This document shows, piece by piece, positions 1 through 64,000 of a DNA stretch of 64,000 nt. The first letter of the stretch is position 1. Each line of letters starts with the position of its first letter. The stretch lies in assembly GCA_004564215.1 (NCBI GenBank), contig CP024846.1:1302001-1366000 (forward strand), read 5' to 3'. The notes under the pieces are model-generated. The model was not told the origin of the DNA and did no database searches. It worked only from the letters and a program-made list of their open reading frames with translations. Source of the DNA: Beijerinckiaceae bacterium (GTDB taxonomy: Bacteria; Pseudomonadota; Alphaproteobacteria; Rhizobiales; Beijerinckiaceae). A program made the translations under genes and the position numbers.

Positions 1-33
1 AGCGTCGCCGGCATTGCCGGCGCGCATCAACAT
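1..33 (-). CDS. 5' end of a divergent gene, possibly GNAT acetyltransferase (partial)
   Basis: On the minus strand an ATG at 33 is preceded by AAGGA about nine bases upstream and opens a frame reading MLMRAGNAGDA before the window ends. This beginning resembles the first strand of GNAT acetyltransferases (hydrophobic-R-A...D-A), but eleven codons are too few for a real family call. It would be transcribed away from the bufferin operon and share its upstream region. Confidence 0.25.
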   Translation of the reverse strand, partial: MLMRAGNAGDA

Positions 34-167
34 GGCCCATTCCTTTTCCCGAGCGTCGCCCCGCACAAATATCCCATTCGCTTAGTTCGGAGCTCACGGC
101 TCGCGCGTTACATCCAACGCGAGATTTCGCTATCACGTTTTTGTTGGAGTGAAAATGCGCCGCTGCC

Positions 168-195
168 GTAACGCCGGCGCTCGCTCAAACGTACA
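168..195 (+). promoter_or_regulatory. Candidate ECF-sigma (SigF-like) promoter of the bufferin operon
   Basis: GTAACG (168-173) and CGTACA (190-195) are separated by 16 bases and lie about 93 bases before the bufA1 start. As I recall it, the promoter of the Caulobacter heavy-metal-responsive sigma factor SigF, which drives bufferin-type operons, is GTAACC-N16-CGAA. The match is good in the -35 half and partial in the -10 half. A TATAAT at 235-240 without a clear -35 box is an alternative start signal. Confidence 0.35.
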
Positions 196-287
196 AGAAA
201 GTGTAGAAACGGTCCGCCGTTTCCTCGGCGGGGATATAATTCGAGCTTTCCCGCCTTCTACGGCTTTCGTTCGTAAAGGAACCAAAC

Positions 288-575
288 ATGATCACCAAAA
301 CCGACATTACCGCCGCCACCCTCGCCGCCGCGCTCGCACTGCTCGCCGGGCCCCTCGCAGCCCAGGAGATGGGCGGTGAAAAGGCCGGGAAAGAAAAGTG
401 CTATGGCGTCTCGCTCAAGGGGCAAAACGACTGCGCGGCCGGTGCCGGCACGAGCTGCGCTGGCACGTCAAAGGTCGATTATGACGGCACGATCTGGAAA
501 TATGTGCCCAAGGGAACCTGCGAGACCATGAAGACCCCCAATGGCACCGGTTCGTTGAAGCCTTCCAAGTCCTGA
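288..575 (+). CDS. bufA1: Bufferin precursor peptide (DUF2282 family)
   Basis: A 95-residue exported precursor with a Sec-type signal (hydrophobic residues 9-25, cleavage near LAA-Q) and a core with four cysteines at 38, 49, 57 and 78 in the family pattern KCYG...NDC...SCAGTS...GTC. In characterised bufferins, cysteines of the core are converted by a DUF692 enzyme with its DUF2063 partner to thiooxazole heterocycles that bind copper in the periplasm. AAAGGA at 275-280 supports the ATG at 288. The modification genes follow directly. The family call rests on the core motif and the operon; the metal specificity here is inferred. Confidence 0.88.
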
Positions 576-667
576 CCTTGCGACAGGGGCACGCGGGCTC
601 CGCGAGCCCCCTTGTTGCGGCGCGGCATTTTGCGAGCCGAGGTTGAGCCGAAGTGGAGAGTGCAGCC

Positions 668-1534
668 ATGCCCATGATGCAACTTCCCGTCAGCGTTGGC
701 GTCGGCTTCAAGCCGCAGCATTTCGCGGCAATTGCCAGCGCCCCGCAACCGCTTGGTTTTTTCGAAGTGCATGCCGAGAATTACATGGGCGCTGGGGGCG
801 CGCCCCATGCGCAGTTGCAATTTCTCCGCGAGAATTATGCCTTGTCGCTGCATGGCGTTGGGCTCAACATTGGGGCCGAAGGACCGCTCGATCGCGACCA
901 TCTGGCGCGTCTGAAGCGGCTCTGCGAAGGCTATCAGCCGGAAAGCTTTTCAGAGCATCTTGCGTGGTCATCGCACGGCGACGTTTTCTTCAACGATCTG
1001 CTTCCCTTGCCCTATACCGAGGCGACTCTGGCCAGCGTGATCGAGCATGTCGACGAAGTGCAAAACGTGCTTGGGCGCCGCCTCCTTCTTGAGAATCCCG
1101 CGACCTATCTGCTTTTCAAGGAATCGACAATTCCGGAGACCGCGTTTTTGCAAGCGATCGCGCGCGCGACCGGATGCGGACTTCTGCTCGACGTCAACAA
1201 TGTCTTCGTTTCGGCCCGCAATCACGCGACCGATGCGCATGCCTATCTCGCCGAGTTTCCGTTCGATCTGGTTGGTGAAATTCATCTCGCCGGTCATTTC
1301 GAAACGGTCGACGACCAAGGTTTCCCCCTGTGCATCGATGCGCATGGATCGCCCGTCATCGACGATGTCTTCGCCTTGTTCGATCAGGTGATCTCCCGCA
1401 CCGGTCCGCTTCCAACCTTGATCGAATGGGACAATGATGTGCCGGATTGGCAAAGCCTCCTGGCCGAGGCGCTGTCCGCGCAGGCCCATTTGGATCGGGC
1501 GAAATCTGTCGGTGCCGCGACGGTTGCAGCCTGA
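668..1534 (+). CDS. bufB: DUF692 multinuclear iron peptide-modifying enzyme (BufB)
   Basis: A 288-residue DUF692 TIM-barrel protein. The conserved metal-site blocks are all present: [46 protein letters not shown] and LIEWDND, which carry the His, Glu, Asp and Asn ligands of the iron centre. Members oxidise cysteines in precursor peptides, as MbnB does for methanobactin; here the substrate should be the BufA1 core. The ATG at 668 has GGAG at 655-658. An in-frame GTG at 653 is less likely because the Shine-Dalgarno lies inside that extension. The stop overlaps the next start (TGATG). Confidence 0.9.
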
Positions 1535-2322
1535 TGGAGCTCGACTCTGTTATGCCGAAGACATGCCAAAGCGATTTCGCCAGCGCCCTCCTCGACCCGG
1601 ATAAGCCCGTGCCGAACGATGTGACCTCGCACAGCTGCGATGTTCCGCAAAAACGTTTCGGGGTATATCGCAACAATGTCATGGTCGGTCTTGCCGGCGC
1701 CTTGGAGGCGCGCTTTCCGGCTACACGCAAAATCGTGGGCGAAGAGTTCTTCGGGCTCGCTGCAAAAGTTTTCGCGGCCGCGCATCCGCCGCGCTCGCCC
1801 CTGCTGATGTTCTTTGGCGATGATTTTCCGGCGTTTTTGGCGGCGTTTGAGCCGGCGCGAAGCGTGCCTTATCTGGCGGATGTCGCACGGCTGGAAGCAG
1901 CCCGCACACGCGCCTATCACGCAGCCGACGCAAAACCTTTGACACCAGCAGAACTCAGCCGCGTGCCTCAAACCGCGTTGGCCGGGCTGCGGTTCACCAT
2001 GCACCCCGCCGTCGAAATAGTGACCTCGACTTATCCGATTGTCACGATCTGGGCGATGAACGCCGGCGAAACGGACCTCGCGCCGGTGACGGATTGGCAT
2101 GCCGAGGATGCGCTTGTATCGCGCCCCGGTCTCGATGTCGAAGTCCGCGGTTTGCCGGCCGGCAGCGCGGTGTTCTTGCAAAAGCTTGCGGCGGGCGAAC
2201 ACTTCGGATCTGCCGCGGCCGCGGCTTTCGCCGCTACCCCGCAGTTCGACCTGCCGCTCAATCTCGCCCTGTTGTTTACCGGACTCATCGTCGAAATGAC
2301 CGAAAATGTCGAGGCCTCTTGA
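1534..2322 (+). CDS. bufC: DUF2063 partner protein (BufC), RiPP recognition
   Basis: A 262-residue protein with an N-terminal DUF2063 domain (first ~100 residues, including the block FGVYRNNVMVGLAGALEARFP). In bufferin and methanobactin-like systems this partner binds the precursor and presents it to the DUF692 enzyme; the older label of DNA-binding domain is probably misleading. The start overlaps the bufB stop by one base (TGATG), indicating translational coupling and a stoichiometric complex. A second in-frame ATG lies at 1552. Confidence 0.85.
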   Translation: MELDSVMPKTCQSDFASALLDPDKPVPNDVTSHSCDVPQKRFGVYRNNVMVGLAGALEARFPATRKIVGEEFFGLAAKVFAAAHPPRSPLLMFFGDDFPAFLAAFEPARSVPYLADVARLEAARTRAYHAADAKPLTPAELSRVPQTALAGLRFTMHPAVEIVTSTYPIVTIWAMNAGETDLAPVTDWHAEDALVSRPGLDVEVRGLPAGSAVFLQKLAAGEHFGSAAAAAFAATPQFDLPLNLALLFTGLIVEMTENVEAS

Positions 2323-2813
2323 TGACCAGAATCCCGCAAGTTGAAGCTGAAGACTCCTCGATGTTGGATCGCTTGATCGGCGCGGCGATTGCGACTTTGG
2401 ACAAGATTCCGCAATCGCTCATCTCGCTCGCGGCGCGGATTTTTCCGGCCGCCGTGTTCTGGATGTCGGGACAGACGAAGATTGAAGGCTTCCACGTGAC
2501 CGATAATGCGATCGCGCTGTTTCGCGACGAATATGCCTTGCCTTGGATCGATCCCGAACTGGCCGCGAAAATCGCGGCTTTCAGCGAGCATTTTTTTCCG
2601 ATCCTGCTTGTCGTCGGCCTCGCAAGCCGCTTGTCCGCCCTGGCGCTCCTCTGCATGACTGCGGTGATAGAGATTTTCGTCTATCCCGACGCGTGGCCAA
2701 CGCATGGCGTCTGGGCGACCTGTTTTCTCGTCGTCATCGCGCGCGGCCCAGGGATCTTTTCCCTCGATCATTTGATCGCGCTTTTCTGGCAACGCCGTTC
2801 CCATCGCGCTTAA
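2322..2813 (+). CDS. DoxX-family inner-membrane protein of the bufferin operon
   Basis: A 163-residue DoxX-type protein with about four hydrophobic segments, including a first helix through ARIFPAAVFWMSGQTK, the block LLVVGLASRLSALALLCMTAVI, and a last helix near GVWATCFLVVIARGPG. DoxX proteins commonly close bufferin operons, and a role in redox or quinone-linked support of peptide modification has been suggested. Its start overlaps the bufC stop (TGATG), so it belongs to the same transcript. Its exact role is unknown. Confidence 0.82.
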   Translation: MTRIPQVEAEDSSMLDRLIGAAIATLDKIPQSLISLAARIFPAAVFWMSGQTKIEGFHVTDNAIALFRDEYALPWIDPELAAKIAAFSEHFFPILLVVGLASRLSALALLCMTAVIEIFVYPDAWPTHGVWATCFLVVIARGPGIFSLDHLIALFWQRRSHRA

Positions 2814-2955
2814 ACGCTCCCCGCGACGATAGGAAGATTTGGTCACGCTAAAAGTTGACTAACCTTATTGCCTTACTGGGCTGATCACAAATTAGGCATG
2901 CCTCTTTTAAACTGTCGTGGCTTCGTTACATTATTGTCATAAAACTTTCAAAAAA

Positions 2956-2973
2956 TGAGGCCGCACTGCCTCA
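2956..2973 (+). promoter_or_regulatory. Hairpin just before the ribosome-binding site of the small secreted protein
   Basis: TGAGGC (2956-2961) and GCCTCA (2968-2973) form a perfect six-pair stem with a six-base loop, ending one base before the TAGGGAG ribosome-binding region of the gene at 2988. It may tune translation, but no regulator is suggested by the sequence. Confidence 0.35.
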
Positions 2974-2987
2974 GTAGGGAGCATGTT

Positions 2988-3221
2988 ATGAACAAATTGA
3001 TCGCATTGGCTTGCTTAGCTATTTCATGCGGCATGGTCACTGCAGCTTCCGCGCAGATGTTACCTCCGGATGCGCGCTATGGAATCCAAACCTCTCCGCC
3101 CTATCCGGTGTACGAGGGTCGTTCGATCTATCGCCTGGAAGACCCAAGCGCTTTCTGGTCCGGAGCGGACGAGAAAGGGTATCAATCCGGCGATCCGCAG
3201 AACCCCCGAAGCGGTGACTGA
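2988..3221 (+). CDS. Small secreted protein, unknown function
   Basis: A 77-residue protein with a clear signal peptide (hydrophobic core IALACLAISCG, cleavage after AASA) and a short mature part rich in Pro, Tyr and Asp. The ATG at 2988 is preceded by TAGGGAG; an upstream in-frame ATG at 2955 would put the signal core too far from the N-terminus. I do not recognise a family. It stands alone between the bufferin operon and nadC. Confidence 0.6.
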   Translation: MNKLIALACLAISCGMVTAASAQMLPPDARYGIQTSPPYPVYEGRSIYRLEDPSAFWSGADEKGYQSGDPQNPRSGD

Positions 3222-3265
3222 ACTTAAGGCAGCCTGATCCGCGATATTGGTTTTCGGGTCAGGCT

Positions 3266-4120
3266 CTACGCTTCGAAGTCCAACCCAATATCGAGAACGG
3301 CGGCACTATGCGTGAGCCAGCCGATCGAAATGAGGTCGACCCCCGTTGCCGCGATTGCGGGGGCCGTTGATGGCGTGACCCGCCCCGATGCTTCGGTAAG
3401 CGCGCGGCCTCCGACCAGCGTGACGGCCCTGGCCAGGGTATCCAAATCCATATTGTCGAGGAGCACGACATCGACGCCCTCGCCGAGCGCCTCCTTGAGC
3501 TGCTCCAGATTATCGACCTCCAGTTCGATTTTAACCAGATGCCCGGCCCCGGCACGGGCGCGGCGGAGAGCTTGGGTAACCCCGCCCGCGATCGCGACAT
3601 GATTGTCCTTGATTAGGATCGCGTCATCGAGACCGAAGCGATGATTGGCACCACCTCCCGCGCGCACCGCATATTTTTCGAGCGCGCGCAGGCCTGGAGT
3701 CGTCTTGCGGGTACAAACGATTTTGGCCTTGGTCCCGGCAACAGCCGCCACGATCAAAGCCGTGGCACTCGCGATGCCGCTCAAATGGCCGAGAAAATTC
3801 AGCGCGGTCCGCTCCGCGGTCAACACCCCGCGGGCCGGCCCGAATAGAGTCGCAATCACATCGCCCGGCGCGACACGAGCGCCGTCTTCGCGTTCGATGC
3901 GCAACTCGATCTTTGCGTCGATCAGCTCGAAGGCGAGGCGGGCAAGGTCAAGACCGGCCACCACGCCGCTCTCGCGCGCAACCAGCGCGGCCCGCGCCGT
4001 GAGCCCAACCGGCACCACCGCATCGGTCGTGAGATCGCCCGCGCGGCCGAGGTCTTCGAGAAGCGCGGCGCGCACGAGGGGCTCGAACATGATCCGCGCG
4101 AGCGGCGGTGGCGGCGTCAT
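3266..4120 (-). CDS. nadC: Quinolinate phosphoribosyltransferase (decarboxylating)
   Basis: NadC converts quinolinate and PRPP to nicotinate mononucleotide, the third step of de novo NAD synthesis. The 284-residue protein has the usual length and motifs: [11 protein letters not shown] near the start, [19 protein letters not shown] for phosphate binding, DAILIKDNH, and LLDNMD near the C-terminus. The ATG at 4120 follows GGAAAGGG; a longer frame from a TTG at 4141 lacks a good site. It is the last gene of nadABC, 56 bases after nadB. Confidence 0.95.
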
Positions 4121-4176
4121 GCGCTGGCCCTTTCCAGGCAAACTTTTAACCGGCTAAGCGGAAGCCTGCACGGAAC

Positions 4177-5703
4177 TCAGTCAGCAGGCTCGAAAGCAAG
4201 TTCCCGCGCGTGAGCGAGCGCCGCTTCGAGATGCAACGTGCTTCTCGCCGCGGGGCTGGCACGATCCGGGAAGTCCGTGCGCGCATGAGCGCCGCGACTT
4301 TCCTGGCGGCGGAGAGCGGCGATTGCGATCATCAATCCGACAATGGCCGGATCGCGCGCCGCGCCATTGCCAAGCGCCATCGGTAAAAGCTTTCCCGCCG
4401 CCGCCGCCAAACCATCGCCATCGCGCAAGACGCCGGCGGCGCGGGTGAGGATAGGGCGCACGGGAGCCGGATCGGGGCAGATCATGGCCGAAGCTTGGAC
4501 ACGCGGCTTGCGCCGGGCCGTCGGGACCGCCGCGATGCTTTCGGCGATAAGCCGACCGCAAACCGCCGCCTCGAGCAGCGAATTGCTGGCCAGACGATTG
4601 GCGCCGTGCAGCCCGGTGCAGGCCGCCTCACCACAGGCCCATAAGCCTTGAACCGACGTCCTGCCGCTGAGATCGACGGCAATGCCGCCCATGTGATAAT
4701 GCGCGGCGGGCCGGACCGGAATGGGTTGCGTCACAGGGTCGATGCCGGCAGCCTGGCAGAAACTTGTAATGGCCGGAAAGCGGCGCGGAAAATCGAGATC
4801 GGGGACATCCCGTGCATCGAGAAAAACCCGATGGCCGGCCGCCATATGCCGCCAAACCGCCCGCGCGACGATATCACGTGCAGCCAGTTCGGCGCCGGGC
4901 TCCCCAGCCATGAAGCGGTGTCCGGTCTCGTCGATCAGGATCGCGCCTTCGCCGCGCACCGTTTCGCTGATGAGCTTGAGCGGAAACGAGTCGCTGTCGA
5001 GAGCCGTCGGGTGAAACTGAATGAATTCGAGATCGGCCATCCGTGCGCCGGCCTTGGCCGCCAGCGCGAGGCCCTGCCCCCATGACCCGGCTGGATTGGT
5101 GCCGTATTGGAAAAGTCCGCCGATCCCCCCCGTGGCGACGACGACGCGATCGGCCGCGAAAACCACCGGTCCGCCAGAGATGTCGACAAGAACCCCGGCC
5201 ACCGCCTCGTCGTCGAGGATCAATTCGCGGGCTTCAGCTCCCTCGATCACGGTAATGGATGGGGTTTGGCGCACGAGATGGGTTAGCGCCCGCATGATTT
5301 CACGCCCGCTGGCATCGCCACCGGCGTGCGCGATTCGACGGCGCGAATGCGCCGCTTCAAGGCCGAGCGCGATTTTGCCATGGCTGTCCCGATCGAAGGG
5401 AACGCCCCGCCGGCTCAAATCGGAAATTGCCGCCGGCGCCGCCGCGAGGATGGTGCGTGCCACCGCGCGGTCGCAAAGGCCGTCACCTGCCTTCAATGTA
5501 TCGGTCAAGTGCAGCGAAAGATCATCGTCCGGCCCAAGGCTTGCGGCAACCCCGCCTTGCGCGAGCACGCTCGAGGACTCGGATGCGAGCGGTGCCTTGC
5601 TCAGCAGGATCACCGGCGCCGGAGCCATGGAAAGGGCTGCGGTGAGACCGGCGAGGCCGCCGCCAATGATGACGCAGGCGCCGCGCGTGTCGACCGCTTC
5701 CAT
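4177..5703 (-). CDS. nadB: L-aspartate oxidase
   Basis: NadB oxidises L-aspartate to iminoaspartate with FAD, the first step of de novo NAD synthesis. The 508-residue protein has an N-terminal dinucleotide fold (IIGGGLAGLTAAL), the ATGGIGGLF flavin block, the active-site stretch FIQFHPTAL, and a C-terminal nucleotide-contacting region YHMGGIAVD...CGEAACTGLHGANRLASNSLLE. The ATG at 5703 overlaps the nadA stop (TGATG), so the two are coupled. Confidence 0.95.
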   Translation of the reverse strand: MEAVDTRGACVIIGGGLAGLTAALSMAPAPVILLSKAPLASESSSVLAQGGVAASLGPDDDLSLHLTDTLKAGDGLCDRAVARTILAAAPAAISDLSRRGVPFDRDSHGKIALGLEAAHSRRRIAHAGGDASGREIMRALTHLVRQTPSITVIEGAEARELILDDEAVAGVLVDISGGPVVFAADRVVVATGGIGGLFQYGTNPAGSWGQGLALAAKAGARMADLEFIQFHPTALDSDSFPLKLISETVRGEGAILIDETGHRFMAGEPGAELAARDIVARAVWRHMAAGHRVFLDARDVPDLDFPRRFPAITSFCQAAGIDPVTQPIPVRPAAHYHMGGIAVDLSGRTSVQGLWACGEAACTGLHGANRLASNSLLEAAVCGRLIAESIAAVPTARRKPRVQASAMICPDPAPVRPILTRAAGVLRDGDGLAAAAGKLLPMALGNGAARDPAIVGLMIAIAALRRQESRGAHARTDFPDRASPAARSTLHLEAALAHARELAFEPAD

Positions 5704-6704
5704 CACTTCACCGCCAGCATGCGTTCGACGGCGCGGCGCGCGGAAACCGCAATTTCAGGATCGATCTGCACTTCATGCTGCATGGTCTCCAACGCATGCC
5801 GGATGTTGCGCAGCGTAATCTTCTTCATATGCGGGCAGAGATTGCAGGGGCGGATGAACTCGAGTTCGGGATATTGCAGGGCGACGTTGTCGCTCATCGA
5901 GCATTCCGTCAGCAGCACCACCCTGGCGGGCCGATGGTTGTTCACATAGGCCGACATGGCGGCCGTCGATCCTGCGAAATCAGCTTCGGCCACGACTTCG
6001 GGCGGACATTCGGGATGCGCCAAAACGATCACGCCCGGATAATCCTCGCGCAATTCGCGGACTTCCTCGGCGCTGAAGCGTTCATGCACTTCGCAATGAC
6101 CGGACCAGGCGATGACCTTGACATTCGTCTCTGCGGCAATGTTTCGCGCCAGAAACTCGTCGGGCAACATGATGACGCGATCCACACCCAGCGATTCGAT
6201 CACGGCGCGCGCATTGCCGGAGGTGCAGCAAATATCCGAAAGAGCTTTCACCGCGGCCGACGTGTTCACATAGGTGACGATCGGAACCCCCGGATAGGTT
6301 TGCCGGAGCAACCGGACATCCTCCGGCCTGATCGAGTCCGCAAGCGAACATCCAGCGCCCGTATCGGGAATGAGAACGGTTTTTTCCGGGTTCAACAGTT
6401 TCGCCGTTTCGGCCATGAAATGAACGCCGGCCAGGACGATGACATCGGCATCGGCGGTCATGGCTTCGCGGGCAAGGGCAAGGCTGTCGCCGACGAAATC
6501 GGCAACGCAGTGAAAAATCTCGGGCGTCTGGTAATTATGCGCGAGGACCACGGCATTCCGGGTCCGCTTCAACGTCATAATGGCGTCGATGTCCTGCGCA
6601 TGGACCGGCCACTCGATCGCCGGGATGGCATGGCTCACCTTCGCATAGAGGTTTTCCGCGTAGAGATTTTTCGCGCGAAGCGTTTCCGAACCCGGTACCG
6701 CCAT
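5703..6704 (-). CDS. nadA: Quinolinate synthase ([4Fe-4S])
   Basis: NadA condenses iminoaspartate with dihydroxyacetone phosphate to quinolinate. The 333-residue protein carries the cluster cysteines in [15 protein letters not shown] and [11 protein letters not shown], plus the substrate blocks [14 protein letters not shown] and YVNTSA. The ATG at 6704 is preceded by GGAG at a good distance; an upstream extension to 6767 would run across the putative operator and is rejected. It is the first gene of nadABC and lies just downstream of nadQ. Confidence 0.95.
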
Positions 6705-6737
6705 AGCCTTATACTCCAACCGAGCATTACATACACA

Positions 6738-6756
6738 TATGCTGGTATTGAGCATA
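6738..6756. promoter_or_regulatory. Candidate NadQ operator before nadA
   Basis: TATGCT-N7-AGCATA is a perfect inverted repeat of 19 bases in the 59-base gap between the nadQ stop and the nadA start. A further GAGCAT copy lies at 6722-6727. The position in front of nadABC, next to the gene for the family regulator, suggests the site through which NadQ represses NAD synthesis. I could not compare it with a curated motif. Confidence 0.6.
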
Positions 6757-6763
6757 AGATTTG

Positions 6764-7762
6764 TCAAGCCCTGGAGATCGGCAATTTGGTTCCGACGACG
6801 GCGCGTTCGCTGATCACGTCGCGGCGGAAGCGAAACAGTTTCGCGGGACGCCCGCCGGTGTCGGGGGTGGTTTCCCCGGTTTCCTCGACCAGTTCCTGCT
6901 GCGCGATCAGGCGCCGGAAATTCTGCTTGTGCACCAGCCGCCCCGCCAAGGCTTCGACGCAGCGCTGCAATTGGAGAAGCGTGAAGGTGGCCGGCATGAG
7001 CTCAAACACCACCGGGTGATATTTGATCTTGGCCCGCAGCCTCGCAATACCCGTTGCGAGAATACGGCGGTGATCCAGGATCATCGGCTGGCCCATGTCC
7101 GGCAGAACACTGGGAGTGCTGTTGCGAATGCCCCCCGGCAAGCTTCCGCGCGCGGCTTCTGGAATGAGTCCCGCTTCGTAAAGCAATTCATACCGCTGAA
7201 GAACGAGCTCCTCGTTCCAGGGGCGGCCATCGCGGCCGAAGGTGATCGAGATGCGGTGCCGACGATCCTGCTCCACGCTGGCATCGCGCGCGGCGCTCGC
7301 CCAGGCTTCAAGCCGAGGCAGCAGCGTTTCTTCGATCATCGCGGGCGGCCCGACGCGATGGTCTTCCCATGGAAAATACATATACCAGCTGCGCCAGCTC
7401 GCGTAATGCGCACCGGAAACGGGCTGCTCATGCGTCAACCCTAGATAGCTGATGGAAATCGAATGCTGCCCCGGGCCGCCCCGGTCCCGATCGGCGAAGG
7501 TATAAAGCTGTTCGACATAGCCGAGGGGGAGCCGAGTTTGGGCTTCGACCCAGGCGCGCAGTCCCGCCTGCAGCGAACGATGCTCAAGCTCAAAGGGACC
7601 GGACGGCAGAGCGCATTGATCCTGAATCGTCAGAACCCGCGGATCTCCGGAGGTGACAGCGGCAAGCACGGCAATAAGATCGGCAGCAATCCCACCCTGG
7701 ACCAGGTTCGGTGCGGCAGGGGCGCTCGCCTTGACCATACTGCTCTCGGGAAACGTGCCCAT
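6764..7762 (-). CDS. nadQ: NAD biosynthesis regulator NadQ
   Basis: A protein of about 332 residues of the alphaproteobacterial NAD-regulator family (COG4111-like), known to control nadABC. Recognised features are the central block [26 protein letters not shown] and a C-terminal winged-helix-like region near [22 protein letters not shown], also seen in NUDIX-related NAD regulators. It lies directly upstream of nadA in the same direction. The ATG at 7762 is chosen over a TTG three bases earlier; another ATG at 7738 is possible. The family call rests on overall similarity as remembered plus context. Confidence 0.8.
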
Positions 7763-7929
7763 CAAACGGCGCCGTCACCGGGTTTCATGGAGTTTCGATC
7801 CGCTCGTGGGAACTTCAAATCCATATCGTCTTTTTGCGTTTTTGGGAACTATTATTACTGTTCGATCCATTTGTTTTTACATAATTTTCTCCCAAGGCTT
7901 CAGACTATTTGTGGACGTCGGGCCGCAAT

Positions 7930-8304
7930 TCAACCCAATTCCAAGGGGATTGCCGCAATCACATGGCGCGGCCAGCACCAGGGCGCGACAAAGATCGCAT
8001 CGCCGCGCAGCGTGAGCGGCGCCGCCCAAGGATTTGCCGCCAGCCAAACCCGTGCCGCGCGCGAAATGCGGCGAGTTTTGCTAAAACTGACCGCGGTCTT
8101 GGCCTCATCGAGGGTCGGCCGCACTTTCACTTCGACGAAGGCCACGGTGTCGCCCCGGCGGACAACAACGTCGATTTCGCCGCCGTGAACACGATAGCGG
8201 AAGGCCAGAACGCGGTAGCCCTTGAGCCGCAAGACAGCGAGCGCGACCCGCTCGGCCAGAATCCCCCGGCGATGCGCGAGCGCGCGGGAATGAGTGGACG
8301 TCAC
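7930..8304 (-). CDS. yraN: UPF0102 family protein YraN
   Basis: A 124-residue nuclease-fold protein with the family core [21 protein letters not shown], the Asp/Glu-x-Lys arrangement of restriction-endonuclease-like folds. Its function is not established. Translation begins at a GTG at 8304 that overlaps the rsmI stop (GTGA), so it is coupled to rsmI, the standard arrangement in Proteobacteria. Confidence 0.9.
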
Positions 8305-9302
8305 CGGGCCCGCACGGACAGCTCAAGCGCTCGGGCGTAAATCTTCCGGCGCGGTTGACCTGTCTCGGCCGACACGACGGCAGCGGCGTCCTTGACCGAG
8401 TAGGTTTCCAGCGCCTTGCCAAGCCGGGCATCGAGGGACTCCTGGCTTTCCCTGAACTCCTGGACGCCCGGCGGCCCGACAAGCACAACGATTTCGCCTT
8501 TGGGCGGCGTCTCTTGAGAAAAGCTCGCGGCCAGCTCCGGCAATGTCCCACGGCGGACGGTTTCATAATATTTGGTGAGTTCGCGCGCGATGGCCGCTTC
8601 GCGCGAACCGAGCACAGCAGATAAATCATTCAAGGTTTCCGCCACGCGACGCGGCGACTCGAAGAAAACCAACGTCCCGGGAATTGTCGCCAGTTCGGCA
8701 ATACGCTGACGCCGCGGACCGCTCTTGGGCGGCAGAAATCCTTCGAAGAAGAAACGATCGGTCGGCAGTCCCGCGACCACCAGCGCGGCGAGCACCGCCG
8801 AAGCCCCCGGAACTGACACCACCTCGATATTTTGCGCCAGGGCCTCGGTCACGAGCTTGAATCCCGGATCGGAAATCAAGGGCGTGCCCGCGTCCGACAC
8901 CAGGGCCAACGCCGCACCGCCCGCCAGTCGTGCCAGGAGGTGCGGACGAATGACGGCGGCATTATGCTCGTGATACGCGACCAGCGGCGTCGCTATCCCA
9001 TAATGCGCAAGCAAAGTTTTCGTGACCCGCGTGTCTTCGGCGATGATCGCGTCCGCCGCGGCGAGAGTCGCCAGCGCGCGAAACGAGATGTCGCCAAGGT
9101 TGCCAATCGGGGTGGCCACGACATGAAGTCCGCGCCGGATCGGCTCCGCCTCGGCTCTCAGACCGAAAGCCGTAAAAGCCCCCGACGCTTTTTCAGCCTC
9201 GGAACTTTTTGCGTGCAAGGTCGTGGCACGCGATAGCTCCCCTCCGGCAGCGACCCCCGACGGGGCCGAATTCCCGGGTCTGTTCGGATTGCCCGCGTTC
9301 AT
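8301..9302 (-). CDS. rsmI: 16S rRNA (cytidine-1402-2'-O)-methyltransferase
   Basis: RsmI methylates the 2'-hydroxyl of C1402 in the ribosomal P site using SAM. The 333-residue protein shows the tetrapyrrole-methylase fold signature [20 protein letters not shown], then [18 protein letters not shown] and the block [17 protein letters not shown]. About 55 residues at the N-terminus are a low-complexity extension beyond the usual start near [12 protein letters not shown]. It is divergent from the LpoA-like gene and precedes yraN. Confidence 0.95.
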
Positions 9303-9547
9303 GGTCCCTATCCCGCCGGACGATCGCCGGCCCCTGTTAAAAAGCCACGTTCGTTAAAACATCCAATCGTTCTATTTATAGAACAAAGCCACTTTTTTAG
9401 CAAGTCAGGCTAAAGTCAATGGCCGCGTCTATTGCCGCCGTCCTTAATTTATGACTGAAAAGGGCATAGATCCATGCCATCTCCGGATATGATCCCTTTG
9501 CGACCCGTTAAGTTTATGGAAAAGCAGGCTGTAGGAGCTTTGCACGG

Positions 9548-10795
9548 ATGAGCTATTTATTGCGCAAGGAAGCTTGCCGGAGGCTTTCCGATAAAGCTTG
9601 CGCTCTTGCGGTCCGCGCCATGATTGCGCTCGGACTTGGACTTTCGCTGGCGGCCTGCGGTTCCATGAGCGGGATGCTCGGCCGGGGCGGATCGGGCGAA
9701 TTGGCGCCACCTGGCCCCGCAGCCCAAACCGCGCCCGATCAATCCGAACAGATCGGGTCCGGTCCGGCCAAGGTGGCTCTCGTCCTCCCCTTGACGCAGG
9801 CGTCGGGTCCAAGCGTCGTTGGCACCTCCTTACGCAATGCCGCCGAACTCGCCTATTCGGAAGCCGGCGGCAATGATCTGACCTTGTTGATCAAGGACGA
9901 TCATTCGACACCGGACGGGGCGCGCGCGGCCGCCCAGGCGGCGATGTCCCAGGGCGCCGAGTTAGTGATCGGTCCGTTGTTCGCCTCGAGCGTGCGCGAG
10001 GTAGGCGTGGTCGCTCATGGTTCAGGTAAGCCGGTCATCGCCTTTTCGACCGACACGTCGACCGCCGGCCAGGGCCTGTTTCTGTTGTCCTTCCTGATCG
10101 AAAATTACGTCGACCGGATCGTCGATTTCGCTGCCTCCAAAGGCAAGAAATCGATCGCCGCCTTGATCCCTGAGAATGACTACGGGCGTGTTGCCGAAGC
10201 CGAATTTCAGCAAGCGGCAGCCCGCGACAATATTCGGGTCATGACGATCGAACATTACCAGCCCCGCAATTTGCCCGAAGCGACAAAGAAAATCGCCGCG
10301 CTCGGCGATCAAATCGACGCCTTGTTCATTCCTGATCAAGCCGATGCAATGCCCGCGCTCTCGCAGGCTCTGACCGCGGCCGGGATCAACACGAAGCAGG
10401 TGCAGATCCTCGGCACCGGTCTTTGGAACGACGCACGTGTTCTGAAGCTTCCTGCATTGCAAGGCGCATGGTTCGCCGCGCCGGAAAACGGTGGATTCAA
10501 CGCCTTCGCCGCACGCTACCGCGCCAAATATGGCTCTGATCCGACGCGGATCGCGACGCTTGCCTATGATGCCGTTTCGCTCGCCGCGGCGCTCGCACAC
10601 ACGCAAGGCTCGCAGCGCTATTCGCAAAATGTCCTGACCAACCGTTCCGGCTTCAATGGCGCCGACGGCGTTTTTCGCTTCCGCGCCGATGGCACAAACG
10701 AGCGTGGTCTTTCTGTCCTGCAGATCAACGATGGCACCGCCGTGCCGATCAGCCCGGCGCCACACTCCTTTGCCGGTGCCGCCTCGGCGACCTGA
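9548..10795 (+). CDS. Penicillin-binding protein activator (LpoA/YraM-like lipoprotein)
   Basis: A 415-residue lipoprotein. Its lipobox LAAC sits at residues 34-37, then a linker, then a type-1 periplasmic-binding fold beginning KVALVLPLTQASGPSVVGTSLRNAAELA. This architecture beside rsmI-yraN is the conserved position of LpoA/YraM, the outer-membrane activator of class A penicillin-binding proteins. It lacks the N-terminal TPR domain of E. coli LpoA, as is usual in Alphaproteobacteria. GGAG lies upstream of the ATG at 9548. An amino-acid-binding protein of an ABC transporter is a less likely reading, since no permease is nearby. Confidence 0.8.
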   Translation: MSYLLRKEACRRLSDKACALAVRAMIALGLGLSLAACGSMSGMLGRGGSGELAPPGPAAQTAPDQSEQIGSGPAKVALVLPLTQASGPSVVGTSLRNAAELAYSEAGGNDLTLLIKDDHSTPDGARAAAQAAMSQGAELVIGPLFASSVREVGVVAHGSGKPVIAFSTDTSTAGQGLFLLSFLIENYVDRIVDFAASKGKKSIAALIPENDYGRVAEAEFQQAAARDNIRVMTIEHYQPRNLPEATKKIAALGDQIDALFIPDQADAMPALSQALTAAGINTKQVQILGTGLWNDARVLKLPALQGAWFAAPENGGFNAFAARYRAKYGSDPTRIATLAYDAVSLAAALAHTQGSQRYSQNVLTNRSGFNGADGVFRFRADGTNERGLSVLQINDGTAVPISPAPHSFAGAASAT

Positions 10796-10817
10796 GCGCG
10801 ATGCAGATCGGATGGCT

Positions 10818-10835
10818 TCGATTGAATTCAATCGA
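10818..10835. repeat. Perfect 18-base palindrome between convergent genes
   Basis: TCGATTGAATTCAATCGA lies between the converging ends of the LpoA-like gene and the AsmA gene. It is embedded in GATCGG...CGATCGGAGG, giving an extended imperfect cruciform. It could be a bidirectional terminator or a remnant of a dispersed intergenic repeat; there is no T-tract. Confidence 0.5.
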
Positions 10836-10876
10836 TCGGAGGCGTGCTTAAGCGAGCCCGGTTAAGCACACAGCGA

Positions 10877-12790
10877 TTACGGTTGGACTTCGCCTTCCGG
10901 GGCGACGTGCTTGGTTGGCTTTTGCAAAAACAGCGGGGCAGCTGCCCCGGACCGACGGATCAGACTGCGGACGTCGGGGGCAAACGCCAAATCGTCCCAG
11001 GAACCCGCAATATCGAACCGAAACTTCGGCGCTTCTTCGCCCGGCTTCGCTTCGTCGACGGACGGCATTGCCGCAGCATGCAGATCCAGCGCCCGTTCGC
11101 CGAAGTCGACGGCGCCGCCAAACCCAAGCGTGAGGCTCGGGTTCTCAAGCTTGCCATCCTCAATGTCGGCAACGCCTTTCACGAAACGCAGTCCGAAACT
11201 CGCGCGGTCGAAAGCGGTCCGGCCCCTATGAATATTGGTCAGAAGCGCAAGCGGACTTTTGTCGATCCGTCGTAAAGCCGAATCGAGATCGATCCCACCG
11301 AGCTGTCCCCGCGCGACATCGATTTGCGCTTTACCATCGAGCTTGTGCATGAGCTCGTACATGCTGGTTCCCGCGCTCTCGATATTGACCGTTCCCGTCA
11401 AGGACCCGGCAAATTCCGGCCAACCCAAAGCATCGAACGAAAAAGCTGCCACATCGATGCCGGAGAGCGCGCCGCCAAGGCGCATACTGACGGTGTTGTC
11501 GTTCAGATCGAACGAAGCGCGGCCTCTGATCGTGCCTTGATAGGCCTTGGCCTCGGCAACGTTTAATTCCAGCCGCCGGTTATTGGTCATCAACGAGACG
11601 GCGGCGTCTTCAATGTCGAAATGCGAGAACAGCATGTGCGATGCGGATATGCGCAAATCGACGTCGGCCCAGCCGAGGTCTTTGAGATTGAACGGATCCT
11701 GGTTCCATTGGCCATCGTGGCCGATGGCCGAAGGAAGGGCGGAGAGGAACGGCCGCAGCGAAAGCTGATTGGTCGCCAATGTTCCCGAAAGCACCGGGAT
11801 TTTGTCGCCAGCCTGGAATGCCAGGGTTCCTTCGAAATCATTCCCATCGAATTGCAGCCGCAGCCCGGACAAAACGGCACTGGCTGCTACAATATTTGCA
11901 TCGCAGGTCAGGTCGAAGCCGTTGAAGGGCCCCGGAAGCGGAATCGGATATTCGGCCTTCTCCAAGAGCTCGCGCACCGATGAAGCCGCCGCATGAACGT
12001 GGCCGGCGTATTGCCAAGTCGGCGCGCTTCCAAGGGTGCCCTCCGTCGCGAGGGAAAGCAGGGGGGCGTCGATTTTCAAGGCCATTCTGGATTGCTGGCC
12101 CCGCAGCAGTTCAACCGGTTTTGCAATCCATGCGGCGATGGTGGCGGTCTCGCCGCGAACCCGTGCCTTGCCGATTACATTGGCCGCCGCGCCAGGTTTG
12201 CGCCAGTCAAGGGTCATGTTGATGGCGTCGATCAAGACATCCGATTTAAACGACTTGCTGATCAAACGAGCGCTGCCGTTGACGAGCGTCACGACACCGA
12301 GCCTCTCCTCATCGGCGGCGGCGGCCTCGGGAGTTGCCGTTGCTGCGTCGGCCGCGCGCCCGATCCTACTGTCCGGCTGCATCGGCCGCCCATCGAGATC
12401 GATATGCATGTCCGGCTGCCCGAGGGTTGCCGATGTCAGTTCGATCCGTCCGGCCAACAGCGGCGCGATCCGCAGATAGCCTTTCAGGTAACGGGCGCTG
12501 ACGCGAAGCGCTCCGGAAGGATCGGCGAAACTCACGTCGTCGATGCTGATGTGCGGTTCCGGCAGAACGACGAAGACCGCGCGGCCTTGCGAGACAGCGG
12601 CCAGGCCGGTAATGCGACGGATTTGCAAGGCGATTTCATTGCGCAGGGCCGCATTGGAAAAGGCCCAAGGCGCAGCTCCTGCTGCGATTGCGACGAGAAC
12701 GGCTAAGCCGACAAAAATTTGGAAAATGCGCGGCAGGCTTTTGCGTGGGGTTGGGGAACGCCGAGGAGCGACGGTTGCCGGTTCGACCAT
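10877..12790 (-). CDS. AsmA family protein
   Basis: A 637-residue protein with one N-terminal membrane anchor (residues ~22-45) and a long periplasmic part with AsmA blocks (ISIDDVSFADPSGALRVSARYLKG near the start; LAFQAGDKIPVLSGTLATNQLSL in the middle; a C-terminal AsmA_2-type region around GTVNIESAGTSMYELMHKLDGKAQIDVARGQLGGIDL). AsmA-like proteins are bridge-like lipid-transfer candidates that affect outer-membrane biogenesis. It appears monocistronic. Confidence 0.85.
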   Translation of the reverse strand: MVEPATVAPRRSPTPRKSLPRIFQIFVGLAVLVAIAAGAAPWAFSNAALRNEIALQIRRITGLAAVSQGRAVFVVLPEPHISIDDVSFADPSGALRVSARYLKGYLRIAPLLAGRIELTSATLGQPDMHIDLDGRPMQPDSRIGRAADAATATPEAAAADEERLGVVTLVNGSARLISKSFKSDVLIDAINMTLDWRKPGAAANVIGKARVRGETATIAAWIAKPVELLRGQQSRMALKIDAPLLSLATEGTLGSAPTWQYAGHVHAAASSVRELLEKAEYPIPLPGPFNGFDLTCDANIVAASAVLSGLRLQFDGNDFEGTLAFQAGDKIPVLSGTLATNQLSLRPFLSALPSAIGHDGQWNQDPFNLKDLGWADVDLRISASHMLFSHFDIEDAAVSLMTNNRRLELNVAEAKAYQGTIRGRASFDLNDNTVSMRLGGALSGIDVAAFSFDALGWPEFAGSLTGTVNIESAGTSMYELMHKLDGKAQIDVARGQLGGIDLDSALRRIDKSPLALLTNIHRGRTAFDRASFGLRFVKGVADIEDGKLENPSLTLGFGGAVDFGERALDLHAAAMPSVDEAKPGEEAPKFRFDIAGSWDDLAFAPDVRSLIRRSGAAAPLFLQKPTKHVAPEGEVQP

Positions 12791-12904
12791 GGCTCTCAGT
12801 TTGCCCTAAAGGGTTGCCGCGGAACTAGCCAAAGTGATGGTCTGGTCCGCGACTATGTCACGATCAAGGCAGATCTGGCCGGTTGCGTCGCCCGGTCCGC
12901 GGCT

Positions 12905-13387
12905 TCACGGGGTCGGCGTCGGCCCCTCGGTAGCACAACATGTTTTGGTTTGCTGATCGCCCGCAGAAACGCCAGCATCGGCTTCGTACCGGACCTGCCC
13001 CTCGCCTGTCGAGGCGCAAAACTCCGAGCACATTGCGGAGGCGAGTTGCTCAATCCCGAACGGCTTTTGCAGAACAATACGTCCGGCGTGGCGCGTGGGA
13101 ACCCCGGATATGCTATGGCCTGTCGTAAAGAAAAACGGACATTCGAGACTGGCCAGGAGATCGGCAACCGGATCGATCCTGTGCGCGCCGAGGTTCACGT
13201 CGAGGATGGCGCCGTCGACCTGTCCGCGCTGGATCACCTCGAGCGCGGTGGAAATCTTGGCGGCACAGCCGGCAACCTCGAACCCAAGTTCAGACATCAT
13301 CGCTTCGAGGGTGAGAGCAATAAAGGGCTCGTCCTCTACGATCAGTATTCTGGGTCTCTTGGGCTGAACCTTAGCATCGGAAAACAT
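12905..13387 (-). CDS. Single-domain response regulator
   Basis: About 160 residues with a receiver domain: acidic pair in ILIVEDEPFIA, phosphoacceptor Asp in GAILDVNLG, Thr/Ser in FFTTGHS, and the conserved Lys in VLQKPFG. No output domain follows; the last ~35 residues are low-complexity. Such receivers in Rhizobiales often act in phosphorelays. The ATG at 13387 is preferred because the receiver begins shortly after; the longer frame to 13534 overlaps the DUF423 gene. Confidence 0.8.
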   Translation of the reverse strand: MFSDAKVQPKRPRILIVEDEPFIALTLEAMMSELGFEVAGCAAKISTALEVIQRGQVDGAILDVNLGAHRIDPVADLLASLECPFFFTTGHSISGVPTRHAGRIVLQKPFGIEQLASAMCSEFCASTGEGQVRYEADAGVSAGDQQTKTCCATEGPTPTP

Positions 13388-13448
13388 GTTACTTACAATT
13401 TGATCTTTCGAAACAGAAATTATCGCCCAACTGAGCAGCAGAGTCGAG

Positions 13449-13835
13449 TCATCTCTGTGCCGATTCGCACCGACAGCACCAAAGCGCTGCAATTGTGACC
13501 AAAATCCAGCCAAGGATAAGCAATATTCCGCCAATCGGGGCGGCCATTGGAAATAATTTGACTCCGATCAGGACGCGCACGGAAAGATCGCCGCCGAATA
13601 AGAGGCTGCCCAGCAAAAAAGAGACGGCTGGAATGAGAAACCATCTGCCGCATTGCGGCAGGCCCGAAGCAAGACCACAGACTGCCAGCGCCGCGGTGGC
13701 GTGGAACAGCAAAAAATGGGCGGCCGCGTCAAGGCGGGGATCGGCGACGCTATGCGCCGCGAGGGCGGAGAGAATGACGCCGCCGGCGCCAGTCAAACCA
13801 GCCAGGGCGGCCAGGGCGAGAACCCATTTGCGCAT
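13449..13835 (-). CDS. DUF423 family membrane protein
   Basis: A 128-residue inner-membrane protein with four hydrophobic helices and family landmarks: GAGGVILSALAAH near the start, LFHATAALAVCGL, LLGSLLFGGDLSVRVL, and APIGGILLILGWI near the C-terminus. DUF423 (YgdD) proteins have no established function. It lies upstream of, and reads toward, the receiver gene. Confidence 0.85.
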   Translation of the reverse strand: MRKWVLALAALAGLTGAGGVILSALAAHSVADPRLDAAAHFLLFHATAALAVCGLASGLPQCGRWFLIPAVSFLLGSLLFGGDLSVRVLIGVKLFPMAAPIGGILLILGWILVTIAALWCCRCESAQR

Positions 13836-14035
13836 GTGGAAATTTCGGTTGGGTCAATGACGGTGGCAGTCTCTGGGGGTGGACCACGAATCAGTTCTTT
13901 GGGCAAGTGGACGGATCAAGGCTTGCCTTGCACGCAGCCACTTGAAACCGGCGCGAAACGACGTTCAATATGGCCCTCGCCTTGGTGGCTGATTCGGAGC
14001 TTCACAACTGGGGCCACCGAAGGATAGGAGAGCCC

Positions 14036-14965
14036 ATGTGTTCGCACCGGATTCGGTTGCTGACCGCGATGGCCATTGCCACGGCGAGCCTGAGCGGGGC
14101 AGCTATCGCGCAAGACAAAGGCACGCTGGATCCTGTGCCGCTGCCGCCGCTCACGCATCCAGAGGACCCCTCAACACCGGCCAAACAATTATTCGGGCGG
14201 AAAATTCTGCCTGCCGCTCTCGCCGCGCGGACCATAGGTTTTTATTCCCGTGGCTGTCTGGCTGGCGGACAGGCCTTGCCGGTCAATGGACCGGCCTGGG
14301 AAGTCATGCGGCTTTCGCGCAACCGCAATTGGGGCCATCCGGCCCTGCTTGCATTTCTCGAACGGTTCGCGCGGAAGGTACCATCGGTCAGCCATTGGCC
14401 AGGAATCCTGGTCGGCGATATGTCGCAACCCCGCGGCGGCCCGATGCTCACGGGACATGCCTCGCATCAGATCGGCCTCGATGTTGATATCTGGCTGACG
14501 CCCATGCCGAACCGCGAACTGTCGCGGCTGGAGCGTGAGGAAATGTCAGCAGTCAATATGGTGCGCGCCGACCGGCGGGACGTCGACCCCGAGAAATGGA
14601 CTTCGGATCATTTTGCCGTCGTCAAGGCGGCAGCGCGCGAACCGGAGGTGCAGCGGATATTTGTCAATGCGGCGATCAAAAAAGCGCTCTGCCGCGAAGC
14701 GGGCTCCGATCGTTCATGGCTGAACAAGGTTCGCCCCTATTTCGGACATGATTATCATTTTCATGTCCGTCTGTTTTGTCCAAACGGGGATAACACCTGC
14801 AAGGATCAGGATCCGGTTCCGCCCGGCGATGGATGCGATGCGTCTCTCGCCTGGTGGTTCAAGGACGCTTTCCTGCATCCAAAACCCGGTCCCATGAAGC
14901 CCAAGCCGGCGTTGACCATGGCGCAATTGCCGCCCGAATGTGAAAGCGTTCTCACCTCGCGTTAG
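14036..14965 (+). CDS. mepA: Penicillin-insensitive murein endopeptidase MepA
   Basis: MepA is a periplasmic zinc LAS-family endopeptidase that cleaves D-Ala-mDAP cross-links. The 309-residue protein has a signal peptide (cleavage near AIA-Q) and the metal and catalytic blocks GHASHQIGLDVDIW (His and Asp ligands) and GHDYHFHVRL (His ligand and catalytic His). The ATG at 14036 follows AGGAG; an earlier ATG at 13970 would bury the signal peptide. Confidence 0.92.
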   Translation: MCSHRIRLLTAMAIATASLSGAAIAQDKGTLDPVPLPPLTHPEDPSTPAKQLFGRKILPAALAARTIGFYSRGCLAGGQALPVNGPAWEVMRLSRNRNWGHPALLAFLERFARKVPSVSHWPGILVGDMSQPRGGPMLTGHASHQIGLDVDIWLTPMPNRELSRLEREEMSAVNMVRADRRDVDPEKWTSDHFAVVKAAAREPEVQRIFVNAAIKKALCREAGSDRSWLNKVRPYFGHDYHFHVRLFCPNGDNTCKDQDPVPPGDGCDASLAWWFKDAFLHPKPGPMKPKPALTMAQLPPECESVLTSR

Positions 14966-14984
14966 AGCGGAGCGCAGAATCAAT

Positions 14985-15006
14985 GAGGACCGGAAATCCG
15001 GCCCTC
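14985..15006. terminator. Hairpin between convergent mepA and a small secreted-protein gene
   Basis: GAGGACCGG-AAAT-CCGGCCCTC forms a nine-position stem with one mismatch and an AAAT loop, 20 bases after mepA. The stem core CCGG-AAAT-CCGG is the same as in the hairpin after pnp. No strong T-tract follows on either strand. Confidence 0.5.
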
Positions 15007-15031
15007 AACGACGCAATGTGTCTCGAAAAAA

Positions 15032-15349
15032 TTACTTCGTGTCGTCGGCGGACGCTGAATTCTCGTTCGACTCGAATGCCTTCACTTTCACGTGATGCAG
15101 CTTGGACTTGCGATGGACGCCCACGCTGCGCCCCACAACAATGGGGGTCTCGGGTACGACATGCGGAACCGTTGCGGCAGCCGTCGCCTTCGCAGGCTGC
15201 TTCACCCCTTTGCCGCCGGCGATGTGTTTGGAAGCTGTCGCCTGTTTCGCGGAGGCGCCAAGGTGCTTGGAATTGTCTCTCGCCAAGGTCGCTCCGGACG
15301 CGGCGAGGCTGATAACAACGAGCAACCCAAAAATCTTACCAACAGTCAT
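15032..15349 (-). CDS. Small secreted basic protein, unknown function
   Basis: A 105-residue protein with a signal peptide (core IFGLLVVISLAASG, cleavage near LA-RD) and a mature part rich in Lys, Ala, His and Val with no recognisable domain. The ATG at 15349 follows TTGGAG at nine bases; longer frames upstream have no such site. It is convergent with mepA. Confidence 0.55.
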   Translation of the reverse strand: MTVGKIFGLLVVISLAASGATLARDNSKHLGASAKQATASKHIAGGKGVKQPAKATAAATVPHVVPETPIVVGRSVGVHRKSKLHHVKVKAFESNENSASADDTK

Positions 15350-15564
15350 CACTTCACTCCAACAAGCGGACACCGTCAGGGCGCACATCCGCGTATCCGA
15401 CAACGCACCGGACGCCAAAATGTTGCATCCGCACAACGTGGTCCTGCCGATTTCTTTCTAGGTGAACCAATACCTACTTAAACGTGAATAATCGATTGAT
15501 GGCGGTGCGGCGCCACACAGTAGAAAGCCTGGCGCAAGACAATTCGGATCCGGCCTTTCGACCC

Positions 15565-16224
15565 CTATTCGGCCGCGACACCGGTCCCGATGGGGCAAGC
15601 CACACCGGTCCCGCCGAGCCCGCAATAGCCGTCCGGGTTTTTGGCCAAGTATTGTTGATGATAGGCTTCAGCGTAATAGAATTCCGGCCGGTCGAGAATT
15701 TCGGTGGTGATCGAAGGAAAGCCGCGCGCGGTGAGCGCCTTTTGAAACATTTTCTTGCTGGCTTCGGCCGCCGCGCGCTGGGCGGCGTTTGCGACATAGA
15801 TGCCGGAACGATATTGGGTCCCGACGTCATTGCCCTGGCGCATTCCCTGCGTCGGATCGTGACTTTCCCAAAACGTCTTCAGGAGCGTTTCATAGGAAAT
15901 CTGATTCGGGTCGAAGGCCACCAGAACCACTTCATTGTGCCCCGTGCGGCCAGAGCAGACTTCCTCATAGGTGGGATTGGGGGTAAGCCCCCCCGCGTAG
16001 CCGACCGCCGTCGCATAGATGCCCTTCCCGAGCTGCCAGAACTTGCGCTCGGCGCCCCAAAAGCAGCCAAACCCAAAAACCGCCGTCTCGATGCCGGCCG
16101 GAAACGGAGGCTTAAGCCTATTTTTGCTTAAAAAATGGGTTTCTTCGGTGGCAATGGGATCGGGCCGTCCCGGCAGAGCCTCGCCGGCCTTGGGCAGGGA
16201 GAGTCTTTTGCCGAAGGAAAACAT
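15565..16224 (-). CDS. msrA: Peptide methionine (S)-S-oxide reductase MsrA
   Basis: MsrA reduces S-methionine sulfoxide in proteins with thioredoxin. The 219-residue protein carries the catalytic GFGCFWGAE motif, [19 protein letters not shown], the FWESHDPTQ block and a C-terminal [12 protein letters not shown] with candidate resolving cysteines. The N-terminal ~40 residues are an extension found in many alphaproteobacterial MsrA. The ATG at 16224 is chosen; ten more residues are possible from 16254. Confidence 0.93.
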
Positions 16225-16330
16225 GGCCAGTCCTCTCAAATGCGGCTTCCTCATCGTTTAGATGAGATTGGCGTGACGCACATTCAATGGGATCACGCCG
16301 AATGCGCGCCGCCGCCCGCGGCGAGCCATT

Positions 16331-16651
16331 TCAGCGGCTCGAGAACCCGAACTTAGGTGCGGGTTTGCGGGCCAGCCAGAACAGCAGCGCGCCACCAAGG
16401 GCAGCCACGACCCAGACCGGCAAACGCTGGAAATCCAGCAGGACTGGGTCCCAAAGGAAAGGATGCAGATGGTGTTCAACAACGTCTTGCGCCAAAGCTA
16501 GTTTGTCCGGAAAAAATGCTGCGGCCCTGTCACCGACCGTGGTGACGGCCAGTTTCCCGTCTGCGAACGAACGGGTGAGATCTACAATCAGGGTGGCAAA
16601 GCCCGCCGCCACAAGGCAGAGGCCCAAAAATCGCATCAGCAATCGAAACAT
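16331..16651 (-). CDS. Small conserved membrane protein
   Basis: A 106-residue protein with an N-terminal helix (residues ~5-22), a soluble middle part ending HHLHPFLWDPVLLDFQRLP, and a second helix (WVVAALGGALLFWLA) with a short basic tail. Similar proteins in Rhizobiales are sometimes auto-labelled PetM family, which I regard as weak. It lies between msrA (same strand) and the divergent trcR. Confidence 0.6.
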   Translation of the reverse strand: MFRLLMRFLGLCLVAAGFATLIVDLTRSFADGKLAVTTVGDRAAAFFPDKLALAQDVVEHHLHPFLWDPVLLDFQRLPVWVVAALGGALLFWLARKPAPKFGFSSR

Positions 16652-16953
16652 GGGCTACGTCGATGTCCCTGGGTTGCCTTGACCCAAATGGTCAATCGGG
16701 GCCGCGTTTGGCGGACGGAAATGCCAGTTTCGCCCCGGCCGGCCCAGACCTCTAGCTTAATTCGTTCCATCCGTAAATTCGTTCATCCGCATTGCGTTTG
16801 AACAGGCTGACGCCTATATAAACCTGCAATTCCCCTCCTGGATATTGATTTTAGCTACTCTGCTGAGCCTAGCCCAGGACTGGCGGGCGGGGGGCGTGAT
16901 GGCGCATCCGCGAAAAACGCGCAACTTTCCGGGTTCGCGCAAAGGAGATTGAT
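16652..16953. other. Divergent intergenic region before trcR
   Basis: 302 bases without a credible gene. It holds the candidate trcR promoter described separately and a strong ribosome-binding site AAAGGAG just before the trcR start. I see no repeat or conserved RNA in it. Confidence 0.6.
16792..16820 (+). promoter_or_regulatory. Candidate sigma-70 promoter of trcR
   Basis: TTGCGT (16792-16797) and TATATA (16815-16820) are spaced by 17 bases, about 134 bases before the trcR start. The spacing is ideal and both boxes are moderate matches. Confidence 0.4.
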
Positions 16954-17664
16954 ATGAGCAATGCGCCCCTAATGCCGAAGGCCACCGCCGTCTGGCTCGT
17001 TGAGAATACTTCGTTGACGTTTGAACAGATTGCCAATTTCTGCAAACTTCACCCCCTGGAAGTGAAGGGAATTGCCGATGGTGAAGTGGCGGCCGGAATT
17101 AAGGGACATGACCCGATCACCTCGGGCCAATTGACTCGGGAAGAAATCGCCGCGGCCGAAAAGGACGAAAATCGGCAGTTGCAGCTGGCCGTCTCCAAGG
17201 TTCGGCTGCCGGAACACCGCAAGCGCGGCGCACGCTACACCCCGCTGTCGCGCCGGCAGGACCGGCCTAACGCAATCCTCTGGCTAGTGCGCAATCATCC
17301 CGAGTTGAAGGACGCGCAAATCATGCGGCTTGCCGGGACCACAAAGACGACGCTGCAAGCGATCCGGGACAGGACGCATTGGAATTCGGCAGCCCTGACG
17401 CCGACCGATCCTGTTACGCTTGGCCTCTGTTCGCAAATGGACCTTGATTTTGAGGTCAATCGCGCCGCCAAGGACCGGCCGCATGTGGAAGAAGATCACG
17501 GCCAGACGCTCGTCCCCAGCGAAATCACGACGCGGGAAGTGCGGGATCAGCCGGTCACGGAAGCTGGCGTTTTCGGCAGCGCCAAGGAGAAGGCCCAACC
17601 GGACGCGGACATTGACGTCGATTCCGTTTTCGCCAAGCTTAAGGAAATTAAGGTCAAGGAATAG
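16954..17664 (+). CDS. trcR: Cell cycle transcriptional regulator TrcR (DUF1013)
   Basis: A 236-residue protein of the alphaproteobacterial DUF1013 family. The N-terminal half has the typical run ATAVWLVENTSLTFEQIA and a second helix-turn-helix-like block NAILWLVRNHPELKDAQIMRLAG followed by TKTTLQAIRDRTHWN. The C-terminal ~60 residues are an acidic, variable tail. TrcR is a cell-cycle-linked transcription factor known from Caulobacter. The ATG at 16954 has AAAGGAG ideally placed. Confidence 0.9.
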   Translation: MSNAPLMPKATAVWLVENTSLTFEQIANFCKLHPLEVKGIADGEVAAGIKGHDPITSGQLTREEIAAAEKDENRQLQLAVSKVRLPEHRKRGARYTPLSRRQDRPNAILWLVRNHPELKDAQIMRLAGTTKTTLQAIRDRTHWNSAALTPTDPVTLGLCSQMDLDFEVNRAAKDRPHVEEDHGQTLVPSEITTREVRDQPVTEAGVFGSAKEKAQPDADIDVDSVFAKLKEIKVKE

Positions 17665-17776
17665 TTTTCTTGGATGCGCAAAGGCCAACGTTCAGCTTGA
17701 TCGAGGGTTAGGCCGAATCAGACATAAGGGGTGGCTACAACGACAGGCTTGCCAGCTGATTTTGGTGGAACGACAA

Positions 17777-18049
17777 ATGATGACCACGCCCACTCGATCG
17801 GCTGCTTGCGCCTGGTTTTCCAGCTTCGCGATTGTTATAGGAGGCGGGGCTTTCGTAGCTCACGCCGCTGATCTGACCGCGCCCCCGCCGGCCGCCTATG
17901 GTTATGTCGGGGTAGTTCCCGCCGTCGATTCACGATGCCGGATCATTCCCCAGCCGCAAGCCAATCTCTATGGCGCCACGGCGCGTTTTCGCCCCACGCT
18001 GGTTTGTCTTTCGCGCGGGCTTTACGCGGATTCCATGCCGTTCCCTTAG
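17777..18049 (+). CDS. Small secreted protein, unknown function
   Basis: A 90-residue protein with a signal peptide (hydrophobic FSSFAIVIGGGAFVAHA) and a Pro- and Tyr-rich mature part (ADLTAPPPAAYGYVG) like the start of many Rhizobiales envelope proteins. The stop codon lies at the edge of a dispersed repeat, so the gene may be a truncated remnant of a longer surface protein. GGTGGA lies upstream of the ATG pair at 17777/17780. Confidence 0.45.
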   Translation: MMTTPTRSAACAWFSSFAIVIGGGAFVAHAADLTAPPPAAYGYVGVVPAVDSRCRIIPQPQANLYGATARFRPTLVCLSRGLYADSMPFP

Positions 18050-18160
18050 AGCGCGATGAGGAAAAGTGGAAACCGGTTTTCCGCCGGCATCCCGCTCTAA
18101 ACTTTTGGAATCGATCACGTTCCTGATTTTGGATTGAATCAATCCAAAATCATCGTGATC
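18050..18160. repeat. Two-hairpin intergenic repeat of the Rhizobiales type
   Basis: The first part, starting GAGCGCGATGAGGAAAAGTG and ending near 18099, pairs imperfectly on itself (GGAAAA with TTTTCC; AGCG.GATG with CATCCCGCT). The second part has GATCACG/CGTGATC outer arms (18113-18119 and 18154-18160) and a perfect 13-base inner stem GATTTTGGATTGA/TCAATCCAAAATC around 18138. Elements of this form are dispersed between genes in many Rhizobiales; their function is unknown. Confidence 0.7.
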
Positions 18161-18219
18161 TAGCCGTCGCATCCAAGAACAAGGCTACGCCTTCCGGAAA
18201 TTCTTTCTGGCCAAGCTTC

Positions 18220-18410
18220 ATTCAACGAGTGCAAACCGTTAGCGCGTTCGGGTCAAGGAATTCGACGAAGCATTGGCTAACATTAGGTCGCGGAGTTCGA
18301 TGCCTCCGCACTCTTCCGGCAGCGGTCCTGCTGAAGTCCAGCCCAAACCAGCCTGGTAGAACCATTGTCCGGACCGGCCGTCCTTCCCCGAGGACGGCCG
18401 GACTTTTTTG
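18220..18410 (+). ncRNA. Candidate small RNA ending in an intrinsic terminator
   Basis: No open frame explains this stretch between the repeat and the DUF2244 gene, yet it ends in a textbook terminator on the plus strand. Upstream is a second hairpin, CGGAG-N8-CTCCG near 18295. This layout is typical of a trans-acting alphaproteobacterial sRNA. It does not match 6S, 4.5S or tmRNA landmarks that I know. The 5' end is not determined; 18220 is only a guess. Confidence 0.35.
18374..18409 (+). terminator. Strong rho-independent terminator
   Basis: CCGGCCGTCCT and AGGACGGCCGG form a perfect 11-pair stem with a six-base loop, followed two bases later by TTTTTT. The T-tract lies only on the plus-strand side, so it ends plus-strand transcription even though the nearest plus-strand gene ends 325 bases upstream. 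Confidence 0.88.
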
Positions 18411-18432
18411 CAGGGCTGAACCTTTCACGCGA

Positions 18433-18942
18433 TCAGGAATGGCGCGGACCCCGACGCGCTTCGGCCAGGGCCTTCGAAAGCTCAGTAGCGAAATCCGCCT
18501 TGTCCTCGGGGCCTAAGAAGCCGCCGATCTCCACGGCCTTGCCACGCGACACAAGGGCCAGACGCTGGGTTCCAAATTCTTCATGCTCCTCGCGTTCGAG
18601 CCGAACCCAGGCTGGATTGAAGCGCCATTCGGCCCGCTGGCCGCTGGCGCTGACTTTCTCGAACCTCAGTTCAAAAAAAGTGACCTGGATCTCTTCATAG
18701 GCGCGGGCGGCCCGGAAACTCGAGCGGAAGGCCCAGTAAAAAAGCGCCACGTCCAGGCCCATGAAACCGGCGACAGGCCAGGCGCCAAAAAAAACAAACG
18801 GCAGGGTCGAAAAAAAACTGGCTGCACCGAAAATGGCCATCAGGACATGGAAATTCTGCCTGGTGAGCGAGCGATGCGGCTTAAGTCGCACCGAAAAGAG
18901 CCGCAGATTTTCGGGTGGGGCTGCAAAAACCTCGCTTGCCAT
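18433..18942 (-). CDS. DUF2244 family membrane protein
   Basis: A 169-residue protein with two close transmembrane helices (around residues 33-70) and a C-terminal soluble domain with the family blocks FELRFEKV, FNPAWVRLE and VEIGGFLGPEDKADFATELSKAL. DUF2244 proteins have no established function. The ATG at 18942 follows GAGGAAA; the gene is divergent from nth with 68 bases between starts. Confidence 0.85.
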   Translation of the reverse strand: MASEVFAAPPENLRLFSVRLKPHRSLTRQNFHVLMAIFGAASFFSTLPFVFFGAWPVAGFMGLDVALFYWAFRSSFRAARAYEEIQVTFFELRFEKVSASGQRAEWRFNPAWVRLEREEHEEFGTQRLALVSRGKAVEIGGFLGPEDKADFATELSKALAEARRGPRHS

Positions 18943-19010
18943 CAAATTTCCTCGACAAAGGGCCGGTCCCTGCCCTTCTTTCTTCCGCGCATCGAATTTA
19001 TAAGGCGCCC

Positions 19011-19796
19011 ATGGGCAAAGCAAACAATGCAAATACGAAAGCCGCCGGCAAGGTTCCGGCCAAAGCTGCGGGATTGGCAACGCGCTTGCCGAAAACGGCC
19101 GCAAAAGCCGCTGGCAAGATCTCGCGCGCATTAAGGACGCCGGCCGGAGCAGCTCATCCTCCGCCGGACGAGGCAAGGATCGCGGAGATTTTTCGCCGTT
19201 TCGCTGCCGCCAAACCCCATCCCGAGAGCGAACTCATCTATGTGAGCCCTTTTACCTTGCTTGTCGCCGTCGTGCTTTCGGCGCAAGCGACCGACGTCGG
19301 CGTCAACAAGGCCACGAAAGCTCTCTTTGCCATCGCCGATACGCCCGCCAAAATGGTGGCTCTGGGCCAAGAAAGACTGAGCGACATGATCAAGACCATT
19401 GGTCTTTATCGGACCAAGGCAAAACATGTGATCGCCTTGTCGGAACAGCTCATCAAGAATTTTGGCGGCGAGGTTCCGCAACAGCGCGAAGCGCTCGAAA
19501 CGCTCCCTGGGGTCGGCCGCAAGACCGCCAATGTGGTGATGAATGTCGCCTTCGGCGCGCCGACGATGGCGGTCGACACGCATATTTTCCGGGTCTCGAA
19601 CCGCATCCCCCTGGCGCCTGGTAAGACACCACTCGATGTCGAGCGCGGCCTTGAGGAAATCATCCCCGCCACATACATGCAGCACGCGCATCACTGGTTG
19701 ATCCTGCATGGCAGATATGTCTGCAAGGCCCTCCGCCCGGAATGCCAGCGCTGCATCATTGCCGATTTGTGCCATTGGCCGGACAAGCGCCTCTAG
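19011..19796 (+). CDS. nth: Endonuclease III (DNA glycosylase/AP lyase)
   Basis: Nth removes oxidised pyrimidines in base-excision repair. The 261-residue protein has the catalytic Lys region LSAQATDVGVNKATK, the helix-hairpin-helix ETLPGVGRKTANVV, the catalytic Asp in AVDTHIFRVSNR, and the [4Fe-4S] loop C-x6-C-x2-C-x5-C at its end. The first ~45 residues are a Lys/Ala-rich extension beyond the E. coli enzyme. The ATG at 19011 follows TAAGG. Confidence 0.95.
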   Translation: MGKANNANTKAAGKVPAKAAGLATRLPKTAAKAAGKISRALRTPAGAAHPPPDEARIAEIFRRFAAAKPHPESELIYVSPFTLLVAVVLSAQATDVGVNKATKALFAIADTPAKMVALGQERLSDMIKTIGLYRTKAKHVIALSEQLIKNFGGEVPQQREALETLPGVGRKTANVVMNVAFGAPTMAVDTHIFRVSNRIPLAPGKTPLDVERGLEEIIPATYMQHAHHWLILHGRYVCKALRPECQRCIIADLCHWPDKRL

Positions 19797-19797
19797 C

Positions 19798-20556
19798 CTA
19801 TCTCAATCGCATGTTTCCCGGTCGCAAAATCTCTTCGAGCCAAGCGAACCATCGATCGGTCGTCACGGCGAGGATCGCGACAAGCGTCGCGCCTTCCAAG
19901 ACAAAGGCCGGGTTCGACGCGGAAAGCCCCTCGATGATCGGCGAGCCGAGCGATAAGGCACCAATGCTCGATCCGATTGTCGCGGTTCCAATATTGATGA
20001 TCACCGCGTTGCGGAGCCCCGCAAAGATGAAGGGCAAGGCAAGCGGCAACTCGATCTTCCAAAGGAGATCGGATCGCGCAAAGCCGGTTCCGACCGCCGC
20101 GTCACGGGCGGATGCGGGAACGGCGTGAAGACCGGTCAAGGTTGCCTCGAGGATCGGGAAAATCGCGTAAAGGCTGAGCGCCAGAAGCGTTGGAGTCGCG
20201 CCATAGCCAAGAACCGGAATGGCGAGCGCCAGCACCGCTATGGGCGGAAACGTCTGCCCGATGGCGCCGATCGCGCCGACCATCGCGGCAAATTCGCGCC
20301 CACTTTCGCGCGTGACAAAGATAGCAAGGCCAATCCCGATGGCCGCAGCCGCAAGGCTTGAGATCGCGACAAGCTTCACATGCGCAAGGGTCAGTTCGAG
20401 AAAGCTCGCACGCGTGTAAATCGGATGCGGATCGTCCGGAAACAAAGCTTGCATCAGCGGCTCGGCCTTTGGCATCAACAGCACGGCGGCGATCAAAAGC
20501 AGGGTTAGCCAAAACCCTGGCTGGCGGAGCCAGCCGATCAAAGAATCAAGGCGCAT
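19798..20556 (-). CDS. yehW: Osmoprotectant ABC transporter permease (YehW-type)
   Basis: A 252-residue inner-membrane permease with the binding-protein-dependent transport domain (block AIGQTFPPIAVLALAIPVLG; coupling region DAAVGTGFARSDLLWKIELPLALPFIFAGLRNA). It is the last gene of a four-gene transporter whose order and lengths match E. coli yehZYXW, a low-affinity glycine betaine-type system. The ATG at 20556 follows GGAGAG and overlaps the ATPase gene by 11 bases. It converges tail-to-tail with nth one base away. Confidence 0.88.
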   Translation of the reverse strand: MRLDSLIGWLRQPGFWLTLLLIAAVLLMPKAEPLMQALFPDDPHPIYTRASFLELTLAHVKLVAISSLAAAAIGIGLAIFVTRESGREFAAMVGAIGAIGQTFPPIAVLALAIPVLGYGATPTLLALSLYAIFPILEATLTGLHAVPASARDAAVGTGFARSDLLWKIELPLALPFIFAGLRNAVIINIGTATIGSSIGALSLGSPIIEGLSASNPAFVLEGATLVAILAVTTDRWFAWLEEILRPGNMRLR

Positions 20557-21481
20557 CGCGGCTCTCCACGATGTCGCCAATATGGATTTCGCCTAGCTTT
20601 TCGCCCTTTTCGTCGATGACGCAAAGGCTGGAGGATTGTCGCGCCAACATCAGATTCAAGGCATCCCTCAAACTGGCATTGGCCTCAATCTTCCCAATCG
20701 CGCCTTCACTCTTGCGGGCGAGGCGCGAACGGACCGGTAGAAGATCGAGGAGCCGCAAGGCCAAATTGCCACCCCCCAAGAAATTGCACACGAAATCATC
20801 CGCCGGTGCCGACAGGATTTCTGCCGGGGTGCCAGACTGGATCAGCCGACCGCCGTTGATCACCGCCGCATTGGTGGCCAGCCGCAAGGCTTCATCCATA
20901 TCATGCGTGACAAAGACAATCGTTTTCCCGCTCTGCGCATGGATACCCCGAATTTCCTCTTGCAAGCTCAACCTGCTGACCGGATCGAGTGCCGCGAAGG
21001 GTTCGTCCATCAAGATAATGTTGGGATCAGCGGCAAGCGCGCGGGCCACGCCGATCCGCTGCTGCTGCCCCCCCGACAATTGCCTTGGATAGCGGTTCAG
21101 CAGAGACGGGTCGATTTGTAACATGGCCACCAAAGCATCGAGCCGGGCGGCGCATTGAGACGGGCTCCATTTCAGCAGATGCGGCACCGCCAAAATATTC
21201 TTGGCGATCGTCCAATGCGGAAACAGGCCAACCGACTGAATCACATAGCCAACACCGCGGCGAAGTCGTTCCGGCTCCATTTCGCGAATGTCGCGGCCAT
21301 CGATCTCGACATGTCCTGAATCGGCAATGATCATCGCATTGATCAGACGCAACACCGTCGACTTGCCGCAGCCCGATGGACCTACAAGCGTGAAAAAGGC
21401 GCCGCTTTCAATTTTCAACGAAAAATTGGAGAGCGCGGGCACGCCACCAAAAGTTTTCGAGACGTCGCGGAGCTCAATCAC
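20546..21481 (-). CDS. yehX: Osmoprotectant ABC transporter ATP-binding protein (YehX-type)
   Basis: A 311-residue ATPase with Walker A GPSGCGKST, signature LSGGQQQRIGVARAL, Walker B NIILMDEPFAALD and the His-switch VTHDMDEAL. After residue ~240 a short CBS-like tail (SLRDALNLMLARQSSSLCVID) resembles the regulatory domain of OpuA/ProV ATPases. Translation starts at a GTG at 21481 overlapping the upstream permease stop (GTGA). Confidence 0.92.
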   Translation of the reverse strand: MIELRDVSKTFGGVPALSNFSLKIESGAFFTLVGPSGCGKSTVLRLINAMIIADSGHVEIDGRDIREMEPERLRRGVGYVIQSVGLFPHWTIAKNILAVPHLLKWSPSQCAARLDALVAMLQIDPSLLNRYPRQLSGGQQQRIGVARALAADPNIILMDEPFAALDPVSRLSLQEEIRGIHAQSGKTIVFVTHDMDEALRLATNAAVINGGRLIQSGTPAEILSAPADDFVCNFLGGGNLALRLLDLLPVRSRLARKSEGAIGKIEANASLRDALNLMLARQSSSLCVIDEKGEKLGEIHIGDIVESRDAP

Positions 21482-22632
21482 AGGTTTCTCCGCGCGATGC
21501 CAAGCATCAATTGAAATAAGAAATCTGCCGAAAGCGCCAGAAGGATGATGGGCAGCGCGCCGAGCAGAACAAGATCGAGCGCGTATTGGCCAATGCCTTG
21601 GAAAATAAACGTGCCGAGCCCGCCCGCGCCAATCAGGGCGGCGACACTGGCCAAGCCGATCGCCTGGATCGTCACGACGCGCAGCCCGGAGAGAAGAGCC
21701 GGCATGGCGAGCGGCAGTTCCACGTCGAGAAACAGCCGGCGCCAGCCAAAGCCGATGGCAGTGGCAGCCTCCTTGACCTCCCCCGCAACTTCGCTGAAGC
21801 CAATATGGAAATTGCGCACCAAGGGGAGCAGCGAATAAAGCGTAAGGGCGACGATCGCCGGCGCTGGTCCCGTTCCATGGATCCCAAGGCTGCGAAGGAG
21901 CGGAAATTGTTCGCTCAATTTGGTCATTGGCACGATCAAGACGCCGAACAGCGCGATCGAAGGAATGGTCTGCAATATGCCAAGACCCGCGAACACCACC
22001 TCCTCGGCTGCGTTCTTGCGCAACACCAGGAAGGTTAAAGGAACGCCTATCAACAGGGCGAAAAAAATTGCCCCGCCGACGAGACCGAGATGGCGCAAGA
22101 CTTCAGCAAAAAATATGCCTTGATGGTTTGCGAATTCCTTGGCGAGCGAAAGGCTTGCAAACGCGCCAGTACCGACCATCAAACCAAACCCGACGCAGAG
22201 AGCAATTCCGAGGCAAATGCGAACCCAAAACCCGAAATTTTCCTTTTGCGCGGCATTCACCACGGCGAGGATCGCAACGCCTGCCAGGATCCAAAAAGCC
22301 GGACCGAGCGACGCCCGCGCGGCCGGCGGCTCGCCCCTCACCAGAAGAGTCGCAAAAGAGCCGGCGCCGGCAAGGCCTCCCCAGAGCAACAGCCCGGCCG
22401 CGGGGATCGTCAGAAAGGAGCGAAGCCTTTGCCGCTCGATAAAACTCAGAAGCGTCAAGCCGGACAGACCCATGATCGTGGCGATGGTCTCAAGAGCGGG
22501 GGCCTGGGTCAAGGAATAGGCAATGCCCTTGGCGAGCCGATTCGGCGCATAGGTCAGAAAGCTTGCCAAGAATGCCGCGAGGAAGCCGAAAGTGGATAAG
22601 GCGAGGAGCACACGGTCATGGACCTTGGGCAT
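21478..22632 (-). CDS. yehY: Osmoprotectant ABC transporter permease (YehY-type)
   Basis: A 384-residue permease, the long form typical of YehY (about 385 residues in E. coli). It has an extra N-terminal set of about four helices before the transport domain, which carries GILQTIPSIALFGVLIVPM and the coupling block KEAATAIGFGWRRLFLDVELPLAMPALLSGLR. The ATG at 22632 is 40 bases after the binding-protein gene in the same operon. Confidence 0.9.
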   Translation of the reverse strand: MPKVHDRVLLALSTFGFLAAFLASFLTYAPNRLAKGIAYSLTQAPALETIATIMGLSGLTLLSFIERQRLRSFLTIPAAGLLLWGGLAGAGSFATLLVRGEPPAARASLGPAFWILAGVAILAVVNAAQKENFGFWVRICLGIALCVGFGLMVGTGAFASLSLAKEFANHQGIFFAEVLRHLGLVGGAIFFALLIGVPLTFLVLRKNAAEEVVFAGLGILQTIPSIALFGVLIVPMTKLSEQFPLLRSLGIHGTGPAPAIVALTLYSLLPLVRNFHIGFSEVAGEVKEAATAIGFGWRRLFLDVELPLAMPALLSGLRVVTIQAIGLASVAALIGAGGLGTFIFQGIGQYALDLVLLGALPIILLALSADFLFQLMLGIARRNL

Positions 22633-22672
22633 CGAATTGGTTCCACCTTTTTAAAACTCCCGGCCTCGACGC

Positions 22673-23608
22673 TCATCGAAAGAGCGCGTGTGCCTTGAAG
22701 AATTGCTTCGCGACGACGCCCGGATTTTCTCCCTCGACGGCGATTTTTTCGTTCAAGTCGCGAAGGTTCGCCAGATCGAGTTGCGCGAATACGGGTGCAA
22801 GAGCGTCCCTGATTTGAGGATATTTGCCAAGGGTCTCTTCCCGCACCACCGGGGCTGGTGCGTAGACGGGCTCGGCATGGCGCGTATCCTGAAGAGCGAT
22901 AAGATCGAGGGCCTTGAACGCACCATCGGTGCCATAGGCCATCGCGGCATTGACGCCGGAAATCCCATCGGCGGCAGCTTTCATCGTCGCCGAGGTCTCG
23001 CCCCCGGAAAGAACCAGAAGCTGATCAGCGGTCAGCCGGAAGCCATAGATCGCCTCGAACGCCGGCAAACCCGCGGCGCTTTCAACAAATTCTGCGGAAG
23101 CCGCCAGTTTTACCCGGTGGCCCTCGCGCACGAAGCCGGCAAAATCTTCGACGGTTCGCAGTTTTTTTTCGCGCGCCAAAGCGCCTTGCACGGCGATCAC
23201 CCAAGCATTGTCGGCCGGCGCGGGCGTCAGCCAGACAAGCTTGTTTTTTTCGTAATCGAGTTTCGCCGCGCGCGCATAGCCTGCCTTGGCATCTTTCCAG
23301 ACCGCATCCCCTTCCTCATGGAAAAAGAAGGCGGCATTGCCGGTATATTCAGCGCAAAGATCGATCGCGCCAGACAAGAGTGCGGCACGCAAGATGGACG
23401 TCGGGCCGATCTGCAGACGGTTTTCGGTGGCAATATTGGCCCCCGCTAGAGCCAGCAGCATCATGTGACCGAGAAGGCCGCCTTCGAGATCGAGCTTCGA
23501 GCCGACGACCACAGGCTCTCCCGCACTGCTTTTTTCGGTCAGCGCAAGACCGAGCGTGCCAGCTAAAAAAGATCGCCGTGTCGGCGCCGTCCACAGAGCG
23601 CGGCTCAT
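22673..23608 (-). CDS. osmF: Osmoprotectant-binding periplasmic protein (OsmF/YehZ-type)
   Basis: A 311-residue binding protein of the OpuAC family (VVVGSKLDLEGGLLGHMM at the start of the mature part, DLCAEYTGNAAFFF, and the hinge block PAPVVREETLGKYPQI). The export signal contains TRRSFLAG before a hydrophobic stretch, which fits the Tat consensus and suggests export as a folded protein. The ATG at 23608 overlaps the helicase stop (ATGA). The ligand cannot be told from the sequence. Confidence 0.87.
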   Translation of the reverse strand: MSRALWTAPTRRSFLAGTLGLALTEKSSAGEPVVVGSKLDLEGGLLGHMMLLALAGANIATENRLQIGPTSILRAALLSGAIDLCAEYTGNAAFFFHEEGDAVWKDAKAGYARAAKLDYEKNKLVWLTPAPADNAWVIAVQGALAREKKLRTVEDFAGFVREGHRVKLAASAEFVESAAGLPAFEAIYGFRLTADQLLVLSGGETSATMKAAADGISGVNAAMAYGTDGAFKALDLIALQDTRHAEPVYAPAPVVREETLGKYPQIRDALAPVFAQLDLANLRDLNEKIAVEGENPGVVAKQFFKAHALFR

Positions 23609-24696
23609 ACGACGATCGTCAGCCGCTCGGCGGCGCGGGTGATGCCGGTGTAGAGCCATCGGGCGCGGTGTTCGCGAAACGCAAAACTTTCATCGAACAG
23701 AATCACATGATCCCATTGTGACCCCTGCGCCTTGTGCACGGTCAACGCGTAACCATAATCGAATTCATCGGAGTCCCGACGGGTTTTTAGGTTGAGGCTC
23801 TCTTCAAGACCCTGGAAGAATTCCGGCAGAACGCCAATGCGCAGCGGCTTGCGGCCCGGTTCGTCCTCCGGCACGATGTTGAGCGCAAGCTTCTTCTTGC
23901 GGGTCGTGGCCGTGGTTTTCACATGCCAGATGCCGCCGTTCAAAAGGCCTTTCGTCTTATTGTTTTTCAGGCAGACCAGTTTGTCCCCGGCTTCGGGAAA
24001 AATATTGGCATAGCCAAACAGCTCGCGCATTCGCTTGTTGTAGGATCGGCGGGTCCGGTTAAGACCAACCAGCAGCTGATCGGCCGCCGTCACCGAACCC
24101 GAGTCGATGTCGCGGCGCTCGATGACCTGGCTCTCGCCATAGGTGCCGAGCGGAAGCCGGCCTCCTTCCCGCACAAGCATCGACATTTTGATGATGGGAT
24201 TATCGGCCGCCTGGCGGTGCACTTCGGTCAGCATGACATCGGGCTCGCCTTCGGTGAAAAAGCCGCCGCCCTTGACCGGAGGCAGTTGCGCCGGATCCCC
24301 CAAGACCAGCACCGGCTTGCCGAACGACATCAGATCCCGCCCGAGTTCTTCATCGACCATTGAACACTCGTCGATGATGACCAGGCTCGCTTTCGAAACG
24401 GCGCTGTCATCATTGAGAACGAAGGTGGGTTCTTCCGTGTCGGTCTCCCGCGGCCGGTAAATCAGGCTGTGGATCGTGCGGGCGTCCTTGCAGCCCTTTG
24501 AACGCAAGACAAGCGCCGCCTTGCCGGTGAAAGCCGCGAAGGCGACGTCTCCATCGATATCCTCGGCGATTTTCTTGGCCAGCGTGGTTTTGCCGGCTCC
24601 GGCATACCCAAATAGCCGAAACAATTGCGGCTCCCCACGCTTCAGCCACGCGGAGACGGCCATTAAAGCCGCTTCCTGTTGCGGCTGCCATTTCAT
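23605..24696 (-). CDS. Stand-alone RecD/Dda-like superfamily 1B helicase
   Basis: A 363-residue ATPase with Walker A GYAGAGKTT, the block AFTGKAALVLRSKGC, Walker B IIDECSMVDEEL, GDPAQLPPV (motif III), and at the C-terminus the UvrD_C_2 block YALTVHKAQGSQWDHVILFDE with YTGITRA (motif VI). It is small, like phage T4 Dda, and lacks the RecD2 N-terminal extension. Its stop overlaps the start of the transporter binding protein, an odd coupling of DNA metabolism and transport. Confidence 0.85.
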   Translation of the reverse strand: MKWQPQQEAALMAVSAWLKRGEPQLFRLFGYAGAGKTTLAKKIAEDIDGDVAFAAFTGKAALVLRSKGCKDARTIHSLIYRPRETDTEEPTFVLNDDSAVSKASLVIIDECSMVDEELGRDLMSFGKPVLVLGDPAQLPPVKGGGFFTEGEPDVMLTEVHRQAADNPIIKMSMLVREGGRLPLGTYGESQVIERRDIDSGSVTAADQLLVGLNRTRRSYNKRMRELFGYANIFPEAGDKLVCLKNNKTKGLLNGGIWHVKTTATTRKKKLALNIVPEDEPGRKPLRIGVLPEFFQGLEESLNLKTRRDSDEFDYGYALTVHKAQGSQWDHVILFDESFAFREHRARWLYTGITRAAERLTIVV

Positions 24697-24830
24697 GCGA
24701 TTTCCGTTCTTTGGTTCATCGATCGATCTGCCTCTGGCGGACGGTCCGCCTTGAGTTTTGTGGCTGGCGCGGTTGCGGAGCTTACGTTAAATTCGCCGCC
24801 GTACATACATGGACGCAGAGGGGCACGGAC

Positions 24831-25322
24831 GTGAGAGGACTCGCTGCAAGCGTGATTTTATGCGGCCTCACCGCTGCTGCAATGGCCGAAATCCCATTGG
24901 CGCCGCCTGCCGATGTGAAGCAATTGCTGGAAGTTAACGCCGACGGCGTCCAGAGGTATGTCTGCACGCCGAAAGATCAGGGCTTCGCCTGGATCTTCGA
25001 CGCACCGGACGCGACCCTTTTCGACGCCCAGGGCCGACAAATCGGGACTCATTTCAAAGGACCGACATGGAAGTTGGCGGACGGCTCCGAAATCATTGGC
25101 GAAGTCATCACCAAACAAGCTTCGCCGGACACGGGCGCCATTCCTTGGCTGCTGCTCAAAGTCAAAACGCATCAAGGTCAGGGCCAGCTCGCCGGGGCCA
25201 CCTTTGTGCGCCGCATCGATACCAAGGGCGGCGTCGAACCTGTCGGGGGTTGCGATGCCGTGCACAAGGGCGAGGTCGCGCGGGTTGGCTATTCCGCCAC
25301 TTATCAATTTTTCGGCCCCTGA
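24831..25322 (+). CDS. DUF3455 secreted protein
   Basis: A 163-residue protein with a signal peptide (cleavage near AMA-E) and the DUF3455 core GVQRYVCTPKD...FDAPDATLFDAQG...HFKGPTWKLADGS...IPWLLLK...VRRIDTKGG. The family is found in bacteria and fungi and has no known function. The only start that gives a proper signal peptide is the GTG at 24831. It converges with msrP. Confidence 0.82.
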   Translation: MRGLAASVILCGLTAAAMAEIPLAPPADVKQLLEVNADGVQRYVCTPKDQGFAWIFDAPDATLFDAQGRQIGTHFKGPTWKLADGSEIIGEVITKQASPDTGAIPWLLLKVKTHQGQGQLAGATFVRRIDTKGGVEPVGGCDAVHKGEVARVGYSATYQFFGP

Positions 25323-25325
25323 TTC

Positions 25326-26294
25326 TTACCGGTAAAGCGGCTCCGATTCCATTCCGGCGTAAAGTCCGGCAACGAATTTGCCGTAGCCATTGAACAGTTG
25401 CGTTGGACGCCGCTCCGTGGTGCCGAGCACTTCCTCTGTCGCCTGGCTCCAGCGGGGATGCGGGACCGCCGGATTGACGTTGGCCCAAAAACCATATTCC
25501 GAGGCCTGCAATTGTTCCCAAAAGGATTTGGGCCGATCCGCGACCAAAGAAATGCGGGTAATGGACTTGATCGATTTGAACCCATATTTCCACGGCACGG
25601 CGAGGCGCAGCGGCGCCCCGAAACATTTGCCGAGAGGCTTGCCGTAGGCGCCAGTGACCATAAAGGCAAGATCATTGCCGGCTTCCGCAACCGTCAAAGC
25701 CTCGACATAAGGCCAGGGATACCAGAATTGCCTTTGTCCCGGCGCGGTGATCCTGTCCAAAAAAGTTTCCATACGGACAAATTTTGCCGCCCCAAGCGGT
25801 TTTGCGCGGTCGAGCAGAGCCGCCAAGGGAAATCCCGTCCAAGGCACCGCCATCGCCCAGCCCTCAACGCAACGGTGTCGATAGAGACGTTCCTCCAGCG
25901 GCATCGCGGCGACCAAATCGTCAAGAGAGACCTCCTGGGGCTTTTCGACCAAGCCATCGATTTTCAAGGTCCAGGGCCGAATTTTGAGCGAATCGGCAGC
26001 GGCCGCTATGTCCTTGCCGCTGCCGAACTCGTAAAAATTATTGTAATGCGAATTGACTCGCTCCGGCGTCACTTCGCGGTCGAGCACAAATTTCTCGTTT
26101 TGCTTCGCCTGGTAGAGAATGTGAGGCGCATCCGCGGTCGGCTCGGCCAGGGCGGCAGTCGTCCATAAAGCTGGCGCCGCCGACAGGGCCGCCCCAACCC
26201 CGATTTGGAGGAAACCCCGGCGGTCCGCCAATAAATTTTCAGGCGTGGCCTCGCTTTCGGCAATTTCCCATCCCTTCCTGCGGCGTATCAACAT
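25326..26294 (-). CDS. msrP: Protein-methionine-sulfoxide reductase, molybdenum catalytic subunit
   Basis: MsrP (YedY) repairs oxidised methionines in periplasmic proteins using molybdopterin. The 322-residue precursor has a Tat-type signal with ADRRGFLQIGVG, and the sulfite-oxidase fold with the Mo-ligand Cys in the block YRHRCVEGWAMAVPW, then PLRLAVPWKYGFKSIKSI near the C-terminus. The heme partner MsrQ, usually adjacent, is not in this window. Upstream lies a candidate ECF promoter. Confidence 0.93.
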   Translation of the reverse strand: MLIRRRKGWEIAESEATPENLLADRRGFLQIGVGAALSAAPALWTTAALAEPTADAPHILYQAKQNEKFVLDREVTPERVNSHYNNFYEFGSGKDIAAAADSLKIRPWTLKIDGLVEKPQEVSLDDLVAAMPLEERLYRHRCVEGWAMAVPWTGFPLAALLDRAKPLGAAKFVRMETFLDRITAPGQRQFWYPWPYVEALTVAEAGNDLAFMVTGAYGKPLGKCFGAPLRLAVPWKYGFKSIKSITRISLVADRPKSFWEQLQASEYGFWANVNPAVPHPRWSQATEEVLGTTERRPTQLFNGYGKFVAGLYAGMESEPLYR

Positions 26295-26478
26295 GGTGCA
26301 ATCCTCAACAGCGGCCGCTAAAGCTATAGGTGCGGTTACGCTCGAGCTCGAGAATTACGGGGCTTCGCCGATGCCGGCAAATCAAGACGCCGCGAGGCTC
26401 GGAAAGACAGATTGTTCGCTTGCACAGTTGGCGCCGGGCATCGAAACTGCGGCGCTCAAGGAGCTGGAGAGAGTATGA
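26293..26478 (+). CDS. Possible small leader protein coupled to mtnP
   Basis: A 61-residue frame starting at 26293 ends in a TGA that overlaps the mtnP ATG (ATGA). It has no similarity I recognise, no signal peptide and no membrane segment, and no strong ribosome-binding site. It may be a short coupled gene or only chance; the tight overlap is the single argument for it. Confidence 0.25.
   Translation: MVQSSTAAAKAIGAVTLELENYGASPMPANQDAARLGKTDCSLAQLAPGIETAALKELERV
26314..26339 (-). promoter_or_regulatory. Candidate ECF (SigF-like) promoter of msrP
   Basis: On the minus strand GTAACC (26339-26334) is followed after 16 bases by CGGC (26317-26314), about 20 bases before the msrP start. It shares the GTAAC-N16-CG form with the site before bufA1. 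In Caulobacter, a YedY-type gene and bufferin-type genes are both reported as SigF targets. The short leader is a weakness. Confidence 0.3.
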
Positions 26479-27350
26479 CAAAAGCGATCGTTGGCATCAT
26501 CGGCGGGTCCGGCGTTTATAAATTGCCGGGTCTTGAGGATATTCGCGAGGAATGGGTGGCAACGCCCTGGGGCGAGCCCTCCGACGCCCTGCACTTCGGT
26601 CGAATTGGTCAAACGGAAGCTGTATTCCTGCCCCGCCATGGGCGCGGTCATAAGTTTTCCCCTTCCGGGATCAATTACCGCGCAAATATCGACGCGCTGA
26701 AACGGGCCGGCGTGACCGATATTGTCTCGGTCTCCGCCTGCGGCTCGTTCAAGGAAGAGCTTTATCCCGGGCTTTTCGTGCTGGTCGATCAATTCGTCGA
26801 CCGGACATTCGGCCGCCAGAGTTCGTTTTTTGGAAACGGCTGCGTCGCGCATGTCTCCATGGCCAAACCCGTGGCGCCCTTGCTGCAACAAAGGATTGCG
26901 GCTGCGGCCGCAGCCGAAAACATCGCCTGCGTCCGCGGCGGCACCTATGTCTGCATGGAAGGGCCGCAATTTTCCTCATTGGCCGAATCGCTCGGCTATA
27001 AGGCCGCCGGCTACGACGTGATTGGCATGACTGCAATGCCCGAAGCAAAGCTTGCGCGCGAAGCCGAGATTTCCTATGCGACGATTGCGATGGTCACCGA
27101 TTTCGATTGCTGGCATGAAGAACATGGCGCCGTCGATGTCGCCTCGGTGATCCGGGTCGTGGAAGCCAATGCCGGCAATGCGGCCAAGCTTCTCGCTCGC
27201 CTGCTGCACGATTTCCCGACGGCGCATGAACCCTGCCCCATCGGGTCCGACCGGGCGCTCGATCATGCGGTGCTCACGTCCGCCAGCGCGCAGGATCCGA
27301 TTCTCATGAAAAAACTTGAGGCAATCATGCAAAGGGTCACGCATTCATGA
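26475..27350 (+). CDS. mtnP: S-methyl-5'-thioadenosine phosphorylase
   Basis: MtnP cleaves methylthioadenosine to adenine and methylthioribose-1-phosphate. The 291-residue protein has GIIGGSGVY at the start, the phosphate-binding [31 protein letters not shown], and [15 protein letters not shown] with the substrate Met and NVIGMTA-type block ([21 protein letters not shown]). The ATG at 26475 is preceded by GGAGAGAG. Its stop overlaps the apt start (ATGA): MtnP makes adenine and Apt salvages it. Confidence 0.93.
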
Positions 27351-27886
27351 CATTGGATTTCGACCTCAAGAGCACCATCCGCACGATTCCCGATTACCCG
27401 AAGCCGGGGATCCTGTTTCGGGACATCACCACGCTCCTTGGCAATGCGCGGGCGTTTCGCCGCGCTATCGATGAATTGGTGCAGCCTTGGGCCGGAACGA
27501 AAATCGATAAGGTTGCCGGCATGGAAGCGCGCGGATTTATTCTGGGCGGCGCGGTGGCGCATCAACTTTCCGCGGGATTCGTGCCGATCCGCAAGAAAGG
27601 CAAACTGCCGCATACCAAAGTCTCGATCGCCTATTCGCTTGAATACGGACTGGACGAGATGGAAATGCACGACGACGCCGTGTCGCCCGGCGAAAGAGTG
27701 ATTCTCGTCGACGACCTCATCGCGACCGGAGGGACGGCGGAAGGCGCGGTCAGGCTCCTGAAAAAAATCGGCGCCGAGGTGGTGGCCGCTTGTTTCGTCA
27801 TCGACCTGCCTGAACTTGGGGGCGCCAAGAAGATCCTGGCTCTGGACGTGCCGGTCAGAACGCTCATCACCTTCGAGGGGCACTGA
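27347..27886 (+). CDS. apt: Adenine phosphoribosyltransferase
   Basis: Apt converts adenine and PRPP to AMP. The 179-residue protein has the usual length, with [23 protein letters not shown] and the PRPP-binding loop [14 protein letters not shown]. The ATG overlaps the mtnP stop, so the pair forms a methylthioadenosine salvage unit. Confidence 0.96.
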
Positions 27887-27896
27887 ATCGCGCGCT

Positions 27897-28265
27897 TCAT
27901 TTCGAACAGGCGGTCAAATCCTTATCCTCGATCGAAAAGACCTTACCGGTCTCGATCGAAACATGTTTGACGCTGCAGACGCGGCCATTCGTAAAGCCGA
28001 TTCTGATGTCGTAGTCGCCGCTGCTCACACCGGGCAGTTTCAAACGCTCGTCATGATCGACGCTGGCATCCTCATCGCCCACGCAGAGATTTTCCCCAAA
28101 GTGATCGGTGTCCGCCGGAGCAAGCCGCAGCTCGTTGACCGTCGCCGAAGTCAGATTCCAGAAACGCGTCGGTTTTTCAGCACGCGCAGGGGTGGCAAGA
28201 AAAACCAGCGCGGCGCCAGCGAAAGCTAAGCGCATGAGACGGTTAGACGCAGATGCATGTTTCAT
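27897..28265 (-). CDS. Conserved secreted protein, unknown function
   Basis: A 122-residue protein with a signal peptide (core LAFAGAALVFLATPARA) and a mature beta-rich domain starting PTRFWNLTSATVNELRLAP. Cysteines at three positions (ENLCVGDED, GRVCSVKH, LTACSK) may form a disulfide. Similar small proteins occur in Rhizobiales but I cannot name a function. It converges with apt; a second start ten codons in is possible. Confidence 0.65.
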   Translation of the reverse strand: MKHASASNRLMRLAFAGAALVFLATPARAEKPTRFWNLTSATVNELRLAPADTDHFGENLCVGDEDASVDHDERLKLPGVSSGDYDIRIGFTNGRVCSVKHVSIETGKVFSIEDKDLTACSK

Positions 28266-28421
28266 GGCGCGGCCCGTGATGCGATTTGACGTTTGTGTCG
28301 AACTTAGCTGGGAAGGCGAAATTTAAACAGGACCAAGGCTCTTCCTCTTGGGCCAAATCCTCGTGGTTGCGCAAATCCGGGTGAACCACTAGAAGCGAGC
28401 CTCAACGCTACGGGGTTATGC

Positions 28422-29135
28422 ATGCGTCCTTCCAAACGCGCCGCCGCAGAATTGCGGCCTGTCACGCTCGAACGCAATGTCGCGCGGTATGCTGAAGGGT
28501 CGTGCCTCGTCAAATTCGGCGAAACCCATGTGCTCTGCACCGCGTCTCTCGAAGACAAGCCGCCGCCATGGTTGCGCGGCCAGGGGCGCGGTTGGATTAC
28601 CGCCGAATATGCCATGCTTCCCCGCGCGACCCATACGCGCACGCGGCGGGAATCGACCTCAGGCAAGCAATCGGGGCGCACGCAGGAGATTCAGCGCCTG
28701 ATCGGCCGCAGTTTGCGCGCCGTTACCAATCTTCAGGCGCTTGGCGAGCGCCAGGTCACGATCGACTGCGATGTGCTGCAGGCCGATGGCGGCACCCGGA
28801 CCGCCTCGATTACCGGCGCTTGGGTTGCCCTGCACGATTGCCTCAAATGGATGCACGGCCGTTCGATCATCAAGGATCATCCCTTGCGCGATCATGTCGC
28901 CGCGGTCTCTTGCGGCATTTCAAACGGCGAGGCGGTGCTCGACCTTGATTATGCGGAAGATTCGGTTGCCGAGACGGATGCAAATTTCGTCATGACGGGC
29001 GCCGGCTCGCTGGTCGAAGTCCAGGCGACGGCGGAAGCCGCCGTGTTCAGCGACGTTCAATTGCACGCCTTGATGGCGCTCGCGAAGGCCGGCATTGCAA
29101 CGCTCGTGGAACTGCAAAAGCTCGCGGTCGATTAA
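28422..29135 (+). CDS. rph: Ribonuclease PH
   Basis: RNase PH is the phosphorolytic 3'-5' exonuclease that trims tRNA precursors. The 237-residue protein shows the standard features: [28 protein letters not shown], the phosphate-site block [20 protein letters not shown], and [20 protein letters not shown]. It is followed within two bases by rdgB. Confidence 0.96.
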
Positions 29136-29136
29136 A

Positions 29137-29769
29137 ATGTCCGGGCGACTCGAAGGAAAGCTCGTCATTGCGACGCATAACGCGGGCAAGCTCGCCGAAA
29201 TGCGCGAACTTCTTGTTCCTTATGGCATTACAACAGTTTCAGCCGGGGAATTGGGCCTGCCCGAACCCGAAGAGACGGGCGACAGCTTCATAGCGAATGC
29301 CGAAATCAAGGCCAGGGCGGCCGCAGAACTTGCCCAATCTCCCGCGCTCGCCGACGATTCCGGGCTTTGTGTCGCCGCGCTCGATGGCGCCCCCGGCATA
29401 AATTCAGCGCGCTGGGCGGGGGATTCCCGCGATTTCGAGGCGGCCATGAATAAAATCGAACGGACGTTGCAAACTGCGAAGGCGCGCCCGCCCTTCAAAG
29501 CGCATTTCGTTTGCGTTCTCTCGCTGGCCTATCCGGGCGGAGATACCCGGAACTTTGAGGCCAAAGTTTTTGGCGAACTTGTTTTCCCGCCCCGTGGCCG
29601 GCTCGGATTCGGCTATGATCCGATCTTTCTTCCCGACGGTTTCGAACGGACGTTTGGAGAAATGGCCTCGGAGGAAAAACATTCGATCCCCTCCGATGGA
29701 TCGCTCGCGCTGTCCCATCGGGCGCGCGCGTTCCAAATGTTTGCGCGCGCCTGCCTCGACAAGACTTAG
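29137..29769 (+). CDS. rdgB: XTP/dITP pyrophosphatase
   Basis: RdgB hydrolyses non-canonical purine triphosphates (dITP, XTP) to keep them out of DNA. The 210-residue protein has LVIATHNAGKLAEMRELL, the metal-site block ALADDSGLCVAALDGAPGI with SARWAG, and the C-terminal GRLGFGYDPIFLPDG, then LSHRARAF. The ATG at 29137 lies one base after the rph stop, the common rph-rdgB arrangement. Confidence 0.95.
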   Translation: MSGRLEGKLVIATHNAGKLAEMRELLVPYGITTVSAGELGLPEPEETGDSFIANAEIKARAAAELAQSPALADDSGLCVAALDGAPGINSARWAGDSRDFEAAMNKIERTLQTAKARPPFKAHFVCVLSLAYPGGDTRNFEAKVFGELVFPPRGRLGFGYDPIFLPDGFERTFGEMASEEKHSIPSDGSLALSHRARAFQMFARACLDKT

Positions 29770-32123
29770 CGAGTCACGGGAGCCCCAAGCGCGGCGCGGA
29801 CCCGCTTCAGGATACGCGCGCGGGCTTCGTCCTCCGTTTCGTTTGCCTGACGCTTGACGGCAAACGGTGCGTCTCCGCTCAACAAGCCTTTCATGATGTG
29901 AAATCCGAGCGCGCGATAGACTTCCAATTGCTCCTCGCTGAAAAATTGATCGCCGGTGGATTCCTGCGGAAACTCGCGATAGCGGCGCTTGTAATCTAAA
30001 ATATAGTCGTCCTCGTCGCCGCTCATCGACGCCTTGACGTAAAGCAGGACGCCCTCTTTGTCCGGCCCATATTGAATCCGGCCGGCGGCGCAATGCGGTC
30101 CCGGCGTTCGCGGGACGGGCGTGCCATTTTGATTGGCATCGTCGAAGGCCTTGTTCGTCGCCAAGGTCTGTTCCCGAATGGCTTGCCAGGGGAGTTCGAT
30201 GATCGCGCCGAGATCGATGCGGGCGTAACGCTCAAGAGCGAGGAGAGCGCCAAAGCTCATCGTTTGATCCGCCTCCGCATCGATGGCGATGATCAGCTCG
30301 CAGCGCCGCTTCATCAGCGAATAGACGCCGAGATTTTCGATGTGACCTCCGTCGGTCAGAAAAATCTTCGGGCTCTTCTCGGTAATCCAACTGAACATTT
30401 CCACGAAGAGGACAATGCTGGGCAATTTGAAGAGCTGCGCGATGAGCCAATCGCGCTGCCGCGCCATTGGCGGATGGGCGCACCCGGGGTTCGGATTGCG
30501 GAGCCAATATCCAAGGCGGATGTTGAGAACCGCAAGGGTAAAGGCAAGCGGTTTGATGGTATGCGCGCCCATGTTGGACGAGATGGCCGCTCCCGAAATG
30601 GCCATGGCGGTGCCGAGATTGAGGGTGGGCTCTTTCCCATCGATCTGCCGCGTACCGATATAACCCGTCGCGTCGCTGCCGAGATATTCCGGCGTGAAGG
30701 CAAAAAAGTCGGCATTTCGGCCGCGCTTGTTCGCATATTGCGAACCTTCGATGTTCAAGGCGGCGTTGATGATCGGGTAAGGGCAGCGGTCGGTGTCGAT
30801 GTCGAACAGCTTGGGCTCGTAGGATTTCAGGTCGCCATAAAGATCGCGGTGCCCTTGGTCCGAGCTTGGATCGAACAGAAAAGCCTTGCTGAGCCGATCC
30901 CGGTAAAGGCGGTAGAGGGAGGTGCGATTTGGGTTGATGAGCAAGGCCGCAAGCGTCGCGGCAACAAAAGCTCCGAAAAATAAAAGCACAGCGCCGTGCT
31001 GAAGGCCGTAATAGGTCAAATATAAATACAAAACCCACAAGAAAAACGGCACGACGAGTGCGGCTATCCATAAAGCCGCCAAGGCCATGATCTTTTTGAA
31101 CCAGGCCATCCAGCCAGTGGCGCGTTTCGCCGCGGCCACGACATCGCCGAGATATTTGGAGAAAAAGGCGGAAACAGTGCCCAGCGACGCGAAAATGGCG
31201 GCAAGCGAGGTGCCCAGTCTCTGGCTGAAGGTGCCGCCCCCGGCCTCGACACCAGCCGGTTGTTCACAGATCCACCGCAGAATGAACGGCTGAAATTCAA
31301 AAAATACGGTCGTCAATGTCACGAGAAAGAAGAGTTTTGAAACGCCGACCCAACCGCCCCGAAGGGTCGCACTTGAGCCAAGGTTCAGCGACGTCCAGAC
31401 CGCCCAGATGATGAGAAACAGAACGTTGACGACCGCCAAAATCGCGGTGAACCAGAAACCGGGCAGGCCCCATAGCGGCTCCGAGACAGGCAAGCCCAGC
31501 GCGGCCACGGCATCTGTGAGATTCCAGATGAGAAACCGGGGCTGGTTCAGCGCCTTAATCGTCGGATGGCTGACGAGCGTAATCCAGACGCAGAAAAGGA
31601 GGACGGGCAAAACAATAAGGATATTGGCGATAAGACCGCGGCCAACAATGCCGATGGCCGTGACAACGTCCAGCCCGCCATGCGGGATCAGATAGTTTGA
31701 ATAGTCTCTTATGTGGCGAACCGAGGCGGTGTCATTGTAATTATCGGGGTGGGTAAATGGCAATTTGCCATCCGTTTTCTGCATCGTCGCCGTTAGCGCG
31801 CAGCCGATGTATCCGCCCCCGGACACCGTCGAAAGATAATCAATTCCATCGAAGCCAGATTCGTTTGCCCCCGTGCTTACGCCCAGAGCTTGCAAAGCGC
31901 CGAGCCCGAAAGACGCCGAACGGATCCCGCCGCCGGATAGCGCAACGCCGGTCAGACCGCTGGAACTTCGGTCTCGACCGGGTTTCTTGACACGCAGGCG
32001 GCGCGCTTTGATCGCGGCGACCTCTGCTTCCATGACTCGTTTCGGTGGATATCCCGCCCGACATTGCTCATCGACTTGAGCGTCGACATAGTCGTGATCG
32101 CCGCGCTTGGCTTCGTCCGACAT
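29766..32123 (-). CDS. Membrane-associated patatin-like phospholipase
   Basis: A 785-residue protein. The patatin fold is split: oxyanion loop GGGIRSA (residues 64-70) and nucleophile Ser101 in STVSGGG near the N-terminus, catalytic Asp in TDGGHIENLG (591-600). Between them lie about four to five transmembrane helices (roughly 164-184, 223-243, 262-282 and 345-397). Such enzymes release fatty acids from membrane lipids. GGAGG precedes the ATG at 32123. It is the last gene of a minus-strand cluster with a DyP peroxidase, GMC oxidoreductase and cytochrome c. The substrate is unknown. Confidence 0.85.
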   Translation of the reverse strand: MSDEAKRGDHDYVDAQVDEQCRAGYPPKRVMEAEVAAIKARRLRVKKPGRDRSSSGLTGVALSGGGIRSASFGLGALQALGVSTGANESGFDGIDYLSTVSGGGYIGCALTATMQKTDGKLPFTHPDNYNDTASVRHIRDYSNYLIPHGGLDVVTAIGIVGRGLIANILIVLPVLLFCVWITLVSHPTIKALNQPRFLIWNLTDAVAALGLPVSEPLWGLPGFWFTAILAVVNVLFLIIWAVWTSLNLGSSATLRGGWVGVSKLFFLVTLTTVFFEFQPFILRWICEQPAGVEAGGGTFSQRLGTSLAAIFASLGTVSAFFSKYLGDVVAAAKRATGWMAWFKKIMALAALWIAALVVPFFLWVLYLYLTYYGLQHGAVLLFFGAFVAATLAALLINPNRTSLYRLYRDRLSKAFLFDPSSDQGHRDLYGDLKSYEPKLFDIDTDRCPYPIINAALNIEGSQYANKRGRNADFFAFTPEYLGSDATGYIGTRQIDGKEPTLNLGTAMAISGAAISSNMGAHTIKPLAFTLAVLNIRLGYWLRNPNPGCAHPPMARQRDWLIAQLFKLPSIVLFVEMFSWITEKSPKIFLTDGGHIENLGVYSLMKRRCELIIAIDAEADQTMSFGALLALERYARIDLGAIIELPWQAIREQTLATNKAFDDANQNGTPVPRTPGPHCAAGRIQYGPDKEGVLLYVKASMSGDEDDYILDYKRRYREFPQESTGDQFFSEEQLEVYRALGFHIMKGLLSGDAPFAVKRQANETEDEARARILKRVRAALGAPVTR

Positions 32124-32190
32124 CCCGTCCTCCGTCCTTCCCGATCCGCCGCATACGCTATCTCGAAAACGCGAAGGGGCCGGCGCCGTC

Positions 32191-33798
32191 TCAGCCCCTG
32201 TCGCCTGGCTGGGCAAAGAAGCGCAAAGCCCGGATGCTGGGCAAAAAGAAATAGGCGCCCCCGCGCAAAGTGATGAATTGCGGCAATCCGGCGATCCGGC
32301 GGTTAAGGCCGTTCGGCTGCGGCAGAACAAATGAATCGGTGGCTTTGCCGACCGGACAGGCGGCACGATTGCCGACCAGCGGATCGGTTTCGCCGCTCAT
32401 CCCGTTGAACTTCGCGTTCATGATCCAAGCGGTTTGGATGAACTCGAATTGCCGGGCAATATTGGCGTTGAGGGCAATGAAATATATTCCGCTCTTATTA
32501 TGATGTACGTCGTCCCGCCGGGCCGCTTGCGGTTCGATCAAATCGCCATAGGGCCGCCCTCGCCGCACAATTCGGTGCAGGCGGCTTGAAGAAATCAGGT
32601 CCTCGCGCGGGCCGTCATGCTTCAGTCCCAGCATGCGAAGGATCCAGGAAAGAAAGCCTTGCCTTCCACCCGGCATGTCGCCCGTTCGGGGATTTGCACG
32701 GCGAATATGGGATCCAAAGGGACAGGTCAAACCCTCGGGGTCCGAATCGAAGGTGAACCCGTTCTGACGGATGTCGATGGCTTCCGGTCCGACGCCGCGC
32801 GTGTTGGGCGCTGATGCGGGGACAAGCGGATCGCCGGTGGAAAGACGCCGCCCCACCATCGCTTCCGCCAAGCTGACGCCCTCATCCTCGGGCGATTGCT
32901 TGGACACGAATTGCCAAAAGCCCGGAACATTTTGCTCAAGTTGGCGGAACACGAGATAGGTTCCATTGCGACCAAGGTCGCGGCGCGTTCGATCATCCTC
33001 GGCACGCCGCAATATATCCTTGGGATCCTGGACCGGATCGAGGACCGGGCGGCTGGTGTAAAAACCGTATTCGTTCGGATAGCCAAGAAGAAACTCGCCG
33101 GTGGCGATCAGATTGCCATATTCAAGATCCTCGCGGATCCCGACGATACGCTCGCCCTTCCAGTCAATCGCAGGCTGGCTGATGCCATCGATAAACCCAA
33201 AGGGTTCGCGCCGCACCTGGTCATCATTATTTTCAGGCGCATCAGCCGCGCGGAGCGTGTCAAGGATCTCAAAGCCCAAGGCGAGGTCGGCGATGACCAT
33301 TTGCTGGAATGCGGCGAGAGCGCCGTGTTCAGCGTAAAGCATGACCAGAACGTCGGGCTCATGGTTAGGCGCGCCCCACTCCCACTTCGTCGGCGCGCTC
33401 TCGTCAACATCGCCTAACCGGCGAGGGCGGCCCTCTTCCTCCGCGTCCTTGCCCGCCATGCCAAAGTAAAATTCTCTGGAAAATGCATGGAGAACCTCCT
33501 CCTGCAATCCCAAATTCCGCAGGCCAGGGGCGGTGAACGCGACCTGGAGTGTACGATGCAGCTTATGATCGTCGGACTTTAAATCCGCTATGCTCGTCAC
33601 GCTGTAAGATAATTTCTCGGCATTCGGCTCTTCGACGATCGCAGCGAGCCATTCTTTTGCCTCCCCCCGGTCCTTGACCCGCAACAGAAGAAACGAGGCT
33701 TCTCCAAGTGTGCCATAACCAGAGTATAAGATACCCTGAATGTCGTGAAGCTCGCTGACGGGTTGAACCATGACGCGCCCTATATCTCCGACAGCCAT
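32191..33798 (-). CDS. DyP-type heme peroxidase family protein
   Basis: About 535 residues. The DyP landmarks are the distal GFIDGISQP (Asp204 of GxxDG) and the proximal heme-ligand His364 in CPFGSHIRRANPR, with the distal Arg region in between. It is longer than classical DyP enzymes and has no export signal. DyP proteins oxidise dyes, lignin-type phenols and, in some cases, other substrates with hydrogen peroxide. The ATG at 33798 follows GGAGAAA and overlaps the upstream gene by 19 bases; an ATG at 33771 is possible. The cluster suggests a lipid-peroxide context. Confidence 0.85.
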   Translation of the reverse strand: MAVGDIGRVMVQPVSELHDIQGILYSGYGTLGEASFLLLRVKDRGEAKEWLAAIVEEPNAEKLSYSVTSIADLKSDDHKLHRTLQVAFTAPGLRNLGLQEEVLHAFSREFYFGMAGKDAEEEGRPRRLGDVDESAPTKWEWGAPNHEPDVLVMLYAEHGALAAFQQMVIADLALGFEILDTLRAADAPENNDDQVRREPFGFIDGISQPAIDWKGERIVGIREDLEYGNLIATGEFLLGYPNEYGFYTSRPVLDPVQDPKDILRRAEDDRTRRDLGRNGTYLVFRQLEQNVPGFWQFVSKQSPEDEGVSLAEAMVGRRLSTGDPLVPASAPNTRGVGPEAIDIRQNGFTFDSDPEGLTCPFGSHIRRANPRTGDMPGGRQGFLSWILRMLGLKHDGPREDLISSSRLHRIVRRGRPYGDLIEPQAARRDDVHHNKSGIYFIALNANIARQFEFIQTAWIMNAKFNGMSGETDPLVGNRAACPVGKATDSFVLPQPNGLNRRIAGLPQFITLRGGAYFFLPSIRALRFFAQPGDRG

Positions 33799-35108
33799 TG
33801 ACGGATTTCTCCGTCCGACATGGGCTTTTGTTCTTCCAGACCTTTCCGAACGCGGGCATTGCGAGAAATGTCCATCAAGGTCAATCCCGGATAGGCCTTG
33901 TACCAAACCTCGGTCGGAAGCGAGTGCCGGCGCTGCGTGTTCTTGAATTCTTGCTCACGCGAGGCGCCGCCAAAAATCAAAAAACTCGTCTTGGGGTAGC
34001 TGACCCCATGGCTGAATGTGAGGTTGAGCCCAAAGGCGACCTTATTGACGAAGTCATCCATATAGCTCTCGGAACTTCCATCGTAATTGCTGGCAAAAAC
34101 AACTCTGCGCTTGTCGTCCAGAAAAACCCAGCGCGCGAAATGGATGGTCTTCACTCTCGCGAGATTGCCCCGGGGATAAAGAAACGGGGTGGCAAGATTG
34201 ATGACCCACAACAGGAACGTCATTGTCCGCCGCCGGAACGGCCCTGGTTTGATCGCTCCGAAAGCGCTGTATTGGTTGGTCACGTCAAAATCTTGGATAG
34301 CGCCGAGGGCCGTCAATTGGTCGGAGGTGGGCGGCGTTAGAATTTCAGGGTCGGTGGTTTCATGCTGCCGCAGACGGTACAGAAAGACCCCGAGAGCCGC
34401 GAGCAAGACAAAGAAAAATAGAGCATAAAGAAAGAAGGCAGCGAGCAACGGCAACACCAGAAGAGGCAGAACAAAGCCTATCAGCGCCGCGACCGCGACG
34501 GAAATCTGCGCTAGCCTTTTGATTTGCCATAGGAGAGGCGTAGGAGCCGGCGGCGATACACGCGGCCCTTTTTCCTGCACCTTGCGAATGAGCTCGGCCC
34601 GGATTTGTTGCGGGGATTCGTCGAGCAATTCTTTGGGGAGACCGGCGAGATAAATGCTCAAAGCCTCATGCAGCTCCGCTTCCTCGCGGATTTGCCGAAC
34701 CGTGCGGCCGATCCAATTGACATAGGCTGTGGCCGGTTTGACCGAATGGCTACGCATCCAGGCCAACAAATCCTCATTGGGCTGGAAGCCTTTGCAATAG
34801 GAAAAGATTTTGCGCAGCCCTGGCTCGGCTCGAAACGCAAAATCCGCGAGCAGCCGATCCGCCGATCCGTCGCAATCGCCAAGGAAAGCGAGATAAACCG
34901 GCGGGTCGGGAAACGTTACGCCATAGGCGGCAAGATCGCCCAGAGTGACGTCGTCCAGGATTACGAAACGGGCAAAATGCAGCGTACCGAACTGGCCGAA
35001 CGGAACCAGGGCGTTGGCCGGATCCACCGTGCCAGGACATTTGTTCATCGTCAGCAGAAGCTGGCGCAATTCCGCTTCCCGACCCGGCAGGATCGGAGCT
35101 GCAACCAT
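33780..35108 (-). CDS. Membrane protein with an internally duplicated unknown domain
   Basis: About 442 residues, not a family I can name. Two copies of one motif flank a membrane segment (residues ~201-246): TLHFARFVILDD...DCDGSADRLLADF (42-90) and TIHFARWVFLDD...NYDGSSESYMDDF (321-353). The short strand HFARxVxLDD with a following DGS...DF recalls ferredoxin-like dimeric alpha/beta barrels, the fold also used by DyP proteins; this is only a guess. The gene lies just upstream of the DyP gene with overlap. The start is uncertain: an ATG at 35108 is chosen, a TTG at 35144 is possible. Confidence 0.7.
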   Translation of the reverse strand: MVAAPILPGREAELRQLLLTMNKCPGTVDPANALVPFGQFGTLHFARFVILDDVTLGDLAAYGVTFPDPPVYLAFLGDCDGSADRLLADFAFRAEPGLRKIFSYCKGFQPNEDLLAWMRSHSVKPATAYVNWIGRTVRQIREEAELHEALSIYLAGLPKELLDESPQQIRAELIRKVQEKGPRVSPPAPTPLLWQIKRLAQISVAVAALIGFVLPLLVLPLLAAFFLYALFFFVLLAALGVFLYRLRQHETTDPEILTPPTSDQLTALGAIQDFDVTNQYSAFGAIKPGPFRRRTMTFLLWVINLATPFLYPRGNLARVKTIHFARWVFLDDKRRVVFASNYDGSSESYMDDFVNKVAFGLNLTFSHGVSYPKTSFLIFGGASREQEFKNTQRRHSLPTEVWYKAYPGLTLMDISRNARVRKGLEEQKPMSDGEIRQWLSEI

Positions 35109-35153
35109 GAAATTGGATTGCGGGGTCACTTTATTTTTGACCAAAACAACGGG

Positions 35154-35585
35154 TTAGAACTTCAGCGCGAAATCGATCAGCCGCTTCTTGTCCCAATAGA
35201 CCTTGCCGAGATAGAAATTCGGACTAATGAGGCGAATCTCGTCCCGGATCCAATGCGCGACCAGCGATGTATCCGAGTAATCCAGGACGATGCATTCTTT
35301 TCCGTCCAGCCAGCTCGGCGCCTTGTAGACTTTTGCAACAATGGCATTGAAGCCGAAGGGCAGAATCCGGTTCTTTAAATACCCGGCCTTGGCGTCAAAA
35401 ACTTTTCCCTGCCACGCGAAATGGTTGATCAGGGTCGCTATTTCAGGAGAATAGGCAGTGCCGGGCGCGATGATGGCTGTCCCGTCCGCCTGACCGTCCG
35501 GTATTGGCCCAGACTCCGAGGCGCTGAACAGATCGTCGAGTTCTGTTTGATTCATGCGAAGCAATTGAGCGACATCATAGGCCAT
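35154..35585 (-). CDS. Small conserved protein of the lipid-oxidation cluster, unknown function
   Basis: A 143-residue soluble protein with the conserved-looking blocks NHFAWQGKVFDAKAGYLKNR, PSWLDGKECIVLDYS, VAHWIRDEIRLI and NFYLGKVYW. There is no signal peptide or membrane helix. The pattern of aromatic residues and short strands suggests a small beta-barrel, possibly binding a hydrophobic ligand (inference). GGGGGAGGAG precedes the ATG at 35585. It sits between the GMC oxidoreductase and the duplicated membrane protein genes, so it probably serves the same pathway. Confidence 0.65.
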   Translation of the reverse strand: MAYDVAQLLRMNQTELDDLFSASESGPIPDGQADGTAIIAPGTAYSPEIATLINHFAWQGKVFDAKAGYLKNRILPFGFNAIVAKVYKAPSWLDGKECIVLDYSDTSLVAHWIRDEIRLISPNFYLGKVYWDKKRLIDFALKF

Positions 35586-35723
35586 TGCGGCTCCTCCCCC
35601 GGTTGTCGCTTTCAGGCCGTCAATTGAACGCCCTATTTTCCGGCGAAAGAATTGCACAATTTTCAGTTCGCTTCTAGCACTATTTGGATCGCAATCCCCG
35701 CCAGGCGGGAAGAAGCAAAATCA

Positions 35724-37607
35724 TCAACCTGGGCGCGATTCGTCCTGTGATTGCGCTTCTTGCAGAATGACGTCGGCGGCCTTCTCGGCGATCATATAGA
35801 TCGCGCTCGCGATGAAGAAACCGGGGATGCGCGGAAACACGGAGGCATCGACAACGCGCAGCCCTTTCGTTCCATGCACCTTGAAGTCACTGGACAATAC
35901 GCCCCCGGCATCGGGGGCACCGATCGCGCAGGTGCAGGAGGCATGATGTCCCCAGGCGGTGTCGCGCACATGCTGCGCGAGCTCGTCGTCGCTTTGCAAA
36001 TGCGCCCCGGGGAATAATTCCGTGTCCATCAGCGGCGCTTCGTCTCCGGGCCTGAGCCGCGTCGCCGAGGCGGCAATGGAACGGACGGACCGGATTCCCG
36101 CAACCACCGCTTTCAGATCCTTTTGCTCGGAGTCGGAGCCTTCATTGAAATAACGGAAATTGATTTCTGGACGGTCCTGCGGATCGGCGGAGCGCAACCG
36201 CACATAGCCCGCCCGGTTGATCGTATGCGCCTTCAAGACCGCAAACGTCAGATAATCGAGCCCCTTGCGAAAATCGAGGGAATAGTCGGGGTAATAGCCC
36301 TTGAACCTTGCCAGCAGGGCCATGCAGAACAGATCCGGGTCGAGAAGTTCCGGTGCCGAACGCTGCGTGAAAGCGATGGCGGCTCCGTTCGAAATATACA
36401 TGCCATTTCGATTGTCGAGCCATTCCCGGTATTGGGGATCGGTTTTGTCGAATTTCGCGCCAACGAGACAGCTCCACGGTTGGTCCATTTTGTGGACGAC
36501 CGTCACTTCATAACGGTCCTGGAGATTTTGCCCCACGCCGGAAAGTGGCGACACGATTGAAATGCCGTGCCTTTCGAGTTCGTCCCGAGGGCCTACGCCC
36601 GACAACATCAAAAGCTGTGGCGTGTTAAAGGCGCCTCCCGCCAGGATAACCTCCCGCGCCGCCCGCACCTCGCGCCGTTCCCCTGGCTTGGTGCTGGCAT
36701 TTTTGTGAGCCCGATAGAGACGTTCGCCCTTCAAATATTCGACACCGACGGCGCGGTTTTCGGCATCGAAAATGACCCGCGTCGCGAGCGCATGGAGCTC
36801 GATGCGAAGCCGGTCCGGATAGCGCGCCGCGACTTCCCTGAGACGCTCTCGGGTCCCCGTTCGTGAATGCCCATCGGTCGTCATGGGCACATAGCAAAGC
36901 CCCGGCACCCGGTGCCGCAGACGCCGCGCGTCGTTTGGATCGGCTTCCCCTTTGAAGAAACGCCGGAGTGCAGCCCTCCAACGCGGTTCGTCTCGGATCA
37001 CGCTCCATGCGGAACGGATGATCAATTTCACAAGCTGATCATCTTTGAAAGCGTTTTGGGGTCTTGCCTTTTCGGTAGGAAGCCAACCGCTCCAGCCATG
37101 CCCCGTCCAATCGAGGCCGAACCAGCGCAGGAAGCGCCGGAGCGGACGGTGCCGGCAGTCTTCCAGCAAGCGCAGATAGCGCCGCATGTTCGAGGCAGCC
37201 CAGGAGGGATCGCCGGTCAGGCGCGCAATTTCATCCCAATCGGATTCATAAGGCGCGACGAAAATCATCGCATTATGCGCCGTGCAGCCGCCGAGCGTGC
37301 CGGCGCGTGGATAAAAGATACTGTCTTCGCCGGTTGCCGGATCAGGCCGATGCTTCCAATCAGCCTTCTGTTGCGCATCGTCGGTATAATGGCGGACGAA
37401 AAAATCCCAGCTCATCGTCGGGTTTTCGGACGCAAAAGGATGGAAGCCGGGAACATTGTAGTCCTCCGGCAGCCCTGCCGCTACGCCTTGACGCGGATCG
37501 CCCCCCGCCTCCAGCAGGACCACACGCATTCCCGCCTCGGCGAGCCTGGCGGCGAGAGTCCCGCCGCCCGCACCCGAACCAACGACAACATAATCGCAGT
37601 CATACAT
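35724..37607 (-). CDS. GMC family FAD-dependent oxidoreductase
   Basis: A 627-residue flavoprotein: dinucleotide fold VVVGSGAGGGTLAARLAEAG at the N-terminus, GMC signature RAGTLGGCTAHNAMIF (~100-115), the block VILAGGAFNTPQLLMLSG, and the C-terminal catalytic region WGHHASCTCAIG with DASVFPRIPG. GMC enzymes oxidise alcohols (choline, cholesterol, long-chain alcohols, glucose) and pass electrons to oxygen or a cytochrome. The adjacent di-heme cytochrome c gene suggests the latter. No export signal is evident. The ATG at 37607 is chosen; a TTG at 37661 would overlap the cytochrome gene. Confidence 0.9.
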   Translation of the reverse strand: MYDCDYVVVGSGAGGGTLAARLAEAGMRVVLLEAGGDPRQGVAAGLPEDYNVPGFHPFASENPTMSWDFFVRHYTDDAQQKADWKHRPDPATGEDSIFYPRAGTLGGCTAHNAMIFVAPYESDWDEIARLTGDPSWAASNMRRYLRLLEDCRHRPLRRFLRWFGLDWTGHGWSGWLPTEKARPQNAFKDDQLVKLIIRSAWSVIRDEPRWRAALRRFFKGEADPNDARRLRHRVPGLCYVPMTTDGHSRTGTRERLREVAARYPDRLRIELHALATRVIFDAENRAVGVEYLKGERLYRAHKNASTKPGERREVRAAREVILAGGAFNTPQLLMLSGVGPRDELERHGISIVSPLSGVGQNLQDRYEVTVVHKMDQPWSCLVGAKFDKTDPQYREWLDNRNGMYISNGAAIAFTQRSAPELLDPDLFCMALLARFKGYYPDYSLDFRKGLDYLTFAVLKAHTINRAGYVRLRSADPQDRPEINFRYFNEGSDSEQKDLKAVVAGIRSVRSIAASATRLRPGDEAPLMDTELFPGAHLQSDDELAQHVRDTAWGHHASCTCAIGAPDAGGVLSSDFKVHGTKGLRVVDASVFPRIPGFFIASAIYMIAEKAADVILQEAQSQDESRPG

Positions 37608-37638
37608 GCGCGACGAACCTTCGGTGCCCGCGGAGTCT

Positions 37639-40161
37639 TCAGAACGTCTTGATAAATTCAATCAGGGCGCGCTTGTCGTCGTCGCTCAACACCGGTTCAG
37701 GGGCAAACGACTTCTCCTCATCGCTCAGACCCTCCACATTGTTGAACTCCGCCGTCCCGAAATAATGGCCGCGATTGACGACGAAGTCCGGACATTTGCT
37801 GAGCTTCAGCATTGGCTCCTTGAGATTAGCGAACTTCTGCCGCAGTTCCTCGTCGGAGACATTGTCCGGCAGCGTCAAAACATCCGCTTTCAACTTCAAG
37901 ACGAATTCACCAAGATTTTTGATGAAGGCCACCTTTTCAACCGGATCGTCGGTTTCGGAGCGCAAGCGGATATTGGACAAAAGATTGACCGGCATTCCTT
38001 TAGGGATCGGGCCGAGCGTCAATCCCCCGCCAGAGGCGACGAGCCCTGGAAACCAGCGATGCAACTTGGCCCTGAAGCCATCCTGAAGGGGCTCAAAGGC
38101 GTCGGGCACCGAGATATAGCCTTGCGGAATCGGAATCCAGCTTCGCGCCGAGGTCCGATCAATCACGCCCAGCGCCTTGTCGCCCAGCGTTTTGTCGCGC
38201 TCGCGTTTTTCCGGCCACAGCAATTGCTCGATCGAAGCCTGAAAGACTTCCATCCTGGCCTCGACGGAAGGACTTTCGTTGAACGGGCCGAGGCTATTGT
38301 TAAGCAGGAACGGGGCGGTCGACCAGATGCTGACCAGCGGGGGCACCCGGGTGTAGCCGCGTCCTCCGGCCGGCATCTTGTAAGGCTGCAGTTCCCCGGT
38401 GAAGGGATCTTGCACGGTGATGGTCCCGACCGAAGGCAGATCCTTGTAGGACGTCGAGGAGAAGTTATCCCAGATGTTGCCGGCAATGGCATTCGTCGCC
38501 AGCGGACTGCAGGCGTTGGTGCGCAGCAGCGTCACCGGGACGCGTACGTCGGTTGAAAGATAATTCCCGGCGAGGAAATCAGGCGCGGCGACGATCTTTC
38601 GCATCTCGTCCTTGAACTGATCCGTCTTGGTAAAATTCCAATAGCGTTTCCAGCAGGCGAGATAATCGGGACCGGCGCAGCCCGAGGGATCGAGACCCGC
38701 GACACTTTCGGGCAGTTTGCTCGAATGGCAGCGGGCGCACGTCTCGGCGAACACCGTCTTACCGCGTTCCAGCGACGCCTCTTCGGCGTGCAAATATTGG
38801 TCTCCGCCCGGCGCATCCTTCAGATTGTCCGGCTGTCCGGCCTTGAGAAAGAACAGCGCCATGTTGAACGTGCCGGCTTCCGTGGCCTGCCAATAGGATG
38901 AGTTCTTTTCGGCGGTCTTGATCTCAATCGGGCTGATCGTCTTGCCGCCGGCCACCGGATTGAAGTGCAAAAGCCATTCTTCGCTGAACAGACCGATGTT
39001 GAGATAGACCCGGTTCAGCGCGCCGAGCGCCCCGACCGAGTCCGATCCGTCCTTCAGCACATGCGGCGTCCAGACGGTCGCCGGCTTGTCGAAGAATTGG
39101 GTAAGCACCGGGGCGGAGGAAAAATCGTTGAGCTGCTTGTTATCGAGTTCTCCGCCGGACAGCGTTTCCTTCCCCCAGCGCTTGCCAATGGCAAGGCGAG
39201 GCAAGAGATTATAGACGGCGTTCATGGTTCTTGGATTATTGATATAGTCCGTCGAAACCAGCGAGGTGTCCATAGCGCCCGGCCGATAGGTCTTGACGAG
39301 CTGGTACATGAAATTCTTTGGATCGGCGCCGTAAATGAACAGCCGATCGACCCACATGTATTGAGCGCCCACCGTCGAATTGAGATCGGCCCATTGCGGA
39401 TGTGCGGGATCGGCCGGGGGGTGAATCGGGCTTGGCCCGACGTGGCAGAATCCGCAGGACATCCCTACCCTGTAGGGCCGCACCAAATTCGGATCGTTGA
39501 AGTATTTCTCGTCGGTATAATATCGGTTGGCGTCCCAGCTTTTCGCCGCGTCTTCGTTGAAATCCGGATTGGGAAAAAGGCGCAGGCCGACGATGCCGGT
39601 GGCATAGCCAAAGTAGGAGCCAACAGGGAGGGTCTGGTCCTTTCCGATTGCCTTGCCGCGGGCGCCGATCACAACCCCCGGATATTTTTTTTCATCCTCG
39701 AATGGATCGGCTGGACATTCCTTGTTGCGGATGTCGAGCCAAAGACCGAAGCGGCTCGGATCGGGGGCGGTCGCCTTGTCGAAGCAGGGCTCATTGACGA
39801 GGCCCAACCAACTCCAGCGCGAATCGCGGTCGGATTTCAAGCCAGGGTAGGAACTGATGATCTTCAGAAGGTCGAAGCCACCAAATGTTGCGGCGGTCAT
39901 CTTGTCCCAGAAGCGGTCGTTCCCGCCGGTCCAGACCACCCACATATTGCGGCCCTTGATTTCCTCCGGCGTCAGGGCGACCCCATTATCCATGTCATGG
40001 AAATAATCTTCCGAAGCCTGCGGAAAACTGGCGGCCTCCCGCCCAACGCGTTTTGCCTCATCGACCACGTGCCCGGATTGCGGAGACGAATCACAGCCCA
40101 AGAGAAAAATCATGCACGACAAAATGACGAGCCCGCCGCCAAGCACTCTCAATCGCGCCAT
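37639..40161 (-). CDS. Di-heme c-type cytochrome lipoprotein, oxygenase/peroxidase-like
   Basis: An 840-residue lipoprotein with lipobox LLGC (Cys23) and two c-heme sites, CGFCH (236-240) and CARCH (475-479). The stretch YLNIGLFSEEWLLHFN (386-401) lies between them. The size and heme spacing resemble large di-heme proteins such as the rubber oxygenase RoxA and the Pseudomonas fatty-acid dioxygenases of the cytochrome c peroxidase type, rather than small electron carriers. AGGGGA precedes the ATG at 40161. It opens the minus-strand cluster. Whether it acts as oxygenase, peroxidase or electron acceptor for the GMC enzyme cannot be decided by eye. Confidence 0.82.
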   Translation of the reverse strand: MARLRVLGGGLVILSCMIFLLGCDSSPQSGHVVDEAKRVGREAASFPQASEDYFHDMDNGVALTPEEIKGRNMWVVWTGGNDRFWDKMTAATFGGFDLLKIISSYPGLKSDRDSRWSWLGLVNEPCFDKATAPDPSRFGLWLDIRNKECPADPFEDEKKYPGVVIGARGKAIGKDQTLPVGSYFGYATGIVGLRLFPNPDFNEDAAKSWDANRYYTDEKYFNDPNLVRPYRVGMSCGFCHVGPSPIHPPADPAHPQWADLNSTVGAQYMWVDRLFIYGADPKNFMYQLVKTYRPGAMDTSLVSTDYINNPRTMNAVYNLLPRLAIGKRWGKETLSGGELDNKQLNDFSSAPVLTQFFDKPATVWTPHVLKDGSDSVGALGALNRVYLNIGLFSEEWLLHFNPVAGGKTISPIEIKTAEKNSSYWQATEAGTFNMALFFLKAGQPDNLKDAPGGDQYLHAEEASLERGKTVFAETCARCHSSKLPESVAGLDPSGCAGPDYLACWKRYWNFTKTDQFKDEMRKIVAAPDFLAGNYLSTDVRVPVTLLRTNACSPLATNAIAGNIWDNFSSTSYKDLPSVGTITVQDPFTGELQPYKMPAGGRGYTRVPPLVSIWSTAPFLLNNSLGPFNESPSVEARMEVFQASIEQLLWPEKRERDKTLGDKALGVIDRTSARSWIPIPQGYISVPDAFEPLQDGFRAKLHRWFPGLVASGGGLTLGPIPKGMPVNLLSNIRLRSETDDPVEKVAFIKNLGEFVLKLKADVLTLPDNVSDEELRQKFANLKEPMLKLSKCPDFVVNRGHYFGTAEFNNVEGLSDEEKSFAPEPVLSDDDKRALIEFIKTF

Positions 40162-40643
40162 AGTCCCCTTTCCCCCTTTTTTGTTGCGCCGCAAAAGCCC
40201 CGCGCATTTAATATTTAATAAAGCCAGCAGAAAATTTGGTTTGAACCCATGCAATCGCCAAGGCTTTCGGGCGCCGCAACGACACCGATGCCCCTAGCAT
40301 AAAAACGCTTCCCCCGAAACGAGCCACCGATCGTGGCGTGCGCGAAGCCCGCGAAAAGCGGACGGGCAGAGTTTTGAAAGCTAACCTATTTTGTGCGTGG
40401 CGAATAGTGATTTAGTTTCATGTCGTAGGCACGCCGACCCTCTGCTCGCCGCTGGCGAATAACGCGCGAGAAGCAACGTCGGCCTGTGCCGAACGACAGG
40501 TATGCACGGGGAGCCTTTTCCGATTCGCAGGGGAATGTTAACCTAAAGCACTTGTGGATGATCGTCCCGCTGCTTTCGTCGATGAGGCCATCGGTCTATT
40601 CAAGACAAGATGTGTTCGCGGACCACGGTGAAAGGATAAGCAG
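40162..40643. other. Divergent intergenic region between the cytochrome and catalase-like genes
   Basis: 482 bases without a credible gene. A 95-codon plus-strand frame runs into the catalase-like gene but has no ribosome-binding site or familiar sequence. TAACCT occurs twice (near 40383 and 40539) in front of the plus-strand gene. Promoters for both directions must lie here, but I cannot assign boxes. Confidence 0.5.
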
Positions 40644-41819
40644 ATGTTCCTCAAGGCATTGCATGACGCGCTGGTGTTCTTCCTGCACGTGGAACGCCGA
40701 TTGGAACCCTGGTTCCGGCCGCAGTTCGACCGGATTTTTCGTGAGCCTCTGGCGAAAATCATCCAATTCCTGATCAATGTGCAACGAAGCGATGAAGGTC
40801 TTCGGCTGGCCGAGGAACGGCTTCTCCCCCATGAGAAGGAGTTCGAGCAGGAGATCATCGACCAGATGGCGCAGCAGATGCGTAATCATTTCAAGCCGGG
40901 AGCCTATGAGCGCGGCGGCAACACCAAGACCCATGGAATTGTCCGCGGCACATTGACGATCCGGGACGATGTGCCTGTCCATATGCGACACGGCATCTTT
41001 GCCGAGCCCCGCACCTATCCGGTTTGGGTCCGCTATTCGGGGCCCGGTCCCGATGTTCCCGCCGATATCAACGACGTCGGTTTTGGCAGCATGACAATTA
41101 AAATAATGGGCGTTCCCGGTCCGAAGCTGCTCGATGATGAGAAATTCACCCAGGATCTTCTCTGCGTCTGTACACCCACCTTCGTCACGCCCGACACCCG
41201 CGCAAATGCGAAACTGCAGGATTGGAGCACAAGGGAAATGCCGGTGTTCTATTTCCTCAACCCCAAGGACACGCACCTGCTCGATTTTTTCATGCAGTCG
41301 CTGTGGAACGGGACGCAATATAATCCGCTTGGACAATATTATTACAGCTGCGTGCCTTATCTTCTCGGCGAAGGCCAAGCGATGCAATATTCCTTCTATC
41401 CAAGAACCGAAGTCTGTCGCGACATACCGGGCTTGCCGTTCCGCGCGCCGTTCAATTACCTTCGCGACAATATGGTCAAGACGCTCGCGGAAAAAGACGT
41501 CGAGTTCGATATTCGCGTGCAGGTTCAAACCGACCCGTTCCGGATGCCGATCGAAAACGCGGCCGTTCTCTGGCCGGAAAAATTATCCCCCCGCGTGCCG
41601 GTGGCCACGCTGCACATTCCCGCGCAAAAATTCGACTCTCCCGCGCAATTCGCTTTCGCCAAAACGCTGTCCTACAATCCATGGCACTCCCTGCCGGAAC
41701 ATAGGCCTCTCGGCAATCAGAGCCGCGTGAGGCTCAGGCTCTATACGGAATTGTCGAGATTCCGCCAGAGGATGAACAACACGCCGCATCAGGAGCCAAC
41801 CGGCGACGAGGTTTTTTAG
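40644..41819 (+). CDS. Catalase-fold heme protein (short catalase-related family)
   Basis: A 391-residue protein, shorter than a full catalase (about 480 or more). The distal His97 in KTHGIVRGTLTI and a C-terminal proximal Tyr367 in RLRLYTELSRFR are in the expected places. The usual catalase family signatures are otherwise degraded and the C-terminal catalase domain is missing. Related short catalases include allene oxide synthase-like enzymes that convert fatty-acid hydroperoxides, and organic-peroxide peroxidases. AAAGGAT precedes the ATG. It is divergent from the di-heme cytochrome gene and likely belongs to the same pathway. Confidence 0.82.
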   Translation: MFLKALHDALVFFLHVERRLEPWFRPQFDRIFREPLAKIIQFLINVQRSDEGLRLAEERLLPHEKEFEQEIIDQMAQQMRNHFKPGAYERGGNTKTHGIVRGTLTIRDDVPVHMRHGIFAEPRTYPVWVRYSGPGPDVPADINDVGFGSMTIKIMGVPGPKLLDDEKFTQDLLCVCTPTFVTPDTRANAKLQDWSTREMPVFYFLNPKDTHLLDFFMQSLWNGTQYNPLGQYYYSCVPYLLGEGQAMQYSFYPRTEVCRDIPGLPFRAPFNYLRDNMVKTLAEKDVEFDIRVQVQTDPFRMPIENAAVLWPEKLSPRVPVATLHIPAQKFDSPAQFAFAKTLSYNPWHSLPEHRPLGNQSRVRLRLYTELSRFRQRMNNTPHQEPTGDEVF

Positions 41820-42004
41820 GCGATCGTTGTCAACGCGCCGTCTTCACGCCGGTCTTGTTCGTGCTTATCCTGCCGCGACCCCCGCACCCCAGGAAAGACG
41901 ATGCAAGACGGCGGCGCGCGAAAGACTTCACGGGACTTTAGGCGATTGTGGCACTGCCCGGCGGGCTGCTCGGATGATCCCTCGCGGCCGTCCGGCGCTC
42001 TGCC

Positions 42005-42712
42005 ATGACCGAGACGGCGACCGCGCTGGTCCTTTTTTCGGGCGGCCAGGATTCCACTACATGCCTTGCCCTGGCGCTCGATCGATATGCGCGAATCGAA
42101 ACCGTCGGGTTTGACTATAATCAGCGCCATCGGGTGGAACTCGATCAGCGCAATCTGATCCGCGAGTCGCTCAAAAAAAGCTTTCCCGCTTGGGGCGAAC
42201 GGCTGGGCGAGGATCATTTGATCTCCATCGGCGCTCTGGCCGAGATTTCTTCAACCGCGATGACCGAGGATATCGAGATCATTGTCGACGAGAGCGGGCT
42301 GCCGAACACCTTCGTCCCCGGGCGCAATCTGATGTTTTTGACCCTGGCGGGGGCGATCGCCTATCGGCGCGGCCTCAAGCACATCATCGGAGGCATGTGC
42401 GAGACGGATTTTTCCGGTTATCCCGATTGCCGCGACGATACCGTTAAAGCCATGCAGCTCGCCTTGAACCTCGGCATGGACAGCCGTTTTGTGGTCGAAA
42501 CCCCACTGATGTGGCTCGACAAGGCCGCGACCTGGCATTTGGCGGAAACGCTCGGCGGGGCGCGCCTTGTCGATCTCATCATCGAGCAAACCCATAGCTG
42601 CTACCTCGGCGAGCGAGGTCTCAGGCACGAATGGGGCTACGGTTGCGGCACCTGTCCCGCGTGCCGCCTGCGCGCCGAGGGCTGGCGAAAATATGCCGCC
42701 TCCCGGTCCTGA
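42005..42712 (+). CDS. queC: 7-cyano-7-deazaguanine synthase
   Basis: QueC makes preQ0 from carboxydeazaguanine with ATP and ammonia in queuosine synthesis. The 235-residue protein has the PP-loop [15 protein letters not shown], the block [13 protein letters not shown], and the C-terminal zinc-binding [10 protein letters not shown]. It stands alone; no other que gene is in the window. Confidence 0.96.
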
Positions 42713-43006
42713 ACGAAGCATTTTAAGGGCCCCATTCGAAGGAAGCTGCTTAGTTAAGGCACCGCCTTATCCTGGCAACGCCCATGCTCCGAAGCCAAAA
42801 CGGCTGCGACTTTCCGCCGCAGGCCGCCGCGCGACCCGCCGCGCCGGTCAAAAGCGCGCCGCCCTCTTTCCCCCCTGCGGGTTTCGTGTATAAGCGTGCA
42901 GCGCGCCAAGGTGCGCAGCATCCGCCGGACCCCTCGCTGGACGACATCCTGGCCGGGACCGAACGGATCGCAAACATCCCTGGATCATACAAACGAGGTT
43001 TATCCG

Positions 43007-43276
43007 ATGTCGATTACGGCGACGCGCAAACAGGCGCTTGTGAAAGACTATGCATTGAAACCTGGCGATACCGGTTCTCCGGAAGTCCAGGTTGCTATTT
43101 TGACCGAGCGGATCACCAATCTGACCGAGCATTTCAAGACTCACGTGAAAGACAATCACTCGCGTCGTGGTCTGCTCAAGCTCGTTTCGCAGCGGCGCCA
43201 GCTGCTCGACTATGTCAAGGCGAAGGACGAGCCACGCTACAAGTCGCTGATCGAACGCCTTGGCATCCGCCGCTAA
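43007..43276 (+). CDS. rpsO: 30S ribosomal protein S15
   Basis: An 89-residue protein of standard length with the S15 landmarks [44 protein letters not shown] and a C-terminal LIERLGIRR. It binds 16S rRNA in the platform of the small subunit. GAGG lies eleven bases before the ATG at 43007. The rpsO-pnp pair is conserved across Proteobacteria. Confidence 0.97.
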
Positions 43277-43674
43277 CCGCGTTTGCATCGGAAGCCGCGC
43301 GTTGACGGCCTCTCTCTGCTCGAGTGCAGCGCATTGAACTTAGCCGGCTTGCACTCCACGCAAGCCGAGGCTGAGCCTTGTTTCCTGTTCGGACGAACAG
43401 CGCGCAGTCTTGCCTGCGCTGGCAAAAACGGTTGCCTTGCCGAAAAGGCTGGGCGCCAAAAATGCCGATGCTCGGACTTTTCGCAAAAACGGGTGTAAAT
43501 ATAGGCGAGAAGCCGGAGACGGCTGTAGGATCGGAGCGTGGCGGCATGGGGCTGCCACCCCAACTCTGGCGAAGACTGAACCTCCATGGCAGGATCGCAA
43601 GGCGCTGTTCGCAGCCTCTCGCCATCTTGCTTTGGTGTTGGTCTTCGCCTTTCCAATCTAAGAAAGACGAATGA
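43277..43674. other. rpsO-pnp intergenic region
   Basis: 398 bases without a credible gene. In other bacteria this gap carries the pnp leader, where an RNase III-cut stem-loop allows pnp autoregulation. I found no long perfect stem here by eye. Short same-direction frames lack ribosome-binding sites and familiar sequence. Confidence 0.5.
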
Positions 43675-45819
43675 ATGTTCGAAATCCATCGTGAAGAACT
43701 CGATTGGGCGGGGCGCAAGCTCGTGCTCGAAACCGGCAAAATCGCGCGCCAGGCCGACGGCGCTGTCGTCGCGACCTATGGGGAAACGACGGTTCTTGCC
43801 ACCGTCGTCTCAGCCAAGGTGCCAAAGCCCGGCATCGACTTCTTTCCCCTGACCGTCAACTACCAAGAAAAAGCCTTTGCGGCGGGACGCATTCCCGGCG
43901 GTTATTTCAAGCGCGAGGGCCGGCCTTCGGAAAAGGAAACCCTGGTTTCCCGTCTCATCGATCGCCCCATTCGTCCCTTGTTTCCGGATGGCTACCGCAA
44001 CGATACCCAAGTCGTGGTGACGGTGCTTTCGCATGACCTCGAAAACGATCCCGATATTTTGGCGATGGTTGCAAGCTCCGCGGCCTTGACCCTTTCCGGC
44101 ATCCCCTTCATGGGGCCGGTCGGAGGCGCCCGCGTCGGTTTTATCGGCGGTGCGCTGAAACTCAATCCGACCTTGGAAGAATTGAAGGATTCATCGCTCG
44201 ACCTCGTGGTGGCCGGAACCAGCGACGCCGTGTTGATGGTCGAATCGGAAGCCAAGGAACTCTCGGAAACAATGATGCTCCAGGCCGTGATGACCGGCCA
44301 TGCGGGGTTTCAGCCGGTGATCGACGCGATCATCCGGCTCGCCGAAAAGGCCGCCAAACCGCCGCGCGATCTTGTCGTTGTGGACAATGACGAGGTCGAA
44401 ACAGCGGTGCGCCAGATCGCCGAGGCGGAACTGCGCGAGGCCTATAAGATTACCGCGAAACAAGACCGCTATAATGCGGTGGACGCTGTGAAAGCCAAAG
44501 TCACCGCGGCACTTTTCCCGCTCGAGAGCGAGGCAAGATTTTCCAAGGAACGCGTCGCGGAAGTCTTCCACGAGTTGCAAGCCAAGGTGGTCCGCTGGAA
44601 CATCCTCGATACGGGGATCAGAATCGACGGACGCGACGTCAAAACAGTTCGGCCCATTCTTGCGGAAGTCGGAATCTTGCCGCGAACCCATGGCTCGGCG
44701 CTGTTTACGCGCGGCGAGACCCAAGCCCTTGTCGTGGCGACCCTCGGCACCGGCGAGGATGAGCAATTCGTCGACAGTTTGGAAGGCACCTACAAGGAGC
44801 GCTTCCTTCTGCATTATAATTTTCCGCCCTATTCGGTGGGCGAGACGGGCCGCATGGGTTCGCCCGGACGGCGCGAAATCGGCCATGGCAAGCTGGCGTG
44901 GCGGGCAATTCGTCCGATGCTGCCGACGGCTGCCGAGTTTCCCTACACGATCCGGATCGTGTCGGAAATCACCGAATCGAACGGCTCGTCCTCAATGGCG
45001 ACGGTCTGCGGCTCTTCGCTCGCGCTGATGGACGCCGGCGTCCCGTTGAAGCGGCCGACCGCCGGCATCGCCATGGGCCTCATCCTGGAAGGCGAGCGCT
45101 TCGCGGTTCTCTCCGATATTCTCGGCGACGAGGACCATTTGGGCGACATGGATTTCAAGGTGGCCGGCACCCAGGAAGGTGTCACATCGCTTCAGATGGA
45201 CATCAAAATCACCGGCATCAATGAAGAAATCATGCGGGTCGCCCTCGATCAGGCCAAGGAAGGCAGACTTCATATCCTGAACGAAATGTCCAAGGCGCTC
45301 ACCGGCGCCCGTGCCGAACTGGGCGAATTCGCGCCTCGGATCGAGACCTTGAAAATCCCGACCGACAAGATTCGGGAGGTCATCGGGACCGGAGGCAAGG
45401 TCATCCGCGAGATCGTCGAGAAAACCGGCGCCAAGATCAATATCGAGGACGATGGCACAGTAAAGGTTGCCTCTGCCGACGCCAATTCGATTCGCGCCGC
45501 GATCAATTGGATCAAGTCGATCGCTAATGATCCGGAAGTCGGCCAAATCTATGAAGGCACCGTCGTGAAAGTGGTGGATTTCGGCGCCTTTGTGAACTTC
45601 TTCGGCGCCAAGGACGGTCTCGTCCATATTTCGCAACTTGCGAAGGGAAGGGTCGCCAAATCCTCCGATGTCGTCAAGGAAGGCGACAAGGTCAAAGTGA
45701 AGCTTTTGGGCTTCGACGATCGCGGCAAGGTGCGCCTTTCCATGCGCCTCGTCGATCAAGAGACCGGCGAAGATCTGGAAGCCAAGGAAAAGCTCGAACA
45801 GCAGGAAGCTGGCGAATAA
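43675..45819 (+). CDS. pnp: Polynucleotide phosphorylase
   Basis: PNPase is the 3'-5' phosphorolytic exonuclease of the degradosome. The 714-residue protein has the standard order: first RNase PH domain (ending before ~240), an alpha-helical linker, second RNase PH domain with [19 protein letters not shown] and the catalytic [27 protein letters not shown], a KH domain ([15 protein letters not shown]) and an S1 domain ([16 protein letters not shown]). The ATG at 43675 is chosen; a nearby ATG at 43671 is out of frame. Confidence 0.97.
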
Positions 45820-45828
45820 TCATGCGAA

Positions 45829-45850
45829 AGGGGCCGGAAATCCGGCCCCT
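45829..45850 (+). terminator. Hairpin terminator after pnp
   Basis: AGGGGCCGG-AAAT-CCGGCCCCT forms a perfect nine-pair GC-rich stem with an AAAT loop, nine bases after the pnp stop. There is no T-tract, so it may act with Rho or mainly as a 3' stabiliser. Confidence 0.7.
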
Positions 45851-45963
45851 GTCCGCCGCTCGAATGCGCTGCAACTGAGTTGGCGCATTGAGCTGCGCGC
45901 CGGGCCGCAGCTTTCAAGCTGCCCTCGAACCAGTCAATTCTCTCAGCCAATCGCCCCAAAATG

Positions 45964-47646
45964 TCAGAAGCCCACGCCCATCGGCGCGGCGCCGCCGTTC
46001 GGGTGGGCGCCGGCATTGGCGGAATTTTGCGCGGAGGGCGGCGACGATGAGGGTTCGGCTTGCGGACGCGGTTGGCTGGCTTCACGTGCCGGCGCGCGCA
46101 CGGCCACCGGCGGCCGCACGCGCGGCGGTTTCGGCGGGGGCGCCAGCGAAACTGCTTGATCCGGCTGCGGACGGCGCGCCAGAGCATCGATTCTTTTCGG
46201 CCGCTTGAACCGCCCGTTCTGCGGCTCCGGTCGGGCAATGACGGGCGCAACGCAAACACTCGCCTTTTGCTCTTTCAGATCGGCCAGAACCTGATCGTCG
46301 ATCTTGATCTCGCTGATCGCCGGGCGGCCCCGCTTTTCCAAATAACGGCTCAGAGCCTGCTCGGTTTTGGCGTCGAGCGTGCCACTTTCATTGCCGTCAA
46401 AACAACCAAGTCTCCGCAATTCGGTTTGCAGGGCGGCGATCTGAAGCGGCCTGTTGACGTCCGCGGCCCTCGACGCGGCGTCAATTTCCTTCTGAGCGGA
46501 TCCCGTATCCGCATCTCTTTCAAGCGATGCTTCGATGTCCTGAATCCTGGCGGCGGCGGCCGTCTTGACCGCATCGCAGGGCGTTGCCTGCATCAAACTC
46601 CGAAGGCGGGCGACATCCTCCGTCCCCTCTAGAATCGTACTATCGCGGTGACACGCATCGTCGTCGGCCGCGAGCGACGATCCGCCGCGCGCTTTTTCAT
46701 CCGCGATCGCCCGCTCCAGCGCCTTCAAACGATACCGCGCTTCGACCGAGTAGAAGGACGACGGAAAATGCTCGATGAAATCGCGAAGTGCGGCGGGGTC
46801 CTCTGTCGCGCGAAGCTTTTCCCAGGCGATCTTGTCGTTCTGATTGAGATAATATTCGCCGACCAAGGAAACATAGGTCTCGGGGCGCTGCCGGCCGCCG
46901 GTCTCGGCATTCACATCACCGGCGACGCGACGGAACATCATTTCGATTTCCAGGCCCGGCTCCTTCAGCCGGCGCAGGAAGGCTTTGGTGAACGGACTAT
47001 TGCGGCCTTCCCCATCGAGCGCGACCTCCCCAGGGGCGGCGGCATAGGCCACAAGCAAGCCTTCGATCTTGTCGATGCGTTGGAGGCCTCGGCCGCGGTC
47101 TCCGACCACGACCGGCGGCGACGCCGAAACGATCTTTGCCAGCCGTTCAGCGACCGGATTATTGCGGCACGCATCGAGAACCACAATCTTGACGCCGTCC
47201 GAACGATCGAGCAAGGCCCGGATATTTTCGACCGAGATGGTTTCGAACGGCAGGCTGATGTCGTCCTTTATGTCGGCATCGACCGGCAAAAGAAAATTTT
47301 GTCCCAAATATTGGATCGCATGGCCGGCAAAATAGAAGAGAGCCGCGTCCGCGCCGACAGCCGAGCGCGTGAATTGTTGAAGGGCTTTGTTCGAGGTGGC
47401 TATATCGGCATCGATTTCCAGCTGAACCTCGAAGCCGAGCCCGCGCAGCGCCGCAGCTACGTCCTGGGCATCGTCGCGCGGATTGGCGAGTTCCAGAGCC
47501 GGATTTTTATAGGCGGAATTGCCGAGGACAAGGGCGACGCGCCGGTCCGCCAAGGCAAAGCTCGTCGAAAGGATCAGCGCAACGAAGCCGGCAATGAAAA
47601 CGCCCGTGGCGCCGAACCCTTTAAATTTCATAGCACCGGTTCGCAT
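45964..47646 (-). CDS. Periplasmic caspase-like peptidase (C14) with peptidoglycan-binding region
   Basis: A 560-residue secreted protein: signal peptide (hydrophobic core to STSFALA), a caspase p20 fold starting RRVALVLGNSAY with catalytic His109 in FYFAGHA and Cys160 in VVLDACRNNP, a helical middle, a peptidoglycan-binding-like repeat (LQTELRRLGCFDG...LDAKTEQALSRYL), and a Pro-rich tail. Bacterial caspase-like proteins act as Arg/Lys-specific proteases. The ATG at 47646 follows AAGGAAGG; ATGs at 47631 and 47688 are possible. It is divergent from the type VI operon. Confidence 0.85.
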   Translation of the reverse strand: MRTGAMKFKGFGATGVFIAGFVALILSTSFALADRRVALVLGNSAYKNPALELANPRDDAQDVAAALRGLGFEVQLEIDADIATSNKALQQFTRSAVGADAALFYFAGHAIQYLGQNFLLPVDADIKDDISLPFETISVENIRALLDRSDGVKIVVLDACRNNPVAERLAKIVSASPPVVVGDRGRGLQRIDKIEGLLVAYAAAPGEVALDGEGRNSPFTKAFLRRLKEPGLEIEMMFRRVAGDVNAETGGRQRPETYVSLVGEYYLNQNDKIAWEKLRATEDPAALRDFIEHFPSSFYSVEARYRLKALERAIADEKARGGSSLAADDDACHRDSTILEGTEDVARLRSLMQATPCDAVKTAAAARIQDIEASLERDADTGSAQKEIDAASRAADVNRPLQIAALQTELRRLGCFDGNESGTLDAKTEQALSRYLEKRGRPAISEIKIDDQVLADLKEQKASVCVAPVIARPEPQNGRFKRPKRIDALARRPQPDQAVSLAPPPKPPRVRPPVAVRAPAREASQPRPQAEPSSSPPSAQNSANAGAHPNGGAAPMGVGF

Positions 47647-47901
47647 GTGGTCGACACCTTCCTTAACATGAGCACCTATCGACGCCAAACCAAGTTCAGG
47701 TTAAGGATGGCGCTTGGGCGACTGCAGCGTGCGTTGGCGCACGCTGGACGTCCGATGTCATCTGGACAGCGCTCATGGCGAAGGCCAAGGTGAGTCGGCG
47801 GCGACCTTGATCGTGACGGCGGGGCGTCAGCCCAAGTTGAGGGACGCCCGAAGGCCGCAATTGGGAAACTCAACCTCAGATTGAGTGTTGGAGCCGCTTC
47901 G

Positions 47902-49101
47902 ATGACGCTGATCCTGACGATCGAGAACGAGCGAAGCTTGCCGAATGGCGCTCCGATCCGCGTCAGGCTTTCCGACAAGCGCGGTCTCGATATTGGCCGC
48001 AGCTCCAACGTCGACTGGACACTTCCGGACCCGACCCGCTTCATTTCGGGCAAGCACTGCGAAGTGCGCTATCGCGATGAGGCCTATTGGCTGCACGACG
48101 TTTCCACCAACGGTACATTTCTCAATGACGATCCGCGCCGAATTCAGGCGCCCTATCGGCTCTGCCACGGCGACCGTCTGACAATCGGCCCCTATATCGT
48201 CGCCGTCGAGACGGACGACGGGTACGACCCGCTGACCGACGCGCCTTTGCTCGGATCGAAATTCGAGCGTGGCACGACCGACGCCGAATGGGTTGCCGGA
48301 ACCGATGCCGAGGCAATCGCCGCTCATGCAAACGATAAGACCGGAGTTCCGAAAAGCGCGTCTTCCACCAAGCCGCTCGATGCCCACGGCAAAGACGTCC
48401 AGGCCCTGGAGATGCAAGCCTGGACCACGCCCGATCGACATCCACGGGGAACCGCAGGAGATCCAGGCGACCAGCAGCCGGAGTCGCGGCAAGGTCCGGC
48501 GCCCGAGAAAGGCCCAACCCTGGACGATTTCCTTCGCCGGTTCGCCGCTGCGGCAGGGGTTCCCGAACATATCCTGGCGCGCCGCGACCCCTTGAGCACT
48601 GCCGACGAATTAGGCAGCCTCATGCGCATCGCGGTCGAAAATATTACTCAGCTTCTCAACGCCCGCGTCCAGACGAAGCGCTTCGTGCGGGCATCGAGTC
48701 AGACGACCATCCAAGCGCTCGACAACAATCCGTTGAAATTTGCACCTACCTACAATGATGCGCTGAAAATCATGTTGGGGCCGCGCACCAGCGCCTATCT
48801 CGACGCGAAGCGGGCCTTCGAGAGTGCCTTCACGGATTTGAAAACCCACCAGATCACCACATTCTCGGCGATGCAGCAGGCGGTCCGCATGCTTGTCGAG
48901 GATTTGGAACCGGCGGCAATCCAGGAGGCGGTCGGTCCGGAGACCGGGCTTGCCGCTTTGTTCAGCTCCCGCAAGGCCAGGGCGTGGGATATGTATGTGG
49001 CCCGTTGGCAGGCCAAATCATTGCGCCACGAAGACGGCCTCATGGACGCGTTCATGCTTTATTTCGCGGAATGCTACGATCGGGCAAAGGATAAGGATTG
49101 A
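47902..49101 (+). CDS. tagH: Type VI secretion-associated FHA protein TagH
   Basis: A 399-residue protein with an N-terminal FHA domain (GRSSNVDWTLPDP, ISGKHCEVRY, STNGTFLND) and a C-terminal type VI-specific domain (LMRIAVENITQLLNARVQTK ... SRKARAWDMYVARWQAK). The FHA domain binds phosphothreonine made by PpkA and switches secretion on. The ATG at 47902 follows GGAG. It is the first gene of the operon. Confidence 0.92.
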   Translation: MTLILTIENERSLPNGAPIRVRLSDKRGLDIGRSSNVDWTLPDPTRFISGKHCEVRYRDEAYWLHDVSTNGTFLNDDPRRIQAPYRLCHGDRLTIGPYIVAVETDDGYDPLTDAPLLGSKFERGTTDAEWVAGTDAEAIAAHANDKTGVPKSASSTKPLDAHGKDVQALEMQAWTTPDRHPRGTAGDPGDQQPESRQGPAPEKGPTLDDFLRRFAAAAGVPEHILARRDPLSTADELGSLMRIAVENITQLLNARVQTKRFVRASSQTTIQALDNNPLKFAPTYNDALKIMLGPRTSAYLDAKRAFESAFTDLKTHQITTFSAMQQAVRMLVEDLEPAAIQEAVGPETGLAALFSSRKARAWDMYVARWQAKSLRHEDGLMDAFMLYFAECYDRAKDKD

Positions 49102-49207
49102 GAGCGCAGCTCTCGAACGCTGCATTTCGCGTATTTCGGATGACATTCCTGACTAAGGCAATTAATCGTCAGGAGCGGGAGGGCGTGGAACTGCCAGGAA
49201 CCAAGCG

Positions 49208-50665
49208 ATGAGCGAAAAAGATCCGGTTCCTGGATTTGAAGACAGCGGCGACCGCACGGTTTTCCAGCCGATGCCCTTTGTCCACCCGCGATTGCCGGCG
49301 CCACAGCCCTCGCTCGGCAACCAGAACCTCGGCGAAGCGTTGGCGGGCGGCTTTTCCGACGATCAAACCGTGTTTCTGGTGAATCCTGGCCGGCGGCTTC
49401 CCCTTCGTCCTGCGGGGACACCAGAACCAGCTGTGCCACCGCCGCGCAGAGCGGCGATCCAGGCAGCGAACCTCTGCGTTCCGAATGATAATCCGATCCT
49501 GCGCGCGGCAAGCCCGCTCCTCCTTCTGCTGGGCCGCCTGCGCAGCTCGCTCTTGCGCGCTCCGCCGTCCGCCCTGACGTCACAAATCGCGGTTGCCATC
49601 GAGACCTGCGAGCGCGAGATGCGCGCCTACGGGGTCGCGGTGAAAGAAGCCAACACCGCCAAATATGTCTTATGCGCCACCGCCGACGAAGTCCTTGCGC
49701 ATCTTCCAGAAGAGGACCAAATCGAGGCCCGCCGATCGGGCCTCATGACAAGGTTTTTTGGCGAAAGCAATGACGCAAGACGATTCTTCGACGAGCTCGA
49801 TCGTGTCAAGGCGGACGGAAAGGCCCAGGCGAACCTGCTCGAACTGTTCCATGCCTGTCTCGCGCTTGGCTTTCAGGGCACCCAGCAGTCTTTGCCGGGA
49901 GGCGCCGCGACCCTTGGGGATGTCCGCCATGGGGTCTATGAGCTTTTGCAAAAAGCGATCCCCCGGCCCAAGGCCCTCTCGCTTCGGTGGGAAGGCCAGC
50001 CGCTGGCGAGCCATGCGGTCCGCCCCCGCGTGCCGTTTTGGACCGCTGCCGGGCTCGTCGGCCTCCTGCTGTTTGGGATTTTCATTACCACGCGCGTGTC
50101 GCTCGGCAATCGCGCGGAAGCGGTCTCCGAGGCGATGACGGCGCTCAATCCGGCAACGCCCATGACGATCGGCCGGAAGCTCGTCGTCGCGCCGCCGCCA
50201 CCCCCGCCCCCGACCGAAAAGCAGGAGTCGCAAATCGCACATATTCGCGCGGCCCTGGGCCCGCAAATCACAGCCGGTGCCCTCAGCGTCGAGCCCAGCG
50301 CCAATCAAATCGTCATTCACATCACCGACCGGGTTCTGTTTCAGCCCGGAAAGACGACGGTACTTGACGACGTACGACCTTTGATACGGGAAATCGCCGT
50401 CGCCCTCGATGATGAGAAAGGCGTGCTGAAGATCGTTGGCCATTCGGACAATACGCCAATCGCGAACGCACGCTTCGCCTCGAATTTCGAACTGTCGCTG
50501 GAGCGCGCCAACGTTTTCGCCGCGCTGCTCAAGCAATCCCTCTCACATCCTGGACGTATTGAGACACAAGGAAAGGGAGCGGACGTCCCGATCGCTTCCA
50601 ACGATACGGTCGAGGGACGCGGCAAGAACCGCAGGGTCGAAATCCTTGTCCCCCGTAGCGATTAA
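49208..50665 (+). CDS. tssL: Type VI secretion TssL (DotU) with OmpA domain
   Basis: A 485-residue fusion. A Pro-rich N-terminus is followed by the DotU/IcmH domain (CATADEVLAHLPE, the block LMTRFFGESNDARRFFDELDR, GFQGTQQSLPGG), one transmembrane helix (FWTAAGLVGLLLFGIFITT), and an OmpA-like peptidoglycan-binding domain ending NRRVEILV. TssL anchors the TssJ-L-M envelope complex to the wall. It lies 106 bases after tagH. Confidence 0.94.
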   Translation: MSEKDPVPGFEDSGDRTVFQPMPFVHPRLPAPQPSLGNQNLGEALAGGFSDDQTVFLVNPGRRLPLRPAGTPEPAVPPPRRAAIQAANLCVPNDNPILRAASPLLLLLGRLRSSLLRAPPSALTSQIAVAIETCEREMRAYGVAVKEANTAKYVLCATADEVLAHLPEEDQIEARRSGLMTRFFGESNDARRFFDELDRVKADGKAQANLLELFHACLALGFQGTQQSLPGGAATLGDVRHGVYELLQKAIPRPKALSLRWEGQPLASHAVRPRVPFWTAAGLVGLLLFGIFITTRVSLGNRAEAVSEAMTALNPATPMTIGRKLVVAPPPPPPPTEKQESQIAHIRAALGPQITAGALSVEPSANQIVIHITDRVLFQPGKTTVLDDVRPLIREIAVALDDEKGVLKIVGHSDNTPIANARFASNFELSLERANVFAALLKQSLSHPGRIETQGKGADVPIASNDTVEGRGKNRRVEILVPRSD

Positions 50666-50701
50666 AGTTCGCGCTCGCAGGGGTGCGAACAGGCAAACTT
50701 C

Positions 50702-53700
50702 ATGAATAAAACGACTTGGCTTCGAATCTTGGTCAATCTTGCCGGCGCAGGAGCGATCGCAGCGTTGATTTGGTTCGCCGGTCCCTGGGTTTCGGTCGGG
50801 GGTATCTATCCTTTGGAGGATACGGACCACCGGATTGTCGCGATGCTGCTCGAATTCGTTCTCGTCGCGGGCATAGCGGTCTATCGTTTCAGTCAGCGCC
50901 GAAAGGGCGCGGAGCGAATTGCGCTGGGACTCAGCGCCGACGACAGCGACGCGCCGGTTTTGGCCGGCCGAATGCGGGAGGCACTCGGCGTTCTCCGCGG
51001 GATGCGCGGCGGCCGGGCCAATTATCTTTACGATCTTCCCTGGTATGTCCTCATCGGGCCGCCGGGCTCGGGCAAGACAACCGCGCTGGTCAATTCCGGG
51101 CTTGAATTCCCTCTCGCCAAAGGGGTGACGCCGGGCGCCGTGGCCGGCACCGGGGGGACGCGCTACTGCGATTGGTGGTTCACCAAGGAAGCGGTTCTGA
51201 TCGACACCGCTGGCCGTTACACGACCCAGGATTCCGATGCCAAAGCCGACCAAAAGAGCTGGCTTTCCTTTCTCGCGCTGCTAAAGCGCAATCGTCCGCG
51301 CCAGCCGATCAATGGCGTGCTTGTCGCGATCAGTGTCGAGGACCTCCTTACGCTCGACGATAAGGATGTGACCGCCCATGCGGCGGCGATCAAGGCCCGC
51401 CTCATCGAGCTTCACACCCAGCTCAAAGTCGATTTTCCGGTTTATGTTATCTTTACAAAGGCCGATCTTGTGATCGGCTTTTCGGAGTTTTTCAGAAATC
51501 TCGACGAGGCCGGCCGTGCCCAGGTCTGGGGCACGACGTTTCAAACCATGGACAAGACGAAATCCATGCTCGGCGATGCCGATCATGAATTCGAATCGCT
51601 CGTCCTGCGGCTGAACATGAACATTCCGAGCCGGCTCGCGGAGGAAAAAGATCCCGAGGTCCGGGTGCTTCTCTTTGGATTCCCCGCCCAAGTCGAGGCC
51701 TTGCGGCCACGGATCATCGGCTTCTTGAACAAGATTTTCGATCCTCAATATTATCCGGTCAATGCCGCCCTGCGCGGCTATTATTTTACCTCGGGCACCC
51801 AGCAGGGCACGCCGATCGATCAATTGCTCGGCGCCTTGGTCAAAGGGTTCGGCGGCGAAGCGGTTGGCCGGCCCGCTTATTCGGGCCAGGGCAAAAGTTT
51901 TTTCCTGACCGACCTGATCAAAAAAGTGGTCATCGGCGAAGCCGGCTGGGTTTCGTCGGTTCGCGCCAATCGAATCGCGACAACCATGGCCTTCGTCGGC
52001 CTTGCCGCTGTGGCGTCGCTGATCGCCGGCGCCTGGTGGATAAGCTACTCAAACACACGCGACGAGATCGCCCAAAGCGAAGACGCGGTGGTTAAATATC
52101 ATACGCTGGCGGCGGGGGTCGGCCGCTCCAACACGGTCATGGACCGGGACTTGGGCAAGGTGCTGCCGGCACTTCATGCCTTGCGCTTTTTGCCAGATGG
52201 TTTTGCAGACCATGCTTTGAGCCAGCCACGGCCTCGCGCCTGGGGCTTGAGTCAAACCGAGCGGCTCGAATCCGCCGCCGAGACCGCCTATGGCACGGGC
52301 CTCGAACGCATGTTTCGCCCACGCCTCGTGTTTCGCCTGGAAGAACAGATCGAGGAGCACCCCGACGATCCAGCCTATCTCTTGGAAGCGCTCAAAGTCT
52401 ATTTGATGCTGGGGGGCCTGCAAACGGTCGATCGGCGTCTGGTAACCAATTGGGTCACGCGGGACTGGTCGGAAAATCTCTATCCAGGACCCAAGAACAG
52501 TGACGGCCGCAAAGAACTAGAGGAGCATCTGGCGGCGATGCTCGATCTCGAAACTGGGCATGACAGCTTCGTGTCTTTGAATGGACCTCTCGTTGAACGG
52601 ACCCAAGCGACATTGACGCGCGTCGATGTCGCCCAACGGGCCTATCAACTGCTTGCCGCTCGGGCCAAGGCCAGTCTGCGCGAGGACTGGACTGCGGTGC
52701 AGAATGGCGGCGCCGGCGCCTCGCTGATCTTCGAGGATCCAAACGAGACGATCCGCGTCCCCTATTTCTATACGAAGGCCGGCTTCGTGCAGGCATTCCT
52801 TGAACGCCTGCCAGGCATCCAGGAGGAGATGACGCGCGACCGCTCGGTGCTGGGTCCGACCGGAGTTGAGCCGGCGGTCTCCGCGCAATTTGATCATTTG
52901 CAGCAAAACCTGGTTGATATTTACACCAAGGCTTTTATCGGCGCCTGGAATGAAGCAATCGGCAAACTGCGGATCCGGCGATTGACCGAAGGGCGGCCGA
53001 CTTACCCCTTGCTCGCGGCCGCCGCGTCGTCCAATTCGCCAATTTCCCGGATCCTCGAATCGATCAGGGACGAGACTTCGCTCGAAGGCCTGGAGCCCGT
53101 CGATCTCGCCCAAGCTTCGGGCACGTTGCCGGCCCCGGCGAAAATAACGGGCGCTTCCGGTGAGACCGCGGCCCGGATGATCGCCACCGCCCTGCGGCCA
53201 TATCATCAATTGGTTTCGGATGAACAAGGTCAACGGCCCATCGACGGCGTGCTCTCGCAGCTCAATGAAATACACGCCGACTTGAGCAGTTTCGCCACGA
53301 AAACCACGAAGGCCACAGAGCTTTCAAAGAAGCTCTCGAGCGAAGTCGCAAAGCTCAAGAGCGACGGCGCGTCCCTGCCACAACCCTTCCAACGCATGAT
53401 CGAGAAAACGGCTGACGATGTGGCCCGCGAGACAGGTAATTTTGGCGCCACCCAAGCGGTCCTTGATCTGCGGGACACCATCACTTTCACGTGCCGGGAC
53501 AGGATCGCAACAAAATATCCATTTGCGCGCGGCGCGGACCAAGAGGTGACCCTGGACGATTTCGCCAAGATGTTTGGTCCCAAAGGCGCGATCGATCGAT
53601 TTGTAAACGAATATGTTTCCGGCGCGGCAGACATCAACCGGCCCGGATGGAAATGGCGCCAGGATAGCGCGCTTGCCAAGCAGCTCGCGCCGGATGCGCT

Positions 53701-54127
53701 TGCAAATTTCGAACGGGCGGCGGAAATCCGGGACGCGTTTTTTAGTGCCAATCCGGCTTCGCCCGGCTTCTCGATCGGCGTGACGCCGCCTCCAAACCCC
53801 GCCGCCAAAATCGATATCGATGGGACGGCAATAGCGGGACAACCCAAAGAATCGGCCTCCACAAGCGTTCAATGGCCGGGTGCTGCGGAAGATCACCGCG
53901 CGTCAATCAGTTTTGCACCAGCTGGACGCGCTATCGCCTCGATGGAGCGAACGGGGGTCTGGTCGCTTTATCGGTTGCTCGATGCAGGACGCACGAACAG
54001 CGATGGGACGGTGACTACGTTTTCTCTGGGTGGACAGGATTTGCGATACCGCTTCAGCTCAAGCGCAATCCGCAACCCGCTCAATATCTCCCGTCTCCGC
54101 AGTTTTCAGTGTCCGGACGGAGGCTGA
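50702..54127 (+). CDS. tssM: Type VI secretion TssM (IcmF)
   Basis: A 1141-residue inner-membrane protein of normal length. Two N-terminal helices, then the cytoplasmic NTPase-like domain with Walker A GPPGSGKT (119-126) and VLIDTAGRY, a third helix near residue 425-445, and a large periplasmic part with the IcmF-related C-terminal domain. It forms the channel of the type VI membrane complex with TssL and TssJ. The intact Walker A suggests ATP-dependent activation as in Agrobacterium. Confidence 0.95.
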   Translation: MNKTTWLRILVNLAGAGAIAALIWFAGPWVSVGGIYPLEDTDHRIVAMLLEFVLVAGIAVYRFSQRRKGAERIALGLSADDSDAPVLAGRMREALGVLRGMRGGRANYLYDLPWYVLIGPPGSGKTTALVNSGLEFPLAKGVTPGAVAGTGGTRYCDWWFTKEAVLIDTAGRYTTQDSDAKADQKSWLSFLALLKRNRPRQPINGVLVAISVEDLLTLDDKDVTAHAAAIKARLIELHTQLKVDFPVYVIFTKADLVIGFSEFFRNLDEAGRAQVWGTTFQTMDKTKSMLGDADHEFESLVLRLNMNIPSRLAEEKDPEVRVLLFGFPAQVEALRPRIIGFLNKIFDPQYYPVNAALRGYYFTSGTQQGTPIDQLLGALVKGFGGEAVGRPAYSGQGKSFFLTDLIKKVVIGEAGWVSSVRANRIATTMAFVGLAAVASLIAGAWWISYSNTRDEIAQSEDAVVKYHTLAAGVGRSNTVMDRDLGKVLPALHALRFLPDGFADHALSQPRPRAWGLSQTERLESAAETAYGTGLERMFRPRLVFRLEEQIEEHPDDPAYLLEALKVYLMLGGLQTVDRRLVTNWVTRDWSENLYPGPKNSDGRKELEEHLAAMLDLETGHDSFVSLNGPLVERTQATLTRVDVAQRAYQLLAARAKASLREDWTAVQNGGAGASLIFEDPNETIRVPYFYTKAGFVQAFLERLPGIQEEMTRDRSVLGPTGVEPAVSAQFDHLQQNLVDIYTKAFIGAWNEAIGKLRIRRLTEGRPTYPLLAAAASSNSPISRILESIRDETSLEGLEPVDLAQASGTLPAPAKITGASGETAARMIATALRPYHQLVSDEQGQRPIDGVLSQLNEIHADLSSFATKTTKATELSKKLSSEVAKLKSDGASLPQPFQRMIEKTADDVARETGNFGATQAVLDLRDTITFTCRDRIATKYPFARGADQEVTLDDFAKMFGPKGAIDRFVNEYVSGAADINRPGWKWRQDSALAKQLAPDALANFERAAEIRDAFFSANPASPGFSIGVTPPPNPAAKIDIDGTAIAGQPKESASTSVQWPGAAEDHRASISFAPAGRAIASMERTGVWSLYRLLDAGRTNSDGTVTTFSLGGQDLRYRFSSSAIRNPLNISRLRSFQCPDGG

Positions 54128-54131
54128 ATTC

Positions 54132-54827
54132 ATGCGGTGCGGCCTCTATGGAAAGCTTCCGGCCAAACGCGATTTTATCGCGATTGCGGTACCGCGCGCC
54201 TTCTTGCAGGTTTGGGAGCCCTGGATGGAAAAGGGCATGGAGGAATGCCGTGCGCACTTGCCCGATGCCGATTGGAAAAATCTTTTCATAACGGCACCGA
54301 TCTGGCGATTCTGGCTAGGGCCTTCCGTGTGCGGTGAAGCGATAGTTGGCGCGTTTATGCCGTCCATGGATGCCCTGGGCCGATTATTTCCGCTCACTCT
54401 CATCGGCATCTCTGAAGACAAAACCGACATGCTCGCGCCGCCTGACATCGACCGCCACGATCCCTGGTTCGAGCGCGTCGAGGAATTCCTGCTGTCGAGG
54501 CTCGCTTCCGATGCATGTTTCGAGGCAACCGTGAAAGCGCTTTCGGATCTCGGCGGATGTGCTTTCGCAAACACGCCGGAGACCGAGGGCGGTTCATGCT
54601 CCAAGAGTACGGCCGGTCAGTTCTTGAAAGGAAGGCTCGCCGCTTTCCGGCGCAAACCGCCCCATCCCCTGATGGCCGGCACCACGACCTATTGGTGGAC
54701 CACCGGGAGCGAAAGCCGCGAACCCCAGGCTTGGACCGAAAATGCCATGCCCGACCCAAATGCTTTAGGTAATATGATGTCGCTAGGCTTCCCAAATCGG
54801 CCTCGGGCGTTCTTGCAACCAGGATGA
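54132..54827 (+). CDS. tagF: Type VI secretion-associated protein TagF
   Basis: A 231-residue TagF-domain protein, opening CGLYGKLPAKRDFIA, followed by WEPWMEKGM, the block APIWRFWLGP and PSMDALGRLFPLTL, and ending with WWTTGSE. TagF represses type VI assembly after translation, opposed by the kinase-FHA pathway; in some species it is fused to PppA. The start at 54132 lies four bases after the tssM stop. Confidence 0.93.
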   Translation: MRCGLYGKLPAKRDFIAIAVPRAFLQVWEPWMEKGMEECRAHLPDADWKNLFITAPIWRFWLGPSVCGEAIVGAFMPSMDALGRLFPLTLIGISEDKTDMLAPPDIDRHDPWFERVEEFLLSRLASDACFEATVKALSDLGGCAFANTPETEGGSCSKSTAGQFLKGRLAAFRRKPPHPLMAGTTTYWWTTGSESREPQAWTENAMPDPNALGNMMSLGFPNRPRAFLQPG

Positions 54828-54831
54828 GCTC

Positions 54832-55617
54832 ATGACCGACAGGCTGCGAAAATTCGATAGCGGAGCAGCAACCGACACCGGCCGGATTCGCTCGGAAAAC
54901 GAAGACTCTTACGTTGTCCTCCCTGAAATCGGCGTATGGGCCGTGGCGGACGGCATGGGTGGGCATGATGCCGGCTCCTTCGCAAGCGCCACCGTGGTCG
55001 AGTTCCTGGGGAAGATTGCAGCATCAGCTTCCGTCAACGCTCTGGTGGCCCGCTGCAAGGATCGGCTCTCGGCCGCCAATCAGCGCATCCTCCGGGTCTC
55101 CGGCGAGCGCGGTGGAATTGTCATCGGCGCGACGGTTGCGGCCCTTCTTGCCTGTGAGGGCTATTATGCGTGCGTCTGGTCGGGCGACAGCCGGGTCTAT
55201 CTCTTGCGGCGCGGCAAGATCGTGCAGATTTCGCGCGACCACACCGAGGTTGCCGAGCTTGTTGCCGAAGGTGTCCTGAGCGTGGAAGAGGCGGAAACCT
55301 GGCCTCGCCGAAACGTCGTCACCCGCGCCGTCGGCGTCTACCAGGAACTCGATCTTGAAACGACCCAAGGTGTTCTCGAAAAAGATGATACATTCGTCAT
55401 CTGCAGCGATGGGCTGACCGCGCATGTTACGGACCAGGAGATTTTAGAACTCGCGCACGCAAATGCACCGCAGAACGCGTGCGACCTGCTGGTCGCGCTC
55501 ACCCTCGAAAGGGGTGCGATCGACAATGTGACCGTCGTCATCGCCCGCTATGCGCCGCATGGTTCGACCATCGTCTTCCCGCCCTCCTCAACGGCGAAAG
55601 CGACGGCGACGCAATGA
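54832..55617 (+). CDS. pppA: PP2C-type serine/threonine phosphatase PppA
   Basis: A 261-residue cytoplasmic phosphatase with the metal-binding blocks GRIRSENEDS, VADGMGGHDAG, CVWSGDSRVYLLRRGK, CSDGLTAHV and NVTVVIARY. It reverses PpkA-dependent phosphorylation of TagH/TssL-type targets. The ATG is four bases after the tagF stop; its own stop overlaps the kinase start (ATGA). Confidence 0.94.
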   Translation: MTDRLRKFDSGAATDTGRIRSENEDSYVVLPEIGVWAVADGMGGHDAGSFASATVVEFLGKIAASASVNALVARCKDRLSAANQRILRVSGERGGIVIGATVAALLACEGYYACVWSGDSRVYLLRRGKIVQISRDHTEVAELVAEGVLSVEEAETWPRRNVVTRAVGVYQELDLETTQGVLEKDDTFVICSDGLTAHVTDQEILELAHANAPQNACDLLVALTLERGAIDNVTVVIARYAPHGSTIVFPPSSTAKATATQ

Positions 55618-57389
55618 CGGACGAGGCTGCGAGCTTTGGATCGACGCGGCCGATTATTCCGGCCGGAACGCAGCTCAACGGCATCTTTGAAATCGACGAA
55701 CCCATCGCCGCTGGCGGCATGGGCGAAATCTACAAAGGCCACGCCATCCAAACCGGCGACGTGGTGGCAATCAAACTCATTCGTTCCGATCTCGCCGAAG
55801 CCAACGCCGCTTTCGGCATGTTCCGGAAAGAAGCGGCCGCGCTGCATAATCTCTATCACGAGGCAATCGTCCGCTATTACGTCTTCACGATCGACCCCGT
55901 GCTTGGCCGCCCCTATCTCGCGATGGAATATGTCGATGGGGAATCGCTTTCGTCCATCCTGCGGGGTGGACCGCTCGCCTTCGAGGCCGCGCAACGTCTG
56001 ATCCAACGTGTCGCCGCCGGACTCCAGGCCGCACATGAAGGCGGGATCGTCCACCGCGATGTTTCACCCGACAATATCATCATCCCGGGTGGAGATATGG
56101 CGCGCGCCAAAATCATCGACTTCGGCATCGCGCGCTCGACCCGGCTCGACGACGAAGGCACCGTGGTCGGCAGCGGCTTTGCCGGCAAATATAATTATGT
56201 TTCGCCTGAGCAGCTCGGCCTTTTCGGCGCCGAGGTGACGCCGAAGTCCGACATCTACAGCTTCGGCCTCGTCCTTGCCCAATCGCTTCGCGAGAGCCCC
56301 CTCGACATGGGTGGCAATCATGTCGAGGTGCTCGAAAAGCGGCGCGTGGTTCCGGACCTGAGTTCGATTGAGCCGCGTCTGCGGCCTCTGATCGAGTGGA
56401 TGCTGCAGCCCAATCCAGACGACCGGCCATCCTCGATGGCCGAGGTCGCCGCTTGGCGGTACGAAGCGGCGCCGGCCCGGCCCAGCGAGCCATTGGCCCA
56501 GTCGCCGATCCGTCCCCGGCCAAGATTTGCGCTCGCGCGGTCGCCGCTTGTCGTGGCGAGCGTTGCATCCATCCTCATGGGCGGGGCTATCGCCGCCTAT
56601 ATGATCACGCGCCCTGCGCCGGCGTCTACGCGACCGCCTACCCCGAGCTTGACCCCGGATGAAGAGGTGCCTGTGAAGCCAGGCCTCGCGCCGATGGAAT
56701 TGACGAAGCTCGATATACCGGCGCCGGACTCGGACGAGCCGGCTTTCGCTGGAACCTCGGAGCCGGGCCAACGAGGGCGCATCGAAGCTTTCATAAAAGA
56801 CTATGCGCTCGATGGATGCATGTTCATTCGACCTGTCGCCATCGGCGCCCACATCGTCGCCGTCGAAGGGTTTGGAACCTCCACGGCTCCGTTTCGCGGG
56901 TTCGACGACGCGTTTCAGCGCGACAATGGATTCGAAGCTGATGTCGGTGTTCGTGAAGCCACCGCCGCGCAATGCCCCGCCATCGATTTCCTGGGCCGTT
57001 TGCGTGATACGCCCGCCGCGCCCTTAATGCTCACTCTCGTAGAGTCGTCCTTGACCGTCGGTCAAGATCTGAAGGGAACGGTGGCCGGGCTGGGCAGCCG
57101 CGAGGTGAATGTCATTGTTGTTGCGAGCGATGGCACATTGTACATGGTTCCGGTCGCCGCAACCGGCTCCGGCGGCGATAGCGTCTCGTTCAGCATGCGT
57201 ACGGGTACTGAGCTCGGCAATGGAAAACTTCAACTGGTCCTTGCGGTCGCAAACCCGCAAGGTTCGACGAGCCACCGGTTCGGCCAGCCCTCGAGCGTGA
57301 ACAAGATCTTTGCGCAAATGCTCGCCGAAGCCAAGCAAAGCCAGAGCGCCCTGGCTGCCGCCGTGCGTTCCTTCAAGGTCGAGGATTGA
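55614..57389 (+). CDS. ppkA: Type VI secretion serine/threonine kinase PpkA
   Basis: A 591-residue membrane kinase. The N-terminal Hanks-type domain has a glycine loop (AAGGMGEIYKG), Lys54 in VAIKL, the catalytic loop HRDVSPDN (Asp149) and DFG (169-171). A transmembrane helix lies near residues 325-345, then a Pro-rich linker and a periplasmic C-terminal domain with a DUF of unknown function. The kinase activates type VI secretion by phosphorylating partners recognised by TagH. The ATG at 55614 overlaps the pppA stop. Confidence 0.93.
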   Translation: MTDEAASFGSTRPIIPAGTQLNGIFEIDEPIAAGGMGEIYKGHAIQTGDVVAIKLIRSDLAEANAAFGMFRKEAAALHNLYHEAIVRYYVFTIDPVLGRPYLAMEYVDGESLSSILRGGPLAFEAAQRLIQRVAAGLQAAHEGGIVHRDVSPDNIIIPGGDMARAKIIDFGIARSTRLDDEGTVVGSGFAGKYNYVSPEQLGLFGAEVTPKSDIYSFGLVLAQSLRESPLDMGGNHVEVLEKRRVVPDLSSIEPRLRPLIEWMLQPNPDDRPSSMAEVAAWRYEAAPARPSEPLAQSPIRPRPRFALARSPLVVASVASILMGGAIAAYMITRPAPASTRPPTPSLTPDEEVPVKPGLAPMELTKLDIPAPDSDEPAFAGTSEPGQRGRIEAFIKDYALDGCMFIRPVAIGAHIVAVEGFGTSTAPFRGFDDAFQRDNGFEADVGVREATAAQCPAIDFLGRLRDTPAAPLMLTLVESSLTVGQDLKGTVAGLGSREVNVIVVASDGTLYMVPVAATGSGGDSVSFSMRTGTELGNGKLQLVLAVANPQGSTSHRFGQPSSVNKIFAQMLAEAKQSQSALAAAVRSFKVED

Positions 57390-57426
57390 TCGAGCCCCTC
57401 GAAGACAGCCCTGCGCGGAAGGGCCT

Positions 57427-58950
57427 TCAACCCACGGCGGGCACCTTGAACAAATCTCTATAAGTCTCGCGCAGAAGATTTTTTTGGACCTTGCCCATCG
57501 TATTGCGCGGCAAATCGTCGACGAAAATCACCCTTTTGGGCAATTTGAATTTGGCGAGCTTTTGCGAAAGAACGTCCAACACCAAGGGCTCGGTCACCTC
57601 CGCCGCTGCGACAACCACTGCCGCGACGGCTTCGCCGAAGTCCAGATGCGGCAGTCCGACGACCGCGCTTTCGACCACCCCTGGAAGCGCATCGATTTCG
57701 ATTTCGACTTCCTTCGGATAGACGTTGAACCCTCCGCTGATGATCAAATCCTTGGCGCGCCCGATAATGTGCACATAGCCCTCCGCGTCGATTCTGCCGA
57801 GGTCGCCGGTGATGAAAAAGCCGTCGCTTCGAAATTCGGCCGCGGTCTTTTCCGGATTACGCCAATAGCCCTTGAAGACATTGGGCCCTTTGACCTCGAC
57901 CACGCCGATTTCGCCGGCGGGCGTTGGCACGCCGGTTTCCGGATCGCTCAGACGCAAGGCCACGCCCGGCAGCGGAAATCCGACACTCCCTGCCCTGCGC
58001 TCCCCTTCAAAAGGGTTCGACGTGGCCATATTGATCTCGGTCATCCCATAACGCTCGAGAATAACGTGACCTGTCCGCTCTCGCCATGCGCGGTGGGTTT
58101 CTTCAAGAAGCGGCGCCGAACCGGAAATGAACAGCCGCATATGTGCGGTTGCTTCGTGCGACAAATTTTCGTGCCGCAGCAGCCGTGTGTAAAAGGTGGG
58201 CACGCCCATCATGGCGGTCGCACGCGGCATCTGCGCCAAACATTCGTCGGCATCGAATTTCGGCATGAAAATGATCTTGCCGGCGCAGAAAAGCAGAGTG
58301 TTCACGGCGACGAAGAGCCCATGCGTGTGATAGATCGGCAGCGCATGAAGGAGCACGTCGGTTGGCGAGAAACGCCAATAGGCGGCGAGCACTTCGGCAT
58401 TCGAAGCGAGATTGGCGTGCGTAAGCATGGCACCCTTCGAACGGCCTGTGGTGCCCGACGTGTAAAGAATCGCGGCGAGATCGTCCGGCCCGCGCGGAAC
58501 ATCGATGAAATTGGGAGCGCGGGCCAGGGCGCGGTCGGCAAATGAGCCGCGGCCGTCGGCGCCCAATGTTTCGACGGATCGCAGTCCCGCCTTCGCCGCC
58601 GAGACCGCCAGCCCTTCGCGCCGGGCCGGATCGCAGACGAGGATTTTAGGCTCTGCGTCGCCGAGAAAATAATCGAGTTCGGTCACCGTATAGGCTGGGT
58701 TGAGCGGCAGAAACACCGCGCCGGCTCGGATCGCGCCCAAATATAGCATGAGCGCTTCGACCGATTTCTCGACCTGCACGGCGACTCGGTCCCCGGGCTC
58801 CACACCAAATTGCACCAAGGCCGAGGCGAAGCGCGCCGAACCCTCGATCATCCCCGCAAAAGTCAAGCTGGAACCGGCGTTTTCCAGAAAGCAGCGATCT
58901 TCCCGGCCTGCGATAGCGTCACGAATCTTTTGGAACAGATGGTTTTTCAT
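57427..58950 (-). CDS. matB: Malonyl-CoA synthetase
   Basis: A 507-residue AMP-forming ligase closely similar to rhizobial MatB as remembered: GDRVAVQVEKSVEALMLYLGAIRAGAVFLPLN, then the P-loop YTSGTTGRSKGAML, YGMTEINMATSNP, DLGRIDAEGYVHIIGRAKDLI and the catalytic Lys in PRNTMGKVQK. It makes malonyl-CoA from malonate. No matA or matC is adjacent. It converges with ppkA. Confidence 0.88.
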   Translation of the reverse strand: MKNHLFQKIRDAIAGREDRCFLENAGSSLTFAGMIEGSARFASALVQFGVEPGDRVAVQVEKSVEALMLYLGAIRAGAVFLPLNPAYTVTELDYFLGDAEPKILVCDPARREGLAVSAAKAGLRSVETLGADGRGSFADRALARAPNFIDVPRGPDDLAAILYTSGTTGRSKGAMLTHANLASNAEVLAAYWRFSPTDVLLHALPIYHTHGLFVAVNTLLFCAGKIIFMPKFDADECLAQMPRATAMMGVPTFYTRLLRHENLSHEATAHMRLFISGSAPLLEETHRAWRERTGHVILERYGMTEINMATSNPFEGERRAGSVGFPLPGVALRLSDPETGVPTPAGEIGVVEVKGPNVFKGYWRNPEKTAAEFRSDGFFITGDLGRIDAEGYVHIIGRAKDLIISGGFNVYPKEVEIEIDALPGVVESAVVGLPHLDFGEAVAAVVVAAAEVTEPLVLDVLSQKLAKFKLPKRVIFVDDLPRNTMGKVQKNLLRETYRDLFKVPAVG

Positions 58951-59266
58951 CGGCAGAGAATTGGCTTCAAACTTGCAGGGTCTTCGAGCGACGCCACATA
59001 AGAGGTGCGGGGCGAACCAGAACGAGGAGGTGTTAGCGACGGTGCAGTTGGCCTTACCAGCCGAGCAAAGGCTTGCAAAGGGGCCCTGTAAAGGGGCAAA
59101 AAGCTTCTTGGTGTTGTACTGTAGTTTTGAGCCAATCTAATCTAGGAATTGCTTAGGTTTTAGTTTGAAACATTTGTTACATCCCAATCTTGTCTTGTGC
59201 ATTATTCAACAATGAGCTAGTTGTCGGAAACCTTCCAATGTGTCCCTGGACCTGTCGGGTGCCTGA
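58951..59266. other. Intergenic region before bfd
   Basis: 316 bases between the divergent matB and bfd. No credible gene. The stretch 59150-59220 is AT-rich and is the likely bfd promoter area, but I found no clear Fur, Irr or RirA box. Confidence 0.5.
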
Positions 59267-59506
59267 ATGATCGTCTGTTCTTGCAATGTCATATCCGACA
59301 CGAAAATCCGGGACACGCTGAAGAGCGGCGCCTGCCCGCGTACGCCTGGAGGGGTTTACAAATGCCTTGGTTGCAGCCCGACCTGCGGTCGTTGCATGAC
59401 AACTCTGAAGACCATCATTAAAGAGGCCCTAGCCAACACGGCGCCGCCTCCCTCTTCGTGCCACTCGCGGCGCCAAAAGGAAACGGAGACGTGCCCGCTT
59501 TCATAA
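59267..59506 (+). CDS. bfd: Bacterioferritin-associated ferredoxin
   Basis: A 79-residue protein with a BFD [2Fe-2S] domain: C-x-C in IVCSCN, then YKCLGCSPTCGRCM. Bfd docks on bacterioferritin and passes electrons to release stored iron. The C-terminal ~25 residues are a variable tail with two further cysteines. The bacterioferritin gene follows after 187 bases, supporting the call. Confidence 0.88.
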   Translation: MIVCSCNVISDTKIRDTLKSGACPRTPGGVYKCLGCSPTCGRCMTTLKTIIKEALANTAPPPSSCHSRRQKETETCPLS

Positions 59507-59693
59507 GCGGACTCGTTGCAATCTGCTTCAAATCCCTGCCTTTTCCACCACCACGCTGCGCGCGCCCTCTTTCCGCGTGGATTTAATCTGTTATAATTCT
59601 AATCTGACACAATCACTTCATCGGCGAAATGGGCCCTCGGCGTTCATCGCGGCTTTGCCGGCACAACAGCCATAATCAAGGGAGTTCGGCATA

Positions 59694-60185
59694 ATGAGAG
59701 GCGATGACAGGGTCCTCGAATATTTGAATCGCAGCCTGCGCAGCGAACTGACGTCGATTAATCAATATTGGCTGCATTTTCGTATTTTCGATAATTGGGG
59801 CTTTAAAGAATTAGCGAAGAAATGGCGCGAAGAATCGATCGAGGAAATGCGCCATGCCGACCGCTTTACCTCCCGTATCCTTTTCCTCGAAGGATTTCCA
59901 AATCTTCAAGTCTTGGATCCGCTACGAATCGGACAATCAGTAGAAGAAATTATTCGCTGCGACCTTGCAGCCGAACTCTCGGCGCGCGCGCTCTATACTG
60001 AAGCTGCCGAATATTGCATCTCGGTCCACGACCGGGTTTCCAAGGAACTCTATGACGATCTTTTGATCGATGAAGAAAAGCACATCGATTTTCTGGAAAC
60101 CCAATTGGAACTCATCAAGCAGCTTGGCGTGCAGCTTTACAGCCAAAAGCATGTCGGCGGGCTCGAAGACAGCATCGAGGCATGA
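59694..60185 (+). CDS. bfr: Bacterioferritin
   Basis: A 163-residue heme-containing iron-storage protein. The ferroxidase ligands Glu18, Glu51, His54, Glu94, Glu127 and His130 are all present at the E. coli positions, as is the heme-ligand Met52, so both functions should be intact. The typical blocks are EYLNRSLRSELTSINQYW and RILFLEGFPNLQ. GGGAG precedes the ATG. It pairs with bfd. Confidence 0.97.
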   Translation: MRGDDRVLEYLNRSLRSELTSINQYWLHFRIFDNWGFKELAKKWREESIEEMRHADRFTSRILFLEGFPNLQVLDPLRIGQSVEEIIRCDLAAELSARALYTEAAEYCISVHDRVSKELYDDLLIDEEKHIDFLETQLELIKQLGVQLYSQKHVGGLEDSIEA

Positions 60186-60217
60186 TCGCGGTCATTGCGG
60201 TCGAAATTTAAAAAGGA

Positions 60218-60304
60218 TGGTGCGGGCGGTCGGACTCGAACCGACACTCTGTCTCCAGAACCGGATTTTGAGTCCGGCGCGTCTACCAGTTCCACCACGC
60301 CCGC
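60218..60304 (-). tRNA. tRNA-Leu (CAA anticodon)
   Basis: On the minus strand the acceptor stem GCGGGCG pairs with CGCCCGC, followed by discriminator A and an encoded CCA. The anticodon stem CCGGA/TCCGG closes a seven-base loop CTCAAAA with anticodon CAA. A long variable arm and the T-loop GGTTCGAGTCC are present, as expected for a class II leucine tRNA of 87 bases. It reads UUG codons. Confidence 0.95.
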
Positions 60305-60473
60305 TGATCGAGTCGTTCCATGACAATGGAGCGACTCGTGGTCTTTCTTGCAGCCTCCCCGTACTAGATTGTTTCGCGGCTCGCAACCGGGCAAGCCACA
60401 CCAAACGCTGTTTTTTGGATAAAATACAGGCCCCTCTCGGGACGCTTGCCTTGGCTTATTCCGCGCCGGCAAC

Positions 60474-61433
60474 TTACGCAGCGGACACGAAGGCGTCGGT
60501 GCGAAGCCGGTTGAGTTTTGCTCCCTTGAGAAACAGAGAGCGCTTCAAGCCGTTCACCAGATTAGGATCGCCACACAGGAAAAACGCCGCCTCCCCCGGC
60601 CGCGTCTCGGAGTCGACGACGATGTTGGCGAGATCGCCCGCGCGCGGCCCCGGCTCACCACGAATACAGGGCCAATAGGAAAAGTTCTCATGCGCCTCGG
60701 CAAGACGCAGGAGATGTTCTTCAAGATATAAGCCGTCCCTATCCAGCGCCCCATGATAAAGCCGTATCGGTCCCCGATGCCCTTGTCGCAGCGCATCGCG
60801 CAAAATGCCCCAAAGCGGCGCCAGCCCTGTCCCCGTTCCGGCGAGAATGAGCGGCTGGTCGGGGTCAACGCCCTCATAGAAGCACGCACCGCGCGGACCA
60901 GAGATGGCAAGGTGATCGCCGCAAGAAATGTCTTCGGCGATCATGCGGCTCATCCGTCCGCCCGGCAGCAGACGGATATGCAATTCGAGAAAGGTGTCCT
61001 CTTCGGGATGACTGGCGATCGAATAATGGCGGACCGTGCCATCGCGCGCTTCAAGAGCAAGGAATTGACCGGAACGGTAGGAAAACGGCGCTTCAGGTTC
61101 CAGGCGCAATCGCACGACGGTGGACGACAATCGCTCGATCGCAACAACGGATGCGCCGGTGCGCGTTCCTACATTGCCCGCGCGGACGATATGCAGCGGC
61201 GCGTCCGGCCTACAAACACAAGCCATCAAATAGCCTTGCGCCTTGAGAGCATCCGGCAGCCCCTGTTGCGCCGAAGCCGGCGGATTGCCATCTACGGCCT
61301 GCACCAGACATGTCTGGCACACGCCCGCGCGGCAAGAATTTGGCAATTCGACGCCCGCGGCGAGGAGCGCCGCAAGCACCGTCTCGCCCGGCGCAATCCT
61401 GATCGGCTTGCCCTCGAAGATGAGGCTCTCCAC
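60474..61433 (-). CDS. [2Fe-2S] ferredoxin / FAD oxidoreductase
   Basis: A 319-residue reductase: N-terminal plant-type ferredoxin (cluster motif C-x4-C-x2-C in SCRAGVCQTC, and a last Cys in ACVC), then an FAD domain (RHYSIAS) and an NAD domain (LAGTGTGLAPLWGILRDAL, FLCGDP). Similar enzymes feed oxygenases (MmoC-, phenol hydroxylase-type) or reduce globins. It starts at GTG 61433 after GGGGAG, 15 bases downstream of the truncated hemoglobin gene, so its likely partner is that globin. Confidence 0.85.
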   Translation of the reverse strand: MESLIFEGKPIRIAPGETVLAALLAAGVELPNSCRAGVCQTCLVQAVDGNPPASAQQGLPDALKAQGYLMACVCRPDAPLHIVRAGNVGTRTGASVVAIERLSSTVVRLRLEPEAPFSYRSGQFLALEARDGTVRHYSIASHPEEDTFLELHIRLLPGGRMSRMIAEDISCGDHLAISGPRGACFYEGVDPDQPLILAGTGTGLAPLWGILRDALRQGHRGPIRLYHGALDRDGLYLEEHLLRLAEAHENFSYWPCIRGEPGPRAGDLANIVVDSETRPGEAAFFLCGDPNLVNGLKRSLFLKGAKLNRLRTDAFVSAA

Positions 61434-61448
61434 AAGGCGGCTCCCCTG

Positions 61449-61814
61449 CTATTTGTTCAGCACGTCGTCGCGAACCGAATTGGCGAGCGCTCCAACTTCC
61501 GCAATGTCGGCCTCGCCCACTCCGAGCTCACGCAATGTCGCAGCGAGATCTTCAATGACAGCGTCGACATGTGTATCGTTGAGGCCGCGCGCGACCAGGT
61601 GCTTGTGACCTTCGCGCATGTCTTTGCCGGTATATGAAACCGGGCCACCCGTGACCATGGTGAGAAACGCCTTTTGCTTGGCGGCTTGGCGCTCCATATC
61701 GACATCATCGAAAAAGCGGCTGATACGCTCGTCGGCGAGGACTTTGCGGTAAAAGAGATCGACAGCGGCATCGAGAGCCGGGGCTCCGCCGAGGCGTTCA
61801 TACAGACTGGACAT
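61449..61814 (-). CDS. Truncated hemoglobin (group I)
   Basis: A 121-residue 2/2 globin: SSLYERLGGAPALDAAVDLFYRKVL (with B10-region Tyr), FDDVDMERQAAKQKAFLTMVTGGP, and the proximal His in REGHKHLVARGL. Such globins dioxygenate nitric oxide to nitrate when given electrons. GGAGAAGTC precedes the ATG at 61814. It forms an operon with the reductase and faces an NsrR-type regulator gene. Confidence 0.9.
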   Translation of the reverse strand: MSSLYERLGGAPALDAAVDLFYRKVLADERISRFFDDVDMERQAAKQKAFLTMVTGGPVSYTGKDMREGHKHLVARGLNDTHVDAVIEDLAATLRELGVGEADIAEVGALANSVRDDVLNK

Positions 61815-61827
61815 GACTTCTCCATGA

Positions 61828-61850
61828 AACATGTATTTAATATACATCTT
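61828..61850. promoter_or_regulatory. Candidate NsrR operator
   Basis: ATGTAT (61831-61836) and ATACAT (61842-61847) are perfect inverted half-sites with a five-base spacer TTAAT, followed by CTT. The NsrR consensus in proteobacteria is ATGCAT-TTNAA-ATGCAT with the same spacing and flanks. The site lies 17 bases from the globin start and 44 bases from the regulator start, so one dimer could control both directions. Confidence 0.7.
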
Positions 61851-61890
61851 TTATCACCCAAGCCAATGCTTGGCAAGACAGGAGGCGGCG

Positions 61891-62355
61891 ATGCGCTTAA
61901 CGCTGCATAGCGATCTTGCTCTGCGGGCTTTGTTGTTTCTCGCGGCAGCGGGTGAAAATGGCGGAACGATCCCGCAGATCGCGGCTGCTTATAGGATCTC
62001 GGAAAACCATTTGCGGAAGGTCACGCATGAACTTGTGACGCTGGGGCTCATCGAATCCCTGCGCGGACGAAGCGGTGGTTTACGGCTGCGCCGTCCGCCG
62101 TCAGAGATGTCGATCGGCGCCATCCTGCGTATGACCGAGTCCGACTTCGCGCTTGTCGATTGTCTCGGCAACACGCCGGAACGCTGCGTGATTACGGGCA
62201 ATTGCGGACTGCAACGAATCTTCGGCGAGGCGCTGAAAGCCTGGTTCGCGGTGCTCGATGGCTATACTCTGGCCGACGCGGCCAGCGGCTCCAGGAAATT
62301 ACGCAATTTGCTTGATATCGCCGAAACAGACGATATCGCGCCCTCAAGCGGATAA
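61891..62355 (+). CDS. nsrR: Rrf2-family nitric-oxide-sensing regulator (NsrR-type)
   Basis: A 154-residue Rrf2 winged-helix repressor (MRLTLHSDLALRALLFLAA; recognition region ISENHLRKVTHELVTLGLIES; wing GRSGGLRL). Three cysteines, C-x7-C-x5-C in DCLGNTPERCVITGNC, match the NsrR [Fe-S] site. GGAGGCGGCG precedes the ATG at 61891. Divergence from a globin-reductase pair with an NsrR-type palindrome between them makes NsrR the best call within the family. Confidence 0.88.
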   Translation: MRLTLHSDLALRALLFLAAAGENGGTIPQIAAAYRISENHLRKVTHELVTLGLIESLRGRSGGLRLRRPPSEMSIGAILRMTESDFALVDCLGNTPERCVITGNCGLQRIFGEALKAWFAVLDGYTLADAASGSRKLRNLLDIAETDDIAPSSG

Positions 62356-62423
62356 ATATCTATTTTTGCTCGCCGGCCGAGATTCGCCCACGGCCGGTTA
62401 CACATCGTCGCTGCCGAACCGAC

Positions 62424-63830
62424 TCAGTGCCAATCCCGAATGTCGACGAAATGGCCCGCGATCGCCGCCGCCGCCGCCATGGCCGGAGAAACCAGATGCG
62501 TGCGGCCTCTAAAACCTTGGCGGCCCTCAAAATTGCGATTCGATGTCGAGGCGCAACGCTCGCCCGGCGCCAGCCGGTCCGGGTTCATCGCAAGGCACAT
62601 GGAGCAGCCGGGTTCGCGCCATTCAAATCCCGCGTCCCGGAAGATTTGATCGAGTCCCTCGGCTTCGGCCTGTTGCTTGACGAGACCGGAGCCCGGCACC
62701 ACCATGCCATTCACGGTGGCCGCTATATGCTTCCCCTCGATGATCTTGGCCGCGGCGCGCAGATCCTCGATTCGTCCATTGGTGCAGGAACCGATGAAGA
62801 CGCGATCGATCGAGATATCCGTGATTTTCTCGCCGCCCTTCAGGCCCATATAGGCGAGCGCGCGCGAGATAGAGGCTTTCTTGGCTTCGCTCGCCGCCAT
62901 TTCAGGATTCGGGACGACGCCGGTAATGGTCGCAACGTCTTCCGGGCTCGTGCCCCACGTGACCAGCGGGACCAATCGGCCCGCATCGAGCCGGATCTCC
63001 TTGTCGAAAACCGCTTCGGGATCGGAATGCAGCGTCTTCCAATACCGCAGCGCCAGATCGAAGGCCTCGCCCTTGGGCGCCTTGGGTCGGCCTTCCAGAT
63101 AGGCGAAGGTCTTCGCGTCGGGCGCGATCATGCCGGCGCGCGCGCCCGCCTCGATTGTCATATTGCAGACGGTCATACGGCCTTCCATCGACAAGGCTTC
63201 GATCGCCTCGCCGGCATATTCGATCACATGGCCGGTGCCCCCGGCGGTTCCGATCTCACCGATGATCGCGAGCACGATGTCCTTGGCCCCCACGCCATCG
63301 CCCAGCGTACCCTCGATGGTGACGCGCATATTCTTGGCTTTGGATTGAATCAGGGTCTGGGTGGCCAGCACATGCTCGACCTCCGACGTGCCGATGCCAT
63401 GCGCGAGCGCGCCGAAGGCACCGTGCGTCGAGGTATGACTGTCGCCACAGACGATTGTCGCGCCCGGCAAAGTAAACCCTTGTTCCGGGCCGATGATATG
63501 CACGACGCCCTGGCGAGGATCGAGCTCGTTGTAATATTCAATTCCGAACTCACGCGCATTCAGAGCCAGCTGCTCGACCTGGATCCGGCTTTCAGGATCG
63601 TCGATTCCCTTCGAGCGATCGGTTGTGGGAACGTTGTGATCGACCACCGCGAGGGTTTTTTGCGGTGCACGGACACGCCGGCCCGCCATCCGCAAACCTT
63701 CGAAGGCCTGAGGGCTTGTCACCTCGTGGACCAAATGGCGATCGATATATATGAGGCACGAGCCATCCGGTTGGGCATGGACGAGATGGTGGTCCCAAAT
63801 CTTATCGTAAAGCGTCCGAGGCTTGACCAT
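62424..63830 (-). CDS. leuC: 3-isopropylmalate dehydratase large subunit
   Basis: LeuC isomerises 2- to 3-isopropylmalate in leucine synthesis with LeuD. The 468-residue protein, a standard length, has [24 protein letters not shown], the [22 protein letters not shown] block, and cluster ligand cysteines in FIGSCTNGR and GCSMCLAMN. LeuD is not in the window. The ATG at 63830 gives the usual N-terminus; a 12-residue extension is possible. Confidence 0.96.
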
Positions 63831-63956
63831 TTGGAAATTCCCGGCCGCCGGATGCGGCATTTGCAAAAAAAAAACAATTAGAGAGGCGAGTTCTTACTCG
63901 CAAGATCCTGCGGGGGGAAGTACCCTGCATTTCAACTATCACCGCAGAGGACCCAT

Positions 63957-64000
63957 ATGCGCCCGCCGGTTGCGCCTTACCTGACGGTTTCCCCCGCCCT
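63957..64000 (+). CDS. 5' end of a probable VOC/glyoxalase-family gene (partial)
   Basis: An ATG at 63957, preceded by AGAGGA at eight bases, opens a frame MRPPVAPYLTVSPA that runs to the window end. The sequence PYLTVSPA is typical of the first strand of PhnB-like vicinal oxygen chelate proteins. Only 14 codons are visible, so the family call is tentative. Confidence 0.4.
   Translation, partial: MRPPVAPYLTVSPA

Follow-up and report, generated by a model that had tools for sequence, protein, structure and literature searches.

The oleate-diol synthase pair PA2077/PA2078 (FadCcps) of Pseudomonas aeruginosa consists of proteins with two CxxCH motifs and signal peptides, belonging to the CcP/MauG/RoxA class. 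PMC4496055 gives the spacing of these motifs as 245 and 235 residues and the MauG motif of the FadCcps as PYFHNGSVP. Other described systems with related components are the coral catalase-related allene oxide synthase/hydroperoxide lyase, which has a lipoxygenase part, the rubber dioxygenases RoxA, RoxB and RoxC, and the dye-decolorizing peroxidases (DyPs). Fungal dioxygenase-P450 fusions, as described in PMC13049297, carry a peroxidase-type heme domain and a P450 in one chain.

The locus described here lies in a stretch of 64,000 nucleotides, hereafter the window, corresponding to positions 1302001-1366000 of a single-contig genome of 3.33 Mb. Judged by sequence, the host is a Beijerinckiaceae bacterium close to Methylocapsa, the closest named homologues of the membrane protein MEM (71 % identity) and the diheme cytochrome CYT (84 %) being those of Methylocapsa polymorpha. 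Likened to PA2077/PA2078 by their published description, CYT has the two hemes (CxxCH spacing 239 residues) and predicted export, whereas it is longer, lacks the MauG-motif His, having Leu instead, and is accompanied by a GMC oxidoreductase (GMC), a DyP (DYP) and a catalase-fold protein (CAT). Of the rubber dioxygenase models only that of RoxC matches CYT, weakly, as does RoxA-like_Cyt-c below its cut-off, and the gene company is different. CAT differs from the coral enzyme in having Asn for His67 and Gly for Thr66 and in the absence of a lipoxygenase part. DYP shares motifs and sequence homology with other dye-decolorizing peroxidases, but is paired or fused with the MEM domain, with a P450 in many relatives; the likeness of such P450-MEM-DyP proteins to the fungal fusions is an analogy only. 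No pathway with exactly this gene set was found in the open-access literature, in agreement with the original prediction. Each superfamily is already known, and we rate the gene set as a variant of peroxide-dependent oxidation systems; a categorically new pathway is possible. Tentatively, and with somewhat less than even confidence, we read it as a locus that has been conserved and has probably spread horizontally, and whose products carry out peroxide-centred oxidation of a hydrophobic compound, most likely a lipid.

Gene content and conservation of the locus

All seven predicted open reading frames were present where they had been placed; CAT lies divergently on the plus strand and the other six on the minus strand (Table 1). 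The order of transcription on the minus strand is CYT, GMC, SML, MEM, DYP and PAT, and with the chosen starts successive genes are separated by 31, 138, 9, 8 and 67 bases, making a single operon likely. The only RNA gene in the window at curated thresholds is a tRNA-Leu (caa) at 60218-60304 on the minus strand.

Table 1 Features of the locus, in window positions. Likely starts were chosen inside the open reading frames of CYT (40161), GMC (37607), SML (35585), DYP (33771) and PAT (32123)
Feature	Description	Position	Strand	Remarks
CYT	Diheme cytochrome c, predicted exported lipoprotein	37639..40161	-	Hemes CGFCH and CARCH; C-terminal RGHYFGT His
GMC	FAD-dependent GMC oxidoreductase	35724..37607	-	No export signal seen
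SML	Small soluble protein, conserved family	35154..35585	-	No Pfam match
MEM	Duplicated HFAR domain, hydrophobic stretch between the copies	33780..35144	-	Elsewhere fused to DyP, with or without P450
DYP	DyP-type heme peroxidase	32191..33771	-	GFIDG motif (Asp240) and His400 kept
PAT	Patatin-like phospholipase of the membrane; accessory gene outside the conserved core	29766..32123	-	
CYT/CAT	Divergent intergenic region	40162..40643		
CAT	Catalase-fold protein	40644..41819	+	Distal His replaced by Asn93; Arg90, Arg130, Arg363, Tyr367 and Arg374 kept

Two patterns derived from the CYT profile were scanned against GTDB genomes and retrieved 118 relatives; the 80 best were used. At these best 80 of 118 loci the partners were GMC (78), SML (65), MEM (58), DYP (54) and CAT (53). 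Since many contigs end early, the loci having at least 7 kb upstream and at least 9 kb downstream of CYT were also counted separately (n = 52); 40 contained all five partners, and singly GMC was present in 51, SML in 46, and MEM, DYP and CAT in 41 each. The locus was found in both Proteobacteria and Acidobacteriota, in several gene orders: in many Betaproteobacteria all six genes have the same direction, in many Alphaproteobacteria SML-MEM-DYP faces CYT-GMC-CAT, and in several Acidobacteriota CYT points away from GMC and SML-MEM-DYP. That the six families stay together despite the changed order is good evidence of a shared function. The alternative that unrelated genes lie side by side by chance is extremely improbable, given the recurrence in two phyla with rearranged order and given that the partners recur in 80 loci retrieved with the CYT profile alone. 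By neighbourhood, CYT, GMC, SML, MEM, DYP and CAT thus constitute a conserved locus. The proposed seven-gene cluster held for these six genes, and gene-neighbourhood co-occurrence, suggested as a check, was confirmed for them in two phyla; the patatin fell outside the conserved set (8/80 loci).

The locus counts are not independent, since 22 of the 80 loci are from Variovorax by title. All six families were present in, for example, Variovorax paradoxus ISL-79 (L027) and Novosphingobium resinovorum VKM B-1172 (L087). Within the host's own genus the distribution of CYT is patchy, with CYT found in this genome and in 4 of 14 others; of these five, this genome and G007 alone have MEM and DYP at the locus, and in G007 CAT is on a separate short contig. 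A DUF4331 protein adjoins CYT-GMC in two genomes of the same genus (L015:11416-12543 and L016:11767-12888). Pfam assignment of 95 of the 251 picked neighbour ORFs (22 of 23 loci) gave small tallies only, in which RoxA-like cytochromes led, in 3, among the neighbour families listed (25 of 140).

The diheme cytochrome, the GMC oxidoreductase and their predicted compartments

The two CxxCH motifs of CYT are invariant in all 85 aligned proteins, and a lipobox-like N-terminus was recognized by a loose pattern in 62 of the 85, including the window protein. Matches to models of known families were weak: E 7e-8 and 32 bits (cut-off 150) for the diheme cytochrome c peroxidase model, E 0.014, below cut-off, for RoxA-like_Cyt-c (PF21419), and E 0.04 for RoxC, the sole match among the RoxA, RoxB and RoxC models. 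Neither the single sequence nor the profile had a meaningful match among PDB sequences, and Foldseek with the predicted model gave nothing at E 0.001. Position 651, the site of the MauG-motif His, is Leu in 76 of the 85 proteins, including the window protein, and otherwise Gln (5), Ile (2), Val (1) or His (1).

Some CYT-GMC loci without MEM, DYP and CAT hold canonical diheme enzymes instead, most of which carry the motif PYLHNGSVP, and these diheme neighbours match the RoxA, RoxB and RoxC models far under the model cut-offs. On pRL11 of Rhizobium johnstonii 3841 (522242-542899, L160), two canonical diheme enzymes, a 143-residue protein, CYT, GMC and a patatin occur in one run. A second copy of CYT, 67 % identical, is present in the host's own genome (C1:1168000-1187000, L012; L012 positions 8378-10885), with no match to GMC within the 19 kb examined. 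A catalase-related paralogue with the distal His kept (L012 15820-16947) lies 5 kb from this copy, with an integrase gene between them.

GMC contains both GMC domains, PF00732 and PF05199, above cut-off (PF05199 E 1.7e-30). In none of 73 GMCs tested (of 77) is the FAD motif preceded by a hydrophobic stretch, and DYP, SML and CAT of the window had no hydrophobic segments. CYT, with its lipoprotein-type N-terminus, is predicted to be exported and so to reside in another compartment than GMC, DYP and CAT. The electron transfer from the GMC oxidoreductase to the cytochrome that the original prediction had proposed conflicts with these predicted compartments, and direct transfer is therefore doubtful. 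The same observations bear on a respiratory or maturation role, in which CYT would serve a GMC dehydrogenase or act as a MauG-like maturase with the other genes accessory. Such a role appears decidedly unlikely in view of the compartments and of the retention of MEM, DYP and CAT, each in 41 of the 52 long-flank loci.

For SML, Pfam gave no match above cut-off with the window protein and only single-member families with 36 members, and the profile had no PDB match of note. By eye SML might be a GXWXG/lipocalin-like protein; PF14231 was not found in any of 40 genomes, but it had no match in any control genome either.

The MEM-DyP unit and its heme partners

The description of MEM as a membrane protein with a duplicated domain proved correct: its two halves are homologous (hhalign E 9e-8) and separated by a hydrophobic stretch at residues 208-260. 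Pfam gave no match above cut-off with the window protein and only single-member families with 30 members, and no PDB entry of note matched the MEM profile. Comparison of the MEM and DYP profiles showed no relation between the two (probability 0.2 %).

DYP is indeed a DyP peroxidase, with its motifs kept. The best PDB match was 8re3, 'Peroxidase, putative' (E 7.7e-42), entries named as DyP being at 5e-22 and weaker, and TIGR01413 matched with E 2e-27 and 96.3 bits, under its cut-off of 100.5. PF04261 had no match in the host's own genome, so this model misses the window DYP. Asp240 of the GxxDG motif and His400, the proximal His, are invariant in 22/22 aligned members.

A MEM profile search of 149 Beijerinckiaceae genomes matched seven. 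In G027, MEM and DyP form one protein with a P450 frame directly upstream, and in G109 P450, MEM and DyP are joined in one protein of 1471 residues. The MEM halves are separate genes beside DyP and P450 in G009, G130, G180 and the host itself (L124), while G023 has split MEM and DyP, with no P450 in the 13 kb read. A P450 is thus found at 6 of the 7 MEM-DyP loci outside the six-gene cluster, including the one in this same genome, where the split MEM halves, DyP and P450 occupy positions 5911-10624 of C1:632000-645000. G009 and G027 have a GST-like gene next in line, as does G180 with a weak match (23.5 bits). Searched against the database, the MEM region of the G109 fusion retrieved 519 proteins. 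Among the 120 of 519 listed, 100 had a P450 heme motif, and the I-helix region of these 100 read GxhPT (h, hydrophobic) in 97 and the canonical motif in 2. In P450s this motif usually reads (A/G)Gx(D/E)T, with an oxygen-activating acid that GxhPT lacks. P450-DyP proteins annotated as cytochrome P450 occur in plasmid records of Sulfitobacter (1620 residues) and Pararhizobium (1423 residues), and a Novosphingobium aromaticivorans protein annotated as Dyp-type peroxidase also has a P450 match. From the MEM-DyP and P450-MEM-DyP fusions we conclude that MEM and DyP belong to a single unit, with a P450 as the second heme partner in one lineage. In the other lineage this partner would be CAT.

The AlphaFold model of CAT (pLDDT 90) has a catalase fold. 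Its nearest solved structures are the coral allene oxide synthase domains, followed by catalases within about 2 Z units. Arg90, Arg130, Arg374 and Tyr367 are conserved in 56/56 rows and correspond to coral Arg64, Arg102, Arg360 and the proximal Tyr353, residues whose heme-binding roles are given in PMC5617202. The position of the distal His67 is taken by Asn93 in 55/55 cluster members and that of Thr66 by Gly; the distal His is kept in 15 of 16 outside relatives read. The site of the catalase distal Asn seems to fall on column 176, which is mostly Ser in the cluster and varies in outside relatives. The view of CAT as a catalase-related allene oxide synthase is consequently supported by fold and heme-binding residues and contradicted at the distal His. 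CAT could be catalytically dead. The cluster members form one clade (support 100/100), in which the Acidobacteriota rows occur in two places, one among Betaproteobacteria. As with MEM and SML, no Pfam family exceeded its cut-off in the window CAT, and 41 members gave only single-member families. A 1001-residue protein at L154:766-3768 (minus) combines a LodA-type lysine oxidase with a catalase-related domain in which Phe occupies the distal His position.

The presence of three peroxidase- or catalase-type proteins in one locus would suit peroxide defence, with DyP, CAT and CYT acting at the membrane to remove organic peroxides or H2O2, and no more than an incidental part for GMC. We regard this as unlikely, because the catalase distal His is lost in CAT throughout the cluster and because GMC is the most constant partner (78/80).

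Proposed reactions, substrate and lipases

Under the favoured reading given above, MEM would be the inner-membrane tether of DyP and perhaps of CAT, and a hydroperoxide or peroxide would be made or used at that membrane. CAT, without the acid-base His, may rearrange or cleave an organic hydroperoxide rather than dismute H2O2, a role that the acid-less P450 might fill in the other MEM-DyP version. In the cytosol GMC could oxidise the alcohol or aldehyde so formed, CYT could act on a related substrate or peroxide in the periplasm, and patatin or Tle1-like lipases, where present, would release the substrate. Lipoxygenase (PF00305), the usual source of lipid hydroperoxides, had no match in the host's own genome and one in 10 cluster genomes, that of Scleromatobacter humisilvae (genome of L053; L164; E 2e-50), so the hydroperoxide would need another oxygenase, perhaps a diheme enzyme or the DyP unit.

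The versions have in common a theme of heme-peroxide chemistry near the membrane, in some cases accompanied by lipases. A more specific scheme, a new class of bacterial lipid-hydroperoxide pathway without lipoxygenase in which MEM-DyP works with an interchangeable CAT (distal Asn) or acid-less P450 and is coupled to GMC and a divergent periplasmic diheme enzyme, is speculative and rather doubtful. Were lipid hydroperoxides handled, the locus would represent an oxylipin-type route of bacteria that dispenses with lipoxygenase, and a catalase fold that has been remodelled about a distal Asn. Kept in two phyla, it holds three families, MEM, SML and CAT, whose window proteins have no Pfam match above cut-off.

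That a lipid or another hydrophobic substrate is oxidised by way of a hydroperoxide is plausible, although the substrate range of both DyPs and GMCs is wide. The same chemistry could be directed at a non-lipid substrate, either aromatic or lignin-derived, or terpenoid or polyisoprenoid as with RoxA. In favour of this reading, which we hold to be rather doubtful, the two families often act on aromatics, the diheme neighbours of CYT match the Rox models, if far under the cut-offs, and the host genome is without a lipoxygenase match. Against it are the proximity of CAT to the coral allene oxide synthase domains, though catalases are nearly as close, the membrane attachment of the MEM unit by its hydrophobic stretch, and the recurrence of patatin or Tle1-like genes beside CYT.

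PAT was correctly identified as a membrane patatin, with seven hydrophobic segments and a PF01734 match just over cut-off (E 1.5e-6, residues 142-194). By the queries used, 65 of the 80 CYT loci had no lipase-like neighbour and 15 had one (17 with any match, two weak patatin matches dropped). Strong homologues of PAT were present at 8 of the 80, weak matches in L026 and L079, at about 24 bits, being left uncounted, and PAT homologues anywhere in the genome were found in 10 of 149 Beijerinckiaceae genomes (E 0.001), so that PAT recurs as an accessory gene outside the core. A Tle1-type lipase-like protein, as in L078 or L126, both confirmed by Pfam, was found at 6 CYT loci, and in L066 another patatin lies beside CYT.
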